64,000 nt of DNA from Halorubrum rubrum (GTDB lineage: Archaea; Halobacteriota; Halobacteria; Halobacteriales; Haloferacaceae). The position numbers and the translations under genes were made by a program. The stretch lies in assembly GCF_024494685.1 (NCBI RefSeq), contig NZ_JANHDM010000008.1:1-64000 (forward strand), written 5' to 3'. This document shows, one piece after another, positions 1 through 64,000 of this stretch. How positions within the stretch are numbered: the first letter of the stretch is position 1; each line of letters starts with the position of its first letter. The notes beneath the pieces were generated by a model. That model was given only the letters and a program-made list of their open reading frames with translations. It had not been told where the DNA came from and searched no databases.

Positions 1-29
1 CTTTTGAGCCAGCGACGCGGCTTGCTTAA

Positions 30-73
30 CGAAGCGGAAGAGGAGTTTGGACACATTCGGCTCTTCCGCTTCG
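30..73. repeat. 13-bp inverted repeat beside the truncated ppk1
   Basis: Arms at 30-42 and 61-73 are perfect reverse complements (CGAAGCGGAAGAG) separated by 18 bp. The repeat lies about 20 bp beyond the premature end of the ppk1 fragment, so it may be a terminator or part of the mobile-element end that truncated the gene. No transposase is visible in the few bases to its left. Confidence 0.5.
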
Positions 74-93
74 CTTCCGCCTTCAGAGCGACG

Positions 94-540
94 CTATCCT
101 GCTGCCTTCTGCGGATTCAACAGAGCAGACTCCTCGAAGTGCGTCCGTAGCTGTTCTTGATCTCCTTCGGGTAACTCGTCAGGGGTACAGATCTCGATCC
201 CTTCGTCGGCGAGCGTCGGTTTGAGAACAGACTGCCAGTATTCCGACTGCTGCGCAAAGAGCGGGCGTGCGGTGTCGAGTACTTCGACCCACTGCTCTTT
301 CGGTGTCCGTCCATCGGGCGTCGTCTTCGTCACACCGGCGTCGATCTGCTGTTTGAGTCCGCCAACGCGCTTCATGAAGAACTCGTCGGTGTTTTTCGTG
401 AAGAACGCGAGAAATCGGAGCCGTTCGAGCGGCAGATTCCGATCGTCCATTCCCTCTCGAAGAACTCGCTCCTGAAACGCCAGTTCGGAGAGTTCTCTGT
501 TGAGGTAGTACTCTGGGTTCGTGAGGTCTCTGTCGGTCAC
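94..540 (-). pseudogene. ppk1: Polyphosphate kinase 1, N-terminal fragment
   Basis: The 148 residues match the N-terminal domain of PPK1, the enzyme that makes polyphosphate from ATP. The typical opening is present: YYLNRELSELAFQERVL near residues 11-27, then RLRFLAFFTKNTDEFFMKRV near 41-60. Family members are about 700 residues, so the phospholipase-D-like catalytic domains with the phosphorylated histidine are missing. The reading frame ends in an unrelated tail (LLNPQKAAG) shortly before a strong inverted repeat. I infer that insertion or deletion removed the 3' part and that this fragment is not a working kinase. The identification is firm; the cause of the truncation is not visible. Confidence 0.85.
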
Positions 541-708
541 AGAATCACCCGCGTAAAGAGCGTTGATACCGTGAAGCGGCTCCTGTATCTGTCAAACTGA
601 AAGATTCCTATCATTTTTGGGTCAGCGGAAACGACATCTTACAAATGAGAGAGTAGCACTCATGTTCTGGGTTCACCTGACTGTGATCGGGTACCTTTCG
701 ACATCGAG

Positions 709-1038
709 TTAGCGGGACGAGATCTCGACTGACGGTTCGGGTGCTGACAGAGACCCTTCGCCACCGGACAGGGCACCATCGGGAAGCCATGTGTCGTCGC
801 GTTCCGTCCACTCCTCGATCGGAAGTCGCTGGTGAGTCCCCGAGGGAATGACAATCTCAGTAGCGTCAGAAACGATCCCGTACTTTCGAATCGCCATTTT
901 GGGCTCGTTGAGATCGTGCCTACCTAGATGTGGCTTCACGCGAGCGTACAGATCCTGTTTCGAGTACTCGCTTCGTCGCCCTTCGAGTGCGCGAATGGCG
1001 TTACAAACTGGACAGCTAAGGACCATAGCCGATTCCAT
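709..1038 (-). CDS. Small haloarchaeal protein with N-terminal CPxC motif
   Basis: A 109-residue protein with an SCPVCNAI motif near residues 9-16 that could form half of a zinc-binding site, followed by charged sequence (NEPKMAIRKYGIVSDATEIVI). I do not recognise a named family, although the composition is normal for a haloarchaeal protein. A second ATG four codons in (1026) would put the CPxC motif nearer the N-terminus and is an equally good start. The gene stands alone between the ppk1 remnant and a transglutaminase-like gene. Confidence 0.55.
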   Translation of the reverse strand: MESAMVLSCPVCNAIRALEGRRSEYSKQDLYARVKPHLGRHDLNEPKMAIRKYGIVSDATEIVIPSGTHQRLPIEEWTERDDTWLPDGALSGGEGSLSAPEPSVEISSR

Positions 1039-1336
1039 GACTTACAGATGCTACGCTAACTACAAGAAGCCCGATTAATAGTCGTCTATATCAATATATA
1101 ATAGTTGAGAGCCAAATATATTTGCTACACTCAGTCCCAACGTCCCGATATAGTTGACGCCGCTGAAACCGTCCGTATTCAACTCGCCCTGAAGTCTGGG
1201 ACGGTGACGCCGAGTGGCAAATTCACCGTTACTTGGCCGGTTTCGAGGCTAAGCTCACGGATAAGAACCTCTCCCACCGAGCGAAGTCGGTAGACTGAGC
1301 GAGGTAAGGTGGGGTTGTTGACCACGGTTGCTCCGG
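1039..1336. other. Intergenic region with decayed coding-like sequence
   Basis: About 300 bp with no convincing gene. An AT-rich block (about 1075-1130) is followed by + strand sequence that reads like the end of a protein (DAEWQIHRYLAGFEAKLT) up to a TAG near 1292, but has no start. The stretch 1270-1310 holds CCCACC and GGTGGGG arms that resemble, weakly, the end hairpins of the IS200/IS605 elements elsewhere in the window. Possibly an old transposon relic. Confidence 0.3.
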
Positions 1337-2416
1337 TCAGTGGGGGCGCTTCGCCGACGCGTCGGCAATCGTCTGAAACTGCGTCGGGTCTTGGAGGAAC
1401 TCCTCGCCCATGTCGGTGATCGCCGACTGATCGATGTATTCGACGCCGTCGCCGTACACCGCTAGCACGGGCTCATTTTTGAAGTCGCCGATCGGGCGAG
1501 ACGTGGCGCACTCTATTCCAACGTACGTTCCTCCCGGGAGGGTGGGCGCGTCGGCGTACGCCGCCGGGAGGTCGTCCCTGTGAACGCCCGCGAGCATGTG
1601 ACCGGGAAGGATCACCATCGCGGTCCGGTAGCCGAACGCCGGCTGCGAAAGCATCGCGACTAGCAGATACGTGAGGTCCTCGCAGTCACCGCAGCCATCG
1701 ACGAGCGTCTCCTCGACGGTTCGGATGTAGTCCGGCGCTCCCGTCGATTCCGCATCCGTCGCGTATTCGAGCGAGTGTACGAGTCCGATCGCCCCGTCGA
1801 TAAGGACCGACTCAGGAAGCGACCGCCGAGTATACTTGCCCGTCGCGCTCGCGTTGACGAGCGCCTCCGTGAGCCGCTCGGCATGAGCACTCGCCTTCGC
1901 CGCTTCGAAGCCACTCAGATATCCGTGCATCTCGTCGGCCGCTTCTCTGTACGCGGACCGTTCGATCGGAAACTCCAGACGCCACTCACGCCCGGACCGG
2001 TCCGTCCACTCGTACGTCATGGCGTAGCCGTCCGCGGTCCGTTCCCGAGCGACCGAATCTCTCGCGTCGATGGGTGTCGGCCGCGTCGGCTCGCTCGCAG
2101 AAAGGGACAGCGCCGCAGACCACAGATCGGACAGTTCGACGACTGAGGAAGCGACGACCCCGAGCGCTACTCGGTCCAGCGCTTTGTTGAGGAGTTTCCG
2201 TCGTTTCATCCCCACCGACGGATCACCTCGGATTCGTCCGTCACCGGTAGAGGCGTCCGAATCGGCGGCAGGCGAAACATCCGAGTCCACGTTGACCAGG
2301 GCATCGGATTCGACATGGGCCGGCACCGTCGGGCTTCTCGACCGTCTCGCCCGACGCGGTCGCGGTACATCCGGGCGGTTATCGGAAGCATTCGGGCTTG
2401 ACGACGGGGTCGACAT
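1337..2416 (-). CDS. Transglutaminase-like fold protein
   Basis: A 359-residue protein. Residues 1-68 are Ser/Asp/Pro-rich and poorly structured. A hydrophobic stretch follows MKRRKLLNKAL at about 69-100, and the C-terminal two thirds carry a transglutaminase-like core. The GCGDCEDLTYLLVAML segment (about 241-256) holds the likely catalytic Cys, and the ILPGHMLAGV segment carries a candidate His. Archaeal members often act as cysteine peptidases or are uncharacterised. The true start could be the Met at 2212, which would put the hydrophobic stretch at the N-terminus as a membrane anchor; the longer form overlaps the upstream DUF7511-like gene by 38 bp. The two genes run in the same direction and probably form one transcript. 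Confidence 0.7.
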   Translation of the reverse strand: MSTPSSSPNASDNRPDVPRPRRARRSRSPTVPAHVESDALVNVDSDVSPAADSDASTGDGRIRGDPSVGMKRRKLLNKALDRVALGVVASSVVELSDLWSAALSLSASEPTRPTPIDARDSVARERTADGYAMTYEWTDRSGREWRLEFPIERSAYREAADEMHGYLSGFEAAKASAHAERLTEALVNASATGKYTRRSLPESVLIDGAIGLVHSLEYATDAESTGAPDYIRTVEETLVDGCGDCEDLTYLLVAMLSQPAFGYRTAMVILPGHMLAGVHRDDLPAAYADAPTLPGGTYVGIECATSRPIGDFKNEPVLAVYGDGVEYIDQSAITDMGEEFLQDPTQFQTIADASAKRPH

Positions 2417-2597
2417 CCACCGTCACCCACGTCGACAGCCGCTCGTCATCGGTCGCCTCTGCTGGGAACACCGTGACCCGATCGGGACCCGACGACCGCC
2501 TGTCGACTTGATGTACCAGACCAGTGAACGCGGGACTCACCGATTTCCGCCCGGTCGTCTCGTCGTTCCTCGACCCCCGGTTGGTATCCGTTGTCAT
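2379..2597 (-). CDS. DUF7511-like small protein
   Basis: Seventy-two residues. The C-terminal half (PDRVTVFPAEATDDERLSTW, then a short VDVD-type tail) matches the pattern I associate with the haloarchaeal DUF7511 family: a PDR-T-FP motif, then ER-(S/T)TW. Function is unknown. The start codon lies upstream of the transglutaminase-like gene and the two overlap if the long form of that gene is used. A GC-poor stretch at about 2600-2700 with TATA-like sequence probably holds the promoter. Family assignment is from memory. Confidence 0.6.
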   Translation of the reverse strand: MTTDTNRGSRNDETTGRKSVSPAFTGLVHQVDRRSSGPDRVTVFPAEATDDERLSTWVTVDVDPVVKPECFR

Positions 2598-2955
2598 CTG
2601 TTACTCGTTCGGGTTGTTCGGCAGCCTGCGCTTGAACCCTTATAATAGGTGAACGGACGCGTTAGAAGCCGACCGGTGGGATATATACTCTCGTGACCAG
2701 TCCGTCGTGCCCGTTCTCGCTCGACGAAGGCGAGTCCTCTCCGACATTTAGATCGCAGTTTTTCAGATTGAGATAATCAGACTATGGCGTAGGCCCGGAC
2801 GGGACTCCGGAGATGGGCGATCATGTCATACTCGGTTTGATACAAATTCGATTCTCTCTTGATCAGAGAACGCCCCTTCGGTCGCTGATTTCGTACGGAG
2901 CAATATATATCACTCATAGCAACGAAAACCGTGCCTCGGTGAAATCCCCAGGTGT

Positions 2956-4014
2956 ATGGCCTCGCCCGAATGCGGGACACTGTCGCCGGTACTCGATACG
3001 CTCCACACCGGTGTGGCGATCTATGACGCCGCCTCTGGGGCTGTTATCGATGCGAACGCGCGACTGGAGGAAATCCTCGGTTACAGTTCGGACCGACTGC
3101 GTGAGCTCTCCGTGGCCGAATACACGGCGAACACGTACCCACACACCGAGTCTGAGTTCCACAATCGACTCTCCAGGGCCGCCAACGGAAGCCCGCAACA
3201 GTTCGTGTGGCGAGCCAAACGAGCGGACGGCGAACTCATTTGGATTCAGGTATTTACTTCTCGACAGCGCCCGACGGTGGACCGCTGTGTCCACGTCGAG
3301 GTACGGGACATTACGCGTCACTACGACACCCATCATCGGGCGGAACTGTTCTGGCGCGTCCTCCGGCACAACCTCCGGAACGAGGCCGCGATTATCATCG
3401 GATGTGCGGAGCAGGCGATGAACGGCCCCGAGAGCGGACCGTCCGAAGAAGTGGTCTCAACCATTCTTTCTAGAGGCGAGAAGCTCGGGAACATCGCGAC
3501 GTCCGTGAAACAAATCGAACACGCGGTGACCGACTCAAAAGGAAACCTCAACCGAGTTTCCGCCGTGAGCGCCGTACGGAACGTCGTGAGCCGGATCGGT
3601 GCCGAACATCCCGGCGCGGACATCCGGGTAAACGAACGAAAACAAATGTGGATCGACATAAACGACGCATTCAATTACGCGCTCGCACACGCCATTGAGA
3701 ATGCGATTGTCCACGGCAACGACGAGGCGCCGGCAGTCGAGATAACGGTCGGCCCGTCGCCCAACACCGGTCGCGCAGAGATCCGCATCGAAGATACAAA
3801 TCCGCCGATCCCGCCCGAGGAGATCGCCGCGCTGTTTTCGCCGACCGTCACCACGAGCACGTCCCACGGCTCCGGGATCGGCCTGTTCGTGATGAAGTGG
3901 TGCGTCGAATCGCTCGGCGGAGAGGTATTGTTCGAATCGCGGAATTCCGGGGGAAACGCCGTCTGTTTACTCCTGCCACCTAAGCAGTTCCCGGATTCGA
4001 TGATGACCGATTGA
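2956..4014 (+). CDS. PAS-domain sensor histidine kinase
   Basis: A 352-residue cytoplasmic kinase. Residues about 8-120 form a PAS domain that ends in the usual VRDIT linker. The dimerisation/H-box is FWRVLRHNLRNEA near 130-142, with the phospho-accepting His inside RHNLRNE. A HATPase domain follows, with an N-box (HAIENAIVHGN) and a G-box (HGSGIGLFVMKW). There is no transmembrane segment and no receiver domain, so it should sense an intracellular signal and pass phosphate to a separate response regulator. No partner regulator is adjacent. AT-rich DNA at about 2895-2920 is a plausible promoter. Confidence 0.85.
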   Translation: MASPECGTLSPVLDTLHTGVAIYDAASGAVIDANARLEEILGYSSDRLRELSVAEYTANTYPHTESEFHNRLSRAANGSPQQFVWRAKRADGELIWIQVFTSRQRPTVDRCVHVEVRDITRHYDTHHRAELFWRVLRHNLRNEAAIIIGCAEQAMNGPESGPSEEVVSTILSRGEKLGNIATSVKQIEHAVTDSKGNLNRVSAVSAVRNVVSRIGAEHPGADIRVNERKQMWIDINDAFNYALAHAIENAIVHGNDEAPAVEITVGPSPNTGRAEIRIEDTNPPIPPEEIAALFSPTVTTSTSHGSGIGLFVMKWCVESLGGEVLFESRNSGGNAVCLLLPPKQFPDSMMTD

Positions 4015-4331
4015 GTTCGCTGTTCGCGACGGCGCGTACGTCTCGGTGGGAGTTACCCTCCCTCAGTTAGCACGAATAGGTCTCCAATTCGCTCCATTCG
4101 ATATCGATCCGAGCGCTGTCGGCAGCGACATGTCCAGAGGCGAAACGGGAGGGTTCACGAAAACAACCGAGGCGACCGCACCTGTGAGTCACACTTGAGA
4201 ATCGCAAGCGGCTCTGTTGAAATCCTCAAACGATAATATGTTTTCGGCGGCATGCTGAATATATCGCGCGAGTCGGTTAGGTGGGTGGCAAACGTGCCCG
4301 CGGACACCGGCCCGCTCACGAGTCGACACAG
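4015..4331. other. Intergenic region with a transposon-end relic
   Basis: No gene seen in about 317 bp. At 4210-4240 the sequence GGCTCTGTTGAAATCCTCA matches the end of the relics at 43208-43263 and 40169-40216 (inverted there), suggesting the terminal repeat of a lost insertion sequence. The rest shows no structure I can support. Confidence 0.5.
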
Positions 4332-4856
4332 TCAGTGCCCACTGAGCCGACGGCGACGCTGGGAGGCCCACCCTGCGACCGCTCCGAGGGGAACGAGCAG
4401 GGCACCGACTAGCGGACTCCACGCAGTAGCGACGGTTCGAGTAACATCGACAGCAGTCCACAGCGGTTCCGGATAGAGCTGTATTGCGTAGTGTAACCCC
4501 TGGCCGGTAACGATACTGAGGAGGAGTGGAAACAGTAGTACGTACACTCCTGCCAGTATCGGGACGAGTGCCACGATTCCGAGGGCCATCGCGCTACCCA
4601 CGAAGGCCCCCTGTTCCGGAGTAGATACCCGAGACATGACCCGTCGCCAGACGATGGTGCCCAGCACAAATCCCGCGACAAACGCGAACTGTAGCGCGTG
4701 TCCGACCCAGTACTGCGCGTCTGGCGACAGCCGTAACGGGACAACCATCGCCACGAGCAAATAAAGGATGGAGGCGGCGAGTGCCGCCGCCGCCGTGATG
4801 ACCCCGGCACCCATATCCCGCCACCACGTCACCGAGCGTTGCTGCCACGTGACCAT
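4332..4856 (-). CDS. Four-helix membrane protein, unknown
   Basis: From the Met at 4856 the protein is 174 residues with about four hydrophobic segments and a basic C-terminus (ASQRRRRLSGH). I do not recognise the family. I chose this start over a Met 13 codons upstream because a TTATAT box lies about 28 bp before it, the spacing expected for a leaderless haloarchaeal transcript. The gene is flanked by transposon or integrase relics on both sides. Confidence 0.6.
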   Translation of the reverse strand: MVTWQQRSVTWWRDMGAGVITAAAALAASILYLLVAMVVPLRLSPDAQYWVGHALQFAFVAGFVLGTIVWRRVMSRVSTPEQGAFVGSAMALGIVALVPILAGVYVLLFPLLLSIVTGQGLHYAIQLYPEPLWTAVDVTRTVATAWSPLVGALLVPLGAVAGWASQRRRRLSGH

Positions 4857-5055
4857 ACGGCCTTGAACGCTGCGTGGGAATATAACTGAGCGCAACCGGT
4901 CGGTGACAGTTGTATCCTCTGTATTCAGCAGCTGGTTACTGTCAGCATCTGAGGATTACAACGGATGCTAATATACCAGCTCTCCTTTCAATTCTGCCAG
5001 ACTGACTTGAATAGAAGACACGCATCAAACACATCCTCCGAGATTGTGGTGGTGT

Positions 5056-5964
5056 GTCAACGACGGGTATCTCGAGGCGCACTACGCGCAGCCGGGCGAG
5101 TGCGATGGCGCCGCTGCCGGAGGACGACGGCCGCAAGCCCGGTGACCAGCAGGCCTGGACGTCGGAACAGCGCCACGCCCTTACCCGCTACGTCGACGAA
5201 CAGGCCCGCGACACTGTCGAGACGTACACGACACTCCCGGAGGAACTTCCCCCATGAATAAGCAGCGAGCACGCTACGCGGCGCTGAAGGCGGCTCGTGA
5301 CCGGGCGCTGGTGTTCGTGCTCGCGTACACAGCTGTCCGCGTTGGGGAACTCCTCCGAGATCCAAACGACCCGCGTCGGCGCGGCGTCCGCTGGGAGGAT
5401 CTCTCCCTCGACGACGGAAGTATGGACGTCTACCGGAAGAAACAGCAGTGGGACGCCGCCAGTCTACCTGACCCGGTGATCTCGCTGCTCCGGAGCTACC
5501 GCCAGCTGATGGATCCAGCCACGAAGCGCTGGCCGGTGTTCCCGACGTTCGACCAACGGACGCTCGCAGAACTCGTCGAGGAAGAGCTAGCCGAACGAGG
5601 GGAACGCCCAGAAGCGAGTACTGAGTGTCGTAACGAATACGCCCGCGACCTCCTGCTGGCGCTCGATGAGGGAATTCGACCGCTGTCGATCACGACGGAC
5701 GGCGCACGGTCGATTCTTCAACGACTCTCGGAGGCCGCAGAGATCGATATCGATCATCCAAAACACGATTACCTCGCTCCGCATGGCGGTCGACGCAGGA
5801 TGGGTGAGGTGCTTGTCCGGGCGTTCGGGTACACGGTGGCGGCCAGGTATCTCGATAACTCCGAAGAGATGGTTCGGGAGCGGTACTCTCACACCGAGGC
5901 TGGCAAACTCGGTGATGTGGCGACAGAAGCACTCAACGAAGTCGACTCTCTGAACCGTACGTGA
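5056..5964 (+). pseudogene. Tyrosine recombinase (phage-type integrase), frameshifted and 5'-truncated
   Basis: Three consecutive reading frames together encode the catalytic part of a tyrosine recombinase. NDGYLEAHYAQPG is read in one frame from about 5059. MAPLPEDDGRKPGDQQAWTS follows in a second frame from 5105. From 5254 an open 236-residue frame runs to the stop. That last part carries the catalytic Arg (AYTAVRVGELL), the H-x-x-R box (APHGGRRRMGE) and a candidate nucleophile Tyr (RERYSH). The start of the gene is absent. Two frameshifts and the missing N-terminus make it very likely inactive. It is probably what remains of the integrase of an integrated plasmid or virus in this accessory region. 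The 5254 ATG overlaps the preceding stop, so expression of the C-terminal piece alone cannot be excluded. Confidence 0.75.
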
Positions 5965-6021
5965 ACGAGGAAACGAGACGAACTTTGATGAGTAATCCGG
6001 ACCGCACGGCGGTCGGCCACG

Positions 6022-6417
6022 CAACGGGATCGGGCCAGACAGTTCGACGCGGTCTTCAACGATTCGCGAACTGCGACGTGGGTGCTCGACCCGGATGGTA
6101 CACTTGTCGGTGTGAATGAGACAGCACGAGAGGTGGTCGATGAAGCTATCGACACGCTCGTCGGCGAACCGTTCTGGACGCTTCCGTGGTGGTCACAGGC
6201 CGATACAACGAACACGGATGTCCACCAGCTCGTGGAGAAAGCACTCGACGGGACGTTCGGCAACGCGGTCGTCCCACAGCCGCCAGACGTCGATGATCCG
6301 CGCGTTATCGACCTCTCCGTGCGCCCCGTCGAAAACGAGCGCGACGATCTCGTCTCGATCGTTGTCGAAGGCGTCGATATCACCGAGCGTGTTGACCTCG
6401 AACGGAATCTCAGAGCG
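6022..6417 (+). pseudogene. PAS-domain fragment of a sensor kinase
   Basis: An open frame, intact in sequence but lacking both ends of a gene, encodes one PAS domain. It runs from RARQFDAVFNDSRTATWVLD through the GTLVGVN core to VEGVDITERVDLERNLRA, the standard exit linker of haloarchaeal PAS kinases. No kinase core follows. After residue RA the sequence joins, in the opposite orientation, a fragment of an ISH3-type transposase. I infer that an insertion followed by a deletion removed the kinase part. The only nearby start is a GTG at 6082, inside the domain. Confidence 0.7.
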
Positions 6418-6943
6418 TGCGGGAGTCATCCGCCTCGACAGATTCGGATGCGGGCGTGAATCGAACGGCAGGATCGACGATACAGAGTGTCACAAATGCG
6501 TACGCGAGGTTTGTTCCGCGGTCTGGATTGACCGCACAGACGTGCGGTGTGTCGTCAGATCCGTAGTAGAGCCATTCGTGAATATCGAGCGCAACATCGA
6601 CAGGACGAGTGAATGCCCGCCGACGGCGGGCGTGAGCGAACGTGGCTGCCCGGACGCCATCGAACTGAGCGTCGATGGTGTCCGGGCTCAGTCCACGAAG
6701 ATGGTAGAGCAGTGATTTGGCAAGTGGACTTCGTTGCTGGAGAGCAATCTCTTCATTTCGAGCAAGCTGAAGCTCTTTGGCGGTTGTATGGACGAATTCG
6801 CCGTCGAAGGAACTCCGAGCGAGGACTTTCTGGAAGTCCTCGCTCGGATACTGTCCGTTCGGCTTAGTCGCAAAATCGAGATGTGTGAATAACAGCCTAG
6901 AAGCAGCACGAGACAGCTGTTTCGCCTCCGTTGCGTGAATCAT
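6410..6943 (-). pseudogene. ISH3-type transposase, N-terminal fragment
   Basis: The 177 residues match the N-terminal half of ISH3-family (IS4-like DDE) transposases. The recognisable segment is VALDIHEWLYYG, with the first catalytic Asp, followed by a PHVCAVNPDRGTN-type stretch. Full-length enzymes are about 380-400 residues, so the remaining catalytic residues are lost. The end of the frame (after about 6455) is random sequence running into the PAS fragment. AT-rich DNA at 6944-7000 upstream of the start may include the old terminal repeat. The fragment cannot transpose itself. Confidence 0.7.
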
Positions 6944-7028
6944 GCCACAGATTAGTCACCAACAACGAAAACAACAACTCAGCTACTTCGGCACCTACTG
7001 TTCAGGCGCGGGAGGAGGTCAATGCTGT

Positions 7029-8012
7029 TCAGAATATCAGTATCTGTGCGAGTGTGCCGACGAAAAAGAGCACTACCAAGAACGCGACCCCGGTCTTTTG
7101 GATTCGCTTTCCATAGGCGTCAAGCTCATAGTTGCCGATACAGATGGTGACGAGCCGCGTTGGATGTGTGAACGGGCTTGGCGGACGTGGGTCCGGGATC
7201 CGGTCACGGAGTCGCCTGTATTCGGTGAACGACCAGACGCTGTAGAGCGATACTGAGATGACCAGCGTGATCGCCGCCAGAAATACGATCCCGAGTAGCA
7301 CACCGCTCGGATCCGTCAGTTCGACTTGTAGGTGGACTGGTTCGTCACTCCCGGATCCCACGAAGAGAAGAACCGCCGCAACACTCACTACCGAGGCCGG
7401 TAGCACGAATAATGCTATCTTGAGTAGCCGTATACTGAGGCTGTGGACTGTCCCTCGGTCGACACCGAACAGTGTTTGATACCGTGTCGAGGTGTATTCG
7501 TGTTCGGAACGGAGCCCTGTCTCAGCCCCTGGTTTTCGCGCACCGATTGCGTTGAGCGCGGTAAGGAGCAGACCGAGCCCACCGATAGCCATGAATTCGA
7601 ATGAACTTGTTATCGTCTGCCGCTCAAGGAACCCATCACTCGGGTCGGCAGGGTCGACGTATGCCGTCACCGTCTCACCTGCTTCATATGGCTCAATCGC
7701 TGACTGGGCGTCTGCTCGCGTATCATACGATGGGCTAATACTACCGGGGAACAGTTGGTCACCGGTATATTGGGTTCCCTGGAACTGATAGGCAAACTCG
7801 ATTTGAACGTAGTAATCCGAGCTCCCGCGGCTCTCCGACTGGTAGACGGATGCCTCCTCGATCGTCGCTTCGACTGTCACGGCATCGTCGACCGCTTCGG
7901 ACTGTTGAACATAGTCGTACCCGCCGAAGGTGATCCCTGATAGACAGACGAGCACGATAATAATAGTGCCCTTTGTGACTCGAACCGGTGTGCCTCGAAC
8001 GGCGAACTCCAT
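7029..8012 (-). CDS. DUF3592-type membrane protein
   Basis: A 327-residue membrane protein. One transmembrane segment lies near residues 13-32, followed by an extracytoplasmic beta-rich domain. That domain includes the VTAYVDPADPSDGFLER stretch typical of DUF3592 proteins (Y-x-P-x-(D/N)P-x-x). Further hydrophobic segments occur at about 137-158, 198-222, 236-260 and the C-terminus. The family has no assigned function. The start Met at 8012 is preceded by AT-rich DNA. It appears to be monocistronic. Confidence 0.75.
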   Translation of the reverse strand: MEFAVRGTPVRVTKGTIIIVLVCLSGITFGGYDYVQQSEAVDDAVTVEATIEEASVYQSESRGSSDYYVQIEFAYQFQGTQYTGDQLFPGSISPSYDTRADAQSAIEPYEAGETVTAYVDPADPSDGFLERQTITSSFEFMAIGGLGLLLTALNAIGARKPGAETGLRSEHEYTSTRYQTLFGVDRGTVHSLSIRLLKIALFVLPASVVSVAAVLLFVGSGSDEPVHLQVELTDPSGVLLGIVFLAAITLVISVSLYSVWSFTEYRRLRDRIPDPRPPSPFTHPTRLVTICIGNYELDAYGKRIQKTGVAFLVVLFFVGTLAQILIF

Positions 8013-8083
8013 TTATGTAAACACCGTCACACTTTGTGGATGTAGTTTGGTCGATTGTATCGAAGTCTAATACCGAGAGGGTG

Positions 8084-8257
8084 CTACTCCGCGTGTTTCA
8101 GTATTTGTGGGGTGACGATCACCTCAATGGCAGCAATTCCGAGTGCGACCCAACGGATTGTGCCTTCAAGAAAGGCGAATGCAATGAGGGCGATGACCGC
8201 GGCATTAACGAAGCTTATACCATAGCGGATGGTTGGACTGTCAAAGATGGAGGGCAT
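8084..8257 (-). CDS. Small two-helix membrane protein (57 aa)
   Basis: A 57-residue frame begins MPSIFDSPTIRYGISFVN, continues with the hydrophobic run AAVIALIAFAFLEGTIRWVA, and ends in TPQILKHAE. Two hydrophobic segments with charged flanks and a clean ATG and TAG make it look like a real small membrane protein and not chance. I do not know a function. It lies downstream of, and in the same direction as, the HTH/DUF2178 genes, with about 170 bp between that may contain a second decayed small frame. Confidence 0.6.
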   Translation of the reverse strand: MPSIFDSPTIRYGISFVNAAVIALIAFAFLEGTIRWVALGIAAIEVIVTPQILKHAE

Positions 8258-8425
8258 CTGTAGGGTTTGATTCGGAGCACAATCTTATTTTTATTGAAAT
8301 CCTCTTGTCTCTCATCCGGTTGGGAGCGCAAGGATAAACGCGAAGAACGCTAATGAGATGATGAAGACTGTAGCGTACCAGAGTGTTACGTGTGGTCTAT
8401 TTCCATAGTTTGCTGAAACTTACGT
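8258..8425 (-). other. Gap with a possible small membrane frame lacking a start
   Basis: The minus strand here reads HVTLWYATVFIISLAFF and then FILALPTG before a stop near 8314, which looks like a transmembrane segment. There is no ATG, GTG or TTG in frame between the preceding in-frame stop and this sequence. It may be a decayed small gene of the HTH/DUF2178 operon. Confidence 0.25.
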
Positions 8426-8629
8426 CTAGTCGTTGTTCTCTTCCGGCTGGAAGATGTCCTCGATGTGGCACTCGAAATGGGCGGCAAGCTTGAAGGCCAA
8501 CTCCAGCGATGGATCGTAGCGCTCACGCTCGATGGCGTTGATCGTCTGTCGAGTGACCCCGACTGCCTCAGCCAATTCACCTTGGCTGAGTCCTGCCGCC
8601 TCGCGTCGTCGTGGAAGGTTATTCTCCAT
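8426..8629 (-). CDS. XRE/Cro-like HTH regulator
   Basis: From the Met at 8629 the protein is 67 residues and is almost entirely one Cro/C1-type helix-turn-helix: RREAAGLSQGELAEAVGVTR with the recognition part RQTINAIERERYDPSL. It ends in a short acidic tail. This YozG-like short HTH form is often encoded next to a DUF2178-type membrane protein, as here, where the upstream gene ends 5 bp before. I chose Met 8629 because the longer frame adds a non-HTH extension that overlaps the neighbour. It probably represses its own operon; a candidate operator palindrome sits at the start of the first gene. Confidence 0.85.
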   Translation of the reverse strand: MENNLPRRREAAGLSQGELAEAVGVTRQTINAIERERYDPSLELAFKLAAHFECHIEDIFQPEENND

Positions 8630-8634
8630 TATGG

Positions 8635-9063
8635 TTATCGTCGCTTGACGATCCCGTAGGAGACGCCCCACATCAAAAAGAGCCCCGAAGCCAGGAATAT
8701 CGCACCGTTCACTTCTGGCGGCGTCTCGATGCGTCTCGCAGCCTCAAGCACGTAGATCACCGGGATGACGGATAGTCCACCCACGAATAAGACACCCAGC
8801 GTCAAGCCGCTAGCACGGTTGTAGAGATCCGTATCTCGTTCGTCTTGGAGCGGTACGTCGGTGAGTTTGGGAGCGAGAAATGAGATTCCGCCGCCGAGCC
8901 ACACGCCAACACAGTAGATGCTCGTTCCGATGAGTTCTCGTCCTGTGGCCATCCCGGCGAGTAATCCGACGATCGACACGGTCACTATAGCGTACACGCT
9001 CCGATAGTACAGACGGCGAGCTCGTCCTGGGTCACCCGTCTCAGACACTATGTTGTCAAACAT
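8635..9063 (-). CDS. DUF2178-type four-helix membrane protein
   Basis: A 142-residue protein with four hydrophobic segments (about residues 22-42, 45-65, 88-110 and 120-138) and a conserved-looking linker LTDVPLQDERDTDLYNRASG between the second and third. That DER(D/E) linker is a hallmark of DUF2178 proteins. Function is unknown; the gene pairs with the HTH regulator that follows 5 bp downstream. The promoter region directly abuts the ATG and includes a 13-bp palindrome, indicating a leaderless or near-leaderless transcript under repressor control. Confidence 0.8.
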   Translation of the reverse strand: MFDNIVSETGDPGRARRLYYRSVYAIVTVSIVGLLAGMATGRELIGTSIYCVGVWLGGGISFLAPKLTDVPLQDERDTDLYNRASGLTLGVLFVGGLSVIPVIYVLEAARRIETPPEVNGAIFLASGLFLMWGVSYGIVKRR

Positions 9064-9064
9064 G

Positions 9065-9077
9065 CTTTACAGTAAAG
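9065..9077. promoter_or_regulatory. Palindromic operator CTTTACnGTAAAG, copy 1
   Basis: A perfect 6+1+6 palindrome lies one base before the ATG of the DUF2178 gene and is followed by AT-rich promoter-like DNA. The same palindrome, with matching flanks, recurs at 11227-11239. Its position over the probable transcription start suggests repression by the HTH protein encoded in the operon; this is inference from position and symmetry. Confidence 0.6.
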
Positions 9078-9123
9078 TATGTTTTACAGCCAAAATAAAT
9101 CTTTGTCTGCGAAATGATCGTGT

Positions 9124-11028
9124 TCAACCCAGCCGGACCCACAGCAAATTCCAGTACTGTAGGAGCCAGTACAAGACGCTCATCGCGCCAACAACCGCCG
9201 AGTAGTGGACACGAGTGACGAGCGACCAGTCGTCTCGGAGCCACGCACGAGCCGCGTAGGCGACTGCGCCAGCGGTGGCGATGACTCCCAGCGTCGGCAC
9301 GACGAACACGACCTCGAACCACGCGGGCGGACGATTGAACAGCGTCGGCCTGTCCATCGACGCCACGGCGACGATGACACCGACAAAGGACAACACGAAC
9401 AGCAAGAGTCCGGCGAGGCCTGCGCCAGCCACCCATCGAGCGCGAGTAACAGATTGTGGTGGTGACTCGCCACCGCGATACCGACGCCACCCGCGGGCTG
9501 CCGGCCATCCCACCAACCCGGTCAGCGCGATGACAGACGCCGCCACCGTTAGCCATCCCTGTACCGATAGCTGCTCGTGGTAGCCGATCTGCTCGTACGC
9601 GCTCAGCCCGCTCAACAGGTGGGTCACTTCACCATCCGTCTCACGGAACAGCAGCGTCGAATCATCCTCAACGTGTTCGAATACGAGCGGTTCAACTTCG
9701 ACCCATTCGTCTGTCCTGTCTCCCTGTTTGGTTACGAGCCGCCCGTCGTCAGCGATTCGGACGTCGACCGGCTGGCCCGTGAGCAGTCCGTAGACGAGTT
9801 TTTCGGCACTGACGGTGTCGGTCGTGTTCACCGACCGGTATCGACCCTCGAGTTCGTCGGCACGCTCGGGCATCCCGTCGGGCGTTCGTCGATCTCCGCT
9901 CGAATCGACGGGTGCGAATCGGTCGAAGAGTGCGTCTACGACTTCCTGCTTCGCGCCGGACGCCTCGTTGCCGTGGGCGACGACGAAGAGGCCGACATCT
10001 TCCTCTGGGATCAGTGCGAACTCAGCGGCGAACTGCGGGACACTGCCGCCGTGACGCACTAGTCGAGTATCACCACGCGATCGCTCGAAGAGTCCGAACG
10101 CCATCCCGTCGACCCGCTCGTGCGGGGTGAACCACTGCTGGTGCATCGAATCGATCGCACGCTCCGAGAGGACCCGTTCGCCGTCGGCGACGCCACCGTG
10201 TAGATGCGCCTGGAGTAACCGCGCCATGTCTGTCCCGGTCGTATGAAGCCCAGATGCGGGCGACACGTCGGAGTAGAAACTCACAACGTCTTCGACGGCT
10301 GTTTCCTCGGCGGGCACGAGATCGGGCGGGGCCGGTTGGAACGTGCTGTTCGACATGCCTAACGGCGCCAACACGTTTTCCGTGACGAACGACCCGAACC
10401 GTTGTCCTGAAATGTCCGCGATCAGTTGGCCGGTGAGCGCAGCGGCGTAGTTGGTGTACTGGTGGAGTTCGCCGGGTGGCCGGACACGTGCCGGTACGTC
10501 TGTCGATACTGCCTCAGCGAGCGGCCGGATGTACTCAGGCTCGCGTGCCGAGTCGCCTCGTCCGCGGACTTCGAATCCCGGTGTGTGGGTGGCGAGATGT
10601 TCGAGCGTGATCGGTTCGTCGTACGTTTCGGGAAGATCGACAGTTTCGAGGTGGTCGTCCACCGGTGCGTCTAGTGTGATCTGCCCGCGATCGACGACCT
10701 GCATCGCAGCCGTCCAGGTAGCGACCTTCGAGACGGAGCCGACGCGAAAGAGCGTCTCATCTGCTCGAACCGGGACGTCCTCGCTTCGAAAGGCGTGGCC
10801 GTAGCCGCTCGTGTGGACCTCGTCGCCGTCGACGACGGCGACCGTCAGCCCGCCCGCATCGTGGTCAGCTAACGCGCGGGTGGCCGCGTCGTCGATGAGC
10901 GCATCCACGCTGGTCGTCTGAGTCGGTTCGGTCGAACCACTGGCGAGACCGCTGGCCGCGACGGCGGTGCCAGCGCCGACGGCCGCGGATCGCGACAGGA
11001 ATCCGCGTCGTGAGAGTGTGGAGGGCAT
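9124..11028 (-). CDS. Tat-exported serine hydrolase (class C beta-lactamase/PBP4-like) with C-terminal membrane domain
   Basis: A 634-residue protein. Residues 1-32 are a Tat signal (SRRGFLSRSAAVGAG). The beta-lactamase/penicillin-binding-protein-like domain has the catalytic SVSK at 98-101, YTN at 191-193 and HGG at 326-328, so the active site looks complete. A linker domain and about four hydrophobic segments (roughly 490-630) anchor the C-terminus in the membrane. Haloarchaea lack peptidoglycan, so the enzyme is more likely a peptidase or esterase of the DD-peptidase superfamily than a resistance enzyme. A second copy of the HTH operator palindrome lies about 200 bp upstream, so it may share regulation with the DUF2178/HTH cassette. 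Confidence 0.85.
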   Translation of the reverse strand: MPSTLSRRGFLSRSAAVGAGTAVAASGLASGSTEPTQTTSVDALIDDAATRALADHDAGGLTVAVVDGDEVHTSGYGHAFRSEDVPVRADETLFRVGSVSKVATWTAAMQVVDRGQITLDAPVDDHLETVDLPETYDEPITLEHLATHTPGFEVRGRGDSAREPEYIRPLAEAVSTDVPARVRPPGELHQYTNYAAALTGQLIADISGQRFGSFVTENVLAPLGMSNSTFQPAPPDLVPAEETAVEDVVSFYSDVSPASGLHTTGTDMARLLQAHLHGGVADGERVLSERAIDSMHQQWFTPHERVDGMAFGLFERSRGDTRLVRHGGSVPQFAAEFALIPEEDVGLFVVAHGNEASGAKQEVVDALFDRFAPVDSSGDRRTPDGMPERADELEGRYRSVNTTDTVSAEKLVYGLLTGQPVDVRIADDGRLVTKQGDRTDEWVEVEPLVFEHVEDDSTLLFRETDGEVTHLLSGLSAYEQIGYHEQLSVQGWLTVAASVIALTGLVGWPAARGWRRYRGGESPPQSVTRARWVAGAGLAGLLLFVLSFVGVIVAVASMDRPTLFNRPPAWFEVVFVVPTLGVIATAGAVAYAARAWLRDDWSLVTRVHYSAVVGAMSVLYWLLQYWNLLWVRLG

Positions 11029-11226
11029 CGGTGGGAATGTGTGAAAGACGATTCACGCCGTGAAAGGCGGGACAAGTCGTCTGATTGAGCGTGTACCTGC
11101 GTTGCTCCGGTGAAGGTGGCCAGCCGGATGTTGTGGTTTGAGACAGCCATATCTCTACCTAACCCGGTAGTCGCGCGAGGTGACCACCTTCGCACCATCA
11201 TCACGGGAGTCGTGGTGTCAAACACA

Positions 11227-11239
11227 CTTTACAGTAAAG
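11227..11239. promoter_or_regulatory. Palindromic operator CTTTACnGTAAAG, copy 2
   Basis: Identical to the palindrome at 9065-9077 and placed the same way relative to a start-like codon: a GTG at 11225 opens a frame MFDTTTP, and the true gene at 9063 opens MFDNIVS. The flanks also match (GTCAAACA on one side, AATCTTT on the other). This is either a duplicated promoter serving the serine hydrolase gene or the relic of a second DUF2178/HTH cassette. Confidence 0.55.
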
Positions 11240-11283
11240 CTTACTTTCCATGTTATATGAATCTTTATTTTCAGAATCGGTTG

Positions 11284-12147
11284 TCAGCTCGATCCCACGA
11301 GGGTGAGAAGCCCAAACGCACCTGCCAAGCCAAGCGCCGCGACGACTAAATCAATCGTCCAGCGAAGCAACCAGTCTCGCACCCGCGCTCTCTCGGGGTG
11401 AATACCGAACCGGACCGTTAGGTGTCGAACGATCACGACCCACGTGACAAGCACGAACCCGAACAGAAACGGCCACACGTCGATTCCGAGTCGAACCTGT
11501 ACGATATAGACCGGGAGTACGCCGATCAAAATCGGCGTTGTTGCGATCCGGGCCACAGGACGGAGCGGCCGGCGCTCTGGCGTCGGGCGATCGCCAGGCG
11601 TCAATTCCGGGACTGGCACACCACATGACCGAAAGTGGCCCGCAATTTCGCGTACCTGTTCGCGCGGTATGAAGATCCCTTCCGGTTTCGTGACAGTAGG
11701 AGATTGATAGCGGAGTCGAACGGCAACGATCGGGCCGAGTGGAATCAATTGAAGCGTATCTACCGTGTCGAGGCCGATCGTCCGTTCATCGGTGCCGGTG
11801 GCCGCTGCGAACTGTTCTGTCTCGGGATCGCCGAATTCAGGTTTGATCGTCAACGTGCGCTTCTCGGGATCGAGCCGGTAGTGATTCGTTTTGAGTCCTG
11901 CGCTCGAAAACCATACCATCAACCACAGACACGCACAGAGGATCACATATGCGACGGCTGCCCGAGAGCCGAAGACAGTCATCGAACCGAGAACCGCAAA
12001 CGGGAGTATGATGAAAAAGCCGACCCAGATCACAGGATGCATCGTGACGATGAATGCCGCCATCCGGTGTGGGAGCCGACGAATGCCGTGTAGGTCCGTC
12101 TCCCAACTGAGACCAGAATCTGCTCGCTCGATGTGAGTGGAGGGCAT
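11284..12147 (-). CDS. Membrane protein with PH-like central domain, unknown
   Basis: A 287-residue protein with two hydrophobic segments near residues 35-85, a soluble beta-rich middle (about 90-185) with the general look of a bacterial PH-like domain (LDPEKRTLTI, then RLRYQSPT), and further membrane segments at about 205-240 and 262-284. No catalytic motif is visible and I cannot name the family. The gene is transcribed towards the serine hydrolase gene, with the second operator copy between them. Confidence 0.6.
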   Translation of the reverse strand: MPSTHIERADSGLSWETDLHGIRRLPHRMAAFIVTMHPVIWVGFFIILPFAVLGSMTVFGSRAAVAYVILCACLWLMVWFSSAGLKTNHYRLDPEKRTLTIKPEFGDPETEQFAAATGTDERTIGLDTVDTLQLIPLGPIVAVRLRYQSPTVTKPEGIFIPREQVREIAGHFRSCGVPVPELTPGDRPTPERRPLRPVARIATTPILIGVLPVYIVQVRLGIDVWPFLFGFVLVTWVVIVRHLTVRFGIHPERARVRDWLLRWTIDLVVAALGLAGAFGLLTLVGSS

Positions 12148-12373
12148 ATCGGACTACTATCGGGACATCGAGTTAGAAGTAGTGGTGTCGTTATTACCTC
12201 GCCGTTCTCATAGTGGCCGCCAGATTAACCTCGTTGATCGACGCTATCTTCCAATTCTCGCTCTGTACTTCACGTCATCGTCGCTATCACAAACTACGAA
12301 CCCGGAGCCAATCTGGGAAGCACGAGCTCACGGTATGGGAAGAATTCTATGATACCCTCGCTATACGGCTCAT

Positions 12374-12835
12374 ATGACGCGGCGACGGCGTTTCCTGACA
12401 GCAGTCGCAAGCGGGACCATACTGGGGCTGGCAGGCTGTAACTCGGGGACCTTCGGACCGAACGAACGCCAGCTTGACGCTCGACGGACGGACCTACAGG
12501 AGCGAAACGACGCGGTCGTCGGAATGGTGACTCCCGACAACGCGTTCGCGCCGGCGACAGTGACCATCAGCGTCGGCGAACGCCTCGGCTGGATAAACGA
12601 CTCTGAGTGGGGTCATACTGTCACGGCCTACGAGGACGGTATCCCTGACGAAGCCGTATTTTTCTCGACCGGAGAGTACGACACGGAACAGGCGGCGCGA
12701 GATGCCTGGCCGGACGGTGACCTCGAAGTCGGTGAAGCATACGAACACACCTTCGAGGTTGCCAGCGAGTACGACTATTTCTGTGTCCCGCACGAGGACG
12801 AGATGGTCGGCACAGTGATCGTCAAGGACGAGTGA
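12374..12835 (+). CDS. Halocyanin-like blue-copper lipoprotein
   Basis: A 153-residue cupredoxin. The N-terminus is a Tat lipoprotein signal (TRRRRFLTAVASG, lipobox LAGC near residue 22). Copper ligands are visible as His in GHTVTAYEDG and as Cys, His and Met in YFCVPHEDEM, the classic C-x2-H-x3-M arrangement near the C-terminus. Such proteins are mobile electron carriers at the outer face of the haloarchaeal membrane. The strand EVGEAYEHTFEVASEYDYFC is typical of the family. It stands alone, with AT-rich DNA before the start (about 12350-12370). Confidence 0.9.
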   Translation: MTRRRRFLTAVASGTILGLAGCNSGTFGPNERQLDARRTDLQERNDAVVGMVTPDNAFAPATVTISVGERLGWINDSEWGHTVTAYEDGIPDEAVFFSTGEYDTEQAARDAWPDGDLEVGEAYEHTFEVASEYDYFCVPHEDEMVGTVIVKDE

Positions 12836-13049
12836 TTGTCTGGGGTTCGTGAACCGGGCCGCACGACGCCAGGGGGGGGGCGCTGGCTGGCGACCACACC
12901 AGTGCAGAGTGTGGCCACAGGTGTCGTGTACGCAGCCACTATCGGACAAGTGTCAACTGGTTTTCTGTTACACAAGAATTGAAGCTATTATCTGATCCCA
13001 GATTCTAATAACTAGCTTCGAGATCAGTTTGAGTCAACGGAGCGAATAT
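12836..13049. other. Intergenic region with a G run
   Basis: About 214 bp without a gene. It holds a run of nine G near 12872-12880, which could be prone to length variation, and an AT-rich stretch at about 12965-13020 suitable as the promoter of the next gene. Confidence 0.4.
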
Positions 13050-13502
13050 ATGCTTCTTTTTGAATTAGGCAGTATGGATATGGATTGGTTGTTCGACCAG
13101 GACCTGCCAACGTATGTGTATGCGCTTTTCGGCGGCGTGGTCGGTATTCTGGTGGTGACAGTACATAATCTGTTTATCGGGGCAGAATCGTATTATCACC
13201 TCTCAGGAGTGATTGTCGGCAGTGGTTTCGCCGGTTTTCTCGCTGCGGACGGCTCAGGGCATTTCAAAAGAGCGGGGATGGGTGCCGGTATCCTCGGAAC
13301 GGTTCCCGCCTTTGCGTGGTCGTCTGACTTTCTACGAGGCTGGTTTATCACGTCGGCTTCCGAGGGTGGGCAAGTATTCGCAGTCGTGCTTCTGTGTTTT
13401 CTTATTCTTGCCACGGGGATGTTGGGGACACTAATCGGCGTATTCGGCGGTTTCTTCGGCGGATGGGTCGCTAAGAAAACTAATTCCGAGATCAGTGGGT
13501 AA
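13050..13502 (+). CDS. DUF5518-like four-helix membrane protein
   Basis: A 150-residue protein with four hydrophobic segments and glycine-rich helices (GVIVGSGFAGFLA, LGTLIGVFGGFFGG). The spacing GAL-like followed by GFLA and a GxGxLG-type helix resembles DUF5518 proteins of haloarchaea. I chose the ATG at 13050 because GGAG lies about 7 bases before it; a TTG at 13029 and an ATG at 13074 are alternatives. Function unknown. It converges on the M48-like gene. Confidence 0.6.
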   Translation: MLLFELGSMDMDWLFDQDLPTYVYALFGGVVGILVVTVHNLFIGAESYYHLSGVIVGSGFAGFLAADGSGHFKRAGMGAGILGTVPAFAWSSDFLRGWFITSASEGGQVFAVVLLCFLILATGMLGTLIGVFGGFFGGWVAKKTNSEISG

Positions 13503-13526
13503 GATCTCAAAAATAGGTTCCAAGAC

Positions 13527-14660
13527 TTATCGATCGCTGGCTGTGCGAAGCCGATCGATTCGATCCCCGAGCGCCACCTTGATTGAGAGCGGATTCGGGA
13601 CTCGCATTCGTGTTGGTTCTAAGGTGTGTACGTTGGCGTATTCAATGAGCGCATCAGCGACGGTTGTCCGCCCGGCCTGTTCGGCAGCGTACTCGTCAGC
13701 TGTGCGAATTCGTCGACGGGCAAGCCAAAACCCGATAAGAACCACTCCAAGTGAGAGTCCGAGTAACGGCCACTGTGGTCCGATACCGATGACGGACGCG
13801 ATGAGTGCGATACTCGCAACGAGGACAGTACCAAGCCTGATCTCGAAAACATGGGTCCGGAGTTTCCCTGCCTCGATTGCAAGCAGCGCAGTGGCTGTCT
13901 CATCGTCGAATACATCGAGAAATGTACTTGTGACGAAGAGGCGTCGGTAGGTCGGTGGCCCGCGAACGATTGTACTCGCCGTTTCTTCGTTTTCAGTATC
14001 GAGGATTCGGGCGTCTCGAACGCTGAGACCGGCCCGTGAACGGAGTTGTTCCAGTCTGTCGGCACGTTCTCCAGTTGGTGTCGTCGTCGAACGAAGTAGC
14101 GGGATTACCCATGGGGACGCGTACAGCAAACCAAGTATGAGAACGATGAGTGTGAGAGCTGGGGCAAGTAGTGAGGATTCAAGCGAGAACACTTGTAACG
14201 GTATGAGTATGACCGTGAGAAGGACGCTAAGTCCAACGATGTACCGTACCATCTTGCTGATCGCGGTGCTAGTGGCAAGTTCGAGATCACGTACTTCGCG
14301 GACACCTCGTACCGTCGGGAGATACGAAACGAGCCAGATACAGCCGGCCGCGAGGAACGTGATGAACTGCGAGAGCACTCCGTCCAGCAGTTCCGGAATA
14401 GCTGGGAGCGCCGTCAGGAACGCGGCCCCGGATCCAGTGAGAGCGAACACGCCGTAGGAGAGTAATGCGTACGGGAAAAGCACGGCTCCATACAGCAACC
14501 GGTACTTTCCGACGGGGTTTCGAAGTCGGCGAACCACGACGGTACCGACGAGCCCGATGAGGCCGCCGACGAGCGCAAGTCCAACAAATGCGGCGATCGC
14601 GGCACTAATCGAGGGTGGCGTGGCTTGGAGGGCAGCCATACTGGTGTCTTCCTGAAACAC
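13527..14660 (-). CDS. M48-like membrane protein with degenerate zinc motif
   Basis: A 377-residue protein with the layout of an M48 (Ste24/HtpX-like) metallopeptidase: several N-terminal membrane segments to about residue 190, a soluble segment with TYRRLFVTSTFLDVFDDET, then the position of the zinc helix, two more membrane segments and a final ADEYAAEQAG motif. At the zinc helix, where active enzymes read HEXXH, this protein has IEAGK (residues 262-266); both His ligands are lost although the Glu and the distal ADEYAAE (about 321-327) remain. I infer a catalytically dead homologue, perhaps with a regulatory or chaperone role. A second Met at 14639 is an alternative start. Confidence 0.65.
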   Translation of the reverse strand: MFQEDTSMAALQATPPSISAAIAAFVGLALVGGLIGLVGTVVVRRLRNPVGKYRLLYGAVLFPYALLSYGVFALTGSGAAFLTALPAIPELLDGVLSQFITFLAAGCIWLVSYLPTVRGVREVRDLELATSTAISKMVRYIVGLSVLLTVILIPLQVFSLESSLLAPALTLIVLILGLLYASPWVIPLLRSTTTPTGERADRLEQLRSRAGLSVRDARILDTENEETASTIVRGPPTYRRLFVTSTFLDVFDDETATALLAIEAGKLRTHVFEIRLGTVLVASIALIASVIGIGPQWPLLGLSLGVVLIGFWLARRRIRTADEYAAEQAGRTTVADALIEYANVHTLEPTRMRVPNPLSIKVALGDRIDRLRTASDR

Positions 14661-14759
14661 GCACTAAAATCACTGCGATTGATGGGAAACGATAGCCGTT
14701 TCTCAAAACAGATTTTGAACGTTCGAGATAGTGACATCGCCTGCTCTCTGATGCTGTAT

Positions 14760-15272
14760 ATGGTCCTCCACCAGACACGTAGTCAGTGTTCGAACAGTAC
14801 CAACAGACGCCGATTCCTCGCCGCGTGTGGCGTTGGATTCTTCGGCAGCACAGCTGGCTGTACGACGATCGTGAACAGCCTTGCCGATCTCGCGTTAGGC
14901 GATGTCAATCTCTTCAACGAAACTGAGAATGTCCTTACCGGTACTGTGACCATCACCGGTCCGGGAGATGAGACTGTTCTCTCAGAATCGTTCGAGTTAC
15001 CACCAGAATCCGACGATGACGATACTGACGAGAACAACGACGAAGACGGCGTGACGGCCTACGAAGACGTGTGGACTGAGCCCGGCACCTATGAAGCCAG
15101 TGTCGAATTGGATGGTGATTCCGAAGTTCAGGGAGAATCCACTACATCAGAGTCAATCTCGATTGATGACACGTCCGAGGAGATGCTCGCCATCGCGTTC
15201 GGTATGGAAGGGGTCGATGACGCGATCGGCTTTATCGTTGGCGAGTCGTTGAGTGACTTCGCACAGGCGTGA
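14760..15272 (+). CDS. Tat lipoprotein with acidic linker, unknown
   Basis: From ATG 14760 the protein is 170 residues. It opens with a Tat lipoprotein signal (TNRRRFLAACGVGFFG, lipobox STAGC near residue 34) and continues as a beta-rich domain with an acidic insert (PESDDDDTDENNDEDG). The sequence pattern (TVTITGPGDETVLSESFELP) suggests a small Ig-like or cupredoxin-like fold, but no metal ligands are visible. Upstream frame continues for 45 codons without signal character, so I reject the longer start. It is divergent from the M48-like gene. Confidence 0.65.
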   Translation: MVLHQTRSQCSNSTNRRRFLAACGVGFFGSTAGCTTIVNSLADLALGDVNLFNETENVLTGTVTITGPGDETVLSESFELPPESDDDDTDENNDEDGVTAYEDVWTEPGTYEASVELDGDSEVQGESTTSESISIDDTSEEMLAIAFGMEGVDDAIGFIVGESLSDFAQA

Positions 15273-15382
15273 CCGGTACCATCTGGATTACCTACAAAGC
15301 GCTGCGAAACTCCTCTGTTCGTTCCAAGCCCATTTTGACTCTTCCAAGTTTTTATACGTGCTATTGTTGAATCCTGCTACAG

Positions 15383-15769
15383 ATGCCCTCCATCACGCGA
15401 CGAAAGGCGATTGGCCTGCTCACAGGGTGTGTTGCCCTCAGCGCAATCGGCGGTGCCGTGGCACATACGACACAGAAGAACGCACCGCATCTGATCGTGA
15501 ACAATCAAACGGAGCGCGAACTGGACATCACGACGGTCATCCGCACTGTTGAAGATAGCGAGGTTCTCGTCGACGACACGGCAGCCATTTCGGCGAACGG
15601 CGATCACGGATACACGGGTCTCGCGTCCAATGAACCACTTGACGTGACGATTCACACGGAAAACGGGTTGGAGAACACGTATCGATGGGAAGAAACCGAT
15701 CCAGAGAACGCGTTGTCAATCGGAGTCTCCATGGACGAAATCGGCTTTGTCGTTGCAACGCCGCCCTAA
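15383..15769 (+). CDS. Small exported protein
   Basis: A 128-residue protein with an N-terminal signal (TRRKAIGLLTGCVALSAIGG). The RR favours Tat, and a Cys inside the hydrophobic core is not a good lipobox. The mature part is beta-rich (PHLIVNNQTERELDITTVI, then GYTGLASNEPLDVTIH), similar in feel to the preceding lipoprotein. Function is unknown. A TTTTTATA-type box at about 15348 gives a promoter of normal spacing. The next gene starts 14 bp after the stop, so they may be co-transcribed. Confidence 0.65.
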   Translation: MPSITRRKAIGLLTGCVALSAIGGAVAHTTQKNAPHLIVNNQTERELDITTVIRTVEDSEVLVDDTAAISANGDHGYTGLASNEPLDVTIHTENGLENTYRWEETDPENALSIGVSMDEIGFVVATPP

Positions 15770-15783
15770 ATTGGTGAGTCAGT

Positions 15784-16611
15784 ATGGCCTCTAAATACCG
15801 ACGCGGGTTCGACATTACCCGTGACAGCCTGCGTGTGTTCACTCGCGAACCGAGTCTGATACTCCTGCCGGTGTTGAGCCTTCTCGCCGTCGGGAGCGCC
15901 TTCACTGTGCTCGCAACGATCGTCTTCCAGCAGGGACTCGTCGAGTCGCTTGTCACCAACGATCTCTACCAGTACGGGGCGTTGTTCTGTGTGATTGCGA
16001 TTTCGTCGAGCGTGGCGACGTTTTTCAACGCTGCCGTGGTGCACTGTGCGGCCCAGTTGTTCGATGGTAACTCAACATCCGTTCGAGATGGACTCGCCGC
16101 AGCGTGGCGTGCCCGCCGTCAGATCGCTGTGTGGGCCGTCGTCGCTGCGACGCTTGGCACGGTTCTGTACATCCTCGATGAGAAGTTCGGCGTGGTCGGA
16201 AGCCTGACGCGAGCAGTCTTCAATCTCGCGTGGGCGCTCCTGACGTTCTTCATCGTGCCAGTCATCGTCCTTGACGAGCGACGGAGTCTGCGCCGCCAGC
16301 TCCGGCGAAGTGGATCGCTTTTTCGAGACACGTGGGGAGAAAGCGTCTCCGCTACGCTCGGCGTGAGTTTCGTCTTCCTACTCGTTGCGTTGCCCGGCGT
16401 CGCACTGGGTGCGGTTGGATATTTCGTGCTCAATGGCGTGCTCGCTGCGGGGGCGCTCGTCGGTGGTGGCGTGATCATCGTCACTGCCATCGTGGGCTCG
16501 CAGACGGCATCTGCAATCGTCCGGACGGCGCTGTATCGGTATGCGACGACGGGTGAAGGGGTCGGCCCGTTCGAGGCTCGGGATCCGGACACGGTCTTTC
16601 CCGAGAGCTGA
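15784..16611 (+). CDS. DUF6159-like membrane protein
   Basis: A 275-residue protein with about six hydrophobic segments. The opening RRGFDITRDSLRVFTREPSL followed by LLPVLSLLAVG is the pattern I associate with DUF6159: a short amphipathic start, then a helix pair, then a conserved DG-x2-AAWRARRQI loop (about residues 101-113). Function unknown. It sits between a small exported protein and an MBL-like gene that starts 2 bp after its stop, which indicates translational coupling. Confidence 0.7.
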   Translation: MASKYRRGFDITRDSLRVFTREPSLILLPVLSLLAVGSAFTVLATIVFQQGLVESLVTNDLYQYGALFCVIAISSSVATFFNAAVVHCAAQLFDGNSTSVRDGLAAAWRARRQIAVWAVVAATLGTVLYILDEKFGVVGSLTRAVFNLAWALLTFFIVPVIVLDERRSLRRQLRRSGSLFRDTWGESVSATLGVSFVFLLVALPGVALGAVGYFVLNGVLAAGALVGGGVIIVTAIVGSQTASAIVRTALYRYATTGEGVGPFEARDPDTVFPES

Positions 16612-16613
16612 CG

Positions 16614-17327
16614 ATGCCGATCTACGACCGGTGTCCGGCTTCGGAGTACGAGGTCATCGATCGATGGGACGATGGGATCGGGTGGCTCGCACATCCGAAC
16701 GAAACCGGTCGCCGGACGAGTCATGCCGTCGTTGGAGAGAACGGCGGCGTGTGGCTCATCGATCCGATCGACGCGCCACGAATTGATGAAGGGCTTTCGA
16801 CGCTTGGGGATGTACACGGCGTGATCGTCTGTTCGAACTACCACGTCCGTGACGCGGACGTGTTCGCGGCGCGTCACGACGTACCAGTGTACTGTCCCTC
16901 GTGGCTCTCTCGGGCGACATCTCAACTCGATGCTCCGATCGAACCGGAAACGAGTACCGTCGGTACGTCCGGATTCGAACTCCATCGCTGCCGTCCGTTC
17001 CCGGGCTGGTCTGAAGCGATTGCCTATCGCGGGTTCGACGATACACTCTACGTCCCCGACGTACTCGGGACTTCACCGCTGTTCACCGTGGGTGAGGAGC
17101 AGCTCGGAATATACCTTCTATGCCGGTTCGCACCACCCCGAGCCGTGTTCGAAGGGCTATCTCCACAACGAATCCTCGTCGGACACGGCCAGGGAATCTT
17201 TGAGAGTACCTCGGCTGCCCTGCGGACAGCACTTAATGGAGCGCGTCGCCGCTTGCCTGCAGCGCTTCGATCCAACGGATGGGGGCAAATCCGGGCGTTG
17301 ACAGCGGCACTTGGCGATCGAAGCTAA
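16614..17327 (+). CDS. Metallo-beta-lactamase-like protein, degenerate metal site
   Basis: A 237-residue soluble protein with the course of an MBL fold: HAVVGENGGVWLIDPID (strand plus Asp), then VIVCSNYHVRDADVF where the zinc motif HxHxDH should be, then LYVPDVLGT and a late GHGQGIFE. At the motif (about residues 74-81) the sequence reads NYHVRD, so only one of the three usual His/Asp ligands is clearly retained. It may bind metal differently or be non-catalytic. Spacing of 2 bp from the DUF6159-like gene suggests they work together, perhaps at the membrane. Confidence 0.55.
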   Translation: MPIYDRCPASEYEVIDRWDDGIGWLAHPNETGRRTSHAVVGENGGVWLIDPIDAPRIDEGLSTLGDVHGVIVCSNYHVRDADVFAARHDVPVYCPSWLSRATSQLDAPIEPETSTVGTSGFELHRCRPFPGWSEAIAYRGFDDTLYVPDVLGTSPLFTVGEEQLGIYLLCRFAPPRAVFEGLSPQRILVGHGQGIFESTSAALRTALNGARRRLPAALRSNGWGQIRALTAALGDRS

Positions 17328-17335
17328 ATCCGATT

Positions 17336-17400
17336 GCTGTTGAAATCTTATCCTTCAGGCATATTTCATCCGAAACAGCTGGTCGCTGAAGAGTGCGAAC
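17336..17400. repeat. Dispersed intergenic repeat, copy B
   Basis: One of three related 65-bp intergenic sequences (others at 38011-38078 and 42669-42734). Consensus blocks are CTGTTGAAATC, CTTCAG, then ATT-C-(T/C)-(C/T)GAAACAGC and GTCG-TGA-GAG(T)-TGCG. The ends CTGTT and AACAG are complementary, so a hairpin can form. Lies just after the MBL-like gene; likely a miniature element or a transposon-end relic. Confidence 0.6.
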
Positions 17401-17805
17401 CTACCGACCAAAGAATGTGTCTCGGCGTACCAACAGGAGAGTGATCACGACCGTTGGGACCGATAGGTAGATGATCAATACCCCAAATGGAATATCTATT
17501 CTCACAGCCTGAATCGCACTAACTATCGCCGCTATGAGTGTTCCGTACCAGCCAATAGGCCTTTGTTGATAGACAAAGCCCGTCAGTATACCAAGTACAA
17601 TTCCTACCACACTCCATTGGAAAACAGCGACAGTTTGGGGACTGACCCCCGTTTCAACAACTGGCCCCGATAACTGAGATAGTGCCGCAAACAGGAACGA
17701 AAGGGCTGAGAACACCGCTAATACGGCTACGAGACCGAGAACATCTACTGGTGGGTGTCCCTCACCTTTCTTTTCAAAAAGTATAGAAGGACTTGTGTTT
17801 GGCAT
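17401..17805 (-). CDS. Four-helix membrane protein, unknown
   Basis: A 134-residue protein with four hydrophobic segments (about residues 22-45, 57-78, 87-100 and 106-125) and a charged end (VRRDTFFGR). The start at 17805 is preceded by AT-rich DNA. Nothing in the sequence identifies a function. The stop codon sits at the very edge of dispersed repeat copy B, so its C-terminus could have been altered by that element. Confidence 0.5.
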   Translation of the reverse strand: MPNTSPSILFEKKGEGHPPVDVLGLVAVLAVFSALSFLFAALSQLSGPVVETGVSPQTVAVFQWSVVGIVLGILTGFVYQQRPIGWYGTLIAAIVSAIQAVRIDIPFGVLIIYLSVPTVVITLLLVRRDTFFGR

Positions 17806-17892
17806 AATTCATAATTTTGATCGAGGCACTTAATCAATCACCTAGTTATACAGACCGCAACCAGACCAAAAGCTATCAGCTGGTGATTTCGT

Positions 17893-18909
17893 TCAGGGAT
17901 AGACAGCTAACTCGAATTCGTACCAACTTCCGTCGTAGACCGCGTGCATATTCGGAAACGTTGTATATTCGGTATACTCGCTGTGTTCCTGGACGTGGTC
18001 GGCGGCGTTGAGCTGCGTGAGGACTGTGTCGAGTCCGTCCGATATTGGTGGCGACTCTTCATAGAACCCCGAGACTGGTCGTCCGTCCGTTGCCGTGTCG
18101 AGTACGTCCGCCGCCTCGCTTGAGAGCGAGACTGTAGAAAAGTCGACTTCGAGAACGGTGTCGCGGACGTGTCGCTCGTATTCAGATCGTGATCTTCCGA
18201 TCTGCTCGGCCGTGAACGTCCGTTCGGTCACGGGGATGGCATTCTGCTCGGCTCGTGCTTGGAACAGATGGTCGTTGTGTTGCAGATACTCGAACGGCGG
18301 CGATGGGACGAGATCGCTTGCTTCGGTATCGAGGTGGTGGTGATACGTGACGCCGCGTGAACTAGGCTTCTGATCACCGACATCGATCGCCGGGTCTCGA
18401 TCCGCCGCTGCGGCTTCCATCGCCTGCTGGAGTATCTGTTGGTCTCGGTCGGACAGTGACGTGACCGGTACTGTTACCGGATCAGTACTGTCTGGCTGTT
18501 CCGCATCCTGCAAGTCGAGATAGAATTCCTACCAGTCTCGTTCGACAGTACGAACGGTATCGACGTGGATCCCGTAGTAACTATCGCTGTCCGTAGCGAA
18601 CTGGGTGCGTTCCCGTTGCTCAGAGCCGAACTCGTACTCGTAGGCCAACTGGTAGTTCAGGACAGTAACCGAACCACTCGTAAGCAGTTCATCGCAGACG
18701 GCACGCTTGTACTCGTCAGGGTAATCGATAGCGAACTGGGCCCGGTGTCCCGCTGGATCTATCAGTAGGAACGCTTCGTACGGATCCTCTGTCGGATACG
18801 CACTCAATCGAAAGCGACTATCACCTGCCGAGAGACAGCCAGCGGCACTCGTGACGCCCGCCGCCCCGAGTGTCGTCAACAGTGTCCGTCGAGTATAGTG
18901 ATCACTCAT
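17893..18909 (-). pseudogene. Tat lipoprotein gene interrupted by one in-frame TAG
   Basis: Two open frames in the same phase are separated by a single TAG at 18531-18529. The first (18909-18529) encodes 126 residues with a Tat lipoprotein signal (TRRTLLTTLGAAG, lipobox SAAGC). The second continues directly after the stop with EFYLDLQDAEQPDS and runs 211 residues to 17893. The join reads TVRTVERDW-stop-EFYLDLQD, which looks like one continuous protein of about 338 residues. Either this is a nonsense mutation, a sequencing error, or two separately translated pieces (a TTG at 18513 could start the second). Stop-codon readthrough is not known for haloarchaea and I treat it as a disrupted gene. 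Function unknown. Confidence 0.65.
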
Positions 18910-19166
18910 TTGTCACGTCTACCGATCATCGATAGGGTTCGAAACGGTTCTCTCTCACAGAACTGGTCGAAGAATATACGATACTGACGTAGTATCACGA
19001 GTAGCCAGTTGTCGCTGGGCGGGATGCTTCAAGACCCCGATAGCTCAAATCGAAACTGTGCTTTGCGTCGTGCCCGCGAAACAGGCGGTAGAAGGACTCA
19101 AATAATTAAATCTGGTTTTGATACTACGTTCGACCTAATATATGACAGGGGTAACCCGTAGATACG
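18910..19166. other. Intergenic region
   Basis: About 257 bp, no gene seen. It contains divergent promoter-like AT-rich DNA, including TTAAATCTGG near 19105-19115 upstream of the + strand gene. Confidence 0.4.
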
Positions 19167-19976
19167 ATGGTCATCGTCTCCGCATTCAAAGATGGATTCA
19201 CCGCCCTCCGCGCGAATCCGATCCTGTTCGTCGCCGGCCTTCTTGTCGGGGCCGGCAGCCAGCTGCAATACGTCGATCACCTCATCGAGTCGCCATATCT
19301 CTCGGCAGGCGTGTCGCTCGCCTGGCTGATCGTCTTCCCGTTCGTTATCGGCGGGTTCATCGGCACTGCCCGAGCCGCGATCGACGGCACAGACGCATCG
19401 CTCACCCACTTTTTTACTGTAGCCCGGACTCATTACCTTCGGCTTCTCCTTGCAACTGTGGTGTTCGTGCTACTCGTGTTTGGAACCGCGATCGGATTTG
19501 GGCTCCTCGGGTTCATCCTCGGTATCGGAACGATAGCACTCGCCGCGATTCACGAGATGGCTGCGTTCGCAGCAGGCGTCATCTCTGTGCTTATCTGGCT
19601 GGTGTCGATCCTCGTTGTCATTATGTTCGTACAGTTTTACGACACGGCGATCGTCATCGAAAACGCGAGTGTCACTGATGCGTTCCGGAGAAGTATTGGG
19701 CTCGTTCGCTCGAATCTGAGGAGCGTCACTGGATTCTCCGTGGCGTGGCTCGTCCTGCTGAACGTCTTCTTCATTCCCGAATACCTGGTCCAGCTGACAA
19801 TGACAGATGCTGGCCCAGCTGACGTATTACCGATCGAGCTCGGGATTCCGATCGGTGTCCTGCTCCCGATCGGGATCGTTCTTTCCGCGGTCGGCTTCGC
19901 GTACTTCTACACGGTGTACACGGCCTACTATATGCGATTAATCGCTGCCTCAACTGATACTCTGGACTCAGTATGA
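19167..19976 (+). CDS. DUF7847-like multi-helix membrane protein
   Basis: A 269-residue protein with about six hydrophobic segments. It begins with a short amphipathic FKDGFTALRANPILF segment, and a loop DAFRRSIGLVRSNLR lies before the fifth helix. This layout is shared by haloarchaeal proteins related to the membrane domain of glycerophosphodiester phosphodiesterases (DUF7847-type), which lack any catalytic domain. The protein encoded at 20518 is similar in layout, so the locus may hold two paralogues around an ArsR-type regulator. Confidence 0.6.
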   Translation: MVIVSAFKDGFTALRANPILFVAGLLVGAGSQLQYVDHLIESPYLSAGVSLAWLIVFPFVIGGFIGTARAAIDGTDASLTHFFTVARTHYLRLLLATVVFVLLVFGTAIGFGLLGFILGIGTIALAAIHEMAAFAAGVISVLIWLVSILVVIMFVQFYDTAIVIENASVTDAFRRSIGLVRSNLRSVTGFSVAWLVLLNVFFIPEYLVQLTMTDAGPADVLPIELGIPIGVLLPIGIVLSAVGFAYFYTVYTAYYMRLIAASTDTLDSV

Positions 19977-20068
19977 CCATCCACCAACAATTACGTACGA
20001 TAGTTTCGAACAACCACCGAACAGATCAGGTCCCCGCGATCGCCGCCCACAGAAACTAGCCAAACCCT

Positions 20069-20521
20069 ATGTCACGGATCCTCCCGACACAAACTGACGC
20101 AACCGTCGAACGAAGCGATACTCCGGCCGTCCTGAGTCTCGACGACGACGGGACGCGAGACGTGATCGAAGCATTATCTTCCGAGACCGCCTACGAGATC
20201 TTTCGACTGCTCAACGAAACGCCGGCGACGCCGTCACGGATCGCTGATCAGCTCAATCAGAGCGTACAGAACGTCCATTACCACTTGGAGAATCTCGAAT
20301 CAGTTGGCGTGATCGAAGTTACGGACACCTGCTATTCGGAGAAAGGCCGGGAGATGAGCGTCTACGTCGTTTCTGAAGACCCAACACTGCTCTTTCTCGG
20401 CACCGAGGACGATCGGCCGAGTCTCAAACGCGCGTTCAAATCCTTCGCCTCACTGCTTGGTCCACCGTCGATCCTGCTTGCCGCCGGCGAATCTATCTCT
20501 CAGTTCGTTACTGCCGAATGA
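20069..20521 (+). CDS. ArsR-family winged-helix regulator
   Basis: A 150-residue DNA-binding protein. Residues about 30-100 form the winged helix: DVIEALSSETAYEIFRLLNE, then TPSRIADQLNQSVQNVHYHL (recognition helix) and a wing with YSEKGREMSVYVV. No cysteine metal site is visible, so it is not a typical metal sensor. The C-terminal 45 residues are family-specific. Its stop overlaps the start of the next gene by 4 bp (ATGA), so the two are translationally coupled and the regulator probably controls that membrane protein. Confidence 0.85.
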   Translation: MSRILPTQTDATVERSDTPAVLSLDDDGTRDVIEALSSETAYEIFRLLNETPATPSRIADQLNQSVQNVHYHLENLESVGVIEVTDTCYSEKGREMSVYVVSEDPTLLFLGTEDDRPSLKRAFKSFASLLGPPSILLAAGESISQFVTAE

Positions 20522-21420
20522 GCGAACATACCGACACACCGGCCCGAAGCGCTTCTACTGCCGACACAACCACGGGTGACGTGGCACCGACGATCAAGGC
20601 CCGAGACGATGTCGATGGCTGTGGATGTCTCGAATGCCGCAACATCGAAATACCCGCAACTCGTCGAAGCGTTCTCGATGCGTTAGTCTGGTCCGTTCGC
20701 CTGTTTCGATCCTATCCGTCAATCGTCGTTTTCGCGGGCGTGATCATTGTGGCCAGACGGCTGCTCGAAACGGATAGTGTCAACGTGCTTCCGATGCCTG
20801 TAATCGGCGTGGTTGAGGTCCTGACGGCGTTTGCGTTCATCATCTTGATCCGTGCCTACGTGGGAACGATAGTCGCCGGCGAACTGACCGGGGAGCCCGT
20901 CACGAGACGTGAGGGATTACATCGAAGCCTCGCTCGGACGCCATCACTACTCGGGGTCGTCATTCTCACCGTGGTTTTGGTGATGACAATACCGTTCTTC
21001 CTGGCTCTACCACTCTTCCTTATTTTCGGTGTGCTCCCGGTCACGCCGGTAGATATGATCAGTTTCCCCGTCGCTGCAGCGATCGGTGGAATCACCTTTG
21101 CCGTGCCGTTTCTGTTTCTCCTGTACAAGTTCTGGTTCGCACTTGAGGCGTGTGTCATCGGCCAGTACGGCCCGCTCAAATCATTCCGCGTGAGTTGGCG
21201 CATCACGACGAACTACCGAGGAAAATTCGTGCTTATCGGGGTGATCGCTATTGGAAGTGCAGTTAGTCTCTTTCTCCCAATATATCTCCCCGAGATGGGG
21301 ACGAGTCTGGCCCGGTTAAACCCCGTTTTGAGCGTACTCTCATCGAGTGTCAGTGAACTACTCACAATCGTGTGGGCAAGCGCCTACGCGCACATCTACG
21401 TCCAAGGTATCGTGTCGTGA
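20518..21420 (+). CDS. Membrane protein with N-terminal CxCxxC motif
   Basis: A 300-residue protein. The soluble N-terminus (about 55 residues) carries GCGCLECRN near 34-42, a compact cysteine motif that could bind zinc or iron. Six or so hydrophobic segments follow, with a conserved-looking loop FRVSWRITTNYRGKF near 222-236. The layout resembles the membrane protein at 19167 (DUF7847-like). It is coupled to the ArsR-type regulator by an ATGA overlap, so metal or redox control through the cysteine motif is a reasonable guess but unproven. Confidence 0.6.
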   Translation: MSEHTDTPARSASTADTTTGDVAPTIKARDDVDGCGCLECRNIEIPATRRSVLDALVWSVRLFRSYPSIVVFAGVIIVARRLLETDSVNVLPMPVIGVVEVLTAFAFIILIRAYVGTIVAGELTGEPVTRREGLHRSLARTPSLLGVVILTVVLVMTIPFFLALPLFLIFGVLPVTPVDMISFPVAAAIGGITFAVPFLFLLYKFWFALEACVIGQYGPLKSFRVSWRITTNYRGKFVLIGVIAIGSAVSLFLPIYLPEMGTSLARLNPVLSVLSSSVSELLTIVWASAYAHIYVQGIVS

Positions 21421-21472
21421 ACTGGGGCTTATGTCGGCGATTCAATGCCCCATAACTGGATGGTATCTTGAA

Positions 21473-22390
21473 CTACTGTACTTTGATTCTGGCAGCGCGG
21501 CGTAAGAGACGGATTGCAACCGAACCCAATAGAAGATTGAATCCCACGAGAATGACCACTGCGGACACGACCGTGTTCCAGATTCCACCGAATGCCGTCA
21601 CCTCGAAAACCGTCATCACGTCCTGTCCCAGCATGATAGCACGGACGCCATCGACGCCGTAAGTGATGGGGTTGAGTATAGCGACAGTCCTGATCCATCC
21701 CGGGAGTACGCTGAGGGGGAGAAAAGCGCTCGAAATGAATACTAGCGGGAATGTGAGCAGGTTCGCGAACATAATTGTCGCCTCCTGATCGCGGGAAATC
21801 AGGGCAACGATGTTCGAGTACGCTATGAATGCGCCGCCGAAGATCACTGTAACGAGAACGACGCCAACGATACCAACGGCACCCGTACGGAGATACTGAT
21901 CGAATGCTGCGCCGTTTTTGAGAATCAACAGTAGATACCCAAGGAAGAGGATTATCACTGTCTGGACAACGATTCGAGCCACCTCGGACAGGACTTTGCC
22001 GAAGAACATGGCCGACCGGTTCATCGGCGAGACAAGCATCTTCTCGAACATTCCCTCCTCCATATCGTCAACGAGTCCGATGCCAGAGGTGGCTGCCGAC
22101 GAGAGTGTAGACATAATAATGATAGCTGGAGACAGGTACGTGACGTAGCTGATATTGGGGCCAAGTGCCTCCGAGAGCGCACTACCGGCGATTGCCCCGA
22201 ACACCTCGACGAACAAGACAAAGAAGATGATCGGTTGCACCAGCGATGTAAAGATGACATAGGGGTTGCGCAAATTCTTGACCAGCCACCGCTTGAAACT
22301 GATGCGAATGTCAGCTGTGGTGCTGTTGCCTGAAGCTTCCTGTGCGGTGTCGCTTACGACGGGGCCTTCGTCGGTCGAGTGACTGCTCAT
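21473..22390 (-). CDS. ABC-2 type transporter permease (DrrB-like)
   Basis: A 305-residue permease with six hydrophobic segments in the ABC-2 pattern. After an N-terminal soluble part, FKRWLVKNLRNPYVIFTSL leads into the first helix; MEEGMFEKMLVSPMNR is the coupling-helix region; and the WIRTVAILNPITYGVDGVRA motif before the last helix is diagnostic for DrrB/YadH-like exporters. It would form the membrane channel of an exporter for hydrophobic compounds, with the ATPase encoded just upstream (4-bp overlap). The substrate cannot be told from sequence. Confidence 0.9.
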   Translation of the reverse strand: MSSHSTDEGPVVSDTAQEASGNSTTADIRISFKRWLVKNLRNPYVIFTSLVQPIIFFVLFVEVFGAIAGSALSEALGPNISYVTYLSPAIIIMSTLSSAATSGIGLVDDMEEGMFEKMLVSPMNRSAMFFGKVLSEVARIVVQTVIILFLGYLLLILKNGAAFDQYLRTGAVGIVGVVLVTVIFGGAFIAYSNIVALISRDQEATIMFANLLTFPLVFISSAFLPLSVLPGWIRTVAILNPITYGVDGVRAIMLGQDVMTVFEVTAFGGIWNTVVSAVVILVGFNLLLGSVAIRLLRRAARIKVQ

Positions 22391-23451
22391 GTCGACACCT
22401 CCTGAGCGGAGAGCGACGCCATACCTGTGTCTGCCCTGCTAGTGGTGTCGGACGAACCGTCCGTCAGCGCGAGGAAGACATCGTCAAGCGTGGGCGAGCG
22501 AATGTCGAAGTCGCTGACTGAAACACCTGCGTCGTCGAGAGCAGCGAAAAGATCGCTTGTAGCTTCGCGGGCTCGCGCTGACCTGACAATGAATCCGTCC
22601 TCGGTCGTTCGTATCGTCGGCTCATTGAACGTGTCGATGCGACGAACGGCCTGTACGGCGCGCTCGATACGTTCTTCGACGGTATTTTCGATCGTTATCT
22701 GGAAAATATCCATCCCAAATTCGGATTTGAGTGTCTCCGGAGACCCGGTTGCGATAATCTGTCCATCCTGGAGCAGGGAGAGGCGATCACACAGTTGGTC
22801 GGCTTCTTCTAGGTACTGCGTCGTGAGGAACACTGTCGTCCCTTTCTCATTGATCTGTTCGAAGTAGTTCCAGAGGCGCAATCGTGCTTCTGGATCGAGA
22901 CCGGTCGTGGGCTCGTCGAGAAAAACTACTGGCGGGCGATGTACTAGGACACTCGCGGCATCTAATCGCTTTTTCATCCCGCCGGAGAACTTCTCCGACC
23001 GCGTGTCAGCGACATCCTGTAGATCCACCAGATCGAGTAGTGCCTCGATCCGATCCTCGCGCTGGTCTACCGGGACACCGTACAGTCTACAGGCTAACTG
23101 AAGATTTTCTCGCGGAGTCAACTCTCTGTCGATACTCGTTTCCTGGGCCATATACCCGATAGATCGCCGGACCTTCTCTGGCTCAGTTGCGGTGTCATAG
23201 CCATTGATTCGTACTGACCCCTCCGTTGGATGTAGGAGTGTGACGAGCGATTTGATAGTAGTCGTCTTTCCGGCCCCATTCGGTCCGAGGAAGCCAAAGA
23301 ACTCGCCTTTCTCGATGCTTAACGAGACGCCACGAACTGCTTCTGTTCCGTCTTCGTAAGTGACAGTGACGTTCTGCGCGTCAATTGCGAGGTCTGTTTC
23401 CTGAGACAGATCAGCGCTATTCTGTTGAGGGTGTGTTTGTCGGCTCGTCAT
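22387..23451 (-). CDS. ABC transporter ATP-binding protein (DrrA-like)
   Basis: A 354-residue ATPase. Walker A GPNGAGKTT lies near residues 56-64, the Q-loop in YMAQETS near 100-106, the signature FSGGMKKR near 155-162, and Walker B VVFLDE at 175-180, followed by the switch region FLTTQYLEEAD. The C-terminal 100 residues form the DrrA-type regulatory domain (SPTLDDVFLALT near the end). It overlaps the permease gene by 4 bp. Together they form an exporter of the daunorubicin-resistance class. The divergently transcribed HTH-10 gene 137 bp away is a likely regulator. Confidence 0.92.
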   Translation of the reverse strand: MTSRQTHPQQNSADLSQETDLAIDAQNVTVTYEDGTEAVRGVSLSIEKGEFFGFLGPNGAGKTTTIKSLVTLLHPTEGSVRINGYDTATEPEKVRRSIGYMAQETSIDRELTPRENLQLACRLYGVPVDQREDRIEALLDLVDLQDVADTRSEKFSGGMKKRLDAASVLVHRPPVVFLDEPTTGLDPEARLRLWNYFEQINEKGTTVFLTTQYLEEADQLCDRLSLLQDGQIIATGSPETLKSEFGMDIFQITIENTVEERIERAVQAVRRIDTFNEPTIRTTEDGFIVRSARAREATSDLFAALDDAGVSVSDFDIRSPTLDDVFLALTDGSSDTTSRADTGMASLSAQEVST

Positions 23452-23587
23452 CGCATTGTATCGTTTCAGTTGGGACTGGGTAGCGCCTTCTCGAATTGAT
23501 GGTGTTCTTTATAAGGCAGCCCTCGCAGCGGATATCGATGAATGTCTCAACCGCCACCCCCATTATCGATGATATAAACAGGTTGGT

Positions 23588-24283
23588 ATGGGACTTGTCG
23601 CTGAATTCAAAATCTATTGCGACGCGCTCCCACTCGTCGGCGCAGTCGCAGCAGTGCCCGAAGCGAGGATGATTCTCAACCTCCAGTACAATCACGGGAA
23701 GCGACCATTGTTCCTCATCACGGTGACGGGCGGGTCTGAACAAACACTCGAGACAGCACTCACTGACACATACGACGTCGGGGACTGGACGCAAATCGGA
23801 CAGGCCAGTGATACCCGCCGGTATCAAATTCAACCGGCGCTCAGTTTCGAAGAGCAACTCGGGGATGATATCGACGATCTAGCTGGACTTGAAGAGCTAG
23901 CCACAGCAGATGCGTTTATCGACCGGATTAAGGTCGAACCGGATGGCTGGCGACAAACGGGCTGGTTCGCCGACCGAGAGGAGTTCAGCAAATTCTCGTC
24001 TTTCTGGCAGCACAACGCTGAGTTCCAACTAGACCGTCTTAATCAGGACGAGACGCCAGAGCCGCCGGGGGAAGGGCTCACTAATCGGCAATACGAGGCA
24101 CTCCGGATCGCGTACGAGCGGGGGTATTTTGAGATTCCGAGACAGGTCTCACTGGAGGAGATCGCGTCGGAGTTGGGTATCACTGCCTCGTCGGTAACTG
24201 AGCGGTTGCGCCGTGCTCAAACACAACTCATCGAGGAAACAGTAGCGACAACGTGGCCGACGCTCCCTGAGTCAACCCAGTAG
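23588..24283 (+). CDS. HTH-10 (Bat-like) transcriptional regulator
   Basis: A 231-residue regulator of the bacterio-opsin activator class. An N-terminal sensor-like domain (about 1-150) precedes the HTH-10 helix-turn-helix: LTNRQYEALRIAYERGYFEI (about 166-185) and VSLEEIASELGITASSVTER (about 190-209). The N-terminal domain has no PAS or GAF hallmark that I can recognise. It is divergent from the ABC exporter operon, with a shared AT-rich region between, which suggests it responds to an exporter substrate and controls drrAB-like expression. Confidence 0.85.
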   Translation: MGLVAEFKIYCDALPLVGAVAAVPEARMILNLQYNHGKRPLFLITVTGGSEQTLETALTDTYDVGDWTQIGQASDTRRYQIQPALSFEEQLGDDIDDLAGLEELATADAFIDRIKVEPDGWRQTGWFADREEFSKFSSFWQHNAEFQLDRLNQDETPEPPGEGLTNRQYEALRIAYERGYFEIPRQVSLEEIASELGITASSVTERLRRAQTQLIEETVATTWPTLPESTQ

Positions 24284-24367
24284 CAGCGGGAGTGTAGTCT
24301 CAAGAAGCAGATTTTGAGATCTCTTGAAGCTACCACAGAGGAGTTAACGGATATTTCTGAGGCGTGA

Positions 24368-25234
24368 CTACGTCATCATACGCAATCGTTGTGCTATCTG
24401 TAGCTGCCGAAGCCCGAACTCGACTCCTGCCACAATGAGGAGAAGACCGAGGTAGAGAAACCACGCGCCGAAGTACAGTGCGTGTGGGTCATCGGGGCTG
24501 GCTGTGAACTCCGCTTGTACGTTGAGCAGGATGAACACGGTGAGGGCTGTCGCTGGCCCAACCACGAGATGACGAACTAAGAGATACAGTGGAACGGCAG
24601 CGAGTATCCACATCCCAAGGGTACTACTAATGTATATGAGCCAGCCGAGCTCGCCCGAAACGGTGAGACCAAGTCGGAGTGTAAACCACAGCATCACGAC
24701 CGCGTGGAGTACGCCACCAACCGTGGCAATACGTACCGCCTGCTTCCGTGAAGCGGGGATCGAAATCAGCGCGATCGGTGAAGGTACTGCCGGAAGCCGC
24801 TTCCACCCTGTTCGAACGGTGTATTCGATCAGGCCGAGAAATAAAAATCCAACCGTCCAGACGGAGGCGTTCAGCATATACCGGACGATATACAGTCCGT
24901 TCTCGACGACGGTGATACCGGTCGGCTCAGCAAGGCGTTCTAACTCTGCAACATCACGAAAGGTCGGTCCCGGTGGTACGAGTTCCATCCCGAGCACGTA
25001 GCCAGTAGTCAATACGAGGGCGATTAGTGGAGCGATTATTCGATACCGAAGCCCAAGCAATACTGGAACGGCAGCCACGATGACGAGACCGCCATAGCGC
25101 CATCCCATTCCGAGACTCGTGTATTCGGATGGACCGATCGAATAGCTGAGCGTCAGTGCCACAGCAATGAGTGTTCCCGCGTGGACGAGACCAACGAGAA
25201 GACTGACTAGGGGAGATCGGATGGGGGGCATCAC
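24368..25234 (-). CDS. Eight-helix membrane protein, unknown
   Basis: A 288-residue integral membrane protein with about eight hydrophobic segments, a periplasmic-side loop rich in Pro and Glu (GPTFRDVAELERLAEPTG, about 88-105), and a short cytoplasmic loop (SIPASRKQAVR). No catalytic or transport motif stands out. It is convergent with the HTH-10 gene and ends about 85 bp after it. The start is set by the first ATG pair at 25234; either is possible. Confidence 0.55.
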   Translation of the reverse strand: MMPPIRSPLVSLLVGLVHAGTLIAVALTLSYSIGPSEYTSLGMGWRYGGLVIVAAVPVLLGLRYRIIAPLIALVLTTGYVLGMELVPPGPTFRDVAELERLAEPTGITVVENGLYIVRYMLNASVWTVGFLFLGLIEYTVRTGWKRLPAVPSPIALISIPASRKQAVRIATVGGVLHAVVMLWFTLRLGLTVSGELGWLIYISSTLGMWILAAVPLYLLVRHLVVGPATALTVFILLNVQAEFTASPDDPHALYFGAWFLYLGLLLIVAGVEFGLRQLQIAQRLRMMT

Positions 25235-25550
25235 ATTACTGTGCGTACTCCAATTGTGTTTAAACTACCCAGGGAGCCAGTGCTTGTTCATGACGCGGCG
25301 AAGATTATCGATCTAAAATATCTCCGTGACAAGCAACAGTCCGATCGTGATGGCGCGTCTTTAGCTTGATATAGGCGCTAGGCCCCCTCCCTCAACGAGT
25401 ACCGCAGTCCACGCCAGCGGACAAGGAACGCAGTAGGGAGGAGATACAGGGCCGTCATCATCTGTTCATACAGCGATACGGTTGTAGGCACACAGGCCCA
25501 CGTAGTCGCTATGTTTTTACATTGAGTTACTATATTCTAAGCTGAACCCA

Positions 25551-26276
25551 ATGGAGTATGACCTCGATTCGGGAGCGCACTCAACATTTTCCCTACACTA
25601 CCACCTGATACTCACCACGAAGTATCGGCGCGGAGTGCTAACCGAGGAGCGAACCCAATTCATTCACGAGGTCATCAGGGGATTCACGGATAACTACGGT
25701 GTCGAACTGACCAACCTCGATGGCGAAGACGACCACGTTCACATCCTGTTCCGAGCGAAGCCAACCACAGACCTCGTGAAGTTCATCAATACGGTCAAGG
25801 GCGCGACTGCTCGCCGTATCCGAAACGAGTACGCAGACGAAGTAACCGACCCCACCCTACTTCGCTCGCCCTGAAGGGCTCGCTCGTTGAGGGTGGGGCT
25901 TTGATGTGGTCCTCGCCGTCAGTTGACGCGACGGGGCGTTTTGTGCGTCCCGCCTACCGAACGCCCTTCGAGGTCGACGAACCCACCATTTGGGGCCGGG
26001 CTACTGCGGCCCGTACTGAACGGGACTTGTGCCAGCACCGCACTAACTGGTAGTACGGGAGGGTGCAACTTAACGGTTGGTCAGTACCATGTCGGTTTCC
26101 TCGCCGGCCTACTCGCTCCCTCCGGTCGCTCCTTGAGGCCGGAGGCTCCACCTCGAAGTATGCTGAAGACCGAACTGTGGGGCGACTCGTTCTGGAACGA
26201 CTCGTACTGCCTCATCTCGACGGGGCAGGTGTCGCTAGATGTGCTGACACAGTACATAGAGGACCAACGCGAGTAG
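25551..26276 (+). pseudogene. tnpA: IS200-type tnpA (Y1 transposase) split by a nested element
   Basis: The N-terminal part (25551 to about 25850) encodes FSLHYHLILTTKYRRGVL and the HUH motif in GEDDHVHILFRAKP, followed by KGATARRIRNEYADEV. About 310 bp later the frame resumes with LKTELWGDSFWNDSYCLIST, which carries the catalytic Tyr, and ends DVLTQYIEDQRE. Both parts are in the same frame but the insert brings a stop at 25872. Y1 transposases need both the HUH motif and the Tyr, so the gene should be inactive unless the insert is removed. The insert is a miniature IS200/IS605 derivative (see 25851-26159). Confidence 0.85.
25851..26159 (-). mobile_element. Nested palindrome-associated mini-element inside tnpA
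   Basis: An insert of about 309 bp with a hairpin at each end. The left hairpin has arms CCCACCCT (25851-25858) and AGGGTGGG (25890-25897). The right hairpin has CCGGCCT (26104-26110) and AGGCCGG (26136-26142). On the minus strand the left end reads SPTLNERALQGERS, the last residues of a haloarchaeal TnpB, so this is the right end of an IS1341-type element. The other end resembles the left-end hairpin of element 2. It is therefore an internally deleted, non-autonomous derivative (PATE-like) in reverse orientation. A GAAGTA hexamer occurs near both borders. Confidence 0.6.
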
Positions 26277-26280
26277 CGCC

Positions 26281-27516
26281 ATGTACTACGCCTACAAGTA
26301 CCGTCTCAAGCCGTCCGACGCCCACCGCGAGGAGTTGGACCGCCACCGAGACATTTGTCGGCAACTGTACAACCACACGCTCTATCGTCTCAACGAGTAC
26401 CGAGACGAACACGGCGAACTGCCGTCCATGACCACGCTTCGGTCGGAACTCCCCGACCTCAAGAAATGGTGGGACGGCCTCTCCGACGTGTACTCGAAGG
26501 TTCTCCAAACCGTCGTAGAACGGCTGTTCGACAACCTCAAAGGCCTCTCCAAACTCAAGGAGAACGGCTACGGCGTCGGTCAGCTCAAATGGAAGCCGCC
26601 GCGGGAGTTTCGCAGTTTCACGTACAGTCAGTCTGGCTTCAAGCTCGACAAGAAGGGCGGTCAGACTGTGTTGTCACTCTCGAAACTCGCGGACATACCG
26701 ATACGACTCCACCACACCATCCCCGACGACGCGACGCTCAAGCAGGTCACGGTCAAGAAGGAACCGACTGGGGAGTGGTTCGCCACGTTCGGCGTCGAAA
26801 TGGACCGTGAACCCCCTGAACCGCCTGAGAATCCCGAGCGGTGCGTCGGTATCGACACGGGAATTCTCAAGTATGTCCACGACACCGACGGCGCGGCGGT
26901 CGGGTCGCTCGACCTCTCGGACGAACGCGACCGCGTGGAGCGCGAGCAACGGAAGCTCTCGCGCAAACAGCACGGGTCGAACAACTACGAGAAGCAACGG
27001 CGGCGCGTTGCGGAGTGTCACGCCGAACTCCGCCGGAAGCGCCGCGACTTCTTGCACAAGCTCTCGAACTACTACGCTCGAGAGTACGACCTCGTAGCGG
27101 TCGAAGACCTGAACGTGAAGGGGATGATGGAGTCGCCGTCGAACGGCCGCAACACGGCGTCTGCGGCATGGCGAACGTTCCTCTCGTTGCTCGAATACAA
27201 GTGCGAGCGCGAGGGGACGCACTTCGTCGCGGTGGACCCGAGAGGGACGACCAAGGAGTGCGCGTCCTGCGGCGTCTCGACGGAGAAGCCGCTGTGGGTC
27301 CGCGAACACTCCTGTCCTGCCTGCGGGTTTGAGGCGGACAAGGATGCGAACGCGGCGTGGAACATCCGTTCTCGCGGCCTCGAAGACGTAGGAGTGGGAT
27401 ACTCCGAATCAACGCCTGTGGAGACTGCGCTCCCTGTGGATACGCCTGTATCTGCAAAGCGCGTCGTCGAAGCAGGAAGCCCCACCCTTAAGCGCGAGCC
27501 ATCAGGTGAGCGGTAG
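26281..27516 (+). CDS. tnpB: TnpB RNA-guided nuclease (IS200/IS605)
   Basis: A 411-residue TnpB. The N-terminal wedge and helical part (YYAYKYRLKPSDAHREELDR) precedes a RuvC-like nuclease. Catalytic Asp is D192 in CVGIDTGILKY, Glu is E275 in AVEDLN, and the final Asp is D355 in KDANAAWN. A zinc ribbon (C327/C330 and C345/C348) lies between the last two. All key residues are present, so it is probably active. TnpB uses an omega-RNA from the right end to cut DNA next to a short target motif and so helps keep the element in the genome. The coding region runs into the right-end hairpin, as is normal. The guide would be the sequence from about 27533 (CTCGGTATGATTTGG). Confidence 0.92.
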   Translation: MYYAYKYRLKPSDAHREELDRHRDICRQLYNHTLYRLNEYRDEHGELPSMTTLRSELPDLKKWWDGLSDVYSKVLQTVVERLFDNLKGLSKLKENGYGVGQLKWKPPREFRSFTYSQSGFKLDKKGGQTVLSLSKLADIPIRLHHTIPDDATLKQVTVKKEPTGEWFATFGVEMDREPPEPPENPERCVGIDTGILKYVHDTDGAAVGSLDLSDERDRVEREQRKLSRKQHGSNNYEKQRRRVAECHAELRRKRRDFLHKLSNYYAREYDLVAVEDLNVKGMMESPSNGRNTASAAWRTFLSLLEYKCEREGTHFVAVDPRGTTKECASCGVSTEKPLWVREHSCPACGFEADKDANAAWNIRSRGLEDVGVGYSESTPVETALPVDTPVSAKRVVEAGSPTLKREPSGER

Positions 27517-27527
27517 GGTGCGGTAGT

Positions 27528-28121
27528 TCACTCGGTATGATTTGGAGACGATAAATCCGGCTGTGGCGGATCAATCGCCGTAAGATAGCCGCTTACTGCC
27601 GATGAAACGACTGTCCCCCCAAGCGTATTCATGCCGAGATCGACGACTGTGTCGACAACATACTTCTGAAGCGTCCACTCGTGCCAGAAGGCTTTGAAGG
27701 CGAATTCGTACACCTCGAATCCGGCGCCGATCGCGACGATCGTCGGGACCACCCACCAGACCGAGCCGTACCTCGCAACGCGGTCTCGGTGGGTTAGCAC
27801 CGCCAATGCGGCGATACCGAAGCCACTCATGGAGTGAGTGAGCAGGTCCCACCACGAGATAGCGGAGTAGATCTCGAGGGTTAGCCCGGCAAAATGTAGA
27901 GTGGTCACCGTCACCGACCAGGCGATAAGTCCTATCCAAACGATGGCGAGTTGATCCAGTCGTCGAATGTCGGCGACTGATCGGACGACAAGTCGTGGGA
28001 GCCACAGATGCGGATCAGTTGGAAACCCCCGCATCGAACGGGCGAAAGACCATCCAACGACTGCGATACAACTAGACCCGATACCGACCACAATGCGTGA
28101 AGAGAAGTGTGGGAGGGCAAA
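27528..28121 (-). CDS. DUF2238/YjdF-type membrane protein
   Basis: From ATG 28121 the protein is 197 residues with about five hydrophobic segments. Signature pieces are YSAISWWDLLTHSMSGFGIA, FEVYEFAFKAF and YVVDTVVDLGMNTLGG, which match the WWDxLxH ... E-x2-E ... D-x2-(D/N)-x3-N-x-(L/I)-G pattern of the DUF2238 (YjdF-like) family. Function is unknown. Its stop codon lies in the terminal bases of IS element 1, so the last residues may have been altered by the insertion. The longer frame (to 28259) adds a non-membrane extension and I reject it. Confidence 0.7.
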   Translation of the reverse strand, partial: FALPHFSSRIVVGIGSSCIAVVGWSFARSMRGFPTDPHLWLPRLVVRSVADIRRLDQLAIVWIGLIAWSVTVTTLHFAGLTLEIYSAISWWDLLTHSMSGFGIAALAVLTHRDRVARYGSVWWVVPTIVAIGAGFEVYEFAFKAFWHEWTLQKYVVDTVVDLGMNTLGGTVVSSAVSGYLTAIDPPQPDLSSPNHTE

Positions 28122-28179
28122 CATGTGGGTATACGATGGATTATTTTGACATCGATCAGTTGGTACTCGCGATTTGCGT

Positions 28180-28839
28180 CTACATCTGGCCGCCTTCCTC
28201 GTAGGGTTGAACGACGACGAATCCCTCGGAGCCAGTGAACTGCATCTGTAGGTGTTCACCGGACGTCTGCCCGATCTCGATCGTCTTGTTCGTCCCGATC
28301 GACGGCGAGAGGTTGGCGCTCCACGCGACGGTGGCGTCGGGATCGGTCGTGACCGGCGGCGTCATCACGACGGGATCGCCGTGAGTCGTGACCGCAACCT
28401 CTCCGGGACCGGTGAGGAACACGTTCGTGAGCCCGCCCGCAGCGGCTTGCGAGAGCCCGCCAACGGTGCTGATCTCGTAGTCGATCGTTTTCTCGAACGC
28501 GAGGACATCAGTCCCGTTGACCGAGATCGACTCGTCGGCGTCGAGTGAGAGGATCTGTACCTTCTTGCCCTGTTCAGCCACGTAGAGTGTTCCGGAGCCT
28601 TCGGCCTCCATGATGGGTGTCCCTTCGCCGCTAACGGCGTCTTTCACGAAGCCAGCGATCCCGCCTTCGGCGGAGGATTTCCCGGTGAACGTCGCGTCGC
28701 CGGTGTAGGCGATCATTGATCCGGCTTTTATTATCACCGTCCCCTCAAAAGGGATCTCCAGCAGTCGCTTGTTGACTTTCCGGAAGCCGTCACTACTCCT
28801 CTCGGGCGCGTTCGCATCGGCAAATTCGTCCAAGTCCAT
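28180..28839 (-). CDS. AIM24 family protein
   Basis: A 219-residue beta-rich protein. The recognisable pieces are EIPFEGTVIIKAGSMIAYTG (about 28-47), GEGTPIMEAEGSGTLYVAE and FLTGPGEVAVTTHGDP, typical of the AIM24/TIGR00266 family. These form a TRAP-like (tryptophan RNA-binding attenuator) double-beta fold. The molecular role in prokaryotes is unclear. No membrane segment is present. The gene runs alone on the minus strand between the IS-adjacent membrane gene and the kinase/Bat pair. Confidence 0.85.
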   Translation of the reverse strand: MDLDEFADANAPERSSDGFRKVNKRLLEIPFEGTVIIKAGSMIAYTGDATFTGKSSAEGGIAGFVKDAVSGEGTPIMEAEGSGTLYVAEQGKKVQILSLDADESISVNGTDVLAFEKTIDYEISTVGGLSQAAAGGLTNVFLTGPGEVAVTTHGDPVVMTPPVTTDPDATVAWSANLSPSIGTNKTIEIGQTSGEHLQMQFTGSEGFVVVQPYEEGGQM

Positions 28840-29063
28840 TGGGCGTTCGGGAGTGCCAGTGTCAGCAACAAAGCCATTTCTTCGCGTTTCTGATGCGGCA
28901 ACACGGTGGTCGGTGTCGATCTGTTCGAACTTTCGACGTGCGGATCCGTCGACACGTGTTTCAGCTTGCGCAGCGGGAGGCAGACATTAAACCGGACGGT
29001 GTCTAGAGTCGGTAGCAGGATGGTTATCCGATCGACCACGCATCTGAACAGACCGAGGTGACG
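28840..29063. other. Divergent promoter region
   Basis: About 224 bp between the AIM24 gene and the kinase gene. No gene or repeat recognised; it should hold promoters in both directions. Confidence 0.4.
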
Positions 29064-30035
29064 ATGAGCGATCCCAGCGTGCTACGGGTCTCGCTCGCCT
29101 CTCATCCCGCCCCCGTACTCACGTACGAAATGCGGGACGACGTCCCGACAGTGATGGCGACGAACGACGCGTTCGACGCGACGATCGGTGTCGATCCTGG
29201 GGAGCCAATTTCGGCTCTTTTCGAGCGGTTCGACACGGTAAAATCGTCTAACGAGGAGACTCTCAAAGAACAACTCCGTGCTGGTGAAGCGGTCGAGCTC
29301 TTCTTGAAGACTACCGATGCCAGCCAGTACGTAGCTCACGTACTCGCACCCGATACAGACGGCGGAACGATAGTTTTCGTCGACCACGACGTCGCCGTCC
29401 CGTTCACCGATGACGTCGACGTCGGACAAGTCGCGAGCGTGATCAGTCACGATCTGCGAAACCCGCTCGATGTGGCCGGCGCACACCTCGAAGCCGCACG
29501 CGAGACGGGGGCGGACGAGCACTTCGACGCTATCGACGCCGCTCACGATCGAATGGAGCGAATCATTCAGGACGTGCTGACGCTTGCTCGTGGTGAGGCA
29601 GCGCTGAATCCTGAACATGGTGTCTCAGTCCGCGAGATGGCGGAGCGGGCGTGGCAGACCGTCGAGACCGAGGCATGGACGATCCGGTTCGACGGGTCGC
29701 TCCCGACGGTGAGAGCAGACCCCAATCGCTTCCAACGACTGTTCGAGAACCTCTTTCGGAACAGTATCGAACACGGGTCCGAGGCCGGAACTGTTCGCGT
29801 GGGAACACTGACAGATGGAACGGCCGGGGTGTTTGTTTCCGACGATGGCCCCGGTATCCCTGCCGCCGAACGTGATGCCGTCTTCCGACCGGGATACACG
29901 GTCGATGGCGGCGGCACTGGGCTCGGCCTTGCGATCGTCGACCGGATCGCAGAGGCCCACAGCTGGACGGTTTCGATCGCCGAAAGCGAACGTGCTGGGA
30001 CACGAACCGGGATCCGGTTCAACGCGGAGCCGTGA
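29064..30035 (+). CDS. Soluble sensor histidine kinase
   Basis: A 323-residue kinase from ATG 29064 (a GTG two codons earlier is possible). The first 120 residues form a degenerate PAS-like sensor (MATNDAFDATIGVDPGEPIS). The H-box is VASVISHDLRNPLDVAGAHL near 123-142 with the phospho-accepting His. The HATPase has N-box FENLFRNSIEHG, G1 FVSDDGPGIP and G2 GGTGLGLAIV. There are no membrane segments. Its stop overlaps the start of the next gene (GTGA), so the kinase and the Bat-type regulator are made together and may form a signalling pair even though the regulator lacks a receiver domain. Confidence 0.88.
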   Translation: MSDPSVLRVSLASHPAPVLTYEMRDDVPTVMATNDAFDATIGVDPGEPISALFERFDTVKSSNEETLKEQLRAGEAVELFLKTTDASQYVAHVLAPDTDGGTIVFVDHDVAVPFTDDVDVGQVASVISHDLRNPLDVAGAHLEAARETGADEHFDAIDAAHDRMERIIQDVLTLARGEAALNPEHGVSVREMAERAWQTVETEAWTIRFDGSLPTVRADPNRFQRLFENLFRNSIEHGSEAGTVRVGTLTDGTAGVFVSDDGPGIPAAERDAVFRPGYTVDGGGTGLGLAIVDRIAEAHSWTVSIAESERAGTRTGIRFNAEP

Positions 30036-31576
30036 CGATGGAGGACCGTCTCCAGAACGCACCGATCGGTGTGATCACGGTGCGCGATCGGACCGTGATG
30101 GCGAGCAACGAGATCGCGTCGGAGCTCCTCACGGCCGACGATCCCAGCGGCGAGAAGATCGCTGACGTGTTTCCCAGATCAGTTGCGGACTCACTCTTGC
30201 GGGCGTTCGACGAGGAGTCGCTGACTGACACGACGTTCGAGGAGTACTACCCGACGATCGACCGGTGGTTATCTGTGTCAGTCGTTTCAGATGACGGAAC
30301 CTCGACTGTCTACGTTGACGACGTGACCGAGCGAAAGACCCACCAACAGGCGCGTGAACGGCTCCGTGCCGAACACGAGCGGGCCGCCGTAGTCGACCGA
30401 CTGATCGCCGACGTTCTCCGGGGACTGGTCGGTGCCGCCTCACGAGAGGAGATAACGAAGACGATTCGGGAGCGACTGGGGAACTCCGACCAGTATCAGT
30501 TCGCGTGGACCGGTGTCCGCGTTGCTGACGGCGAGGGCCTGGAGGTGGAGGGCGCCGCGGGCGACCGAGGCGAGACCTTCCCGGCGGTCCGCGCGGCGGT
30601 TGAGCGCGGCGACACCACTCCCGAACAGCGGGCGGTCGAGCGACAACGTCCGCAGCTAATCCAGTCGCTGAGCGGCGACGAGACGGTCCCGGAACCCGTC
30701 CGCGTCGCCGGGTTCGCCGACGGTGTCCAGTCGGTGCTGGCCGTGCCACTGGTATACGGGTCTAGCGTCTACGGGGTTGTCGGCGTCTACGCGGGAACGA
30801 AGAAGGCGTTCAGCGACCACGAGCGATCGAGCTTCGAGGCGCTCGGTGAACTTGCGGGGCTGGCAATCAACGCGACCCGAAACCGTCAGCTCCTACTCGC
30901 GGACACGATCACCGAGGTTACGTTCGAGCTCGGGGCGCACTCCGCGCTCGCCCGGCTCAGTGAGTCCTGTGACGCGGAACTCACGCTTGACGGCACGGTT
31001 CCGGCTGGCGACGACGGCCTCACCTGTTTCCTCACCGTCTCGGGGGCTGCCCCTGAAGCGGTCGTCGACGCGACTGAACCGACGCAGAACGTCGATGGGG
31101 GGCGGGTCGTCCGACAGTCGGACGAAGGCCACGGACGAATCGAACTCACGCTCGGGAGTGAGACACCGCTCGTGGCAGCCGTCACCCACGGGGCGACCAT
31201 TCGGACGGCGACGTTCGAGGGTGGCACCGGTCGATTAGTCGTCGAACTGTCCACCGACGCTACTGTTCGCCGATTGGCGGACGAAATCGGTGACGATAGG
31301 CCCGCACCTGTCCTCGCCCGCCAAGATCGGACGCGGTCGCCGACGACGGCGCGAGAGTTTCGGGACGAACTGAATGAGCGGCTTACCGACCGACAGGAAA
31401 CCGTGCTTCGGACGGCCTACCTCGCGGACTACTTCGAGTCGCCGCGGGGAAGTACGGCCGAGGAAGTTGCCGAGTCACTCGAGATTACGGGATCGACGCT
31501 GCTACATCACCTACGCGCGAGCCAGCGGAAGTTACTTGAAGCGTTCTACGACGAGCACAACGATGACAGATCGTAG
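30032..31576 (+). CDS. Bat-type multidomain regulator (PAS-GAF-HTH-10)
   Basis: A 514-residue regulator. Residues about 5-105 form a PAS domain (IGVITVRDRTVMASNEIASE, then VYVDDVTERK). Residues 120-285 form a GAF domain (SVLAVPLVYGSSVYGVVGVY near 235-254). Residues 290-430 form the BAT linker domain. The C-terminus is an HTH-10 (LTDRQETVLRTAYLADYFES, then STAEEVAESLEITGSTLLHH). This is the architecture of bacterio-opsin activator proteins, which switch on target genes in response to light, oxygen or redox cues. The GTG start at 30032 overlaps the kinase stop; an ATG at 30038 is an alternative. Confidence 0.9.
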   Translation: MTMEDRLQNAPIGVITVRDRTVMASNEIASELLTADDPSGEKIADVFPRSVADSLLRAFDEESLTDTTFEEYYPTIDRWLSVSVVSDDGTSTVYVDDVTERKTHQQARERLRAEHERAAVVDRLIADVLRGLVGAASREEITKTIRERLGNSDQYQFAWTGVRVADGEGLEVEGAAGDRGETFPAVRAAVERGDTTPEQRAVERQRPQLIQSLSGDETVPEPVRVAGFADGVQSVLAVPLVYGSSVYGVVGVYAGTKKAFSDHERSSFEALGELAGLAINATRNRQLLLADTITEVTFELGAHSALARLSESCDAELTLDGTVPAGDDGLTCFLTVSGAAPEAVVDATEPTQNVDGGRVVRQSDEGHGRIELTLGSETPLVAAVTHGATIRTATFEGGTGRLVVELSTDATVRRLADEIGDDRPAPVLARQDRTRSPTTAREFRDELNERLTDRQETVLRTAYLADYFESPRGSTAEEVAESLEITGSTLLHHLRASQRKLLEAFYDEHNDDRS

Positions 31577-31580
31577 GCGT

Positions 31581-32159
31581 TCATCGCCCGTCGCGGTCGA
31601 TGTCTGCGAACTCTGCGAGCACCGTTTCGTCGTCCAGTAGCCGCCGTGTACGTCGTTCGAGCCGGTTCGCGCGTTCGCGTACTACCGCAAACTCCTCGTG
31701 ATTCTCGCGCTGTTCCCGGCTAGTCTGGGACGCCAGAACCGTCTCTGTGGACTTCGCACTGAAGTACTCTCCGAGCGTCTCGTAGGCGAGGACCCGGCGC
31801 TGGTGGTCGACGACCGAACGGATATCCGCACGGTCGACCGGTTTACAGAGATAGTCGTCGAAGGGGAGGTCCAACACGTCAAACCCCGGATCGATCGCGG
31901 TCACCATCACGACACGGCCCTCGAACTCCTGTTCATCCAGTGTTTCGAGTACCTCATCGCCAGAGATATCGGGCATGTGACGGTCGAGGAGGACGATGTC
32001 CACCAGTTGATCCTCGACCGTCGACAGCGCCTCTTGACCCCCGTAAGCCGTCTCCACCGCACATTCGCCGCGAAGTCGGAGTGCGTAGGCGTCGGCGACT
32101 TCCCGCTCGTCATCGACGACGAGAACCCTGGGGCCTTGGTCGGTGTCGGTATCCGCCAT
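31581..32159 (-). CDS. Response regulator with HalX-type output domain
   Basis: A 192-residue protein. The receiver occupies residues 1-125, with the acidic pair DDE (about 16-18), the phospho-acceptor Asp in IVLLDRHMPD, the Thr in VMVTAI and the Lys in YLCKPVD. The C-terminal 65 residues (LGEYFSAKSTETVLASQTS and onward) are helical and charged, matching the HalX domain common in haloarchaeal response regulators, whose partners are unknown. It ends 4 bp from the stop of the convergent Bat-type gene. It could take phosphate from any of the three kinases nearby. Confidence 0.88.
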   Translation of the reverse strand: MADTDTDQGPRVLVVDDEREVADAYALRLRGECAVETAYGGQEALSTVEDQLVDIVLLDRHMPDISGDEVLETLDEQEFEGRVVMVTAIDPGFDVLDLPFDDYLCKPVDRADIRSVVDHQRRVLAYETLGEYFSAKSTETVLASQTSREQRENHEEFAVVRERANRLERRTRRLLDDETVLAEFADIDRDGR

Positions 32160-32321
32160 GATGGAGCGTGTTTAGGACCTTCCATCGGATCCACATAACT
32201 GATTTCGTTCGACGTGGGGTGCTGTGGTTCCCCCGAAATCTGTATAGTGAGATACGTGCGTATCCGCTCGTCTGGATACTGAGCATGTTCGACCAAGGGG
32301 GTTCCACCACACCGTAGTCGT

Positions 32322-32666
32322 ATGGCTGTACGCCCTCAATCACGTCACGAACACGCGGAGGAACCGACTTCCCCACCGACGACCGCAGAACTGCTCGATC
32401 TCCTCGGCGACGAATACACCCGTCGCGTGTTCGAGGCAGTCTCGGAGTGCCCCCGTGGCGGGCGTGCCGTCGCGGAAGCGGCCGGGGTCTCGCGGGCGAC
32501 GGCGTACCGACGTCTTAACGAGCTCAGGGACGCCGGGCTCGTCACGAGCGAGCATCATATCTCTTCTGACGGTCACCATCGCGAACAGTTCACTGCGTCG
32601 GCCCGACATCTCTCGGTCTCGCTCGACGATGGCGACATCGAGGCGGCCGTCAGTTTCGGTCTGTAG
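32322..32666 (+). CDS. Small winged-helix regulator
   Basis: A 114-residue DNA-binding protein. Residues 20-90 form an ArsR-like winged helix: LLDLLGDEYTRRVFEAVSEC, then GRAVAEAAGVSRATAYRRLN (recognition helix) and a wing near HHISSDGHHREQF. No effector domain follows. The last 17 bp overlap, tail to tail, the end of the 7TM kinase gene. Short winged-helix genes of this type often sit beside haloarchaeal kinases and probably regulate the locus. Confidence 0.8.
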   Translation: MAVRPQSRHEHAEEPTSPPTTAELLDLLGDEYTRRVFEAVSECPRGGRAVAEAAGVSRATAYRRLNELRDAGLVTSEHHISSDGHHREQFTASARHLSVSLDDGDIEAAVSFGL

Positions 32667-34338
32667 CGTCGCTGGACGGGTCGTCTCTCTCGTCAGTAGG
32701 CCTATTGGAATCGTGGAATCGGACGACGACGGTCCCTTCGTCGCTAGCCTGCTCGAATTCGAGTTCGGCACCGAGTTGGTTGACCGCCCAGTTGACAAAC
32801 CATAGGCCCACACCGAGCCCGTGTTCGAGCTGGGTTTCTCCCGCCCCGGTGAGCAGTTCGCGTTCGCGCTCGGGGATGCCGGGACCGTTATCGGCGACGC
32901 GGAGTCGTGGAGTCCCGTCGACTGTCGTGTCGACCTCAACATCGACGCATATGGGATCAGTCACGTGAACGATCGCGTTCTCGACGAGTTCGGCCACAAG
33001 ACGGCGAACTATCGTCCGATGGGAGGATATTTGTAGGCTTTCGGGTGTGTCGACAGAGACGCTGCTCTCTGGATGGTCCTCTCGGGCTGTCGTAGCGACC
33101 TCCTGGGCCACGGCGGCGAGATCGACCGGCGATGGGGGGCCGCTGCTGTCAGTCATCACCGCCTCGGCGTCCCGGGCTTTTCGGCTAATTGACGACAGAT
33201 CGGCGGCACTGTCCTGGATCGCCGTCCGATGGACCTCATCATCGACGTGATCGGCGTGGGCGAGGATCACGTCGAGCTTGTTCCGCACGTTGTGTCTCAG
33301 AACGCGGTTGAGCACGGAGAGTCGCTGCTCTCGGGTGCGTTGGTCGGTCACATCTCGGAGTAACACCGCTCTGGCAACCGGTGTTCCTCCGTTGTCAGTA
33401 TCGTCACCTTCGACGGCGGAGACGGTGAACTGGAACTGGCGGCGGCCCTGGGTCGTTCTGAGCGTGACGTTGCCGGTCGTCCCAGGCGACAGGTCCACAT
33501 CGTCGATCCCGTCGACGATCGATGTCATCGGTGTGCCGATCATCTCCCGAGTCGATCGGTCAAACAGGCCCTCGGCCGTTGCGTTGGCGTCGAGGATGTG
33601 GCCGTCCCAGTCGACGACTATCACGGCCTCCTGTAGCGCTTCCACGACGCGTGAACGGGCGACATAGTCTGCTTTTGGGAATCCCGTCAGCACGGGATAG
33701 CGCCGGATCGAGATCGCTAACAGCAACCCGGAGAGGAGCAGTCCGGCTGTCACTCCGTCGACGATCCGACTGCCGTCGAGCCACGTGCCGACTACGTACG
33801 GTGCTGAGACCGCACCGAGCTGCGCCGCAAGCTGCGCCTTCGAGATTCGTCCATGGCTCCATCCGTAGCTGAGGAAGACGACGGCCGCGTAGACGTACAC
33901 GATGAACAGGAGCATCAGTTCGGTCCCCACGAGAGACGCTAGCGAGCGTTGGACCGCCTCCGTTGATGGGTCGCCCTCGAACGTGGCCGCCGCGCCGACA
34001 AGCGGAAGCGCGAGGAGGACGAACAACGCGATCCGCGGGCGGGTCAGTCCGGTACCGCGACCGGTGTAGCCGAGTACGTAGACCAGCCATATCGCGGGGA
34101 TGAATACGATCGGTAGAATCTGTGCGACAGCGGCCATCCCCGCACCCACCGACCACTCGTGCGGGAACTCTGAAAGAAGCGACAGAAGCGCCCACAACGA
34201 CAATCCGGCGGCCATGGCAGCGAAGGCGGTCGCGTTCGGTGGTGATCGATCCCTGGCGGCCCGCCACGTTACCCACGCCAACAGCCCGACGGCAACTCCG
34301 TCGATGGCCAGTGAGGCTGAGAGGGAGAAGATGTTCAT
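32650..34338 (-). CDS. Membrane histidine kinase: 7TM-PAS-HisKA-HATPase
   Basis: A 562-residue kinase. Seven hydrophobic segments occupy about residues 1-215 (histidine-kinase N-terminal 7TM type). A PAS domain follows at about 225-330 (ILDANATAEGLFDRSTREMIG, then LRDVTDQRTREQRL). The H-box is VLNRVLRHNVRNKLDVILAH near 340-359. The HATPase has N-box LVENAIVHVTD, G1 ADNGPGIPERE and a G2 region HGLGVGLWFVNWAVNQLG. It should sense a membrane or external cue. The gene overlaps the small winged-helix gene at its 3' end. A nearby candidate partner is the HalX-type response regulator. Confidence 0.9.
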   Translation of the reverse strand: MNIFSLSASLAIDGVAVGLLAWVTWRAARDRSPPNATAFAAMAAGLSLWALLSLLSEFPHEWSVGAGMAAVAQILPIVFIPAIWLVYVLGYTGRGTGLTRPRIALFVLLALPLVGAAATFEGDPSTEAVQRSLASLVGTELMLLFIVYVYAAVVFLSYGWSHGRISKAQLAAQLGAVSAPYVVGTWLDGSRIVDGVTAGLLLSGLLLAISIRRYPVLTGFPKADYVARSRVVEALQEAVIVVDWDGHILDANATAEGLFDRSTREMIGTPMTSIVDGIDDVDLSPGTTGNVTLRTTQGRRQFQFTVSAVEGDDTDNGGTPVARAVLLRDVTDQRTREQRLSVLNRVLRHNVRNKLDVILAHADHVDDEVHRTAIQDSAADLSSISRKARDAEAVMTDSSGPPSPVDLAAVAQEVATTAREDHPESSVSVDTPESLQISSHRTIVRRLVAELVENAIVHVTDPICVDVEVDTTVDGTPRLRVADNGPGIPERERELLTGAGETQLEHGLGVGLWFVNWAVNQLGAELEFEQASDEGTVVVRFHDSNRPTDERDDPSSDATDRN

Positions 34339-35007
34339 CGTGTCGTCGATACTGTTCGCCTCTTCCGGCGCCGTATTGAGGCCGGTGATCGATCATCGCG
34401 GCGTCGATGGAAGCTCACTGTCGGTCTCGCCTCCGAAGTTGTCGGAACGTGTTGTCAATAGTTCCCCCGATTGTGATACTGCCACCGCCGGCACCGTCGG
34501 GTGTACTCGTACTAGGGACGACGTCATCGACGAGAGCAGTTGACGGTGAGCGGAACATCGACAGAAACACGGCCATACCAAAGCGTAACAGCCAATATTT
34601 CGGTCCATGATCGACCGACCGGCTGATGGAAACCGCCATACTGGATATTGGTGTGGCCCCCAATAACCTCCTAATGTGTGTTGCAGGCTCAGAAACACGA
34701 TGAAGACCTGTTTCAGACTGCGAAACACTCCATCTCCTTATTTTCCTCCTGCACACAAAACAGAAGATGCCCGTCGTGACGAACGACGGGTTATGGTCCG
34801 CACCTCTCCCCCACCGGCATCCCCCTCCCTGCCGGCAGTTCCCCCGCTGGCCTTCCAAGACGCTACGATCCGCACTCCTCCGGGAGGGGACAAAACGCCC
34901 GGTCACTACCGGTCTCCCGCTCTCGCTGTGCGTCATGGCTCCATCCGAAGCGCTTGACATCCTCCCCGCACTGAAGCGCGATGATTTCTACGGTGGAATA
35001 TTGTGGT
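34339..35007. other. Gene-free region with a probable IS1341-type end relic
   Basis: Nearly 670 bp without a convincing gene. The stretch from about 34850 contains GGGAGGGGACAAAACGCCCGG and, at about 34956-34980, CTTGACATCCTCCCCGCACT then GAAGCGC. This is close, from memory, to the right-end sequence of another haloarchaeal IS1341 subgroup. I regard it as an old transposon end. The rest, including several long antisense frames, has no protein character. Confidence 0.35.
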
Positions 35008-36216
35008 TCACCTATTCCGCGCGGGCACGTCACCAAGGGCCCCGAGACCGTCGATGTGCGTGGCCGTAAAGAATACAGCTCCGTCGACCAGTACTGGTGG
35101 TGATGTCACTTGATGATGAAAGCCTGGATCGAACGCGTAGTGCCAGCGCATCTCTCCTGATTCCCGATCGAACACGCTGATTGTCTTCTTCCCAGGGGCG
35201 AACTCGGGGCTTCCGACCGGGAACACGACCGTGTCTATTCCGATACAGAGCCCCGGTTTGTACACCGGAGTCTCGCGGTGCCATCGCTCTGTTCCGGTTT
35301 CGGCGTCGATTGCGACGGCACCTTCCGAGTTCGTAACGAATACGGTACCGTCGTCGACGGCAACCGTCCGAGGGATGACATCGCCGTCCTCACCGAATGA
35401 AGAAAGTTCGCGGATCCGATCGCCGGTTTCCCTGTCGTGAACGACGAGTGTTCGGTCATCAGAGACGAACACACCTTCCTGGGTGACAACGGGTGCGGCG
35501 GACTCTGGTGTGGCCGTGAGTTTGCTCCGCCAGCGTTCCGACCCATCCTCCAGTGCGAAGGAAACGAGAGATGGCGATCCATCCACGTCTCCAACGGCGA
35601 ACACGCGCCCGTCGTCCACGGCAGGCACACACGGGAGTCGGATGACCGTGTAGGTTTCCCAGCGTTTCGCCCCATCGACTGCCCTGAACGCCTCGATACC
35701 GATGTCAGAAGCAACCAGCACGGTCCCGGCGGTTTCGTCTGCGACGAGGTGTTTGAACCCGTTTGTGGGTTGCGTCCAGAGCTGCTCGCCTGTTTGCGGA
35801 TCAAGCGCAACGAGTTCCGCATCGTACGCCATGATACACCGGTCGTCGACGACGACAGTCGCGTTCTCCCCACTGGCGTCGAGGGTTGTTCGCCACTGTT
35901 CGGTCCCATCCTGTGCGTCGAACGCGATCGCACTCCCCTCATGGCTGGGATCGAAGTTTGTCGTATATACTGTTCCGTCGGAAACTGCGGGCTGCCAGCG
36001 TGTGAACGCCTCTGATGTCCATGCCAGATTCCCTTGGGAGGGGACAGCGACGTTCGGTGCGGATGTATTCGCCCCGTTGGCTCCGTGCTGTGTCCACGCT
36101 CCCGTGGGTGTTTCCGGCAGAGGTGTCTCCGGATCCACCAATGGAAGCCTCGACAGACACCCTGATAGTGTACTCGCGCCGACAACCACTGTCGACAAGA
36201 ATGTCCTTCGATTCAT
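35008..36216 (-). CDS. PQQ-like beta-propeller lipoprotein
   Basis: From ATG 36216 the protein is 402 residues. It starts with a Tat-like lipoprotein signal (NRRTFLSTVVVGASTLSGC, lipobox LSGC). The rest is repeated beta-propeller blades with the PQQ/BamB-type pattern (ALDPQTGEQLWTQP, AIDAETGTERWHRE, VFDRESGEMRWHYA). Conserved D-x-x-(T/S)-G-x-x-x-W repeats are easy to see. Such proteins are extracellular scaffolds or dehydrogenase-like; no catalytic residues for quinone enzymes are evident. The C-terminus ends near the transposon-end relic and may be slightly shortened. Confidence 0.85.
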   Translation of the reverse strand: MNRRTFLSTVVVGASTLSGCLSRLPLVDPETPLPETPTGAWTQHGANGANTSAPNVAVPSQGNLAWTSEAFTRWQPAVSDGTVYTTNFDPSHEGSAIAFDAQDGTEQWRTTLDASGENATVVVDDRCIMAYDAELVALDPQTGEQLWTQPTNGFKHLVADETAGTVLVASDIGIEAFRAVDGAKRWETYTVIRLPCVPAVDDGRVFAVGDVDGSPSLVSFALEDGSERWRSKLTATPESAAPVVTQEGVFVSDDRTLVVHDRETGDRIRELSSFGEDGDVIPRTVAVDDGTVFVTNSEGAVAIDAETGTERWHRETPVYKPGLCIGIDTVVFPVGSPEFAPGKKTISVFDRESGEMRWHYAFDPGFHHQVTSPPVLVDGAVFFTATHIDGLGALGDVPARNR

Positions 36217-36495
36217 GTATGATATGACATCGTATCTCGATATGATGATCGCCAAGCATTCCGAAATTTTGCTATATCCTGTCTTTCACCGAAATGTTCC
36301 AACCGTCTTCGATTTTGTTTTCCAGCGACAATCGAGATACTGAGTGCGGACGATCGAGGACGAAGCTCATTCACCATCACACGTACCGATATATCCTCGG
36401 CTGGCGCACTTTCCTATACTGATAACTCAAATCGATGTTGTTCTTTCCCAGGTTGAAGGCGAGTGTTTCGGTGGTAAACGATCGGTTCTAGGGTC
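36217..36495. other. Intergenic region
   Basis: About 280 bp. AT-rich DNA next to the lipoprotein start (36225-36300) is probably its promoter; nothing else recognised. Confidence 0.4.
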
Positions 36496-37893
36496 TCAAA
36501 TTCGTGAGAGCGCAGCCCACAACAGCGCGCCGATTGGGATGAGAAAGAATGGTCCAAATGCAGCCAGAATTCCGAATGCTTCGGTCTGGCTGACCTGTGA
36601 TGTGAACAGTAACCCGACAGGAACAGCGCCGAAGCATAGGATTAGTCCGATTGACGCAGCAATGACGGCGGTATCTCGTGATGGGCGTTCTTCGCGTCGC
36701 ACTGGCAGATCAAGCGTCTCAATCGCCTGATCAAGATCTGTTACTGGGCCGAACTGTGCTTCATCACTCGGTACCGTGTCGACTCCAGAGATAGTGAGGG
36801 TTCCTGTTCCGAAGATTCGATCCGGGATCGCATTCTGTATCGAGAATTGGGCCCCGGATCGGATCGAGACAACCCACTGTGGTGCCTCAAGTAGCGTGTC
36901 GTAGGCGACGAGCGCTTCTCCACGCCGCTGATACTCGATGGTACCGTACCGAAGATAGTAGCTCAGGACCCTTACACCAGCGATGGTGAGTATCACCCCC
37001 AGCCCGAGGGTAATCCAAACCATGTGTCCGGTTCCGACGGCAGCAATGAAGCCAAAGACAACAAGAATGCCGACACGGTTAGCGAATCCAAGCCCGATCG
37101 CTGAGAAACTTCCCAGCAGGACCGATTTGGGATTTACCGTCACGCGGGCTTGTACTGACTCGGTCGGGAGATCAAGTTCCGGCTGTGGCCGGCTGAGATC
37201 ATCGTCACCCAGTCGTTCGACAAACCGACGGACTGTGCCACCGAAACGGCCCGTGGAAACGTTCGAGATGGCGAGTATTGTTTTCGCTCCAACGATACCG
37301 ACAAGCAGTGTGAACCCCATCTCTTGGCCGCCTGCCGCCCCGAGCATCGCAAGAAACATGACGGCGAATGTCAACTGAGCAGGCGTTCGCAGTATCTCTC
37401 TCGCAGAGACGTCGGTATACTCCTGCCGTCCAAGATACTCTACGATGAACTCGGAACCATGAGCGATCACTAATGCACCGATTCCAAGCAGGAGATTGAT
37501 CGAGGGTACTGTTGTATGATCAACCGAAAGCCAGTATAACGCGCTTGGTGGGATAACTGTGAGTGTCCATGTTCCAAGCATCGAAACCCCGAACGGGATG
37601 TTTCGTGGATATATTGGCGGCCATCCTAGTCGAGGGCGCCACCCGCCTCGCTTCTCCCGGAGTTCGTGTAACGGCTCGATCTGGCCAACAACCTCGGGTG
37701 AGCCACGCTCAGCAAACAGTGCTTTTGCTACTCCTAGCAGGACTGTGCTGAACGCTTCTATCCAATAAATAATGAGCAGTGACCAGAGATCCCATCCCCA
37801 AGCTACGACACCGACGAGCGGGACGAGATTTGCACCGATGAGGATGGGACTTGGAAGCGACCGGGATGATTGAATGGAAGGCACTACGTACAT
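36496..37893 (-). CDS. DUF6498-like membrane protein
   Basis: From ATG 37893 the protein is 465 residues. The N-terminal half has about seven hydrophobic segments with the DUF6498-like opening (LIGANLVPLVGVVAWGWDLW, LIIYWIEAFSTVLLGVAKA). A later soluble part contains a PH-like stretch (RYGTIEYQRRGEALVAYDTL). Two more helices close the protein. Function is unknown; this family is common in haloarchaea. The longer frame adds 30 codons of polar sequence and overlaps AT-rich DNA, so I chose the internal Met. A dispersed repeat (copy C) lies about 120 bp upstream. Confidence 0.7.
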   Translation of the reverse strand: MYVVPSIQSSRSLPSPILIGANLVPLVGVVAWGWDLWSLLIIYWIEAFSTVLLGVAKALFAERGSPEVVGQIEPLHELREKRGGWRPRLGWPPIYPRNIPFGVSMLGTWTLTVIPPSALYWLSVDHTTVPSINLLLGIGALVIAHGSEFIVEYLGRQEYTDVSAREILRTPAQLTFAVMFLAMLGAAGGQEMGFTLLVGIVGAKTILAISNVSTGRFGGTVRRFVERLGDDDLSRPQPELDLPTESVQARVTVNPKSVLLGSFSAIGLGFANRVGILVVFGFIAAVGTGHMVWITLGLGVILTIAGVRVLSYYLRYGTIEYQRRGEALVAYDTLLEAPQWVVSIRSGAQFSIQNAIPDRIFGTGTLTISGVDTVPSDEAQFGPVTDLDQAIETLDLPVRREERPSRDTAVIAASIGLILCFGAVPVGLLFTSQVSQTEAFGILAAFGPFFLIPIGALLWAALSRI

Positions 37894-38010
37894 ACTCAGA
37901 TACGGCGTATTGGTCACTTGAAGCGACTCTTGAATATATTGTTTGATCGAGATATCTTTGACGGCGGACTCTCGGAACGACAATATCGGAGTCCGGAAAG
38001 CACCTATCCA

Positions 38011-38078
38011 GCTCTGTTGAACTCCTCTTCTTCAGACAGATTCTCATCTGAAACAGCCGGTCGATGAGTCCTGCGAAC
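38011..38078. repeat. Dispersed intergenic repeat, copy C
   Basis: Related to copies at 17336-17400 and 42669-42734. It reads GCTCTGTTGAACTCCTCTTC, then TTCAGACAGATT, CATCTGAAACAGCCGGTCGA and TGAGTCCTGCGAAC. The two ends GGCTGTTTC and GCTCTGTTGA are imperfect inverted repeats. It lies between divergently oriented genes. Confidence 0.6.
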
Positions 38079-38144
38079 TATTCATAACTCTACCTCTGAG
38101 ATAACCCTCAAAGATTAATGAGCATTGAGTATCAGACGTGAGTT

Positions 38145-38573
38145 ATGGAAAAGCATCCGAAACCACAACTAGGGACGAATGGAAATGTGATCTGGCACCG
38201 AGTGGGCGCATTCTTCATCGATTCAATTCTTATGGGGCTAATCTGGGTTCCCGTTATGCTCGCTGGGGCGGCCCTCGGCGAGATCGGTTTCCTCGTGTTC
38301 ACGGTAGCGGGGCTGGTCGCAACAGTCGTGTACGGTTTTCTGCTTGAGGGGCTGTACGGCTACACGCCGGGGAAATACCTACTCGGACTAGTCGTTATCA
38401 AGCCCGACGGTTCCAACTGTACAATCGGCGCGTCAATACTACGGAACCTGTTATGGATCGTTGACGCACTCCCGACTTTCAACCTCATCGCAATGGTGTC
38501 AATATTGCTTACTGACGACAATCAGCGGGTCGGCGACCTCGTTGCAGATACAGTCGTCGTTAAGCAACAGTGA
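38145..38573 (+). CDS. RDD family membrane protein
   Basis: A 142-residue protein of the RDD family. The opening HRVGAFFIDSILMGLIWVPV has Arg and Asp in the first helix (R-x6-D). The second helix is GFLVFTVAGLVATVVYGFLL. Next comes the typical GYTPGKYLLGLVVIKPDGSN motif, and the end is DNQRVGDLVADTVVV. Family members are small membrane proteins, some involved in ion transport. The IS element 2 right end starts at the stop codon, so the C-terminus could have been modified, though it looks normal in length. Confidence 0.85.
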   Translation: MEKHPKPQLGTNGNVIWHRVGAFFIDSILMGLIWVPVMLAGAALGEIGFLVFTVAGLVATVVYGFLLEGLYGYTPGKYLLGLVVIKPDGSNCTIGASILRNLLWIVDALPTFNLIAMVSILLTDDNQRVGDLVADTVVVKQQ

Positions 38574-38574
38574 A

Positions 38575-39810
38575 CTACCCCACCCTACCGCTCGGGCTGA
38601 CGCCCTCGCGCTTGAGGGTGGGGCTTCCTGTTTCCACGACGCGCTTTGCATCCACAACCGAGGACACAGGGAGCGCAGTCTCCACAGGCGTTGATTCGGA
38701 GCGTCCCGATCCTAACCGCTTCCTGATACCGCGAGAAAGAATGTTCCACGCCGCGTTCGCGTCTCTGTCCGCCTCGAACCCACACGTCGGGCAGGAGTGT
38801 TTGCGCATCCACAACGGTTTCTCGGTCGAAACGCCGCAGGACGCACACTCTTTCGTCGTTCCGCGCGGATTCACAGCAACGAAGTGCGTTCCTTCGCGTT
38901 CGCACTTGTATTTGAGCATCCGCAGGAACGTCCCCCACGCCGCACCTGCCCGGTTCCGCGAGTTGCCCGGTAGTTCGACCAACCCCTTCGCGTCCAAGTC
39001 CTCGACGGCCACGAAGTCGTACTCCCGAGCGTAGTAGTTCGAGAGCTTGTGAAGGAAGTCGCGGCGCTTGTTCTTCAACTCGGCGTGGCGTTCTGCCACG
39101 ACCCGACGCTGTTTCTCCCAATTGTCCGACCCGTGCTGTTTCCGCGAGAGGTCGCGCTGTGCGCGTTCCAACCGTTCGCGTTCGTCGGACAGGTCGAGGG
39201 ATTCGACGGCGGTTCCGTCGGTGTCGTGGGCGTACTTGAGAATCCCCACGTCGATACCGACGCAGTTCTCGGGATTCTCCGGCTTCTCCAGCGGGTCGTC
39301 GGGCGTCTCGATGCCGAGAATGGCGTACCACTTCCCGGTAGGTTCTTGCTTGACCGTGACGGTCTTAATGTCGGCGTCGTCGGGGAGGTCGCGGTGGAAG
39401 GTGAGCGGGATTTCTCCGAGTTTTGAGAGCCACAGTCGCGTCCGACCGCCCGTGTTCTTGAGCTTGAAGCCGGATTGACTGTAGGTGAAACTGCGGTACT
39501 CGCCCGGTGGCTTCCACTTGAGGGTCCCGACGCGGTAGCCGTTCTCTTTGCGCTCTCGTAGTGTCGAGAGGTTGTCGTACAGCCGTTGCACGACCTTCTG
39601 TAGTACCTTCGAGTGAACGCCTTTCAGGTCGCTCCACCACTTCTTGAGACTCGGCAGGAGCTTCTGCTCGGAGTATGCCGAGGTGTCGTCGGTGCGGTTG
39701 AGTCGGTGGAGAAAATGGTTGTAGACCTGTCTACAGGTATCGACAGTCCACGCTAACTGTTCTTCGAGAGCGTCGGACGGTCGGAGTCGATACCTGTAGT
39801 TGTAGTTCAC
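38575..39810 (-). CDS. tnpB: TnpB RNA-guided nuclease, element 2
   Basis: A 411-residue TnpB starting at GTG 39810. Catalytic residues are D187 (CVGIDVGILKY), E270 (AVEDLDAKG) and D350 (RDANAAWN), with a zinc ribbon formed by C322, C325, C340 and C343. The protein is clearly homologous to TnpB of element 1 but well diverged in the N-terminal half. All key residues are kept, so selection has probably maintained it despite the absence of tnpA. The 3' end overlaps the right-end hairpin, which should also give the omega-RNA; the guide would start at about 38569 on the minus strand (CTGTTGCTTAACGACG), inside the rdd gene. Confidence 0.92.
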   Translation of the reverse strand: MNYNYRYRLRPSDALEEQLAWTVDTCRQVYNHFLHRLNRTDDTSAYSEQKLLPSLKKWWSDLKGVHSKVLQKVVQRLYDNLSTLRERKENGYRVGTLKWKPPGEYRSFTYSQSGFKLKNTGGRTRLWLSKLGEIPLTFHRDLPDDADIKTVTVKQEPTGKWYAILGIETPDDPLEKPENPENCVGIDVGILKYAHDTDGTAVESLDLSDERERLERAQRDLSRKQHGSDNWEKQRRVVAERHAELKNKRRDFLHKLSNYYAREYDFVAVEDLDAKGLVELPGNSRNRAGAAWGTFLRMLKYKCEREGTHFVAVNPRGTTKECASCGVSTEKPLWMRKHSCPTCGFEADRDANAAWNILSRGIRKRLGSGRSESTPVETALPVSSVVDAKRVVETGSPTLKREGVSPSGRVG

Positions 39811-39956
39811 GAGCGTTCTTCGATGAGTTCGTCAAGTTGTCCGCGAACGAACGACGAGAGGTTGAGGTGGTTCTCCTCGACCCACTCGGCTTGGTCTTCG
39901 CGGATGGTGATGTTCTTCCGCCTCACGACATACGCATTATGCGCATCTGTGCGCAT
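39807..39956 (-). CDS. Ribbon-helix-helix (CopG-like) mini-protein upstream of tnpB
   Basis: Forty-nine residues. VVRRKNITIREDQAEWVEEN forms the beta strand and first helix, and LNLSSFVRGQLDELIEERS forms the second helix, a normal ribbon-helix-helix fold. The stop TGA (39807-39809) overlaps the GTG start of tnpB (39808-39810), so translation is coupled. The start codon lies in a symmetrical ATGCGCA/TGCGCAT sequence that could be its operator. I infer autoregulation of the RHH-tnpB transcript. It is shorter than usual gene-calling cut-offs and easy to miss. Confidence 0.75.
   Translation of the reverse strand: MRTDAHNAYVVRRKNITIREDQAEWVEENHLNLSSFVRGQLDELIEERS
39939..39956. promoter_or_regulatory. 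Symmetrical site over the RHH start codon
   Basis: ATGCGCA-TCTG-TGCGCAT is a 7-bp inverted repeat with a 4-bp spacer. It also contains two TGCGCA palindromes whose centres are 10 bp apart (39940-39945 and 39950-39955), one helical turn, which suits dimers of a ribbon-helix-helix repressor. It overlaps the start codon of the RHH gene. An alternative is a secondary hairpin belonging to the transposon left end. Confidence 0.5.
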
Positions 39957-40168
39957 AGTTGTTTCGATTGCGTGGGCCTGTGGACCGAGCGTCGAACGTG
40001 TTTGAGAACCGTGCGGCGTTGACGAGACGCGCAGCGTCTCGTTCGCACACCAGAAATCTCCGGTTTCTGGGGACGCTGTATCTCTTCCCTACTCACTCGC
40101 TTCGCTCGTTCGTTGAGGAAGGGGCCTTAGCGCCTCAATTCAGGTAATCGGAACATGTCTGCTTGCCC

Positions 40169-40216
40169 TGTACTGATCGCGACTGGGCCAGAATATGTCA
40201 CTTGCTGAGGATTTCA
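40169..40216. repeat. Transposon-end relic, copy F
   Basis: About 48 bp closely similar to 43208-43255 (copy E), including CAGAATAT(G/A)T, CTTGCTGAG and ATTTCA. Copy E continues to AACAGAGCC, the inverse of the GGCTCTGTT end seen at 4210. This copy lacks the last bases. Probably one end of a lost insertion sequence. Confidence 0.5.
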
Positions 40217-40376
40217 CGTATGGAAACGCTGCTAGCTAACCAAACCACGGCTAACAACAAAATGATTACGCCGTCTGGGAATCTGCTTCTTCCACAGCCG
40301 GTAGGCGGTCGAAACGTGTGTGCGGTGCGGTCGCTGTCTAGCGATAGCGGATGCTAAAGAAGGGCCCCGACCGACC

Positions 40377-40407
40377 GCTGAGGGCCGCCGATTTGGCGGC
40401 CCTCAGC
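40377..40407. terminator. Perfect 13-bp hairpin, 5-nt loop
   Basis: GCTGAGGGCCGCC (40377-40389) pairs with GGCGGCCCTCAGC (40395-40407) around GATTT. It is very stable and would work as a transcript end or processing site on either strand. No gene ends directly at it, so its role is uncertain. Confidence 0.45.
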
Positions 40408-40510
40408 TCCCTCGTCTGTCTGCCCGGCCAGTGGTCATCATCATTCGGAGAGGCGATCTTGTGACTCGGGACGCCAGCACGTGAAGCAGAGATTCACGTA
40501 TTCGGGCTTT

Positions 40511-40539
40511 CCCGGATGCCGCGCGCCGCGGCATCCGGG
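40511..40539. repeat. Perfect 13-bp hairpin, 3-nt loop
   Basis: CCCGGATGCCGCG (40511-40523) pairs with CGCGGCATCCGGG (40527-40539) around CGC. It lies about 105 bp from the first hairpin. No adjacent gene explains it; a relic of a plasmid or element structure is possible. Confidence 0.5.
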
Positions 40540-40763
40540 CTGTAGCGCCCATGACTCGACTTCTTTCGCGCATGGACCAGTCAACAGAACGTGCTCTATG
40601 GCACGGAATCCTTATCGGTCTCTTGCGCCCCATATCTTGGTTCACGTTCTCTAGGGATAGCAGCGTTTCCATCGAGTCAACAGAGCCACCTATCCTTTTT
40701 TCAATCCAGTTGAACGCATCGTACTGTGACTAGACTGCTCTGTCACAAACCGTGTTGCTGTGT

Positions 40764-40955
40764 CTAGCTTCCTAGCGCTCTGCCGGTCGTGTTCTCTGTG
40801 CCAGCGGAACTGTTCGTTGGTGTCCGGATCTCGACCGATTCGTCGCCGTACACAGTCATGGTCTCGATCACAGTGCCGTTCTCAGCAACCCGTTGGACGA
40901 TGACTGTCGGCGTCTCCGCAGTCGTTTCACTTGGATCCGTCTCTCTCGCGAGCCG
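40764..40955 (-). pseudogene. C-terminal remnant of a secreted/lipoprotein-like gene
   Basis: On the minus strand a frame without a start reads ETDPSETTAETPTVIVQRVA, then VIETMTVYGDESVEIRTP and ends at TAG 40766-40764. It looks like the last 60 residues of a secreted haloarchaeal protein (Thr/Ser/Glu-rich linker plus short beta strands). It joins out of frame to the N-terminal remnant at 40940-41047, so the two form a deletion scar. Confidence 0.45.
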
Positions 40956-41047
40956 ATCTCGGCGTCGAAGCCGACGACGGTCAACTGGTCAGTCGTCGAA
41001 AATCCCGTCGTCTCGATGTCGAATGCGATCGTCGCGAGTGTACTCAT
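40940..41047 (-). pseudogene. N-terminal remnant of a 3'-5' exonuclease/RNase H-like gene
   Basis: From ATG 41047 the frame reads STLATIAFDIETTGFSTTDQ followed by LTVVGFDAEIG. The DIETTG motif is the ExoI motif of DEDD exonucleases (catalytic Asp and Glu). After about 36 residues the sequence changes into a remnant of an unrelated gene in another frame. The ATG overlaps the stop of the preceding gene by 4 bp, so it was the last gene of a three-gene operon. Confidence 0.6.
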
Positions 41048-41361
41048 TGGGATTCCTCACTGGCTTCTTCATCGGGTACTTGCGCATCGATGCTCTGTTC
41101 GTTGAGCCGGCGTTCGAGCACTTCGAGGCGTTCCTCATGGTCTTCTAATATGGCCTCCTGTTCGAGATCGATACTGAACAGCGCCCGCACCAGTGGATTC
41201 TGATGGTTCAACAACCCGCTCGCATCGGCGTGTTCGCGAGCGTACTCGAACAGCCGGTCGAAGCGCGGCTGGTCGCGACGACGGAGCGCCCGTCGGAACT
41301 CCGTCCAGCGGTCTTCGATAGCCCGCAGTGCATCCCAATATGTCGGGTTCGTGCGTCCCAT
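41044..41361 (-). CDS. DUF8156-like helical protein
   Basis: From ATG 41361 the protein is 105 residues, nearly all helical and charged (NPTYWDALRAIEDRWTEFRR, then PRFDRLFEYAREHADASGLL and a coiled-coil end with EEAILEDHEERLEVLERRL). I associate this pattern with haloarchaeal DUF8156 proteins, which occur between a RecA/RadA-like ATPase gene and an exonuclease-like gene, as in this operon. No function is known. The stop overlaps the following ATG and the start lies 2 bp after the upstream gene, so three genes were once coupled. The neighbours on both sides are broken. Confidence 0.55.
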   Translation of the reverse strand: MGRTNPTYWDALRAIEDRWTEFRRALRRRDQPRFDRLFEYAREHADASGLLNHQNPLVRALFSIDLEQEAILEDHEERLEVLERRLNEQSIDAQVPDEEASEESQ

Positions 41362-41363
41362 TG

Positions 41364-42426
41364 TTAGCGCCCCCCAGATGCTGTCCACGCATCGAGAAGG
41401 GAACTTGCGGTGAGCGACATCGCCTTGCCGTCAGCGGTCACCCCTGTCCCGACACCTGCCGGACTCAACGTCGACGACGGAGGTGTCGCGGGTTCGATCC
41501 CGACCTGTGTCGCCCGCGTAGCGAGCAGCTGTCGCCAGTAGGCGAACGTGGTCTGATAGTACGCACCGTCATCAACGGGATAGACAAGTGTCTCGAACTC
41601 GTTACCGACGAATCGCGGCCCCATCCGGGTTTGCTCACACTCAAGATGGTTATTGGCGGCCGTCGTGACCGGTTCTGTGAATTCATTGATCGTACTCCGA
41701 GTCACGAGTACCGGGACGTCGTAGCTGTCGGCGTACGTCGCTAGTCGAGCGAGGGTTCTCGCTTGGAGTATTTCTGCGTGCTGCTCGCTGAGTGTGTCGT
41801 CGCTGCGGTACTGGGCGTCGACGGCCGGCGCGACGATGAGCGACGGGGTGTGTGGAGACGAGTCTTCGCTATGAGTCGATGACTGTCGACCGGGTGTGCT
41901 GGTGACGGCGGTCGATTTCTGCCGTCGGGAGATCGTCGACAGCGCCGTAGTGCTGGTACGCAGTAAATCCCCGTGCGACGTGGATCCGGTCGAGCAACCG
42001 CTGGTTCGGTGTGATCTGAGCCAGCGTCGTCGTCGTCGCGTGGCCGTTCGCATCAACCCAGAAGGCGGGCCCATCGTGTACCAGGAGATGGTCAAGCACG
42101 AGCGACTGGAGGATCGGGACGCCACGGCCTCCCTTGACGTCGAGCAGCGTGATGCCGTCGCCGAGTGACGGTAGGAGCATCTCTTCTGTGGCTGGGTCAG
42201 CTTGATCTGCCAAGCCCAGATTGCGGTCTGCGCCCCGTGTCGGCCGGCATTCGGTTCGATGGTGGGTGGTCTCCCATACTCGATAACTAGTCACTCTCCC
42301 AATAAGCGGCGGCGCGGCGCTTCCGGACTTCCAGAAAAGAATGTACCAGACACCGGTTCGACTTCTGTCACCGGATCTTGAGGAGTGGTAAACTGTTTCC
42401 AAGACTCTTTCCGAGGTGGCCGTCAC
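41364..42426 (-). pseudogene. Frameshifted P-loop/RadA-like protein gene
   Basis: Two overlapping frames make up one protein. The first contains LLPSLGDGITLLDVKGGRGV (Walker-A-like position), LVLDHLLVHDGPAFWVDANG (strand, helix, strand) and VARGFTAYQHYGAVDDLPTA. The second continues with PSLIVAPAVDAQYRSDDTLS, ILQARTLARLATYADSYDVP and VLVTRSTINEFTEPVTTAAN before ending in a Ser/Ala-rich tail. The shift lies at about 41870-41920. The series of ATPase-like strands and the RadA-like NEF region suggest a RecA-superfamily protein, but a classical GxxxxGK(T/S) is absent. The N-terminal 50-60 codons of the open frame look non-coding, so the true start is unclear. Confidence 0.5.
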
Positions 42427-42439
42427 CTTTAATCACCAG

Positions 42440-42482
42440 ATTAACCAACATTTCGGTATATCCCGGCAGGTTGTTGGTTAAT
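42440..42482. promoter_or_regulatory. 11-bp inverted repeat ATTAACCAACA with 21-bp spacer
   Basis: ATTAACCAACA (42440-42450) and TGTTGGTTAAT (42472-42482) are perfect complements, 32 bp apart centre to centre (about three helical turns). The pair lies 14-56 bp upstream of the P-loop gene frame, a position fit for an operator. It does not match the haloarchaeal origin recognition box that I know, so I do not call an origin. Confidence 0.5.
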
Positions 42483-42668
42483 TTAGCTATCCTCATTGTA
42501 CCGAGCCCGCCGATGATACCTGTGGATATGATATTCTAGAGGGTTTTATACAACTCTTCACAAGGTATTATTTTCGATCAGCATGAGTTGAAACGTCTGC
42601 TCAGCAGGTCTGCATACGTATCGACCACTCCTGCTGACGACCACACAGGTCCGTCGTTTTGTGATCGT

Positions 42669-42734
42669 GGCTCTGTTGAAATCCTATTCTTCAGATATAT
42701 TTCCACCTGAAACAGCCAGTCGATGAGAGTTGCG
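42669..42734. repeat. Dispersed intergenic repeat, copy A
   Basis: GGCTCTGTTGAAATCCTATT, then CTTCAGATATATTTCCACCT, GAAACAGCCAGTCGATGAGA and GTTGCG. Most complete of the three copies (others 17336-17400 and 38011-38078). The start GGCTCTGTT and the inner GAAACAGCC are imperfect inverted repeats. Confidence 0.6.
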
Positions 42735-42801
42735 TATTGAGTAACTGTCCCAAACCGCCGAGTCGAGGACTTGACGCTACCGCCGAGTTCTCCGAAAGAA
42801 A

Positions 42802-43098
42802 TCACTGCTCGTGTACCTCGTCCGTGGCGTCTACTGACGACACTTCGACCAGCCGGTCAAGGTAGACTAGCGTCATTCCTGCGATAATCAAGACGGCTCC
42901 GAGATCGATGATCACAAGGACAGGCGACTGGCGAGCTGAGAGGACCGCAGTCGTCGCAATGAGCGCTATTGACAGTATCGTTGCAGGGAACAACAGGAGG
43001 TCGTCAACGAGGCCACGAACGAGTGCGAACGCCGCCATCACGACGGAGACGATTACCGCCATCACTGCTCCGCCAAGCGTTACAGGGGCCAGCATCAC
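42802..43098 (-). CDS. Small three-helix membrane protein
   Basis: Ninety-eight residues with three hydrophobic segments (about 4-26, 31-54 and 60-82) and an acidic end (VSSVDATDEVHEQ). It starts with a double Met at 43098, either of which could be used. The family is unknown to me. It is the last gene on the accessory side before the tRNA gene. Confidence 0.55.
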   Translation of the reverse strand: MMLAPVTLGGAVMAVIVSVVMAAFALVRGLVDDLLLFPATILSIALIATTAVLSARQSPVLVIIDLGAVLIIAGMTLVYLDRLVEVSSVDATDEVHEQ

Positions 43099-43207
43099 GT
43101 CGAACTATTGGGCTGTAATATTCAAAGTATTCTATGAGACAACCGCTACGTTAGCTTTGGTGACACTGGAGCCACCGCAGTCCGCACCAAGTGGTCCGTG
43201 GACACGC

Positions 43208-43263
43208 TGTATTGACCGCTACCGGGGCAGAATATATCTCTTGCTGAGAATTTCAACAGAGCC
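43208..43263. repeat. Transposon-end relic, copy E
   Basis: Ends in TTTCAACAGAGCC, the reverse complement of the GGCTCTGTTGAAA end at 4210-4222, and is similar along 48 bp to the relic at 40169-40216. It lies 46 bp from the tRNA-Lys gene. It is probably the terminal repeat of an insertion sequence that has been lost. Confidence 0.55.
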
Positions 43264-43308
43264 TCATATCCGGTTCATTAGTCCGGTCTCTATCCGTTAT
43301 TAGTGGAG

Positions 43309-43382
43309 CGGGCCGGGCGCGATTTGAACACGCGACCGACGGATTAAGAGTCCGTCGCTCTCCCTAACTGAGCTACCGGCCC
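43309..43382 (-). tRNA. tRNA-Lys (CUU)
   Basis: A 74-nt cloverleaf on the minus strand. The acceptor GGGCCGG (43382-43376) pairs with CCGGCCC (43316-43310). The D-arm region is TAGCTCAGTTAGGGAGAGC. The anticodon arm GACGGACTCTTAATCCGTC has a CUU anticodon in a CTCTTAA loop. The T arm is TCGCGTGTTCAAATCGCGC. CCA is not encoded. A CCTTTTA box lies about 25-30 bp upstream. It separates AT-richer accessory DNA (left) from GC-rich core DNA (right), a common position for integrated elements. Confidence 0.95.
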
Positions 43383-43584
43383 TCGAACGTCCGTACCCGA
43401 GTCACGGTAAAAGGCCTTTTCATTCGCGGGGCGGCGCGGCGATGAGGATCCGACCGCCCTCGGACGGGCGATCCAGGGATCCACCGAAGAACGGTACGAA
43501 CATCGCGAATGCGGTGCTTTCACCGACTTCACCGCCGCGGCGAGAGCGCACTCGTTAAGTGTCGTCCCGCGGAAACTCGCTTCA

Positions 43585-45045
43585 ATGAGTGGCGCATCCG
43601 GCTCGGCACGCACGCGATACGCGATCCTCGGTTGCGGGAGCGTCGGCCACGCGGTCGCGGAGTCGCTCTCCGATCGCGGCAAGGACGTGCTCATCCTCGA
43701 TCGCGACGAGAGCCGCGTCGAGGCGCTGCGGGACCAAGACCTCAACGCCCGCGTCCAGGACATCTCGGATCCAGACGTCGTCGACGCGCTCGACGACCGG
43801 GACATCGTGTTGATCCTCGCCTCGGACGTCGAGGCCAACAAGGCGGCCGTCTCCGCGATCCGCGAGGTCGACGGCGACCAGTACGTCGTCGTGCGCGCGT
43901 CCGACCCGGTCAGCGAGGACGAACTCCGCGAGCGCGGCGCGGACGTGGTGATCAACCCCTCGACCGTGATCGCCGACAGCGCCCTCCAGTCGCTCGAGAC
44001 GGGCGAGCTGGAGTACATGGCCCGTCAGCTCGCGGAGATCATCGAGGGCGGGGGCGACCGGATGGCGATCCTCACCCACGACAACCCCGAGCCGGACTCG
44101 ATCGCGTCGGCGACCGCGCTTCAGGCGATCGCGGGCGCCTTCGGCGTCGAGGCGGACATCCTCTACTCCGGCGACGTGGGCCACCAGGAGAACCGCGCGT
44201 TCGTGAACCTGCTCGGCATCGACCTGCGCTCGCGGGCGGACGCGCCGCCGCTCTCGGAGTACGACACGGTCGCCGCGGTCGACCTCGCGAAGTCGGCCGA
44301 GAACGACGTGAACCCCGAGACGGGGATCGACGTCTACATTGACCACCTCGAGTCGGACGCGCCGCCGGACGCGCGGTTCGTCGACGTCCGAACCAACGTC
44401 TCCTCGACGTCGACCATCCTCACGAAGTACCTCCAGGAGTTCGACCAGTCGCCGACGGAGGCGGTCGCGACCGCGCTCCTGTACGGGATCCGCGCGGAGA
44501 CGCTGGATTTCAAACGCGACACGACTCCCGCGGATCTCACCGCGGCCGCGTACCTCCACCCGTTCGCCAACCACGACACGCTCGAGCAGGTGGAGTCGCC
44601 CTCGATGAGCCCCGAGACGCTCGACGTCCTGGCCGAAGCGATCCAGAACCGGCAGGTTCAGGGGAGCCACCTCTTCTCGACGGCCGGGTTCATCCGCGAC
44701 CGCGAGGCGCTCGCGCAGGCGGCCCAACACCTCCTCAACCTCGAGGGGATCACGACGACGGCCGTCCTCGGGATCGCGGACGACAACATCTACCTCGCGG
44801 CCCGTTCGAAGGACATTCGGCTCAACATCGGCAACGTCCTCCAGGAGGCGTTCGCGGAGATGGGCGACGCCGCCGGCCACTCGACGCAGGGCTCCATCGA
44901 GATCCCGCTCGGCATCTTCACTGGCATCGAGGCGAGCGGGGGGAACCGCGACACGCTCCTCCATCTCACCGAGGAGGCGGTCCGACGGAAGCTGTTCGAC
45001 GCGCTCGGCGTCGAGGGCGCGGCCGAAGGCGGAAACGGGGCGTAA
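43585..45045 (+). CDS. TrkA-N/DHH phosphoesterase fusion protein
   Basis: A 486-residue protein. Residues 10-130 form a Rossmann-type TrkA-N (RCK) nucleotide-binding domain (YAILGCGSVGHAVAESL, then VLILDRDESRVEAL). Residues about 150-320 are a DHH domain, with motif I ILTHDNPEPDSIASATALQA and the second metal motif VYIDHLES. The C-terminal DHHA1 domain ends with the GGNRDTLLHL segment. Fusions of this type are conserved in haloarchaea and are expected to hydrolyse cyclic dinucleotides or nano-RNA, with NAD(H) or nucleotide control through the TrkA-N part. It is the first gene of the GC-rich core side and looks intact. Confidence 0.85.
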   Translation: MSGASGSARTRYAILGCGSVGHAVAESLSDRGKDVLILDRDESRVEALRDQDLNARVQDISDPDVVDALDDRDIVLILASDVEANKAAVSAIREVDGDQYVVVRASDPVSEDELRERGADVVINPSTVIADSALQSLETGELEYMARQLAEIIEGGGDRMAILTHDNPEPDSIASATALQAIAGAFGVEADILYSGDVGHQENRAFVNLLGIDLRSRADAPPLSEYDTVAAVDLAKSAENDVNPETGIDVYIDHLESDAPPDARFVDVRTNVSSTSTILTKYLQEFDQSPTEAVATALLYGIRAETLDFKRDTTPADLTAAAYLHPFANHDTLEQVESPSMSPETLDVLAEAIQNRQVQGSHLFSTAGFIRDREALAQAAQHLLNLEGITTTAVLGIADDNIYLAARSKDIRLNIGNVLQEAFAEMGDAAGHSTQGSIEIPLGIFTGIEASGGNRDTLLHLTEEAVRRKLFDALGVEGAAEGGNGA

Positions 45046-45146
45046 CCGGGACGCGATCCGGGTCGGAGCGAACTCGGAGGCGAGACGATGCGCCGTCGGC
45101 ACACGCCGGGGACGGCTTTTTATCCGCGGTCGGCGACTCATCTCGT

Positions 45147-46574
45147 ATGACCGACCCGTTCGTCGTCGTCGGTGCCGACGCGGCCGGACTGAGCGCTGCC
45201 AGCAAGTTCCGCCGGGAGGCTCCCGACCGCGACGTCGTCGTCTTCGAGAAGGGCCGCTGGATCTCCTTCGCGTACTGCGGGATGCCGTACTTCATCGAGG
45301 GACGGATCGAGCACATGTCGAACCTGCTCTCGCTGTCGCCGAGCGAGGTCGACGACCGCGGGATCGACCTACGGCGCGGCCACGAAGTCGTCGGCGTCGA
45401 CCCCGAGGCAGGGACGGTCGCGGTCGAGACCGCGGAGGGCGACCGGTTCGAGCAGCCGTACGGCGACCTGCTCGTCGCGACCGGCGGCCGCGCCGTCACC
45501 GGCCCCCTCGACGTGCGGGGTGTAGACGGCGCGTTCACCCTCCACGACATGGACGCCGCGGCGGCGATAGACGCGTACGTCGCCGAGCCGGACGCCTACG
45601 ACCCCGCTCGAGCCGACGTGTCGGCGGTCGACCGCGAGCGCGTCGACCGCAACGCGGCCATGCCCGCGCCCGAGACCGCCGCGATCGTCGGCGGCGGGTA
45701 CGTCGGCGTCGAGATGGCCGAGGCGCTCACCGGCCGCGGGCTCGACGTCCACCTCTTCCAGCGTTCGGAGCACCTCCTCCCGCCGTTCGGCGAGGCGGTC
45801 GGCGAGCGCGTCGAGACCGAGCTCGCGGAGCGGGGCGTGACCGTCCACACCGGGAGTCCGGTCGAGGAACTCGTCGGCGACGACCGGATCGAGGCGGTCG
45901 CGTTCGATGGCGAGTCGCTCGCCGTCGACCTCGCGGTCGTCGGCGTCGGGATCGAGCCGAACACGGAGCTGCTGTCGGGAACGGGCGCCGAACTCGGCGA
46001 GGGCGGCGCGATCCGGACCGACGAGTACGGCCGGACGAACCTCCCGGACGTGTACGCCGCCGGCGACTGCGCGACGGCGATCCACGCGGTCACCGGCGAG
46101 GAGGCCTGGATGCCCCTCGGTCTCACGGCGAACCGGTCCGGCCGCGCGATCGGCTCGACGGTCGCCGGCGACCCGACGCTCGTCGGCGACATCGCCGGGA
46201 CGGCCGTCGTCAAGGCGTTCGACCAGGAGTGCGGCCGCGTCGGGCTCGTCGAGGAGGACGCGGCCGTCGAGGCCGGGTTCGACCCCGTGAGCGAGACGGT
46301 CACCGCGGGGTCGCGCTCGGGCTATTACCCTGGTGCGGCCGAGACCGACGTGACGCTCGTCGCCGACCGCGATACGAAGCGGCTGATCGGCGGGAGCATC
46401 GTCGGGCCCGATCGGGCGGCCGTGCGGGTGAACACTCTCGCGACCGCGCTGGAGGCGGACCTCACCGTTCCCGAGCTCGAACGGCTCGACCTGGCGTACG
46501 CGCCGCCGTTCAGCCCGGTGTGGGACCCGATACTGGTCGCGGCGAAGGTGTTGACCGGATCGCTCGAGGGGTGA
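45147..46574 (+). CDS. CoA-disulfide reductase-like FAD oxidoreductase
   Basis: A 475-residue flavoprotein. It has the FAD-binding motif VVVGADAAGLSAASKFR at the N-terminus, a single active-site Cys in SFAYCGMPYF (C44), a NAD(P)H motif AAIVGGGYVGVEMAEAL near 172-188, the second FAD motif VYAAGDCATA, and a C-terminal dimerisation domain. The single Cys at this place is the mark of the CoA-disulfide reductase/NADH oxidase/NADH peroxidase group. Haloarchaea use gamma-glutamylcysteine and CoA as low-mass thiols, so disulfide reduction is a reasonable role. CoaD and GshA genes nearby fit this. Confidence 0.85.
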   Translation: MTDPFVVVGADAAGLSAASKFRREAPDRDVVVFEKGRWISFAYCGMPYFIEGRIEHMSNLLSLSPSEVDDRGIDLRRGHEVVGVDPEAGTVAVETAEGDRFEQPYGDLLVATGGRAVTGPLDVRGVDGAFTLHDMDAAAAIDAYVAEPDAYDPARADVSAVDRERVDRNAAMPAPETAAIVGGGYVGVEMAEALTGRGLDVHLFQRSEHLLPPFGEAVGERVETELAERGVTVHTGSPVEELVGDDRIEAVAFDGESLAVDLAVVGVGIEPNTELLSGTGAELGEGGAIRTDEYGRTNLPDVYAAGDCATAIHAVTGEEAWMPLGLTANRSGRAIGSTVAGDPTLVGDIAGTAVVKAFDQECGRVGLVEEDAAVEAGFDPVSETVTAGSRSGYYPGAAETDVTLVADRDTKRLIGGSIVGPDRAAVRVNTLATALEADLTVPELERLDLAYAPPFSPVWDPILVAAKVLTGSLEG

Positions 46575-46619
46575 GAGACGAGAACGCGATCGTCGGCGTC
46601 GGCGGCCGTCGGTCCGGCC

Positions 46620-47117
46620 TCAGTCGTCGGCGTCGGCGGTCGTCGGACCGGACCCGGACCGAGCCCCGGTGACGGCCGCGATCCCGCGGCCGACGAGGAA
46701 TCCGACGGTTCCGAGCACGGCCGCGCCGGCGACCGCGAGCGCGAGGGGTTCCGCGAGCGCGAGACCGGTCGAGAGCGGACCGCCGGCCGCACCGTCCGGC
46801 CCGCCGTTCCCCGCACCGACCGCGATCCCGCCCCCGGCGACGAGGTGGATCCGGGGACCGACCAGTTCGAGGAGCACCGCCGCGGCCGGCCCGTACGCGA
46901 GGAGAACGCTCGGGAGCAGCCCGCCACCCCCCCGCGTGAAGCCCGCGACGCCGATGGCGAGCACGGCCGTACAGGCGGCCGCGACCGCGATCCGGTCCGC
47001 TCCCACCGCTCCCGCGGCTCGGACGGCGCCGAGCGCGAGCGCGAACCCGGTCGCGCTCCAGACGGCGGCCCGCTCGAACCCCGCGTCGCCGAGGAGAGCC
47101 CGCGCGAATCGCGTCAT
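46620..47117 (-). CDS. Alanine/glycine-rich membrane protein, unknown
   Basis: A 165-residue protein with about five hydrophobic segments, very rich in Ala, Gly and Val. No motif is recognised. Its start overlaps the coaD stop by 4 bp, so it is co-translated with the CoA-biosynthesis gene upstream. That may hint at a linked role, but nothing in the sequence shows one. Confidence 0.65.
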   Translation of the reverse strand: MTRFARALLGDAGFERAAVWSATGFALALGAVRAAGAVGADRIAVAAACTAVLAIGVAGFTRGGGGLLPSVLLAYGPAAAVLLELVGPRIHLVAGGGIAVGAGNGGPDGAAGGPLSTGLALAEPLALAVAGAAVLGTVGFLVGRGIAAVTGARSGSGPTTADADD

Positions 47118-47608
47118 TCCGGTCGCGTCGCGCCCCGCCCCTCCCGGTCGGGGGTGAGGTTCCCGTGCTCGTCTATCTCGCCGGCGACGATGCGCGTCGA
47201 GGAGATCCGATCGCCGTCGGCGGCGGGGACGTGGTCGACGACGACGATCTCGAGGGGGTCGTGGCCGTGCGACTCGCGGATCTCGTTGATCCGTCTCCCA
47301 CCCTCCCTCGTCTCGGGCGAGACGATCAGCGCGTCGAACTGCGGTTCGACGGCGATCCCCGTCGGCTCCTTCAGCTTCCTGACCGTGAACTCGCGCCCGT
47401 ACGCGGCCGCGAGGGGTTCGAGTTCGGCCTCCAGGTCGCGCTTCCGTCCCTCGTAGGGGCGGACGTACCGCTCGACGTGTCGGGTCTTCGGGGCGAGCTC
47501 GTCGGAGGTCAAGCCGACGGTCACGTCACCCAGCTCGAACGCCCGTTCGAACAGCTTCCGGTGGCCGTCGTGGACGGGGTCGAACGTGCCGCCGAGCGCG
47601 ACGTTCAT
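47114..47608 (-). CDS. coaD: Phosphopantetheine adenylyltransferase, archaeal type
   Basis: A 164-residue nucleotidyltransferase that joins AMP to 4'-phosphopantetheine to make dephospho-CoA. It has the TFDPVHDGH motif (residues 8-16) of the HxGH class and the late ISSTRI motif (about 138-143) that replaces the bacterial ISSTxVR form. Length and layout fit the archaeal/eukaryotic-like PPAT family. The start at 47608 is the only sensible Met. The membrane protein gene follows with a 4-bp overlap. Confidence 0.92.
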   Translation of the reverse strand: MNVALGGTFDPVHDGHRKLFERAFELGDVTVGLTSDELAPKTRHVERYVRPYEGRKRDLEAELEPLAAAYGREFTVRKLKEPTGIAVEPQFDALIVSPETREGGRRINEIRESHGHDPLEIVVVDHVPAADGDRISSTRIVAGEIDEHGNLTPDREGRGATRPE

Positions 47609-47729
47609 GTCCGTGGGTTGCGCGGCCGGAACTTAAATCATCCCGAACCGACCGCGGCGTCGGTCGGTTCCGTCCCGGTCCGCGTCGTCCGGTTCCGTCG
47701 GCAGTCGACTCGACTGCCGGTCGATCCGG

Positions 47730-48344
47730 TTACCGCTCGTCCGCGCCGCCGCCGGACCGGTCCTCGGCGTCGCCCTCCTCGGCGTCGCCCTCCTCGGCGT
47801 CGCCCTCTCCGTCCGCGTCCTCGTCCGCCCCGGCGACCGAGATCTGGACCGGTTCGTCGTCGCCCTCGGCGGACTCCCCGCCCAGCCGTCGGTCGAGATT
47901 GAAGACGGCGTTGAGCTCGGCCTGGACGTCGCCGACGACGCCGCGGACCAGCTCGCTCGGCGCGATCGCCTCGTACTCGTAGGGGTTGTTCCCCGCGCCG
48001 TCGGCCTCGCGTTTCCCCCGCGAGACGGTACCCTCCTCGTGGAGCTCCGCGAGCGCCTCTCGGACAGTGCTCGGGTAGAGCCCGGTCCCGTCGGCGACCT
48101 CGTCGCTGGTGCTGTGGGGGTTCTCGCGGAGGTAGACGTAGATCCGCGCCCGCGTCTCGGTGTCGAGCAGCCACGAAAGCAGGTCAACGACGTTGTCGTC
48201 GAACCCCTTGACGGCCTTGTCGGCCCCCTCGCCGAGCCGCTCGCGCGTCCGTCGAAGCTCCTCTTTGGTCCGTTCCGTCGGCGACTCGTCGGCAGCCTCG
48301 CCGACGATGTCGTCTCCGCGTTCGGCGTCGTCGTCCGTTGTCAT
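47730..48344 (-). CDS. Winged-helix regulator with acidic repeat tail
   Basis: A 204-residue regulator. The N-terminal 45 residues are charged (ERTKEELRRTRERLGEGADK). A winged helix covers about 50-130 (LLSWLLDTETRARIYVYLRE, then STSDEVADGTGLYPSTVREA), of the type that controls archaeal housekeeping genes. The C-terminus is an acidic tail with the unit GDAEE repeated in DNA as near-identical 18-bp blocks (about 47762-47815). The tail could vary in length between strains. DNA target unknown. Confidence 0.8.
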   Translation of the reverse strand: MTTDDDAERGDDIVGEAADESPTERTKEELRRTRERLGEGADKAVKGFDDNVVDLLSWLLDTETRARIYVYLRENPHSTSDEVADGTGLYPSTVREALAELHEEGTVSRGKREADGAGNNPYEYEAIAPSELVRGVVGDVQAELNAVFNLDRRLGGESAEGDDEPVQISVAGADEDADGEGDAEEGDAEEGDAEDRSGGGADER

Positions 48345-48443
48345 GCTCGAAACCTCGCTCCGCGCGCTGAAAAGGGTTTCTCGTCGCTTTCGTTCCGACG
48401 GAACACGGATCGGACGGCGTCCCGACCCGACTCCCGTCCGGAC

Positions 48444-49562
48444 TCAGCTCCCGTCCAACACGAGGTCCGCACACAGCGCGTCGAGCCCGCGTTCCTCGCG
48501 GATCCGGCGCTGGCGCTCGGTCCCGCTCTCGGCGTCGTACACGTCCCGGATCCCGTCGATCCCGAGCCGGTCGCATTCCTCGTCGACGAGTTCGCCGAGC
48601 GGAACCGTCCCCTCGCCGTCGCGCGTGACGAACGACGCGTCGCGGCCGTGACGGATCGCGCGCCACTTGTTCTCGTCCAACAGCTCGCGGCGGAGGGCGG
48701 GGTCGGGTCCGGAGCCGGAGGCGGGCTCGGATCCGGAGCCGGCCTCCCCGTCGTCGTACCGCTCCGCGAGGTCGACGACGAGCGCGTGAACGTACTCGAC
48801 GAACGCGAGCGTCCGATCCGGGTCGCGCTGGGCGTCCGGCGCGCGCACCTCGACGGTGCCGTGGCCGGTGTGGGGACGCACGTCGAACCAGAGTTCCCCC
48901 CGGTCCTCGATCGAGCCCTGCTCGACCATGCGGCGCTCGAACCGGTCGAACGACTCGAAGTCCGCGAACGCCGAGGGGATCCCCGTGTTCGGGAGGTTCT
49001 CGAATATCTTCGCGCGCGCCGACGCCAGCCCGGTGTCGTAGCCGTTCCAGAACGGGGAGTTCGCCGACAGCGCGAGCAACACCGGACAGTACCACCGGAG
49101 GCGGTTGGCGATCCACACAGCCTTGTCCGCGTCGTCGACGCCGACGTGGACGTGGAGGCCCGCCGTCGTGTTTCGGTGTTGGGGGTACCGTATCCGGTCG
49201 AGCTGCGAGCGGTACCGCGGCTTCTCCGCGTGAGCCAGCTCGCGCCACCGCGCGGCCGGGTGGAGTCCCGCGGCCGCGACGCGGTAACCGTCGACGGCGG
49301 CGTGGTCGACGAGCGCCTCCCGGACCGACCGGAGCGCGTCGCCGGCGCGGTTCGGGTCCTCGATGAGCGGCGTCTGCGCCTCGATCGTACACTTGAACAG
49401 TTCGTGGTCGAACCCGTGGGGGACGGCCGCGGGTGGATCGCGACCGTACACGAGGTCGTCGGTCCCGGAGGTCGGGCGACCGTCGGCGTCCACGATGAAG
49501 AACTCCTCCTCGATGCCGAGCGTCCCCGTCCGGGTGAACGCGTCCCGCGAACCGAGCTCCAT
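48444..49562 (-). CDS. gshA: Glutamate-cysteine ligase, haloarchaeal GshA
   Basis: From ATG 49562 the protein is 372 residues. It has the GCS2-type core with [20 protein letters not shown] (residues about 14-33, metal-binding Glu cluster), [20 protein letters not shown] and [18 protein letters not shown]. The enzyme makes gamma-glutamylcysteine, the main small thiol of haloarchaea, from Glu, Cys and ATP. The longer open frame would add 44 basic residues with no homology, so I chose the internal Met. It is monocistronic, in the same direction as the regulator downstream. Confidence 0.9.
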
Positions 49563-49787
49563 TACGAGCCAATTAGCCCGGCCGTTCTTATAAGGATTGG
49601 ATGGGGGAAATCGCTTCGTTGCGGGATCGTGGCGTTCTGAGAACGCCGCACGACGGGGCGATCGACCTCGCCGGTTCGGTCGACGTTTCGGCACGATGAT
49701 CGGCCGAAAACGGAACCGAACCGCGAGAACGCGTCGAACCGCGAGAAAACGAGTCGGCCGGGGGTTCGGTGCGTCCGCGTCCCCGGC
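49563..49787. other. Intergenic region with AACCGCGAGAA repeats
   Basis: About 225 bp, no gene. A 10-bp AT-rich block just before gshA (TTCTTATAAGGATT, about 49584-49597) is its likely promoter. The stretch 49715-49750 repeats GAACCGCGAGAA twice. Nothing else recognised. Confidence 0.4.
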
Positions 49788-50342
49788 TCAGCCGAGGAGG
49801 TATCGGGCGACCGGGAACCGCTCGATCAGGGGCGTCCCGCCGACCTCGATCCGCTCGATGTAGGCGTCGAGGCCGAGGATCCGGCCCGCGCCGAAGGCGG
49901 CGACCGTGAGGAACACGACCGCGTATATGAGCGTCGAGTCGAGCAGCGCGAGGAACTCGCCCGCCCAGCCGCCGAGGTAGAACATGGTCATCTGGATGGC
50001 CCCGCCGAGGGCGGCCAGCCGGACGAACGCCCCGGCGATCAGGGCCACGCCGATGAGCACCTGCGTCACCGGAACGACGACGTTGACGATCTCCATGAGC
50101 GCCGGCATCGACGCCATCCAGGCGTAGAGGCCGCTGACCGGGCTCGCGGGGTCGACGTTCGCGAGGTAGCCGCTCGCGTTGAACGGCCACTCGAGCACCT
50201 TCCCGATGCCCGCGAACAGGATCATCCCGCCGATGAGCGCCCGGAGCAGGACGATGAACAGCGCCGACAGCGAGTGTGCCTTCCCCAGCAGCGTTATCCC
50301 GCCGAACTCCCCGCCGAACTCGTTGGTGGTTTTGGTGGACAT
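49788..50342 (-). CDS. DoxX family membrane protein
   Basis: A 184-residue protein with four transmembrane helices in the DoxX pattern: LLRALIGGMILFAGIGKVLE in the first helix, VVPVTQVLIGVALIAGAFVR in the second and third region, and an MTMFYLGGW segment. DoxX-like proteins belong to oxidoreductase or thiosulfate-quinone complexes and to redox stress systems. A disulfide-handling role would fit the neighbouring thiol genes, but there is no direct evidence. Confidence 0.85.
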   Translation of the reverse strand: MSTKTTNEFGGEFGGITLLGKAHSLSALFIVLLRALIGGMILFAGIGKVLEWPFNASGYLANVDPASPVSGLYAWMASMPALMEIVNVVVPVTQVLIGVALIAGAFVRLAALGGAIQMTMFYLGGWAGEFLALLDSTLIYAVVFLTVAAFGAGRILGLDAYIERIEVGGTPLIERFPVARYLLG

Positions 50343-50491
50343 AGTGTCTCTCTCCGGTTACGGATACGCCGGACGACCACATAAGGGGAGAAGGGAGTTC
50401 CCCGACGGAGAGAAGGAGGTCTCCGACTCCCCCGGTGAGCGGGGTCTTTATAAGCTCTCGCGGTCGCGAGCCGGCTCCGACTCCGGCCGGT

Positions 50492-51175
50492 CTACCACTC
50501 CTCGCCGCTCGCGAGGTCGACGGCGGCGTCGGGTTTCGCGGAGGGACAGACGTCGGCCAGCACGCACTCCCCACAGTCCGGGTTGATCGCGGTACACGTC
50601 GCGCGCCCGTGGTCGATCATGAGGTGCGTGAACTGCTGCCAGTCCTCCTCCGGGACGATCCCGAGGAGGTCCGACTCGATCGCCTCGGGCCGCTCCTCGT
50701 CGGTGATCCCGAGCCGCCTCGTGAGCCGCTGGACGTGCGTGTCGACGACGATCCCCTCGACGACGTCGTGGCCGTGCTGGAGGACGACGTTCGCGGTCTT
50801 TCGCCCCACTCCGGCGAGGTCGGTGAGCTCGGACATGGTGTCCGGGACCTCGCCGTCGTGTTCCTCGACGATGTCCGCACACGCCGAGCGGATGTACTTC
50901 GCCTTGTTGTTGTAGTAGGTGATCGAGTTTATCGCCTCGGCCAGTTCCTCCTGGGGCGCGTTCGCGTACTCCTCCGGCGTCTCGTACGTCTCGAACAGGT
51001 CCGCACACACCGCGTTGACGCGCTCGTCGGTACACTGCGCCGAGAGGATCACGGCGACCAACAGCTCCAGCCGGTTCGAGTAGTTGAGCGAGATCGTGGA
51101 GTCGGGGTACTCCTCGTAGAGCCTCTCGAGAACTTCCTCGACCTGCGCCTCGCGCGTTTCGAGCGGCGTTCCCAT
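50492..51175 (-). CDS. nth: Endonuclease III
   Basis: A 227-residue DNA glycosylase/AP lyase for oxidised pyrimidines. It has the helix-hairpin-helix LTDLAGVGRKTANVVLQHG with catalytic Lys126 and the catalytic Asp145 in VVDTHVQRL. A [4Fe-4S] cluster motif C-x6-C-x2-C-x5-C lies at 194, 201, 204 and 210. All hallmark residues are in place. I chose the Met at 51175; the open frame continues upstream for 42 codons into basic, low-homology sequence. Confidence 0.95.
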   Translation of the reverse strand: MGTPLETREAQVEEVLERLYEEYPDSTISLNYSNRLELLVAVILSAQCTDERVNAVCADLFETYETPEEYANAPQEELAEAINSITYYNNKAKYIRSACADIVEEHDGEVPDTMSELTDLAGVGRKTANVVLQHGHDVVEGIVVDTHVQRLTRRLGITDEERPEAIESDLLGIVPEEDWQQFTHLMIDHGRATCTAINPDCGECVLADVCPSAKPDAAVDLASGEEW

Positions 51176-51294
51176 ACGCGTCGCAGTCGCCGAGCGACAT
51201 AAAGCGATCCGGAACCGCTCGGTTCCTCCCGGTGAGTCGGTCCGGTCCGGCGGCGGAGCGACAGCTTCAGGGTCCCTCCCGGCGACGGGCCGAC

Positions 51295-51663
51295 GTGTCA
51301 CGCTCCCGCGACCGGACCCGACGCCACCCGGCGTACCTCCGGCGGCCCGAGGAGTTCTACAGCCTCTGGATCGCCGCCACGTCGACGTACGGCGTCGGCG
51401 ACATCGTCTCGACGATCGCCTTCCTCACCTACGTCCCCGCCGTCGAGGAGGCCAACCCGGTCGTCGCCCTCGCGCTCGACTCCTTCGGGCTCGCCGGGCT
51501 CGTCGGGCTCAAGATCGCGGTGTACCTCGTCATGCTGTGGATCAGCGTCCTCGGCGCCCGCGAGGGTGACGGACTCCTCTATTATTTCCCCCCGGTCCTT
51601 CTGACCGCCGTCGGGCTCTACCTCACCGGCTCGAACGTCCGGCTGATGTGGATCGCGAGCTGA
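51295..51663 (+). CDS. Small membrane protein, unknown
   Basis: From GTG 51295 the protein is 122 residues with three or four hydrophobic segments (WIAATSTYGVGDIVSTIAFL, VVALALDSFGLAGLVGLKIA, LVMLWISVLGA, FPPVLLTAVGLYLTGSNVRL). The motif YGVGDIVST followed by EEANP(V) is conserved-looking (DUF5658-like in feel). The start is uncertain because a GTG 63 bp earlier is also in frame. Divergent from nth. Confidence 0.6.
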   Translation: MSRSRDRTRRHPAYLRRPEEFYSLWIAATSTYGVGDIVSTIAFLTYVPAVEEANPVVALALDSFGLAGLVGLKIAVYLVMLWISVLGAREGDGLLYYFPPVLLTAVGLYLTGSNVRLMWIAS

Positions 51664-51702
51664 GCGAAGGGCTCCGTTGTGTTCCTCACCAGGCGAGACG
51701 GT

Positions 51703-51755
51703 GTGAACTACCCCACCCTACTCCCTCGGCGCTACGCGGCTGTTTCGGATGAGGA
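51703..51755 (-). repeat. Solitary IS1341-type right-end relic
   Basis: GTGAACTACCCCACCCTACT at 51703-51722 is the same as the right ends of the two IS elements (38570-38589, and inverted at about 27513-27532). The second hairpin arm is missing and the sequence passes at 51738 into GGCTGTTTCGGATGAGG, which resembles the inverse of the dispersed repeat family. A remnant on the otherwise clean core side, about 40 bp from the end of a membrane protein gene. Confidence 0.6.
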
Positions 51756-51950
51756 CCTACCCGAAAGGTCGGGCCGCGACGGAACCAGGTGAATCGACAC
51801 CCGTCCGTGTTCTACCATCGTCGGTCGAATACCGATGGCCGGCTTCATCCGCGTCGTAGGACGGAGTTCGGCGGACAGCCGGAACGCGGTGCGTTTCGGT
51901 GGCGCCTCGAACACGAGACGCTCGCTCGGACGGTCGGTGAACTCCGGACG

Positions 51951-52487
51951 TCACCGCGAGAGCGGCACCGAGAGTCGATAGGCCGCCCACAGCTGTGCGA
52001 CGGTCACGACCGCGAACGCCGCGAGCGCGCCGCTCGTCCACAACAGGGGGTCGACCGCGCCGACGACCGGCGCGCCGAGTTGGGCGGCGAGCACGACACA
52101 CAGGGTCACGACGCCGAGCAGCTGGTACAGCTCCGTCCAGGTGAACCCGTAGCCGGCCACGACGGTCATGTAGCGTTCCACGTCGCGTGCGCCCCGGCAC
52201 GCGCGCACCTCCTTGCGCGTGCGGTCGTACTCGACGACGCCGAGTTCTTGGAGCCGCGGCAGGTGCGTCTGGTGGAGGGAGGCGTACACGCTCTCGCGCA
52301 CGCAGCGCGGCGCGGGCGACTCGCCCGTCTCGTCGGCGGCGATCGCCTCCGAGAGCTCCCGGACCGAAACGGGCCCGCCGTGCGTCCGCAGCTCGCGGAG
52401 GGCGTTCTTCCGGCGGCTGTTCGAGAGCACGTCGTGAATGACGGTCTCCGGGAGCGAGTCGGGTCGGATCTGTAGGGAAATGGGAAA
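51951..52487 (-). CDS. DUF7344-like winged-helix regulator with two membrane helices
   Basis: From GTG 52487 the protein is 178 residues. A winged helix (VIHDVLSNSRRKNALRELRT, then SVRELSEAIAADETGESPAP and LHQTHLPRLQELGVVEYDRT) matches the haloarchaeal DUF7344 domain. Two hydrophobic helices near the C-terminus (about residues 116-138 and 146-168) anchor it to the membrane. The open frame extends 25 codons further to an ATG at 52562; that part looks untranslated. It lies 370 bp from, and divergent to, the surface-protein cluster, so it is a candidate regulator of it. Confidence 0.65.
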   Translation of the reverse strand, partial: FPISLQIRPDSLPETVIHDVLSNSRRKNALRELRTHGGPVSVRELSEAIAADETGESPAPRCVRESVYASLHQTHLPRLQELGVVEYDRTRKEVRACRGARDVERYMTVVAGYGFTWTELYQLLGVVTLCVVLAAQLGAPVVGAVDPLLWTSGALAAFAVVTVAQLWAAYRLSVPLSR

Positions 52488-52856
52488 CACCTCGTCTGAG
52501 AACGTGAACGACGGATGAGGACATATGTATGCGCCCCATACGTTCGTGTTCCATGCTACCACGCCGAGATCGGATCTCGACCCGGATCCACGGTAGGCGG
52601 TCCCACGAGATCCGGTAGGGGGTCGCGTGCGGGGCGGTAGGCATCGCCACGTGGCCGGTATGGCCCGCCACCCGGCCCTTCCGGGCGTTCCTTCGAACCC
52701 GCCCGAAACCCTCGAATTCGGTCGAACGAGGGGTTAGTTCCGTCGATGGCGCGGTTCGATCCGTCGATGGCGGCGTTCGGATCCGACGTGTCGAGTCGTA
52801 ACTATCCCCCCTTCCGCTAAGGGAGGGGTACTGGCCGAAGACGCCAGGGATAACCA
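52488..52856. other. Leader region of the surface-protein cluster
   Basis: About 370 bp between the DUF7344-like gene and the first surface-protein gene. GCGGTTCGATCCGTCGATGG at 52751-52770 is a weak relative of the T-arm-like hairpins that precede later genes. CCCTTCCGCTAAGGG at about 52810-52824 is a small hairpin 30 bp before the start codon. Promoters should lie here in both directions. Confidence 0.45.
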
Positions 52857-54191
52857 ATGGACGATAACAACAACTTCGGACTCTCGCGGCGGCAGATGCT
52901 CGGCGGCCTCGGAATGATCGGCGTGGCCTCCGCGGGTGCGGGACTCGGAACGACGGCGTACTTCAGCGACGAGGAGAGCTTCACGGACAACACGCTCACC
53001 GCGGGCTCGCTCGACCTCCGGGTCGTTTACGAGGCCTCCTACGACAGCGACGGCGCGGTCGAGAACACGGCCGACAGCGCGATGGGCACGCAGGACGGCG
53101 ATCCCGCCGGCATGTTCTACGAGCTCGACGACGTGAAACCGGGCGACTCCGGCCACGTGGAGTTCTGCTTCGAGATCGTCGACAACCCCTCCTACGTGTG
53201 GGCGTGCGGTGACCTCTCGCAGCAGGAGAACGGGATGACCGAGCCCGAGTCGGCCGTCGACGACACCCCCGACCTCGGCGAGCTCGGCGAGTCGATCGTG
53301 GCGAGTCTCGCCTACTGTGACGAGGACGGCGAACCGCTCGCGGACGGAGAGATCGCCTCCGGCTCGCTCGTCGACGTCGTCGCAGCTATCACCGGCGGCG
53401 CGCCCCTCGACGGCGAGGGCGTCGCAGGCGTGGCGCCCGGCGACCAGGCGGAGTACTCCGAAGTCGTCGAGCCTGAAGACGGTCCTTCGTACATCACCGG
53501 TCCGTGCGTCTGCCTCTTCTGGGAGGTCCCGACGAACGTCGGCAACGAGATCCAGACGGACTCGCTGACGATGGACTTCGAGTTCCACGCGATCCAGTCG
53601 CGCCACAACGACGGCACGGCCAACCCGTGTGAACCCACCGTCACGACCGAGACCGGCGAGGGCTTCGCCAAGCAACAGGAGTTCGCCACCGAACAGGAGA
53701 CCTCCTTCGCCCGCGGGCGCTTCGGCAACGACGGCCCGTCCGGCTCCTGGGAGGTCGCCGTCGGCCCCGACGTCGGGAGCGCCGACACGGCCAACTACGA
53801 ATGGACGCCCGTACTCGGCAATCCCGTCCCGTTCAGCTACACCTACGACGGCGGCGGGAACGCCTCGTTCACCCTCGACGGCGTGAACGTCGACGAGGGG
53901 ATCCCCGCCCCCAGCGGGAAACTCGCGATCACGACGAAGGCCGACGAGGCCTCCGTCTCCGTCGCGAACCTGGCGCTGGACCTGGACGGCACCCCGGTCA
54001 CTCTCAGCGGCCCCGACGCGGTCTCCGCGACCAACGACGGCTCCGGCCGCGAGGTCACCTACCTCGTGTTCAACACGGACGCCGCGGACGTCGCGAACGC
54101 GTTCACCATCAGCGGCGACGTGACCGTCGACGTACAGGGCGACTACTCCGGCTCCGAGGAGGGCGTCGCCTTCGACATCAGCGTCGAGTAG
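52857..54191 (+). CDS. SipW-dependent surface protein 1 (TasA/camelysin-like)
   Basis: A 444-residue exported protein. The leader has an RR motif (GLSRRQMLGGLGMIGVASAG) directly followed by GLGTTAYFSDEESFTDNTLT, the cleavage region typical of SipW-type leaders (camelysin/TasA family). The mature N-terminal domain (about 45-260) has the family strands LDLRVVYE, DDVKPGDSGHVEFCFEIVDN, EVPTNVGNEIQTDSLTMDFE and FHAIQSRHN. A second beta-rich domain (about 275-444) contains repeats of Ser/Thr/Asp-rich strands. TasA-type proteins polymerise into fibres by strand exchange. It is the first of several such genes in a row. Confidence 0.85.
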   Translation: MDDNNNFGLSRRQMLGGLGMIGVASAGAGLGTTAYFSDEESFTDNTLTAGSLDLRVVYEASYDSDGAVENTADSAMGTQDGDPAGMFYELDDVKPGDSGHVEFCFEIVDNPSYVWACGDLSQQENGMTEPESAVDDTPDLGELGESIVASLAYCDEDGEPLADGEIASGSLVDVVAAITGGAPLDGEGVAGVAPGDQAEYSEVVEPEDGPSYITGPCVCLFWEVPTNVGNEIQTDSLTMDFEFHAIQSRHNDGTANPCEPTVTTETGEGFAKQQEFATEQETSFARGRFGNDGPSGSWEVAVGPDVGSADTANYEWTPVLGNPVPFSYTYDGGGNASFTLDGVNVDEGIPAPSGKLAITTKADEASVSVANLALDLDGTPVTLSGPDAVSATNDGSGREVTYLVFNTDAADVANAFTISGDVTVDVQGDYSGSEEGVAFDISVE

Positions 54192-54285
54192 GCTCCGGAC
54201 AAGACACCCAGTGCTCGTCCTGGGGTCCCAGGCACCCCATCACGGTCGCAGCAAGCGACGATCGGATATCTACCCACGCGGCGTA

Positions 54286-54304
54286 CGACGGTTCGACTCC
54301 GTCG
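54286..54304. repeat. T-arm-like hairpin, copy 1
   Basis: CGACGG-TTCGACT-CCGTCG: a perfect 6-bp stem with a 7-nt loop of tRNA T-loop type, followed by GTGGGACTTCCC. It lies 30 bp before the start of the VWA gene at 54334. Near-identical copies at 55921 and 57854. Confidence 0.65.
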
Positions 54305-54333
54305 GTGGGACTTCCCCTCGGGGAATTACACTC

Positions 54334-55863
54334 ATGACAGACAACGATACCATCGACACGATCGGACTCTCGCGGCGGAAGATGCTCGCCGGCCTCGGGG
54401 CCATGGGCGTCGCCTCCGCGGGGGCCGGCCTCGGGACGACGGCGTACTTCAGCGACGAGGAGGGGTTCACCGACAACACCCTGACCGCCGGCCGGCTGGA
54501 TCTCATGCTGGACTACAAGGCGACGTACGACGGTCCGAACGGGCCGGAACTCATCGGACAGCGTCCCTCGGCCGAACAACTCATCGAGCAGTACGGGGAG
54601 GACACGTCCGAGGGGCCGCTGACCTGGGAGCAGCGGGCCGACCTCGGCTTCTCGTGTGATACCGAAGGCCTGATCAACGGCGACGAGATCCCGATCTTCG
54701 AGCTCGACGACGTGAAGCCCGGCGACTACGGCGAGGTCACGATGTCCTTCCACATCTGTGACAACCCCGCGTACGTCTGGATGCGTGGGAGCGTCTACAA
54801 CGACGACGACAACGGGCTGAACGAGCCCGAATCGCTCGTGGACGACACCGGCGGGGAGGGCGAGGGTGAACTCGCCGAGAACATCGACGTCCGCATGTGG
54901 TACGACTCCGACTGCTCGAACACCTACGACGAGGAGGCCGGCAAAACGGACATCCTCCTCGTGCAGGACATCTCCGGCTCGATGGAGTACGATCAGTACG
55001 GCGGCATCATCTCCGACGGAGAGGGTGGTCAGACCACGAAGCTCGCGGAAGCCAGAGAGGCCGCAGAGAGCTTCTGTGAGGTCGTCTTCGACGAGACCGC
55101 CGACACGTACCTCGGCGTGTTGACCTTCGGGAACGAGGACTACATCGGGAGCGACTACGCCGACGGCGTCCAGTTCGCCCCGTCCGGCGTCGAGAGCGAC
55201 GTGAAGGACGCGATCGACGACATTCAGGCCGCTCCCGACGACGTCACCGGCACCGCGCTGGGGCTCGCGGTCCAGGAGGCCCAGTCGTTCCTCGCTTCGA
55301 ACGGTCGATCGGACGCGCAGAAGGTCATGATCGTCCTGACTGACGGCGAGCAGTTCGAGAGCAACGTCGACGAACTGGACGAGGCGAACGTCGCGAAGGA
55401 CGCGGGAACCCGAATCGTGACGATCGACATCAACGAGCCCGGAGATGGCGAGCCCCAGCTGCTCAGGGACATGGCCGGCAGCAGCCCGACTCCGACCGGT
55501 GACGGCGACGGAACCGACTACTACAACTCCTCGGCGGACGACCTCTCCACGGTTCTGCCGCTCATCTACGACGACATCCTCCAGGCGATCATCGTCGGTG
55601 AGGAGATCATCTTCGAGGGCACCTTGGAGGAGTTCGGCGACGAGATGAGCGACGGGATGCGACTCGATCCGGCACCCCTGATCGGCTCCACCGACGCCAA
55701 TGCGGCCTGTTTCCGTCCGGGAACCCACTGCGTCGCGTTCGAGTGGTCCATCGACACCGAAGTCGGCAACGTGATCCAGACGGACTCCGTCGAGTTCGAC
55801 TTCGACTTCCACGCCGAACAGTGCCGCCACAACGACGAGCCTGGCAACCCGTTCGCAGCCTGA
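54334..55863 (+). CDS. SipW-dependent surface protein 2 with VWA domain
   Basis: A 509-residue protein from ATG 54334. The leader is IGLSRRKMLAGLGAMGVASA then GAGLGTTAYFSDEEGFTDNT (RR at 14-15, TAYFS at 36-40). The TasA-like domain is interrupted, after WYDSDCSNTYDEEAGKTDIL, by a von Willebrand A domain with a MIDAS motif DISGS at 212-216 and IVLTDGEQF later. The final strands (FRPGTHCVAFEWSIDTEVGN, DFDFHAEQCRHND) complete the camelysin-like domain, so VWA is an insertion into the fold. A metal-dependent adhesive role at the cell surface is likely. Confidence 0.85.
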   Translation: MTDNDTIDTIGLSRRKMLAGLGAMGVASAGAGLGTTAYFSDEEGFTDNTLTAGRLDLMLDYKATYDGPNGPELIGQRPSAEQLIEQYGEDTSEGPLTWEQRADLGFSCDTEGLINGDEIPIFELDDVKPGDYGEVTMSFHICDNPAYVWMRGSVYNDDDNGLNEPESLVDDTGGEGEGELAENIDVRMWYDSDCSNTYDEEAGKTDILLVQDISGSMEYDQYGGIISDGEGGQTTKLAEAREAAESFCEVVFDETADTYLGVLTFGNEDYIGSDYADGVQFAPSGVESDVKDAIDDIQAAPDDVTGTALGLAVQEAQSFLASNGRSDAQKVMIVLTDGEQFESNVDELDEANVAKDAGTRIVTIDINEPGDGEPQLLRDMAGSSPTPTGDGDGTDYYNSSADDLSTVLPLIYDDILQAIIVGEEIIFEGTLEEFGDEMSDGMRLDPAPLIGSTDANAACFRPGTHCVAFEWSIDTEVGNVIQTDSVEFDFDFHAEQCRHNDEPGNPFAA

Positions 55864-55920
55864 TCCGTCCTAGTTTGTGAACTCCCCCCACGCGAATCCG
55901 CGTGGATCCCGTTCGGAGTA

Positions 55921-55939
55921 CGGCGGTTCGACTCCGCCG
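55921..55939. repeat. T-arm-like hairpin, copy 2
   Basis: CGGCGG-TTCGACT-CCGCCG followed by GCGGGATTCCC. Same loop as copy 1 with a compensatory stem change (A:T to G:C pair), lying about 43 bp before the VWA gene at 55982. Confidence 0.65.
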
Positions 55940-55981
55940 GCGGGATTCCCCCGCGCTCACACGAAGCGCGGTAGCACACTC

Positions 55982-57781
55982 ATGACACGAAAAAGAACGG
56001 AAAACGGCCTCTCACGCCGGACGCTACTCGGCGGCCTCGGAGCGATCGGTGTCGCCTCCGCGGGTGCGGGCCTCGGAACGACGGCGTACTTCAGCGACGA
56101 GGAGGGGTTCACCGGGAACTCCCTCGAAGCGGGCGAACTCGACCTCAAGATGGACTACCGGATCACGTACGAGGGCGGGCCGGGACGCCTCGAGGAGCTT
56201 CGGGCGGTCTACGACGACGACCCGAACTACAACGAGAACGTCAACGTGACCGAGTACCCCGAGGGGTCCGGGACCTACGTGCTCGACCAAGTTCCGGAGC
56301 GTAGCGACTACCCGGAGCCGGACGGCTGGATCGAGGCCGCGAACGTCGGGGTGGAGTCCAACGGAGAGCTCGGCGGCTTCGAACGCGAGGAACTCACCGA
56401 CTCCGGCTTCCCGCTGTTCAAACTCGAGGACGTGAAGCCCGGAGATTACGGCGAGGCGACGATCAGCTTCCACCTGTTCGACAATCCCGCGTACATGTGG
56501 ATGGGCGGGAGTCTGAACCGTAACGCGCAGAACGGGATCAACGATCCCGAACGGACCGCTCTCGAGGACGCGGGGTACACGGAAACCGAAAGCGACGACT
56601 CCGAGTTCTTCGCGGATGCGGTCGCGGACGACGAACGCTATTACAACGTCGAGGGCGACTGGGGCGGCCAGCTCGCGGACGCGATCCGCGCTCGCGTCTG
56701 GTACGACGACAACTGTAACAACGTCTACGAGGAGGGGCAAGAATCCGGCCCCGTCGACATCGCGGTCGTCGTTGACGTCTCGGGTTCGATGACCTACGAG
56801 ATCGGCGATCCGGGCCCGGACAACGTCGTGGGCGACGGACAGGGTCCGAACTCGCGGATATACCAAGCGGTATCCGCGATCGAATCCCTCACTGACAACC
56901 TTCGAACGAACGTGAACGGATCCGGCGACGACGACAGGCTCGGAATCGTCCAGTTCGGCGGGATAGACGAGGAACTCCTCGCGCTCACGGATGCGAGTAG
57001 CACGTCAACCATCGACGGTGCCATCGACCAGATCGAGGCCTACCAGTACGGCGACGCTCCCCGAGCCGGGACGAACATCGGTGCGGGGCTCTACGGCGGT
57101 CGGCAGGTGCTCGAAGCGAGCAACTCCGGTCGTCGGAAGGTCATGATCGTCATCGGCGACGGTGCGCCCACGTGGACCTACCGGGACGGTTCCGACTTCC
57201 CGTCGTACTCCACCTGGCAGTCGTGGAGCGACTCCGACAAGGAGGCTGCGGCGGACGACGTCAGCGTCTCGAACGCACAGGACGACGTGGAGGACGTCGC
57301 CGACGAGATCAAAGACGAGACCGACGTCGTTATCTACGCGATCGGCTTCGGGCTGGAGGGCGTCCCGAACACGGCTCCCGCACGGCAGACCCTCGTCAAC
57401 ATCGCTTCGGAGGATACCAGTGGAACACAGCCGACGCTGTTCTTCGAGGCACCCGAGGAGATCGAACTGGTACAGATCTTCGCACAGATCGCACAGATCC
57501 TCTTCGGAGAGACGGTAATCGCCGACGGCACCCTCAGAGAGGTGCTTGAGACGCTCGCGGAGGGATATGCGCTGGACGCCAATCGATTCGGCGACGGTAC
57601 GGCGTGTTATCCCGCCGGTCTGACGCGGTGTGTCGGCTTCGAGTGGTGGCTCCCGGCCGACGTCGGAAACGAGGTTCAGACGGATCTCGTGGAGTTCGAT
57701 ATCGACTTCCACGCCGAACAGTGCCGCCACAACGACGGCGAGACGAACCCGTTCGCCGGCGAGAACGCAGAACCCGTATAG
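55982..57781 (+). CDS. SipW-dependent surface protein 3 with VWA domain
   Basis: A 599-residue protein from ATG 55982. The leader NGLSRRTLLGGLGAIGVASA, then GAGLGTTAYFSDEEGFTGNS, is nearly the same as in protein 2. The TasA-like fold begins with LEAGELDLKMDYRITYEGG, holds long inserts, and is split by a VWA domain with MIDAS VVDVSGSMTYE (Asp at about 265) and VMIVIGDGAPTWTY. The last strands (CVGFEWWLPADVGNEVQTDL, IDFHAEQCRHND) match the other members. Proteins 2 and 3 probably arose by tandem duplication, together with the upstream hairpin. Confidence 0.85.
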   Translation: MTRKRTENGLSRRTLLGGLGAIGVASAGAGLGTTAYFSDEEGFTGNSLEAGELDLKMDYRITYEGGPGRLEELRAVYDDDPNYNENVNVTEYPEGSGTYVLDQVPERSDYPEPDGWIEAANVGVESNGELGGFEREELTDSGFPLFKLEDVKPGDYGEATISFHLFDNPAYMWMGGSLNRNAQNGINDPERTALEDAGYTETESDDSEFFADAVADDERYYNVEGDWGGQLADAIRARVWYDDNCNNVYEEGQESGPVDIAVVVDVSGSMTYEIGDPGPDNVVGDGQGPNSRIYQAVSAIESLTDNLRTNVNGSGDDDRLGIVQFGGIDEELLALTDASSTSTIDGAIDQIEAYQYGDAPRAGTNIGAGLYGGRQVLEASNSGRRKVMIVIGDGAPTWTYRDGSDFPSYSTWQSWSDSDKEAAADDVSVSNAQDDVEDVADEIKDETDVVIYAIGFGLEGVPNTAPARQTLVNIASEDTSGTQPTLFFEAPEEIELVQIFAQIAQILFGETVIADGTLREVLETLAEGYALDANRFGDGTACYPAGLTRCVGFEWWLPADVGNEVQTDLVEFDIDFHAEQCRHNDGETNPFAGENAEPV

Positions 57782-58107
57782 CGACGCAACCGACCGCGGA
57801 CAGCACGACCGTGCTGCCCGCCTCCCACTCGAAGCCCGTACGGGCGGTCGAGACGGCGGTTCGACTCCGTCGGTGGGATTCCCGTACCGGATCGCAACGG
57901 ACGCGGCCGACGACGGGACTCGGAGACGGATCGACGGCGAGATCGGGGGAACGGCCTGCCTGACAGGCACACCCTGCCGGTCGTTCAATGGCCCAATCAA
58001 CGCGGTTCGGTGTCCGAACCGTTTGGGTAGGAGACGCATACATACGTACCGAGGACGCGTGGAGACGATCGACGAACCGGCCGTCCGGAGCCGAAAACGA
58101 GACACGA
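57782..58107. other. Intergenic region with T-arm-like hairpin copy 3
   Basis: About 326 bp without a gene. It holds hairpin copy 3 (57854-57872) and, at 57950-57985, TGCCTGACAGGCA, a small palindrome. AT-rich DNA at about 58030-58045 (ATACATACGTACC) is a plausible promoter for the following five-gene chain. Confidence 0.5.
57854..57872. repeat. T-arm-like hairpin, copy 3
   Basis: CGGCGG-TTCGACT-CCGTCG followed by GTGGGATTCCC. The loop and downstream block are the same as in copies 1 and 2, with one G-U pair in the stem. It lies 236 bp before the next start codon, so the distance to the gene is not kept. Confidence 0.65.
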
Positions 58108-58902
58108 ATGACGAAACGAGACATACATCTGACTCGGCGGCAGGCACTCGCGGGCATCGGAGCCGTCGGCTTCGCCACCCTCGGGATGGCCGGAGGACGG
58201 TCCACGGGCAGCTGGGACCAGTACACGAGCTACACCTACGCGCAGTCGGACGTTCCGACCAACCTGCTCGTCGGCTGGCGGAGCAGATACAACGACCAGC
58301 TCGTCCGAGAGAGCCCGACCGACGAGGTCACCGAGGTCGACGAGATCGGTTCGCCGGTCCGCCTCATCGACCAGGAGAACGTCCTCCCGATGGATACGGG
58401 CTCCACGAGCGTCGGCCTCCGGATCGACGATCCGGGCGAGAACGTCCCGGACGGCGTCCGGGTGTGGATGAAGATCGACCCGGAGATCGGCTCCGACCCC
58501 GCGAGCCAGGCGCTCGCGGAACGGATCGACGTCTCCGTTCGCTACGACACCGGATTCCTCGGCGTCGGCGGCTGTGCCGGCGCGGAGAGCGTCGAGGACC
58601 TCCCGACCTTCGGCGACGGCATATTCGCCGGGACGCTCGCGGAGCTCGACGGCGACGACCTGACGGAGGGGATCGAGGTCGATCCCGGAATACTCGACAA
58701 CGGCTGTCTGACTCCCGACGAGAGCCGCTGTCTCGCGTTCAACTGGGCGTTCCCGATCGGCGAGGGCGGCAACGCCGGGAAGGGCGGCTCCGTCGACTTC
58801 GACGTCCGATTCTACGCGGTCGACTGCGCGTGGGACGGCAACCCGTTCGAGGAATCGGTGCCGGACCGGGATGAATCGGCGGACTCGGAGGTGGCGGAAT
58901 GA
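58108..58902 (+). CDS. Tat-exported surface protein 4, divergent TasA-like
   Basis: A 264-residue protein with a Tat signal (HLTRRQALAGIGAVGFATLG). The TAYFSDEE cleavage region of the earlier members is replaced by SYTYAQSDVPTNLLVG. The mature domain ends like the others (SRCLAFNWAFPIGEGGNAGK, then SVDFDVRFYAVDCAW), so it is a shortened or diverged family member. It begins the tightly coupled chain: its stop overlaps the next ATG by 4 bp. Confidence 0.75.
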   Translation: MTKRDIHLTRRQALAGIGAVGFATLGMAGGRSTGSWDQYTSYTYAQSDVPTNLLVGWRSRYNDQLVRESPTDEVTEVDEIGSPVRLIDQENVLPMDTGSTSVGLRIDDPGENVPDGVRVWMKIDPEIGSDPASQALAERIDVSVRYDTGFLGVGGCAGAESVEDLPTFGDGIFAGTLAELDGDDLTEGIEVDPGILDNGCLTPDESRCLAFNWAFPIGEGGNAGKGGSVDFDVRFYAVDCAWDGNPFEESVPDRDESADSEVAE

Positions 58903-60407
58903 CCGCCGACGGGAGCGGACGAAAGGGCCCCGGACCGGCCGACTTCAGTCGTCGTCGGCTCCTCGCGGGGCTCGGCGGACTGGGTGCGATCGGCGCCGCG
59001 AGCGGCGCGGGAACGTTCGCGTACCTCTCCGACGGGGAGACGCTGCCGCGCAACGAGATCGGTGCCGGCGAGGTCGCACTCGACGTGTCGTGTTCCGACT
59101 CGAACGGCAACTCGGGGTGTACCGTCTCGAACGGGACCGTGAGCTACGCGCCCGCGGAGCCGATCGACCGCGGCGACCGGGGGGACGTGACGTTCGACGT
59201 CTCCGTCCGGAGCAACCCGGCGAGGCTCTGGTTCGCGACGACCTGTCCCCCGACGCAGGACCCGCTCGGCGACGCACTGAAGGTATCGCTCAAGGTCGGC
59301 GACGACTCGGTGTTTCCGTCCGGGTCGCTCTCGGAGCTCCGCCGCGAGTTCGTGAACGGACTCCGGGCTGACGACCTCGACGGCGACGCGTGTCTCGATC
59401 CGGAGGGAGACGCTCTCGAGATCGAACTCGCCTGGGAGCTTCCCGAGGACGCGCCGGCCGCCGCGGCCGGGAAGACGACGGCGTTCGAGTTCCAACTCTA
59501 CACCGAGCAGTGCCGGCACGTCTCAGAGGACGATGCTGACACCGGATCGAATCCCTACGCGGAGTTCGGACCGTGTGACGAACCCGAACCGGAGTGTGTG
59601 GACTGCGACGACGGCGGCAAGGCGGACGGGATCAACGGAAACGTCGACCTCAGCGACCCGAACGATATCTCGACGTGGTTGACGATCGACGAGGGTCCGC
59701 TCGCCGGCGACGCGTACCTCTTCGTCACCGAGGTCGACAAGGACGGCAACGAGGCCGTCGGCGTCAGATTCGAGCTCGTGGACGCGAACGGCGACCCGGC
59801 CGAACGGCTCTGTGAGGTCCGGATCAAGGGCGGAAACGACACGAAGACGTACCCGATCAAACCCCCGAGCAACGACACGGGTGAGATACTGTACTCGCCC
59901 GAAAATAACGGCGGGAATCTCGCCGGAATCAGCAACATCCAGATCGACGTCTGTGTGGACGAGGACGGCGAGAACGGCGATGACGACGACGATTCGGGCG
60001 ACTGCGAGTGCGGCGGAAACGTCCGCTACCGCGACCTGACGTTCCGGTACGACGGCGAGTCCGACGCCACGATACGGGTCATCACGCAGCAGACGGGTGG
60101 CGGAAACGGGGTCGTGTTCGGGGACGCGACGATCGCGTCCGGTGGGACGTTCACCGCCGACGGCAGCGACGTCCCCCAAACGTGGGGGAACGTCGGAACG
60201 AGCCTCGGACAGAACACGACGATCGAGATCGTCGACGGCGGCGATGAAGGTGCCTCGGAGAGCGTGGAGATCCACACCAGCTGCTCCGAGGTCCTTACGA
60301 TCGGAGACACGTTCGGCTCCGACGGATCCGGGGGAACGCTCTATGAACTCGTCGACGGGACGTTTACCGACGAAAACGCGCTCTGCGACTCGGAGGACCT
60401 ACAATGA
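58899..60407 (+). CDS. SipW-dependent surface protein 5
   Basis: A 502-residue protein. The leader has ADFSRRRLLAGLGGLGAIGA and the SipW-type region GTFAYLSDGETLPRNEIGAG. A TasA-like N-terminal domain (to about residue 215, ending FEFQLYTEQCRHVSEDD) is followed by a Cys-containing hinge (PECVDCDDGG) and a C-terminal beta domain with an acidic loop (DEDGENGDDDDDSGDCECGG) and YRDLTFRYDGESDATIRVIT. The extra C-terminal domain could be a cell-surface ligand or anchor domain. It overlaps both neighbours by 4 bp, so it is co-translated with its processing peptidase. Confidence 0.8.
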   Translation: MTADGSGRKGPGPADFSRRRLLAGLGGLGAIGAASGAGTFAYLSDGETLPRNEIGAGEVALDVSCSDSNGNSGCTVSNGTVSYAPAEPIDRGDRGDVTFDVSVRSNPARLWFATTCPPTQDPLGDALKVSLKVGDDSVFPSGSLSELRREFVNGLRADDLDGDACLDPEGDALEIELAWELPEDAPAAAAGKTTAFEFQLYTEQCRHVSEDDADTGSNPYAEFGPCDEPEPECVDCDDGGKADGINGNVDLSDPNDISTWLTIDEGPLAGDAYLFVTEVDKDGNEAVGVRFELVDANGDPAERLCEVRIKGGNDTKTYPIKPPSNDTGEILYSPENNGGNLAGISNIQIDVCVDEDGENGDDDDDSGDCECGGNVRYRDLTFRYDGESDATIRVITQQTGGGNGVVFGDATIASGGTFTADGSDVPQTWGNVGTSLGQNTTIEIVDGGDEGASESVEIHTSCSEVLTIGDTFGSDGSGGTLYELVDGTFTDENALCDSEDLQ

Positions 60408-61564
60408 ACTCACCTATCACGTTCAAACGATTTGCCAACCTGCTCGGGATCGCCCTGCTGATCGCGGTCGTCGCGCCCTTCGTGGTGTACGCGGTGCCGG
60501 CGGTCGTCGGGGCGGAGTACAGCTTCGTCGTCCTGACGGCGAGCATGACGCCCGCGATCGCCCCCGGCGACGTGGTCGTCGTCGACGAACGCGACCCGGC
60601 GGCGATCGGCGAGGGCGACGTGATCACGTTCGTCCGCGGCGAGAGCGAGGTGCCGGTGACCCACCGCGTGATCGGGGTGACGGAGACGGGCGGCGAGGTG
60701 GCCTTCGAGACGAAGGGCGACGCCAACGAGGACCCGGACTCGGCGCCGGTGCCCGCCTCCAACGTCCTCGGCGCGGTCGCGTTCTCGATCCCGTACATCG
60801 GGTACGTGATCCAGTTCGCCGACTCCTCGACGGGCTTCGTCCTGCTCGTCGTCGTGCCGTTCGCCCTGCTCGCGGTCTCGGAGCTCTGGAGCCTCTACCG
60901 CTCCCGGACCCGGAGCGGCGAGGACTCGACGGCGGCCGATCCGGACACGGTCGACGCCGACGCGGAGGCGACGGACGGGGAAGCGATGGACACGGAGACG
61001 ACGGCCACGACCGCCGCGGCCGCGACCGAATCCGCCGAACCCGAGTCCGCCGCCGACGATCCGGGGTTCGTCGTGACGAATCGGACGGTGGAGGGGGCCG
61101 TCGGCGTCCTCCTGTTGTTCGTTCCGTACGCGGCGTACACGGCGTACACGCTCCAGACCGCCCTGACCATCGCGGTCGCGGTCGGAACGGGCATGACGCT
61201 CCTGATGGCCGGCGTGCTCCTCGTCACGGCCGGCGGCGGTGAGAGGTCGGCCGACGACGCGTCCCGTTCGGCGGACGACGACGGCGGAGATGGCGACGGT
61301 GGAGACGACGGAGACGGCAGGGACGACGGAGGTCTCGACGCCGATCGCGACGCCCCTACCGAGGGAGACGACGGCGGAGCGGCCGTCGACGACGACCGCG
61401 AGGACTTCGACGGCCACGAGGACGGTCACGTCGACGGACCGAGCGGAATCGACGACGGAAATCCGATGGGGATCTTCGAGCGGCCCGTGATCGCGTCCGC
61501 CACGGACGGGGGATCGGAGGCGATCGAGGAGGCCGCCGAGGTCGCCGACGAGGAGGGCCGATGA
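60404..61564 (+). CDS. sipW: SipW-type signal peptidase I with acidic C-terminal extension
   Basis: A 386-residue membrane peptidase. The first helix leads into LTASMTPAIAPGDVVVVDER with the catalytic Ser47. The general base is His87 (PVTHRVIGV) and the third residue is probably Asp106 (TKGDANED), the Ser-His-Asp set of the archaeal/ER type that SipW also uses. Further helices lie at about 133-165 and 225-285. Unlike usual archaeal peptidases of about 200-300 residues, it continues in a long Asp/Glu/Gly-rich tail. The position inside the cluster implies that it matures the TasA-like proteins. Confidence 0.88.
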   Translation: MNSPITFKRFANLLGIALLIAVVAPFVVYAVPAVVGAEYSFVVLTASMTPAIAPGDVVVVDERDPAAIGEGDVITFVRGESEVPVTHRVIGVTETGGEVAFETKGDANEDPDSAPVPASNVLGAVAFSIPYIGYVIQFADSSTGFVLLVVVPFALLAVSELWSLYRSRTRSGEDSTAADPDTVDADAEATDGEAMDTETTATTAAAATESAEPESAADDPGFVVTNRTVEGAVGVLLLFVPYAAYTAYTLQTALTIAVAVGTGMTLLMAGVLLVTAGGGERSADDASRSADDDGGDGDGGDDGDGRDDGGLDADRDAPTEGDDGGAAVDDDREDFDGHEDGHVDGPSGIDDGNPMGIFERPVIASATDGGSEAIEEAAEVADEEGR

Positions 61565-62649
61565 CCCGACCCGCGTCGGTCGTGATGGTCGCCGCCCTCG
61601 TGTTACTCGCGGGATTCGGCGGCGGAGCCGGGACGCTCGCGGTGTTCTCCGACGAGGTCACCGTCCAGGGGAACTTCGCGAGCGTCGACGAGTTCGAGCA
61701 ACTCGAATCCGAGGAGGCGGGCTCCACGGAGAACGGATCGACGACGAACGGCTCGTCGTTCGAGACCCAGGCGAACGAGAGCGACGACGAGAACGACACC
61801 AGCCGGGGCAACGGAAACGGGTCCGATCGGGGTGAAAAGAACGGCGTCGGCCAGGGCGACGGCGTCGGGATCACCCGAACCTCCGTCGATGAAGACGGTG
61901 AGACGCCCGAGACCGGCGGTGAGGACGGCGGAGACGGCGGTAAGAGCGTCGACGGCGACGACGCCGACGACGAACCGGCGAACGAGACGGACGCCGAGCC
62001 GAAATCCGACCAACCGACGAAGCCGGATAACGGCACGGAAAGCGACGAGAACGGCGACGTCGAGAACGGCGACGTCGAGAACGACGAAAAGACGGCCGGA
62101 AGCGACGACGGAGCCGCCGATGACGACGGCGAAGACGGACCCGAAGACGCTGACGACGCCGACGACAATGACTCCGACGACGCTGACGATGCCGACGAGA
62201 GCGGCGAAAACGACGAGAGCGACGGAGAGGACGCTGGCGACGAGACGGACGGCACCGACGACGCGCAGAACCCCGAAACCGAAGACGACTCCGACGAGAC
62301 CGACGGCGGGGACGACGCGAACGGTGACGAGGAGACGACGGGTACCGAAGACGATGGAGCCGGAGAGACCGACACCACCGACGACGGTGACGAGAGCGGT
62401 GAGGACGAGAGCGGTGAGGACGAAACGGCGAAGTCCGAAGACGGGAACGACGGCGGCGACGGTGGAACCGACGATGGTGACGACGGCAACGACGACACTG
62501 ACGACTCGGGCGAAGACGAAACCGACGACGGCACCAGCAACGGCGACGACACCGACGAGGACGAAAGCAGCGACGAGGACGAAAGCGGCGACGACACCGA
62601 CGACGACACCGGCGACGAAACCGGAGGTGACGATGGGCGATCGACGTGA
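61561..62649 (+). CDS. Highly acidic SipW-type secreted protein
   Basis: A 362-residue protein that overlaps sipW by 4 bp. It has a Sec-type hydrophobic leader (VVMVAALVLLAGFGGGAGTL) followed by AVFSDEVTVQGN, a SipW-type cleavage region, but no RR. From about residue 60 the sequence is almost entirely Asp, Glu, Gly, Asn, Ser and Thr in short repeats (NGDVENGDVEND, DADDNDSDDADDADE). Such a chain would be unfolded and strongly negative, suited to cation binding or to forming a hydrated layer. Repeats in the DNA make the length likely to vary. Confidence 0.75.
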   Translation: MTRPASVVMVAALVLLAGFGGGAGTLAVFSDEVTVQGNFASVDEFEQLESEEAGSTENGSTTNGSSFETQANESDDENDTSRGNGNGSDRGEKNGVGQGDGVGITRTSVDEDGETPETGGEDGGDGGKSVDGDDADDEPANETDAEPKSDQPTKPDNGTESDENGDVENGDVENDEKTAGSDDGAADDDGEDGPEDADDADDNDSDDADDADESGENDESDGEDAGDETDGTDDAQNPETEDDSDETDGGDDANGDEETTGTEDDGAGETDTTDDGDESGEDESGEDETAKSEDGNDGGDGGTDDGDDGNDDTDDSGEDETDDGTSNGDDTDEDESSDEDESGDDTDDDTGDETGGDDGRST

Positions 62650-62824
62650 GAAGTGCTGCGTTCCGAAGGGTCGTCGAACCGCCTTTCGACGGCGGAACGG
62701 CCACCGACCCAGGCGACTGTCGTCGCTCGGGACGCGACCGTGGATCACGAAGCGTCGCGTGCTCCTGGCGCTTTTCGCCGGGCTCCTGGCGGTCTTCGGC
62801 TACGGACTCCTGTTCGAGTTCTGA
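62633..62824 (+). CDS. Small basic membrane protein overlapping the acidic gene
   Basis: Sixty-three residues starting at ATG 62633, 17 bp inside the acidic gene in another frame. The N-terminal 40 residues are strongly basic (EKCCVPKGRRTAFRRRNGHR, including a CC pair) and the C-terminus is one transmembrane helix (RRVLLALFAGLLAVFGYGLL) ending FEF. The charge is the opposite of the preceding acidic protein, so they may bind each other at the membrane; this is only inference. The overlap suggests coupled translation. Confidence 0.6.
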   Translation: MGDRREKCCVPKGRRTAFRRRNGHRPRRLSSLGTRPWITKRRVLLALFAGLLAVFGYGLLFEF

Positions 62825-62863
62825 GACGACTTTCGGCCCGAACGACTCACTGCTCGAGAGGGC

Positions 62864-63568
62864 TCACTCCTCGAGGAACGCGTCGAGCTCGCGACGGACC
62901 CGCCCGCGCCGGTCGGCGAGAACGGCGAACCGCTCGCCGCGGAGCCGCTCCAGCCAGCCCAGCAGCCGGGCTGCCCACTCCAGTTTTCGCGCCTTCATCG
63001 GGCCCACGTCCGGGTCGTCGAAGTCCCATCCCGGAAAGGTCAGCCGACCGGCACCCGCGTGGTCCGCGAGGAACGCGGCGCGGTCGCCGTCGGTGAATCC
63101 GCCGACGTTTCGGACCGGACCGGCGGGGGCCGCCTGGGTCGTCGTCAGGGTGTGATCGGCGTCGAACCGCGGGAGCCACTCGCGGACCGCGAGAACGTTG
63201 TCGCCGTGGGCGTGCGCCGCGACCGGCACGCCGCGCTCGGTCAACTCGACGGCGGTCTCCGGGTTCTTGTCGAGGTCGGTGACCAGACAGTCGACGGCCA
63301 CGCCCGCCTCGAGGAGGATGTCCGCCGCCGTCGACGCGGCGACGACGACCTCGGCCTCGCGAGCGAGGCGGATCTCCGCGTCCTCGCGGAGACGCGGCGC
63401 GCCCCCCGCGACGGCGACGGTCCGCCCCGCCCAGTCGTCGAACCGGGAGAGGTCGAACGGCGTCGACAGCGTCGCTGCGACGTCGCGGGCCTCCTCGTCC
63501 GCGGCACGGGCGAACCCGAAGTCCGCCAGTATCGCCTCGTAGACGGGTTCGAAGGTCTCGAAGTTCAC
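62864..63568 (-). CDS. mptE: 6-hydroxymethylpterin diphosphokinase MptE-like
   Basis: From GTG 63568 the protein is 234 residues. The core has VAVAGGAPRLREDAEIRLAR, VDCLVTDLDKNPETAVELTE and AHAHGDNVLAVREWLPRFDA, the DUF115/MptE signature with conserved TDLD and HAHGDN motifs. The enzyme makes 6-hydroxymethyl-dihydropterin diphosphate for folate or methanopterin-type cofactors; haloarchaea use folate-like forms. The open frame runs 33 codons further to an ATG at 63667, but homology begins at NFETFEPVYE. Confidence 0.9.
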   Translation of the reverse strand: MNFETFEPVYEAILADFGFARAADEEARDVAATLSTPFDLSRFDDWAGRTVAVAGGAPRLREDAEIRLAREAEVVVAASTAADILLEAGVAVDCLVTDLDKNPETAVELTERGVPVAAHAHGDNVLAVREWLPRFDADHTLTTTQAAPAGPVRNVGGFTDGDRAAFLADHAGAGRLTFPGWDFDDPDVGPMKARKLEWAARLLGWLERLRGERFAVLADRRGRVRRELDAFLEE

Positions 63569-63745
63569 GGAGTCACCCTCGGCGTCGCGTCGAGCGGTCG
63601 AGGCTCCGGTCCGTCGGGACGGCGCTGCCGCTCGCGGTGGTGAATATGGTATGGGCCGAAGTGGCACAGAGTACCCCTACCCGCGTGCCCCTTCGGCGTC
63701 CGGTTGATGCGTTGTCCACACGGCGGCATAAACTTTCTCTTACTT

Positions 63746-64000
63746 CTAGGTGTCGCCGATCGCCGCGAGGGCGGCATCGAGCGCCTCCGAAACGCCGGAA
63801 GCGGCCGATACGACGGACGAGATCCCGTCGGCCGTGCCGACGAGGACGCCGTGGGTCCCCTCTCCGAGCGGATCGACGTCGCTCTCGTCGTGTTTGCCGT
63901 CGTCGCCGACCCCGCCGTCGTCACTTCCCCGACCGACCGCGAAGGCGGCGTCACACTCCGTCGTGGCCGCCCGGAGCGCGCCGACGGCCTCCCCCGGCAG
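63746..64000 (-). CDS. C-terminal part of an unidentified gene (cut by the window end)
   Basis: Eighty-four codons before the stop at 63748-63746; the start lies beyond the window. The readable part has LPGEAVGALRAATTECDAAF, an Asp/Gly linker, and HGVLVGTADGISSVVSAASG, then SEALDAALAAIGDT. I cannot assign a family. Its stop is about 178 bp from the mptE start on the same strand. Confidence 0.55.
   Translation of the reverse strand: MPGEAVGALRAATTECDAAFAVGRGSDDGGVGDDGKHDESDVDPLGEGTHGVLVGTADGISSVVSAASGVSEALDAALAAIGDT

Follow-up and report, generated by a model that had tools for sequence, protein, structure and literature searches.

A shared 35-bp operator may place a secreted serine hydrolase under a CylR2-like regulatory cassette in Halorubrum rubrum

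The window considered here is the whole 64,000-nucleotide stretch of DNA analyzed, positions 1-64,000 of contig NZ_JANHDM010000008.1 from Halorubrum rubrum (GCF_024494685.1); G-numbers and L-numbers denote comparison genomes and loci, and the order and the genus are those of the source organism. A 287-aa membrane protein, operator 2, a serine hydrolase, operator 1, a DUF2178-like protein, and a helix-turn-helix (HTH) protein follow one another on the minus strand (Table 1), and we refer to the last two genes as the cassette. Operator 1 immediately precedes and overlaps the start of the DUF2178-like gene, and the cassette TATA-like box ends 3 bp ahead of it. The HTH reading frame in the ORF listing begins at a GTG upstream of the ATG used here. 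The hydrolase has a twin-arginine-like N-terminus and three C-terminal hydrophobic segments; it scores 178.7 bits against PF00144, well above the cut-off of 27, and carries SVSK at 98, YTN at 191, and HGG at 326, thus presenting all of the SxxK, YxN, and HxG motifs of a PF00144 serine hydrolase. No match in Pfam was found for the 287-aa membrane protein, and its gene also adjoins the operator in G153, G230, G300, and G316. The region is flanked by a DUF3592 protein (7029-8012) and a small copper-binding, plastocyanin-like protein (12374-12835). The region may be mobile, since a window frame at 5254-5964 resembles a tyrosine recombinase in its catalytic part.

Table 1. Genes and regulatory features around the two operators
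Feature	Coordinates	Strand	Basis and details
XRE/HTH_3 regulator, CylR2-like, 67 aa from ATG at 8629	8426-8629	-	Pfam and CylR2 match
DUF2178-like small membrane protein, 142 aa, three hydrophobic segments	8635-9063	-	PF09946, 21.4 bits
Operator 1, 35-bp four-box element, core 9065-9077	9054-9088	-	arms TGTAAAA and TTTGACA; profile R1 E 9.7e-12
Cassette TATA-like box TTTATTTT	9092-9099	-	sequence and column counts in 47 aligned operators; predicted promoter role
Secreted serine hydrolase, 634 aa, beta-lactamase fold PF00144	9124-11028	-	Pfam, motifs
Hydrolase leader, about 200 nt, probably non-coding	11029-11225	-	frame-breaking indels relative to G230
Operator 2, same 35-bp element, core 11227-11239	11216-11250	-	arms TGGAAAG and TTTGACA; profile R1 E 2.1e-10
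Hydrolase TATA-like box TTCATATAA	11253-11261	-	sequence; predicted promoter role
Membrane protein, 287 aa, upstream neighbor of operator 2	11284-12147	-	ORF, Pfam scan

The earlier note had pointed to the palindrome CTTTACaGTAAAG at 9065-9077 and 11227-11239 with matching flanks, GTCAAACA and AATCTTT, and both copies are present as it claimed, the latter flank being the complement of an AAAGATT at the TATA-like box. These are the two exact matches in the window, for which window dinucleotide statistics predict 0.0004 per 64 kb and 0.019 per 3.23 Mb. The genome-wide scan that the note had proposed, covering 3.23 Mb with up to one mismatch, returned only the two window sites, compared with a chance expectation of about 1 per strand when one mismatch is allowed. 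A looser pattern added six further matches in the window, all with three mismatches, for a total of eight that equals chance (mean 7.56).

The likeness of the two sites exceeds the 13-bp palindrome and takes in a 35-bp element with two outer arms. We aligned 47 distinct sites that had been picked for the core (46 exact and one with a single mismatch) and oriented them to the downstream gene. The outer arms read TGTAAAG from -17 and CTTTACA or TTTGACA to +17; all 47 sites carry TG at -17/-16 and AAA from -14 to -12, and the center base of the coding strand is T in 46. A TATA-like region is centered about 27 bp ahead of the palindrome center, with T at -27 in 42 of the 47. The operator can be read from these columns as two adjoining inverted repeats, TGTAAAGn4CTTTACA, with a common center base, an arrangement that would fit two dimers. 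The archaeal TATA box lies about 25-27 bp ahead of the transcription start, and thus the predicted start falls at the operator center.

This architecture bears on a further detail in the earlier note, the start-like codon followed by Phe-Asp codons at both places. The codons are there, TTT GAC coming directly after ATG or GTG when the minus strand is read, and the likeness appears to be largely that of the operator arm TTTGACA, because of which Phe-Asp is spelled out at both sites. At site 1, where the start codon lies at +8, ATG TTT GAC falls partly within the gene-side arm. At the hydrolase site the corresponding codons vary, with GTG TTT in the window, ATG TTT in G230, GTG CTT in G300, and GTA TTT in G316. 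As the note had stated, the second site lies about 200 bp upstream of the hydrolase (197 nt from GTG 11225 to ATG 11028). Operator 2 scores below operator 1 in the profile described below (41.8 versus 46.1 bits), and its left arm begins with TGG versus TGT.

Profile R1 spans 58 positions, covering the operator and TATA region, and was built from 42 of the 47 sites, including both window sites. At E<=10 it finds only the two window sites in the source genome, each matched on both strands. Of the 52 genus genomes, 27 have a match at E<=0.01, and of the 392 order genomes, 159 have one at the stricter E<=1e-9, G006 carrying operators at three of the places listed. A sample of 294 genomes from the phylum, which itself includes members of the order, gave 22 genomes with the operator, all of them from that order. 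The exact palindrome is present in 75 of 195 order genomes, compared with eight for a control pattern written backwards, and 86 of the 195 have a protein similar to DUF2178. The two occur together in 60 genomes (Fisher p 5e-16). Of the 86 genomes with a DUF2178 match, 26 lack the exact palindrome, and among the 15 with the palindrome and no DUF2178 match at least seven carry the cassette by profile (L033, L038, L040, L051, and L054-L056). Two others of these 15, G083 (L053) and G112 (L083), were dropped as chance matches because the outer arms are absent from their palindromes. On this comparative evidence, the operator is a conserved regulatory element.

We compiled 181 operator sites without duplicate flanks, a partly biased collection, since loci were fetched via DUF2178 similarity or the core palindrome; it includes 80 further stretches taken among the R1 matches listed for the order. 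The first recognized downstream gene was DUF2178-like or HTH at 148 sites, an ABC ATPase at 15, and either a beta-lactamase-fold hydrolase of the window family or an alpha/beta-hydrolase lipoprotein at seven each, and none of these genes was recognized at the remaining four, one of which (L137) is the reverse reading of the cassette site of G316. The 148 cassette sites pool 104 where DUF2178 comes first with 44 where the HTH does, because the stop-to-stop frames overlap, and all 44 also have DUF2178; the cassette frame opens within 100 nt of the operator at 143 of the 148. A search by palindrome, free of any protein criterion, yielded 30 loci with the cassette directly downstream at 22, an ABC ATPase at three, and the lipoprotein at three, the other two being one palindrome directly after a cassette and one chance-like match. 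The ABC protein analyzed matches PF00005, and the lipoprotein analyzed is an alpha/beta hydrolase with a DUF3887 domain. Five genomes (G147, G143, G062, G070, and G325) have the cassette as well, in the same orientation and some way beyond the ABC gene.

A hydrolase of the window family stands directly behind the operator in G104, G006, and G046, and in G398 a PF00144 hydrolase lies downstream of the cassette; those of G006 and G398 match PF00144. The hydrolase that the operator precedes in G104 is a paralog with 40% identity rather than its 74% ortholog, and the source genome has three PF00144 genes in total. A serine hydrolase is thereby found directly behind the operator in three separate lineages and as an operon member in a fourth. 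We also observed operators after the cassette and ahead of other frames in G165 (L187/L062) and G056 (L025), the frame in G165 being a 97-aa putative membrane protein.

The cassette has the makeup of a known kind of regulatory pair. The HTH protein is small and consists of a single domain, HTH_3 (PF01381, 61.9 bits with a cut-off of 23), as in XRE proteins of the CylR2 type. Its closest PDB match is CylR2 itself (2xiu, E 5.7e-15; 1utx, E 1.6e-13), with residues 2-61 of the 66 submitted aligning to CylR2 residues 4-63. All 145 distinct HTH sequences found within 5 kb downstream of operator sites keep the same residues (R, Q, N, E, R, R, and Y) in the recognition helix and the stretch that follows it. 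The DUF2178-like gene, whose end lies 5 nt ahead of the HTH ATG, supplies a membrane partner beside the regulator, as in CylR1/CylR2. The best and only Pfam match of this membrane protein, PF09946, falls below the family cut-off of 22.8 bits, which 3 of 10 relatives reach. We regard the 67-aa HTH as the putative repressor of both operators and the DUF2178-like protein as a putative sensor or anti-repressor.

Hydrolase orthologs with at least 81% identity occur in seven of 52 genus genomes (the window, G300, G316, G296, G298, G281, and G120), and G230, from another genus, has one at 96%. The operator precedes the hydrolase in the window, G230, G300, and G316, all of which have a window-type cassette. 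No operator was found ahead of the close orthologs (81-85%) of G120, G281, G296, and G298, whose genomes lack a window-type DUF2178; in G120, G281, and G298 the operator occurs at other places in the genome. This four-to-four split may reflect a single evolutionary event. More distant orthologs from other genera (G197, G104, G214, G224, and G206; 56-74%) have no palindrome with up to two mismatches within 1.5 kb, and operator 2 is therefore absent from 9 of the 13 hydrolase orthologs inspected. In G120 (L143), where the palindrome is gone, the hydrolase gene and the upstream gene for the 287-aa membrane protein are both split into several frames.

Within the genus, close DUF2178 proteins (76-92%) occur besides the window only in G300 and G316. 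In G230 the hydrolase is followed directly by operator, DUF2178, and HTH. In G316 the hydrolase operator is kept though the cassette operator lies 16 kb away on the same contig, and a possible cause of this separation is a putative transposase-like frame just upstream of the G316 cassette (L137, from about 5336). Comparison of L136, L137, and L138 with 8426-11028 gives identities to the window of 93% for the hydrolase and 76% for DUF2178 in G300, and of 92% for both in G316. Such unequal divergence of the two genes suggests that the cassette has been exchanged beside the hydrolase.

We consider it probable that the HTH repressor acts on both operators and thus co-regulates the cassette and the hydrolase. 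The earlier note had offered this as one of two readings, and it is well supported comparatively, the conserved operator lying mostly ahead of the cassette itself. Drawing on the sequence, conservation, spacing, and phyletic and genomic association established directly here, we infer a mechanism that extends to DNA binding, repression, the transcription start, the leader length, and sensing. The CylR2-like HTH would bind both sites, each being a pair of adjoining dimer sites, which at site 1 would be TGTAAAACATACTTTACT and TGTAAAGCATGTTTGACA with the center base in common. The transcription start would lie at the operator center, about 27 bp beyond the TATA-like box, so that bound repressor would block polymerase. 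At site 1 the outcome would be autoregulation of DUF2178-HTH from a near-leaderless transcript, and at site 2 repression of the secreted serine hydrolase, whose transcript would carry a leader some 200 nt long. The DUF2178-like protein is probably the sensor of a signal from the envelope or from outside the cell and would free the repressor in response, as proposed for CylR1/CylR2. Several observations weigh against this reading: the nine hydrolase orthologs without operator 2, the 26 genomes with a DUF2178 match that lack the exact palindrome, the TGG arm and lower score of operator 2, the second CylR2-like gene described below, the length of the hydrolase leader, and the bias in the site collection from which the profile was also built.

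The other reading in the earlier note was that the second site is the stub of a lost duplicate cassette, and it has support only as an account of where the hydrolase leader came from. G153 has two copies of the order upstream gene-operator-DUF2178-HTH, with no hydrolase between. The leader after the operator arm encodes FDTIAP(E/K)T in G120, G296, and G298, resembling DUF2178 starts (FDTVVPET and FDTLTPKT), and in the window the first 30 nt or so resemble the start of the DUF2178 gene. By two kinds of shuffling, the likeness has p values of 0.0005-0.0009 in G120, G296, and G298, of which G120 and G296 are identical in this part of the leader, 0.0002-0.007 in G230 and G300, and 0.01-0.03 in the window and G316; in G281 it is not significant (0.11-0.12). 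The hydrolase leader thus probably descends from a DUF2178 gene start. In a scenario of promoter capture, the hydrolase would have acquired its promoter from the front end of a duplicated DUF2178 cassette and retained it because it thereby came under the regulator, and the operator would later have been lost in lineages without a close regulator, though the reverse order of events at site 2 is also conceivable.

Whether site 2 is now a functionless relic, a duplicate cassette having lost its body so that the hydrolase stands in its place, is a separate matter, since co-regulation and a stub origin are not mutually exclusive. The gene order of G153 and the DUF2178-like leaders, clear in G120, G296, and G298 and weak in the window, would suit a relic, as would the stub-like sequence that the four close orthologs without the palindrome retain. 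These observations support the relic as history, not as a present lack of function. Across the four genomes with the hydrolase operator, 0 of 25 operator columns vary versus 58 of 189 leader columns, with a p of 0.0004 that is no strict test because we specified the 25 positions ourselves and the four sequences are related. G316 retains its hydrolase operator with the cassette 16 kb off, and the operator precedes other hydrolases of the family in other lineages. We therefore consider a present loss of function unlikely, and site 2 is most likely a working operator, as judged from its conservation. It is very improbable that the sites owe their likeness to a recent tandem duplication or gene conversion and have no regulation in common. 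Their spacing of 2.16 kb, direct orientation, and alike flanks would be expected of such an event, as would the absence of an intervening hydrolase in G153, but in the four genomes concerned the left arm is TGGAAAG at every hydrolase site and TGTAAA at the cassette sites. Because the arms differ so consistently, the two operators are not recent copies, and the operator furthermore recurs at unlinked targets across the order.

A different regulator could also bind the palindrome, with the linked HTH merely another of its targets. The source genome indeed contains a second DUF2178-like/CylR2-like pair on C4 (L278, G000:C4:82177-82356), whose HTH is 62% identical to that of the window, and because of this second gene our assignment of the cognate protein draws on linkage and residue conservation. 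However, profile R1 finds no operator at the C4 pair, none of five related inverted-repeat patterns occurs in its 3.2-kb locus, and its recognition region reads E-N-G-R, as opposed to E-R-x-R in 145 of 145 operator-linked HTHs. We give this explanation very little credence next to regulation of both sites by the linked HTH. Without this operator and with a different recognition region, the C4 pair constitutes a natural specificity control.

The kind of system, a membrane protein paired with an XRE repressor, is known. In the cytolysin operon of Enterococcus faecalis, CylR1/CylR2 likewise joins a 66-aa XRE protein of solved structure with a membrane partner. According to PMC3709268, CylR2 occupies the promoter while the operon is inactive, induction needs CylR1, which is predicted to have three transmembrane segments, and the passage of the signal from CylR1 to CylR2 without phosphorylation is stated as not understood; PMC11343131 describes the prevalence of the system in other biosynthetic gene clusters as unexplored. 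The window system differs in its archaeal setting: its promoters are of the TATA type, and a 35-bp double site lies where transcription is predicted to start. Its cassette is co-directional with its target, whereas cylR1/cylR2 are divergent from theirs (PMC3709268). The target of CylR1/CylR2 is a lanthipeptide toxin operon; those observed here are serine hydrolases, an ABC ATPase/transporter, and the cassette itself. The CsmR operator of Haloferax volcanii (PMC13286277) is similarly a haloarchaeal promoter-proximal semi-palindrome beside a TATA box; its motif is TATCA(N4)TGATA, and CsmR regulates motility and cell shape. Open-licence PMC literature, which offers weak evidence of absence, returned nothing on DUF2178 or the operator motif, and nothing on the present system appeared among the matches listed for haloarchaeal XRE, CylR2, or operator work; what PMC6471424 says of a haloviral repressor has no bearing on it. 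The archaeal operator and target set were thus not found in the literature searched.

Taking these comparisons further, we propose tentatively, as a possibility we hold with less assurance than co-regulation at this locus, that the cassette is a widespread haloarchaeal counterpart of CylR1/CylR2. It would form a phosphorylation-free envelope switch that governs, via a 35-bp double operator placed where transcription starts, secreted serine hydrolases of two unrelated folds and an ABC transporter, perhaps in answer to peptide antimicrobials or surface damage. The hydrolases would have been recruited repeatedly, in the window lineage by capture of a duplicated cassette start. The locus offers a sharply defined archaeal operator with an assigned candidate regulator, and it predicts that surface enzymes and a transporter are jointly controlled throughout an order. 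It may also provide a tractable system for examining how, without phosphorylation, a CylR1-type membrane protein signals to its CylR2-type repressor.

Haloarchaeal leaders do not usually reach a length of about 200 nt. We considered a protein beginning at GTG 11225 (a 118-aa frame) and rejected it, since gaps break the frame between the window and G230 and G316 lacks a start codon. In a comparison of six of the seven leaders, conserved RNA structure was likewise unsupported, with a covariation term of +0.84, although 10 of 43 predicted pairs have changes on both sides. All seven orthologs measured have 191-199 nt between the operator arm and the hydrolase ATG, and on visual inspection the last 40 nt or so of the leader appear similar, even among orthologs without the operator that are about 70% identical.
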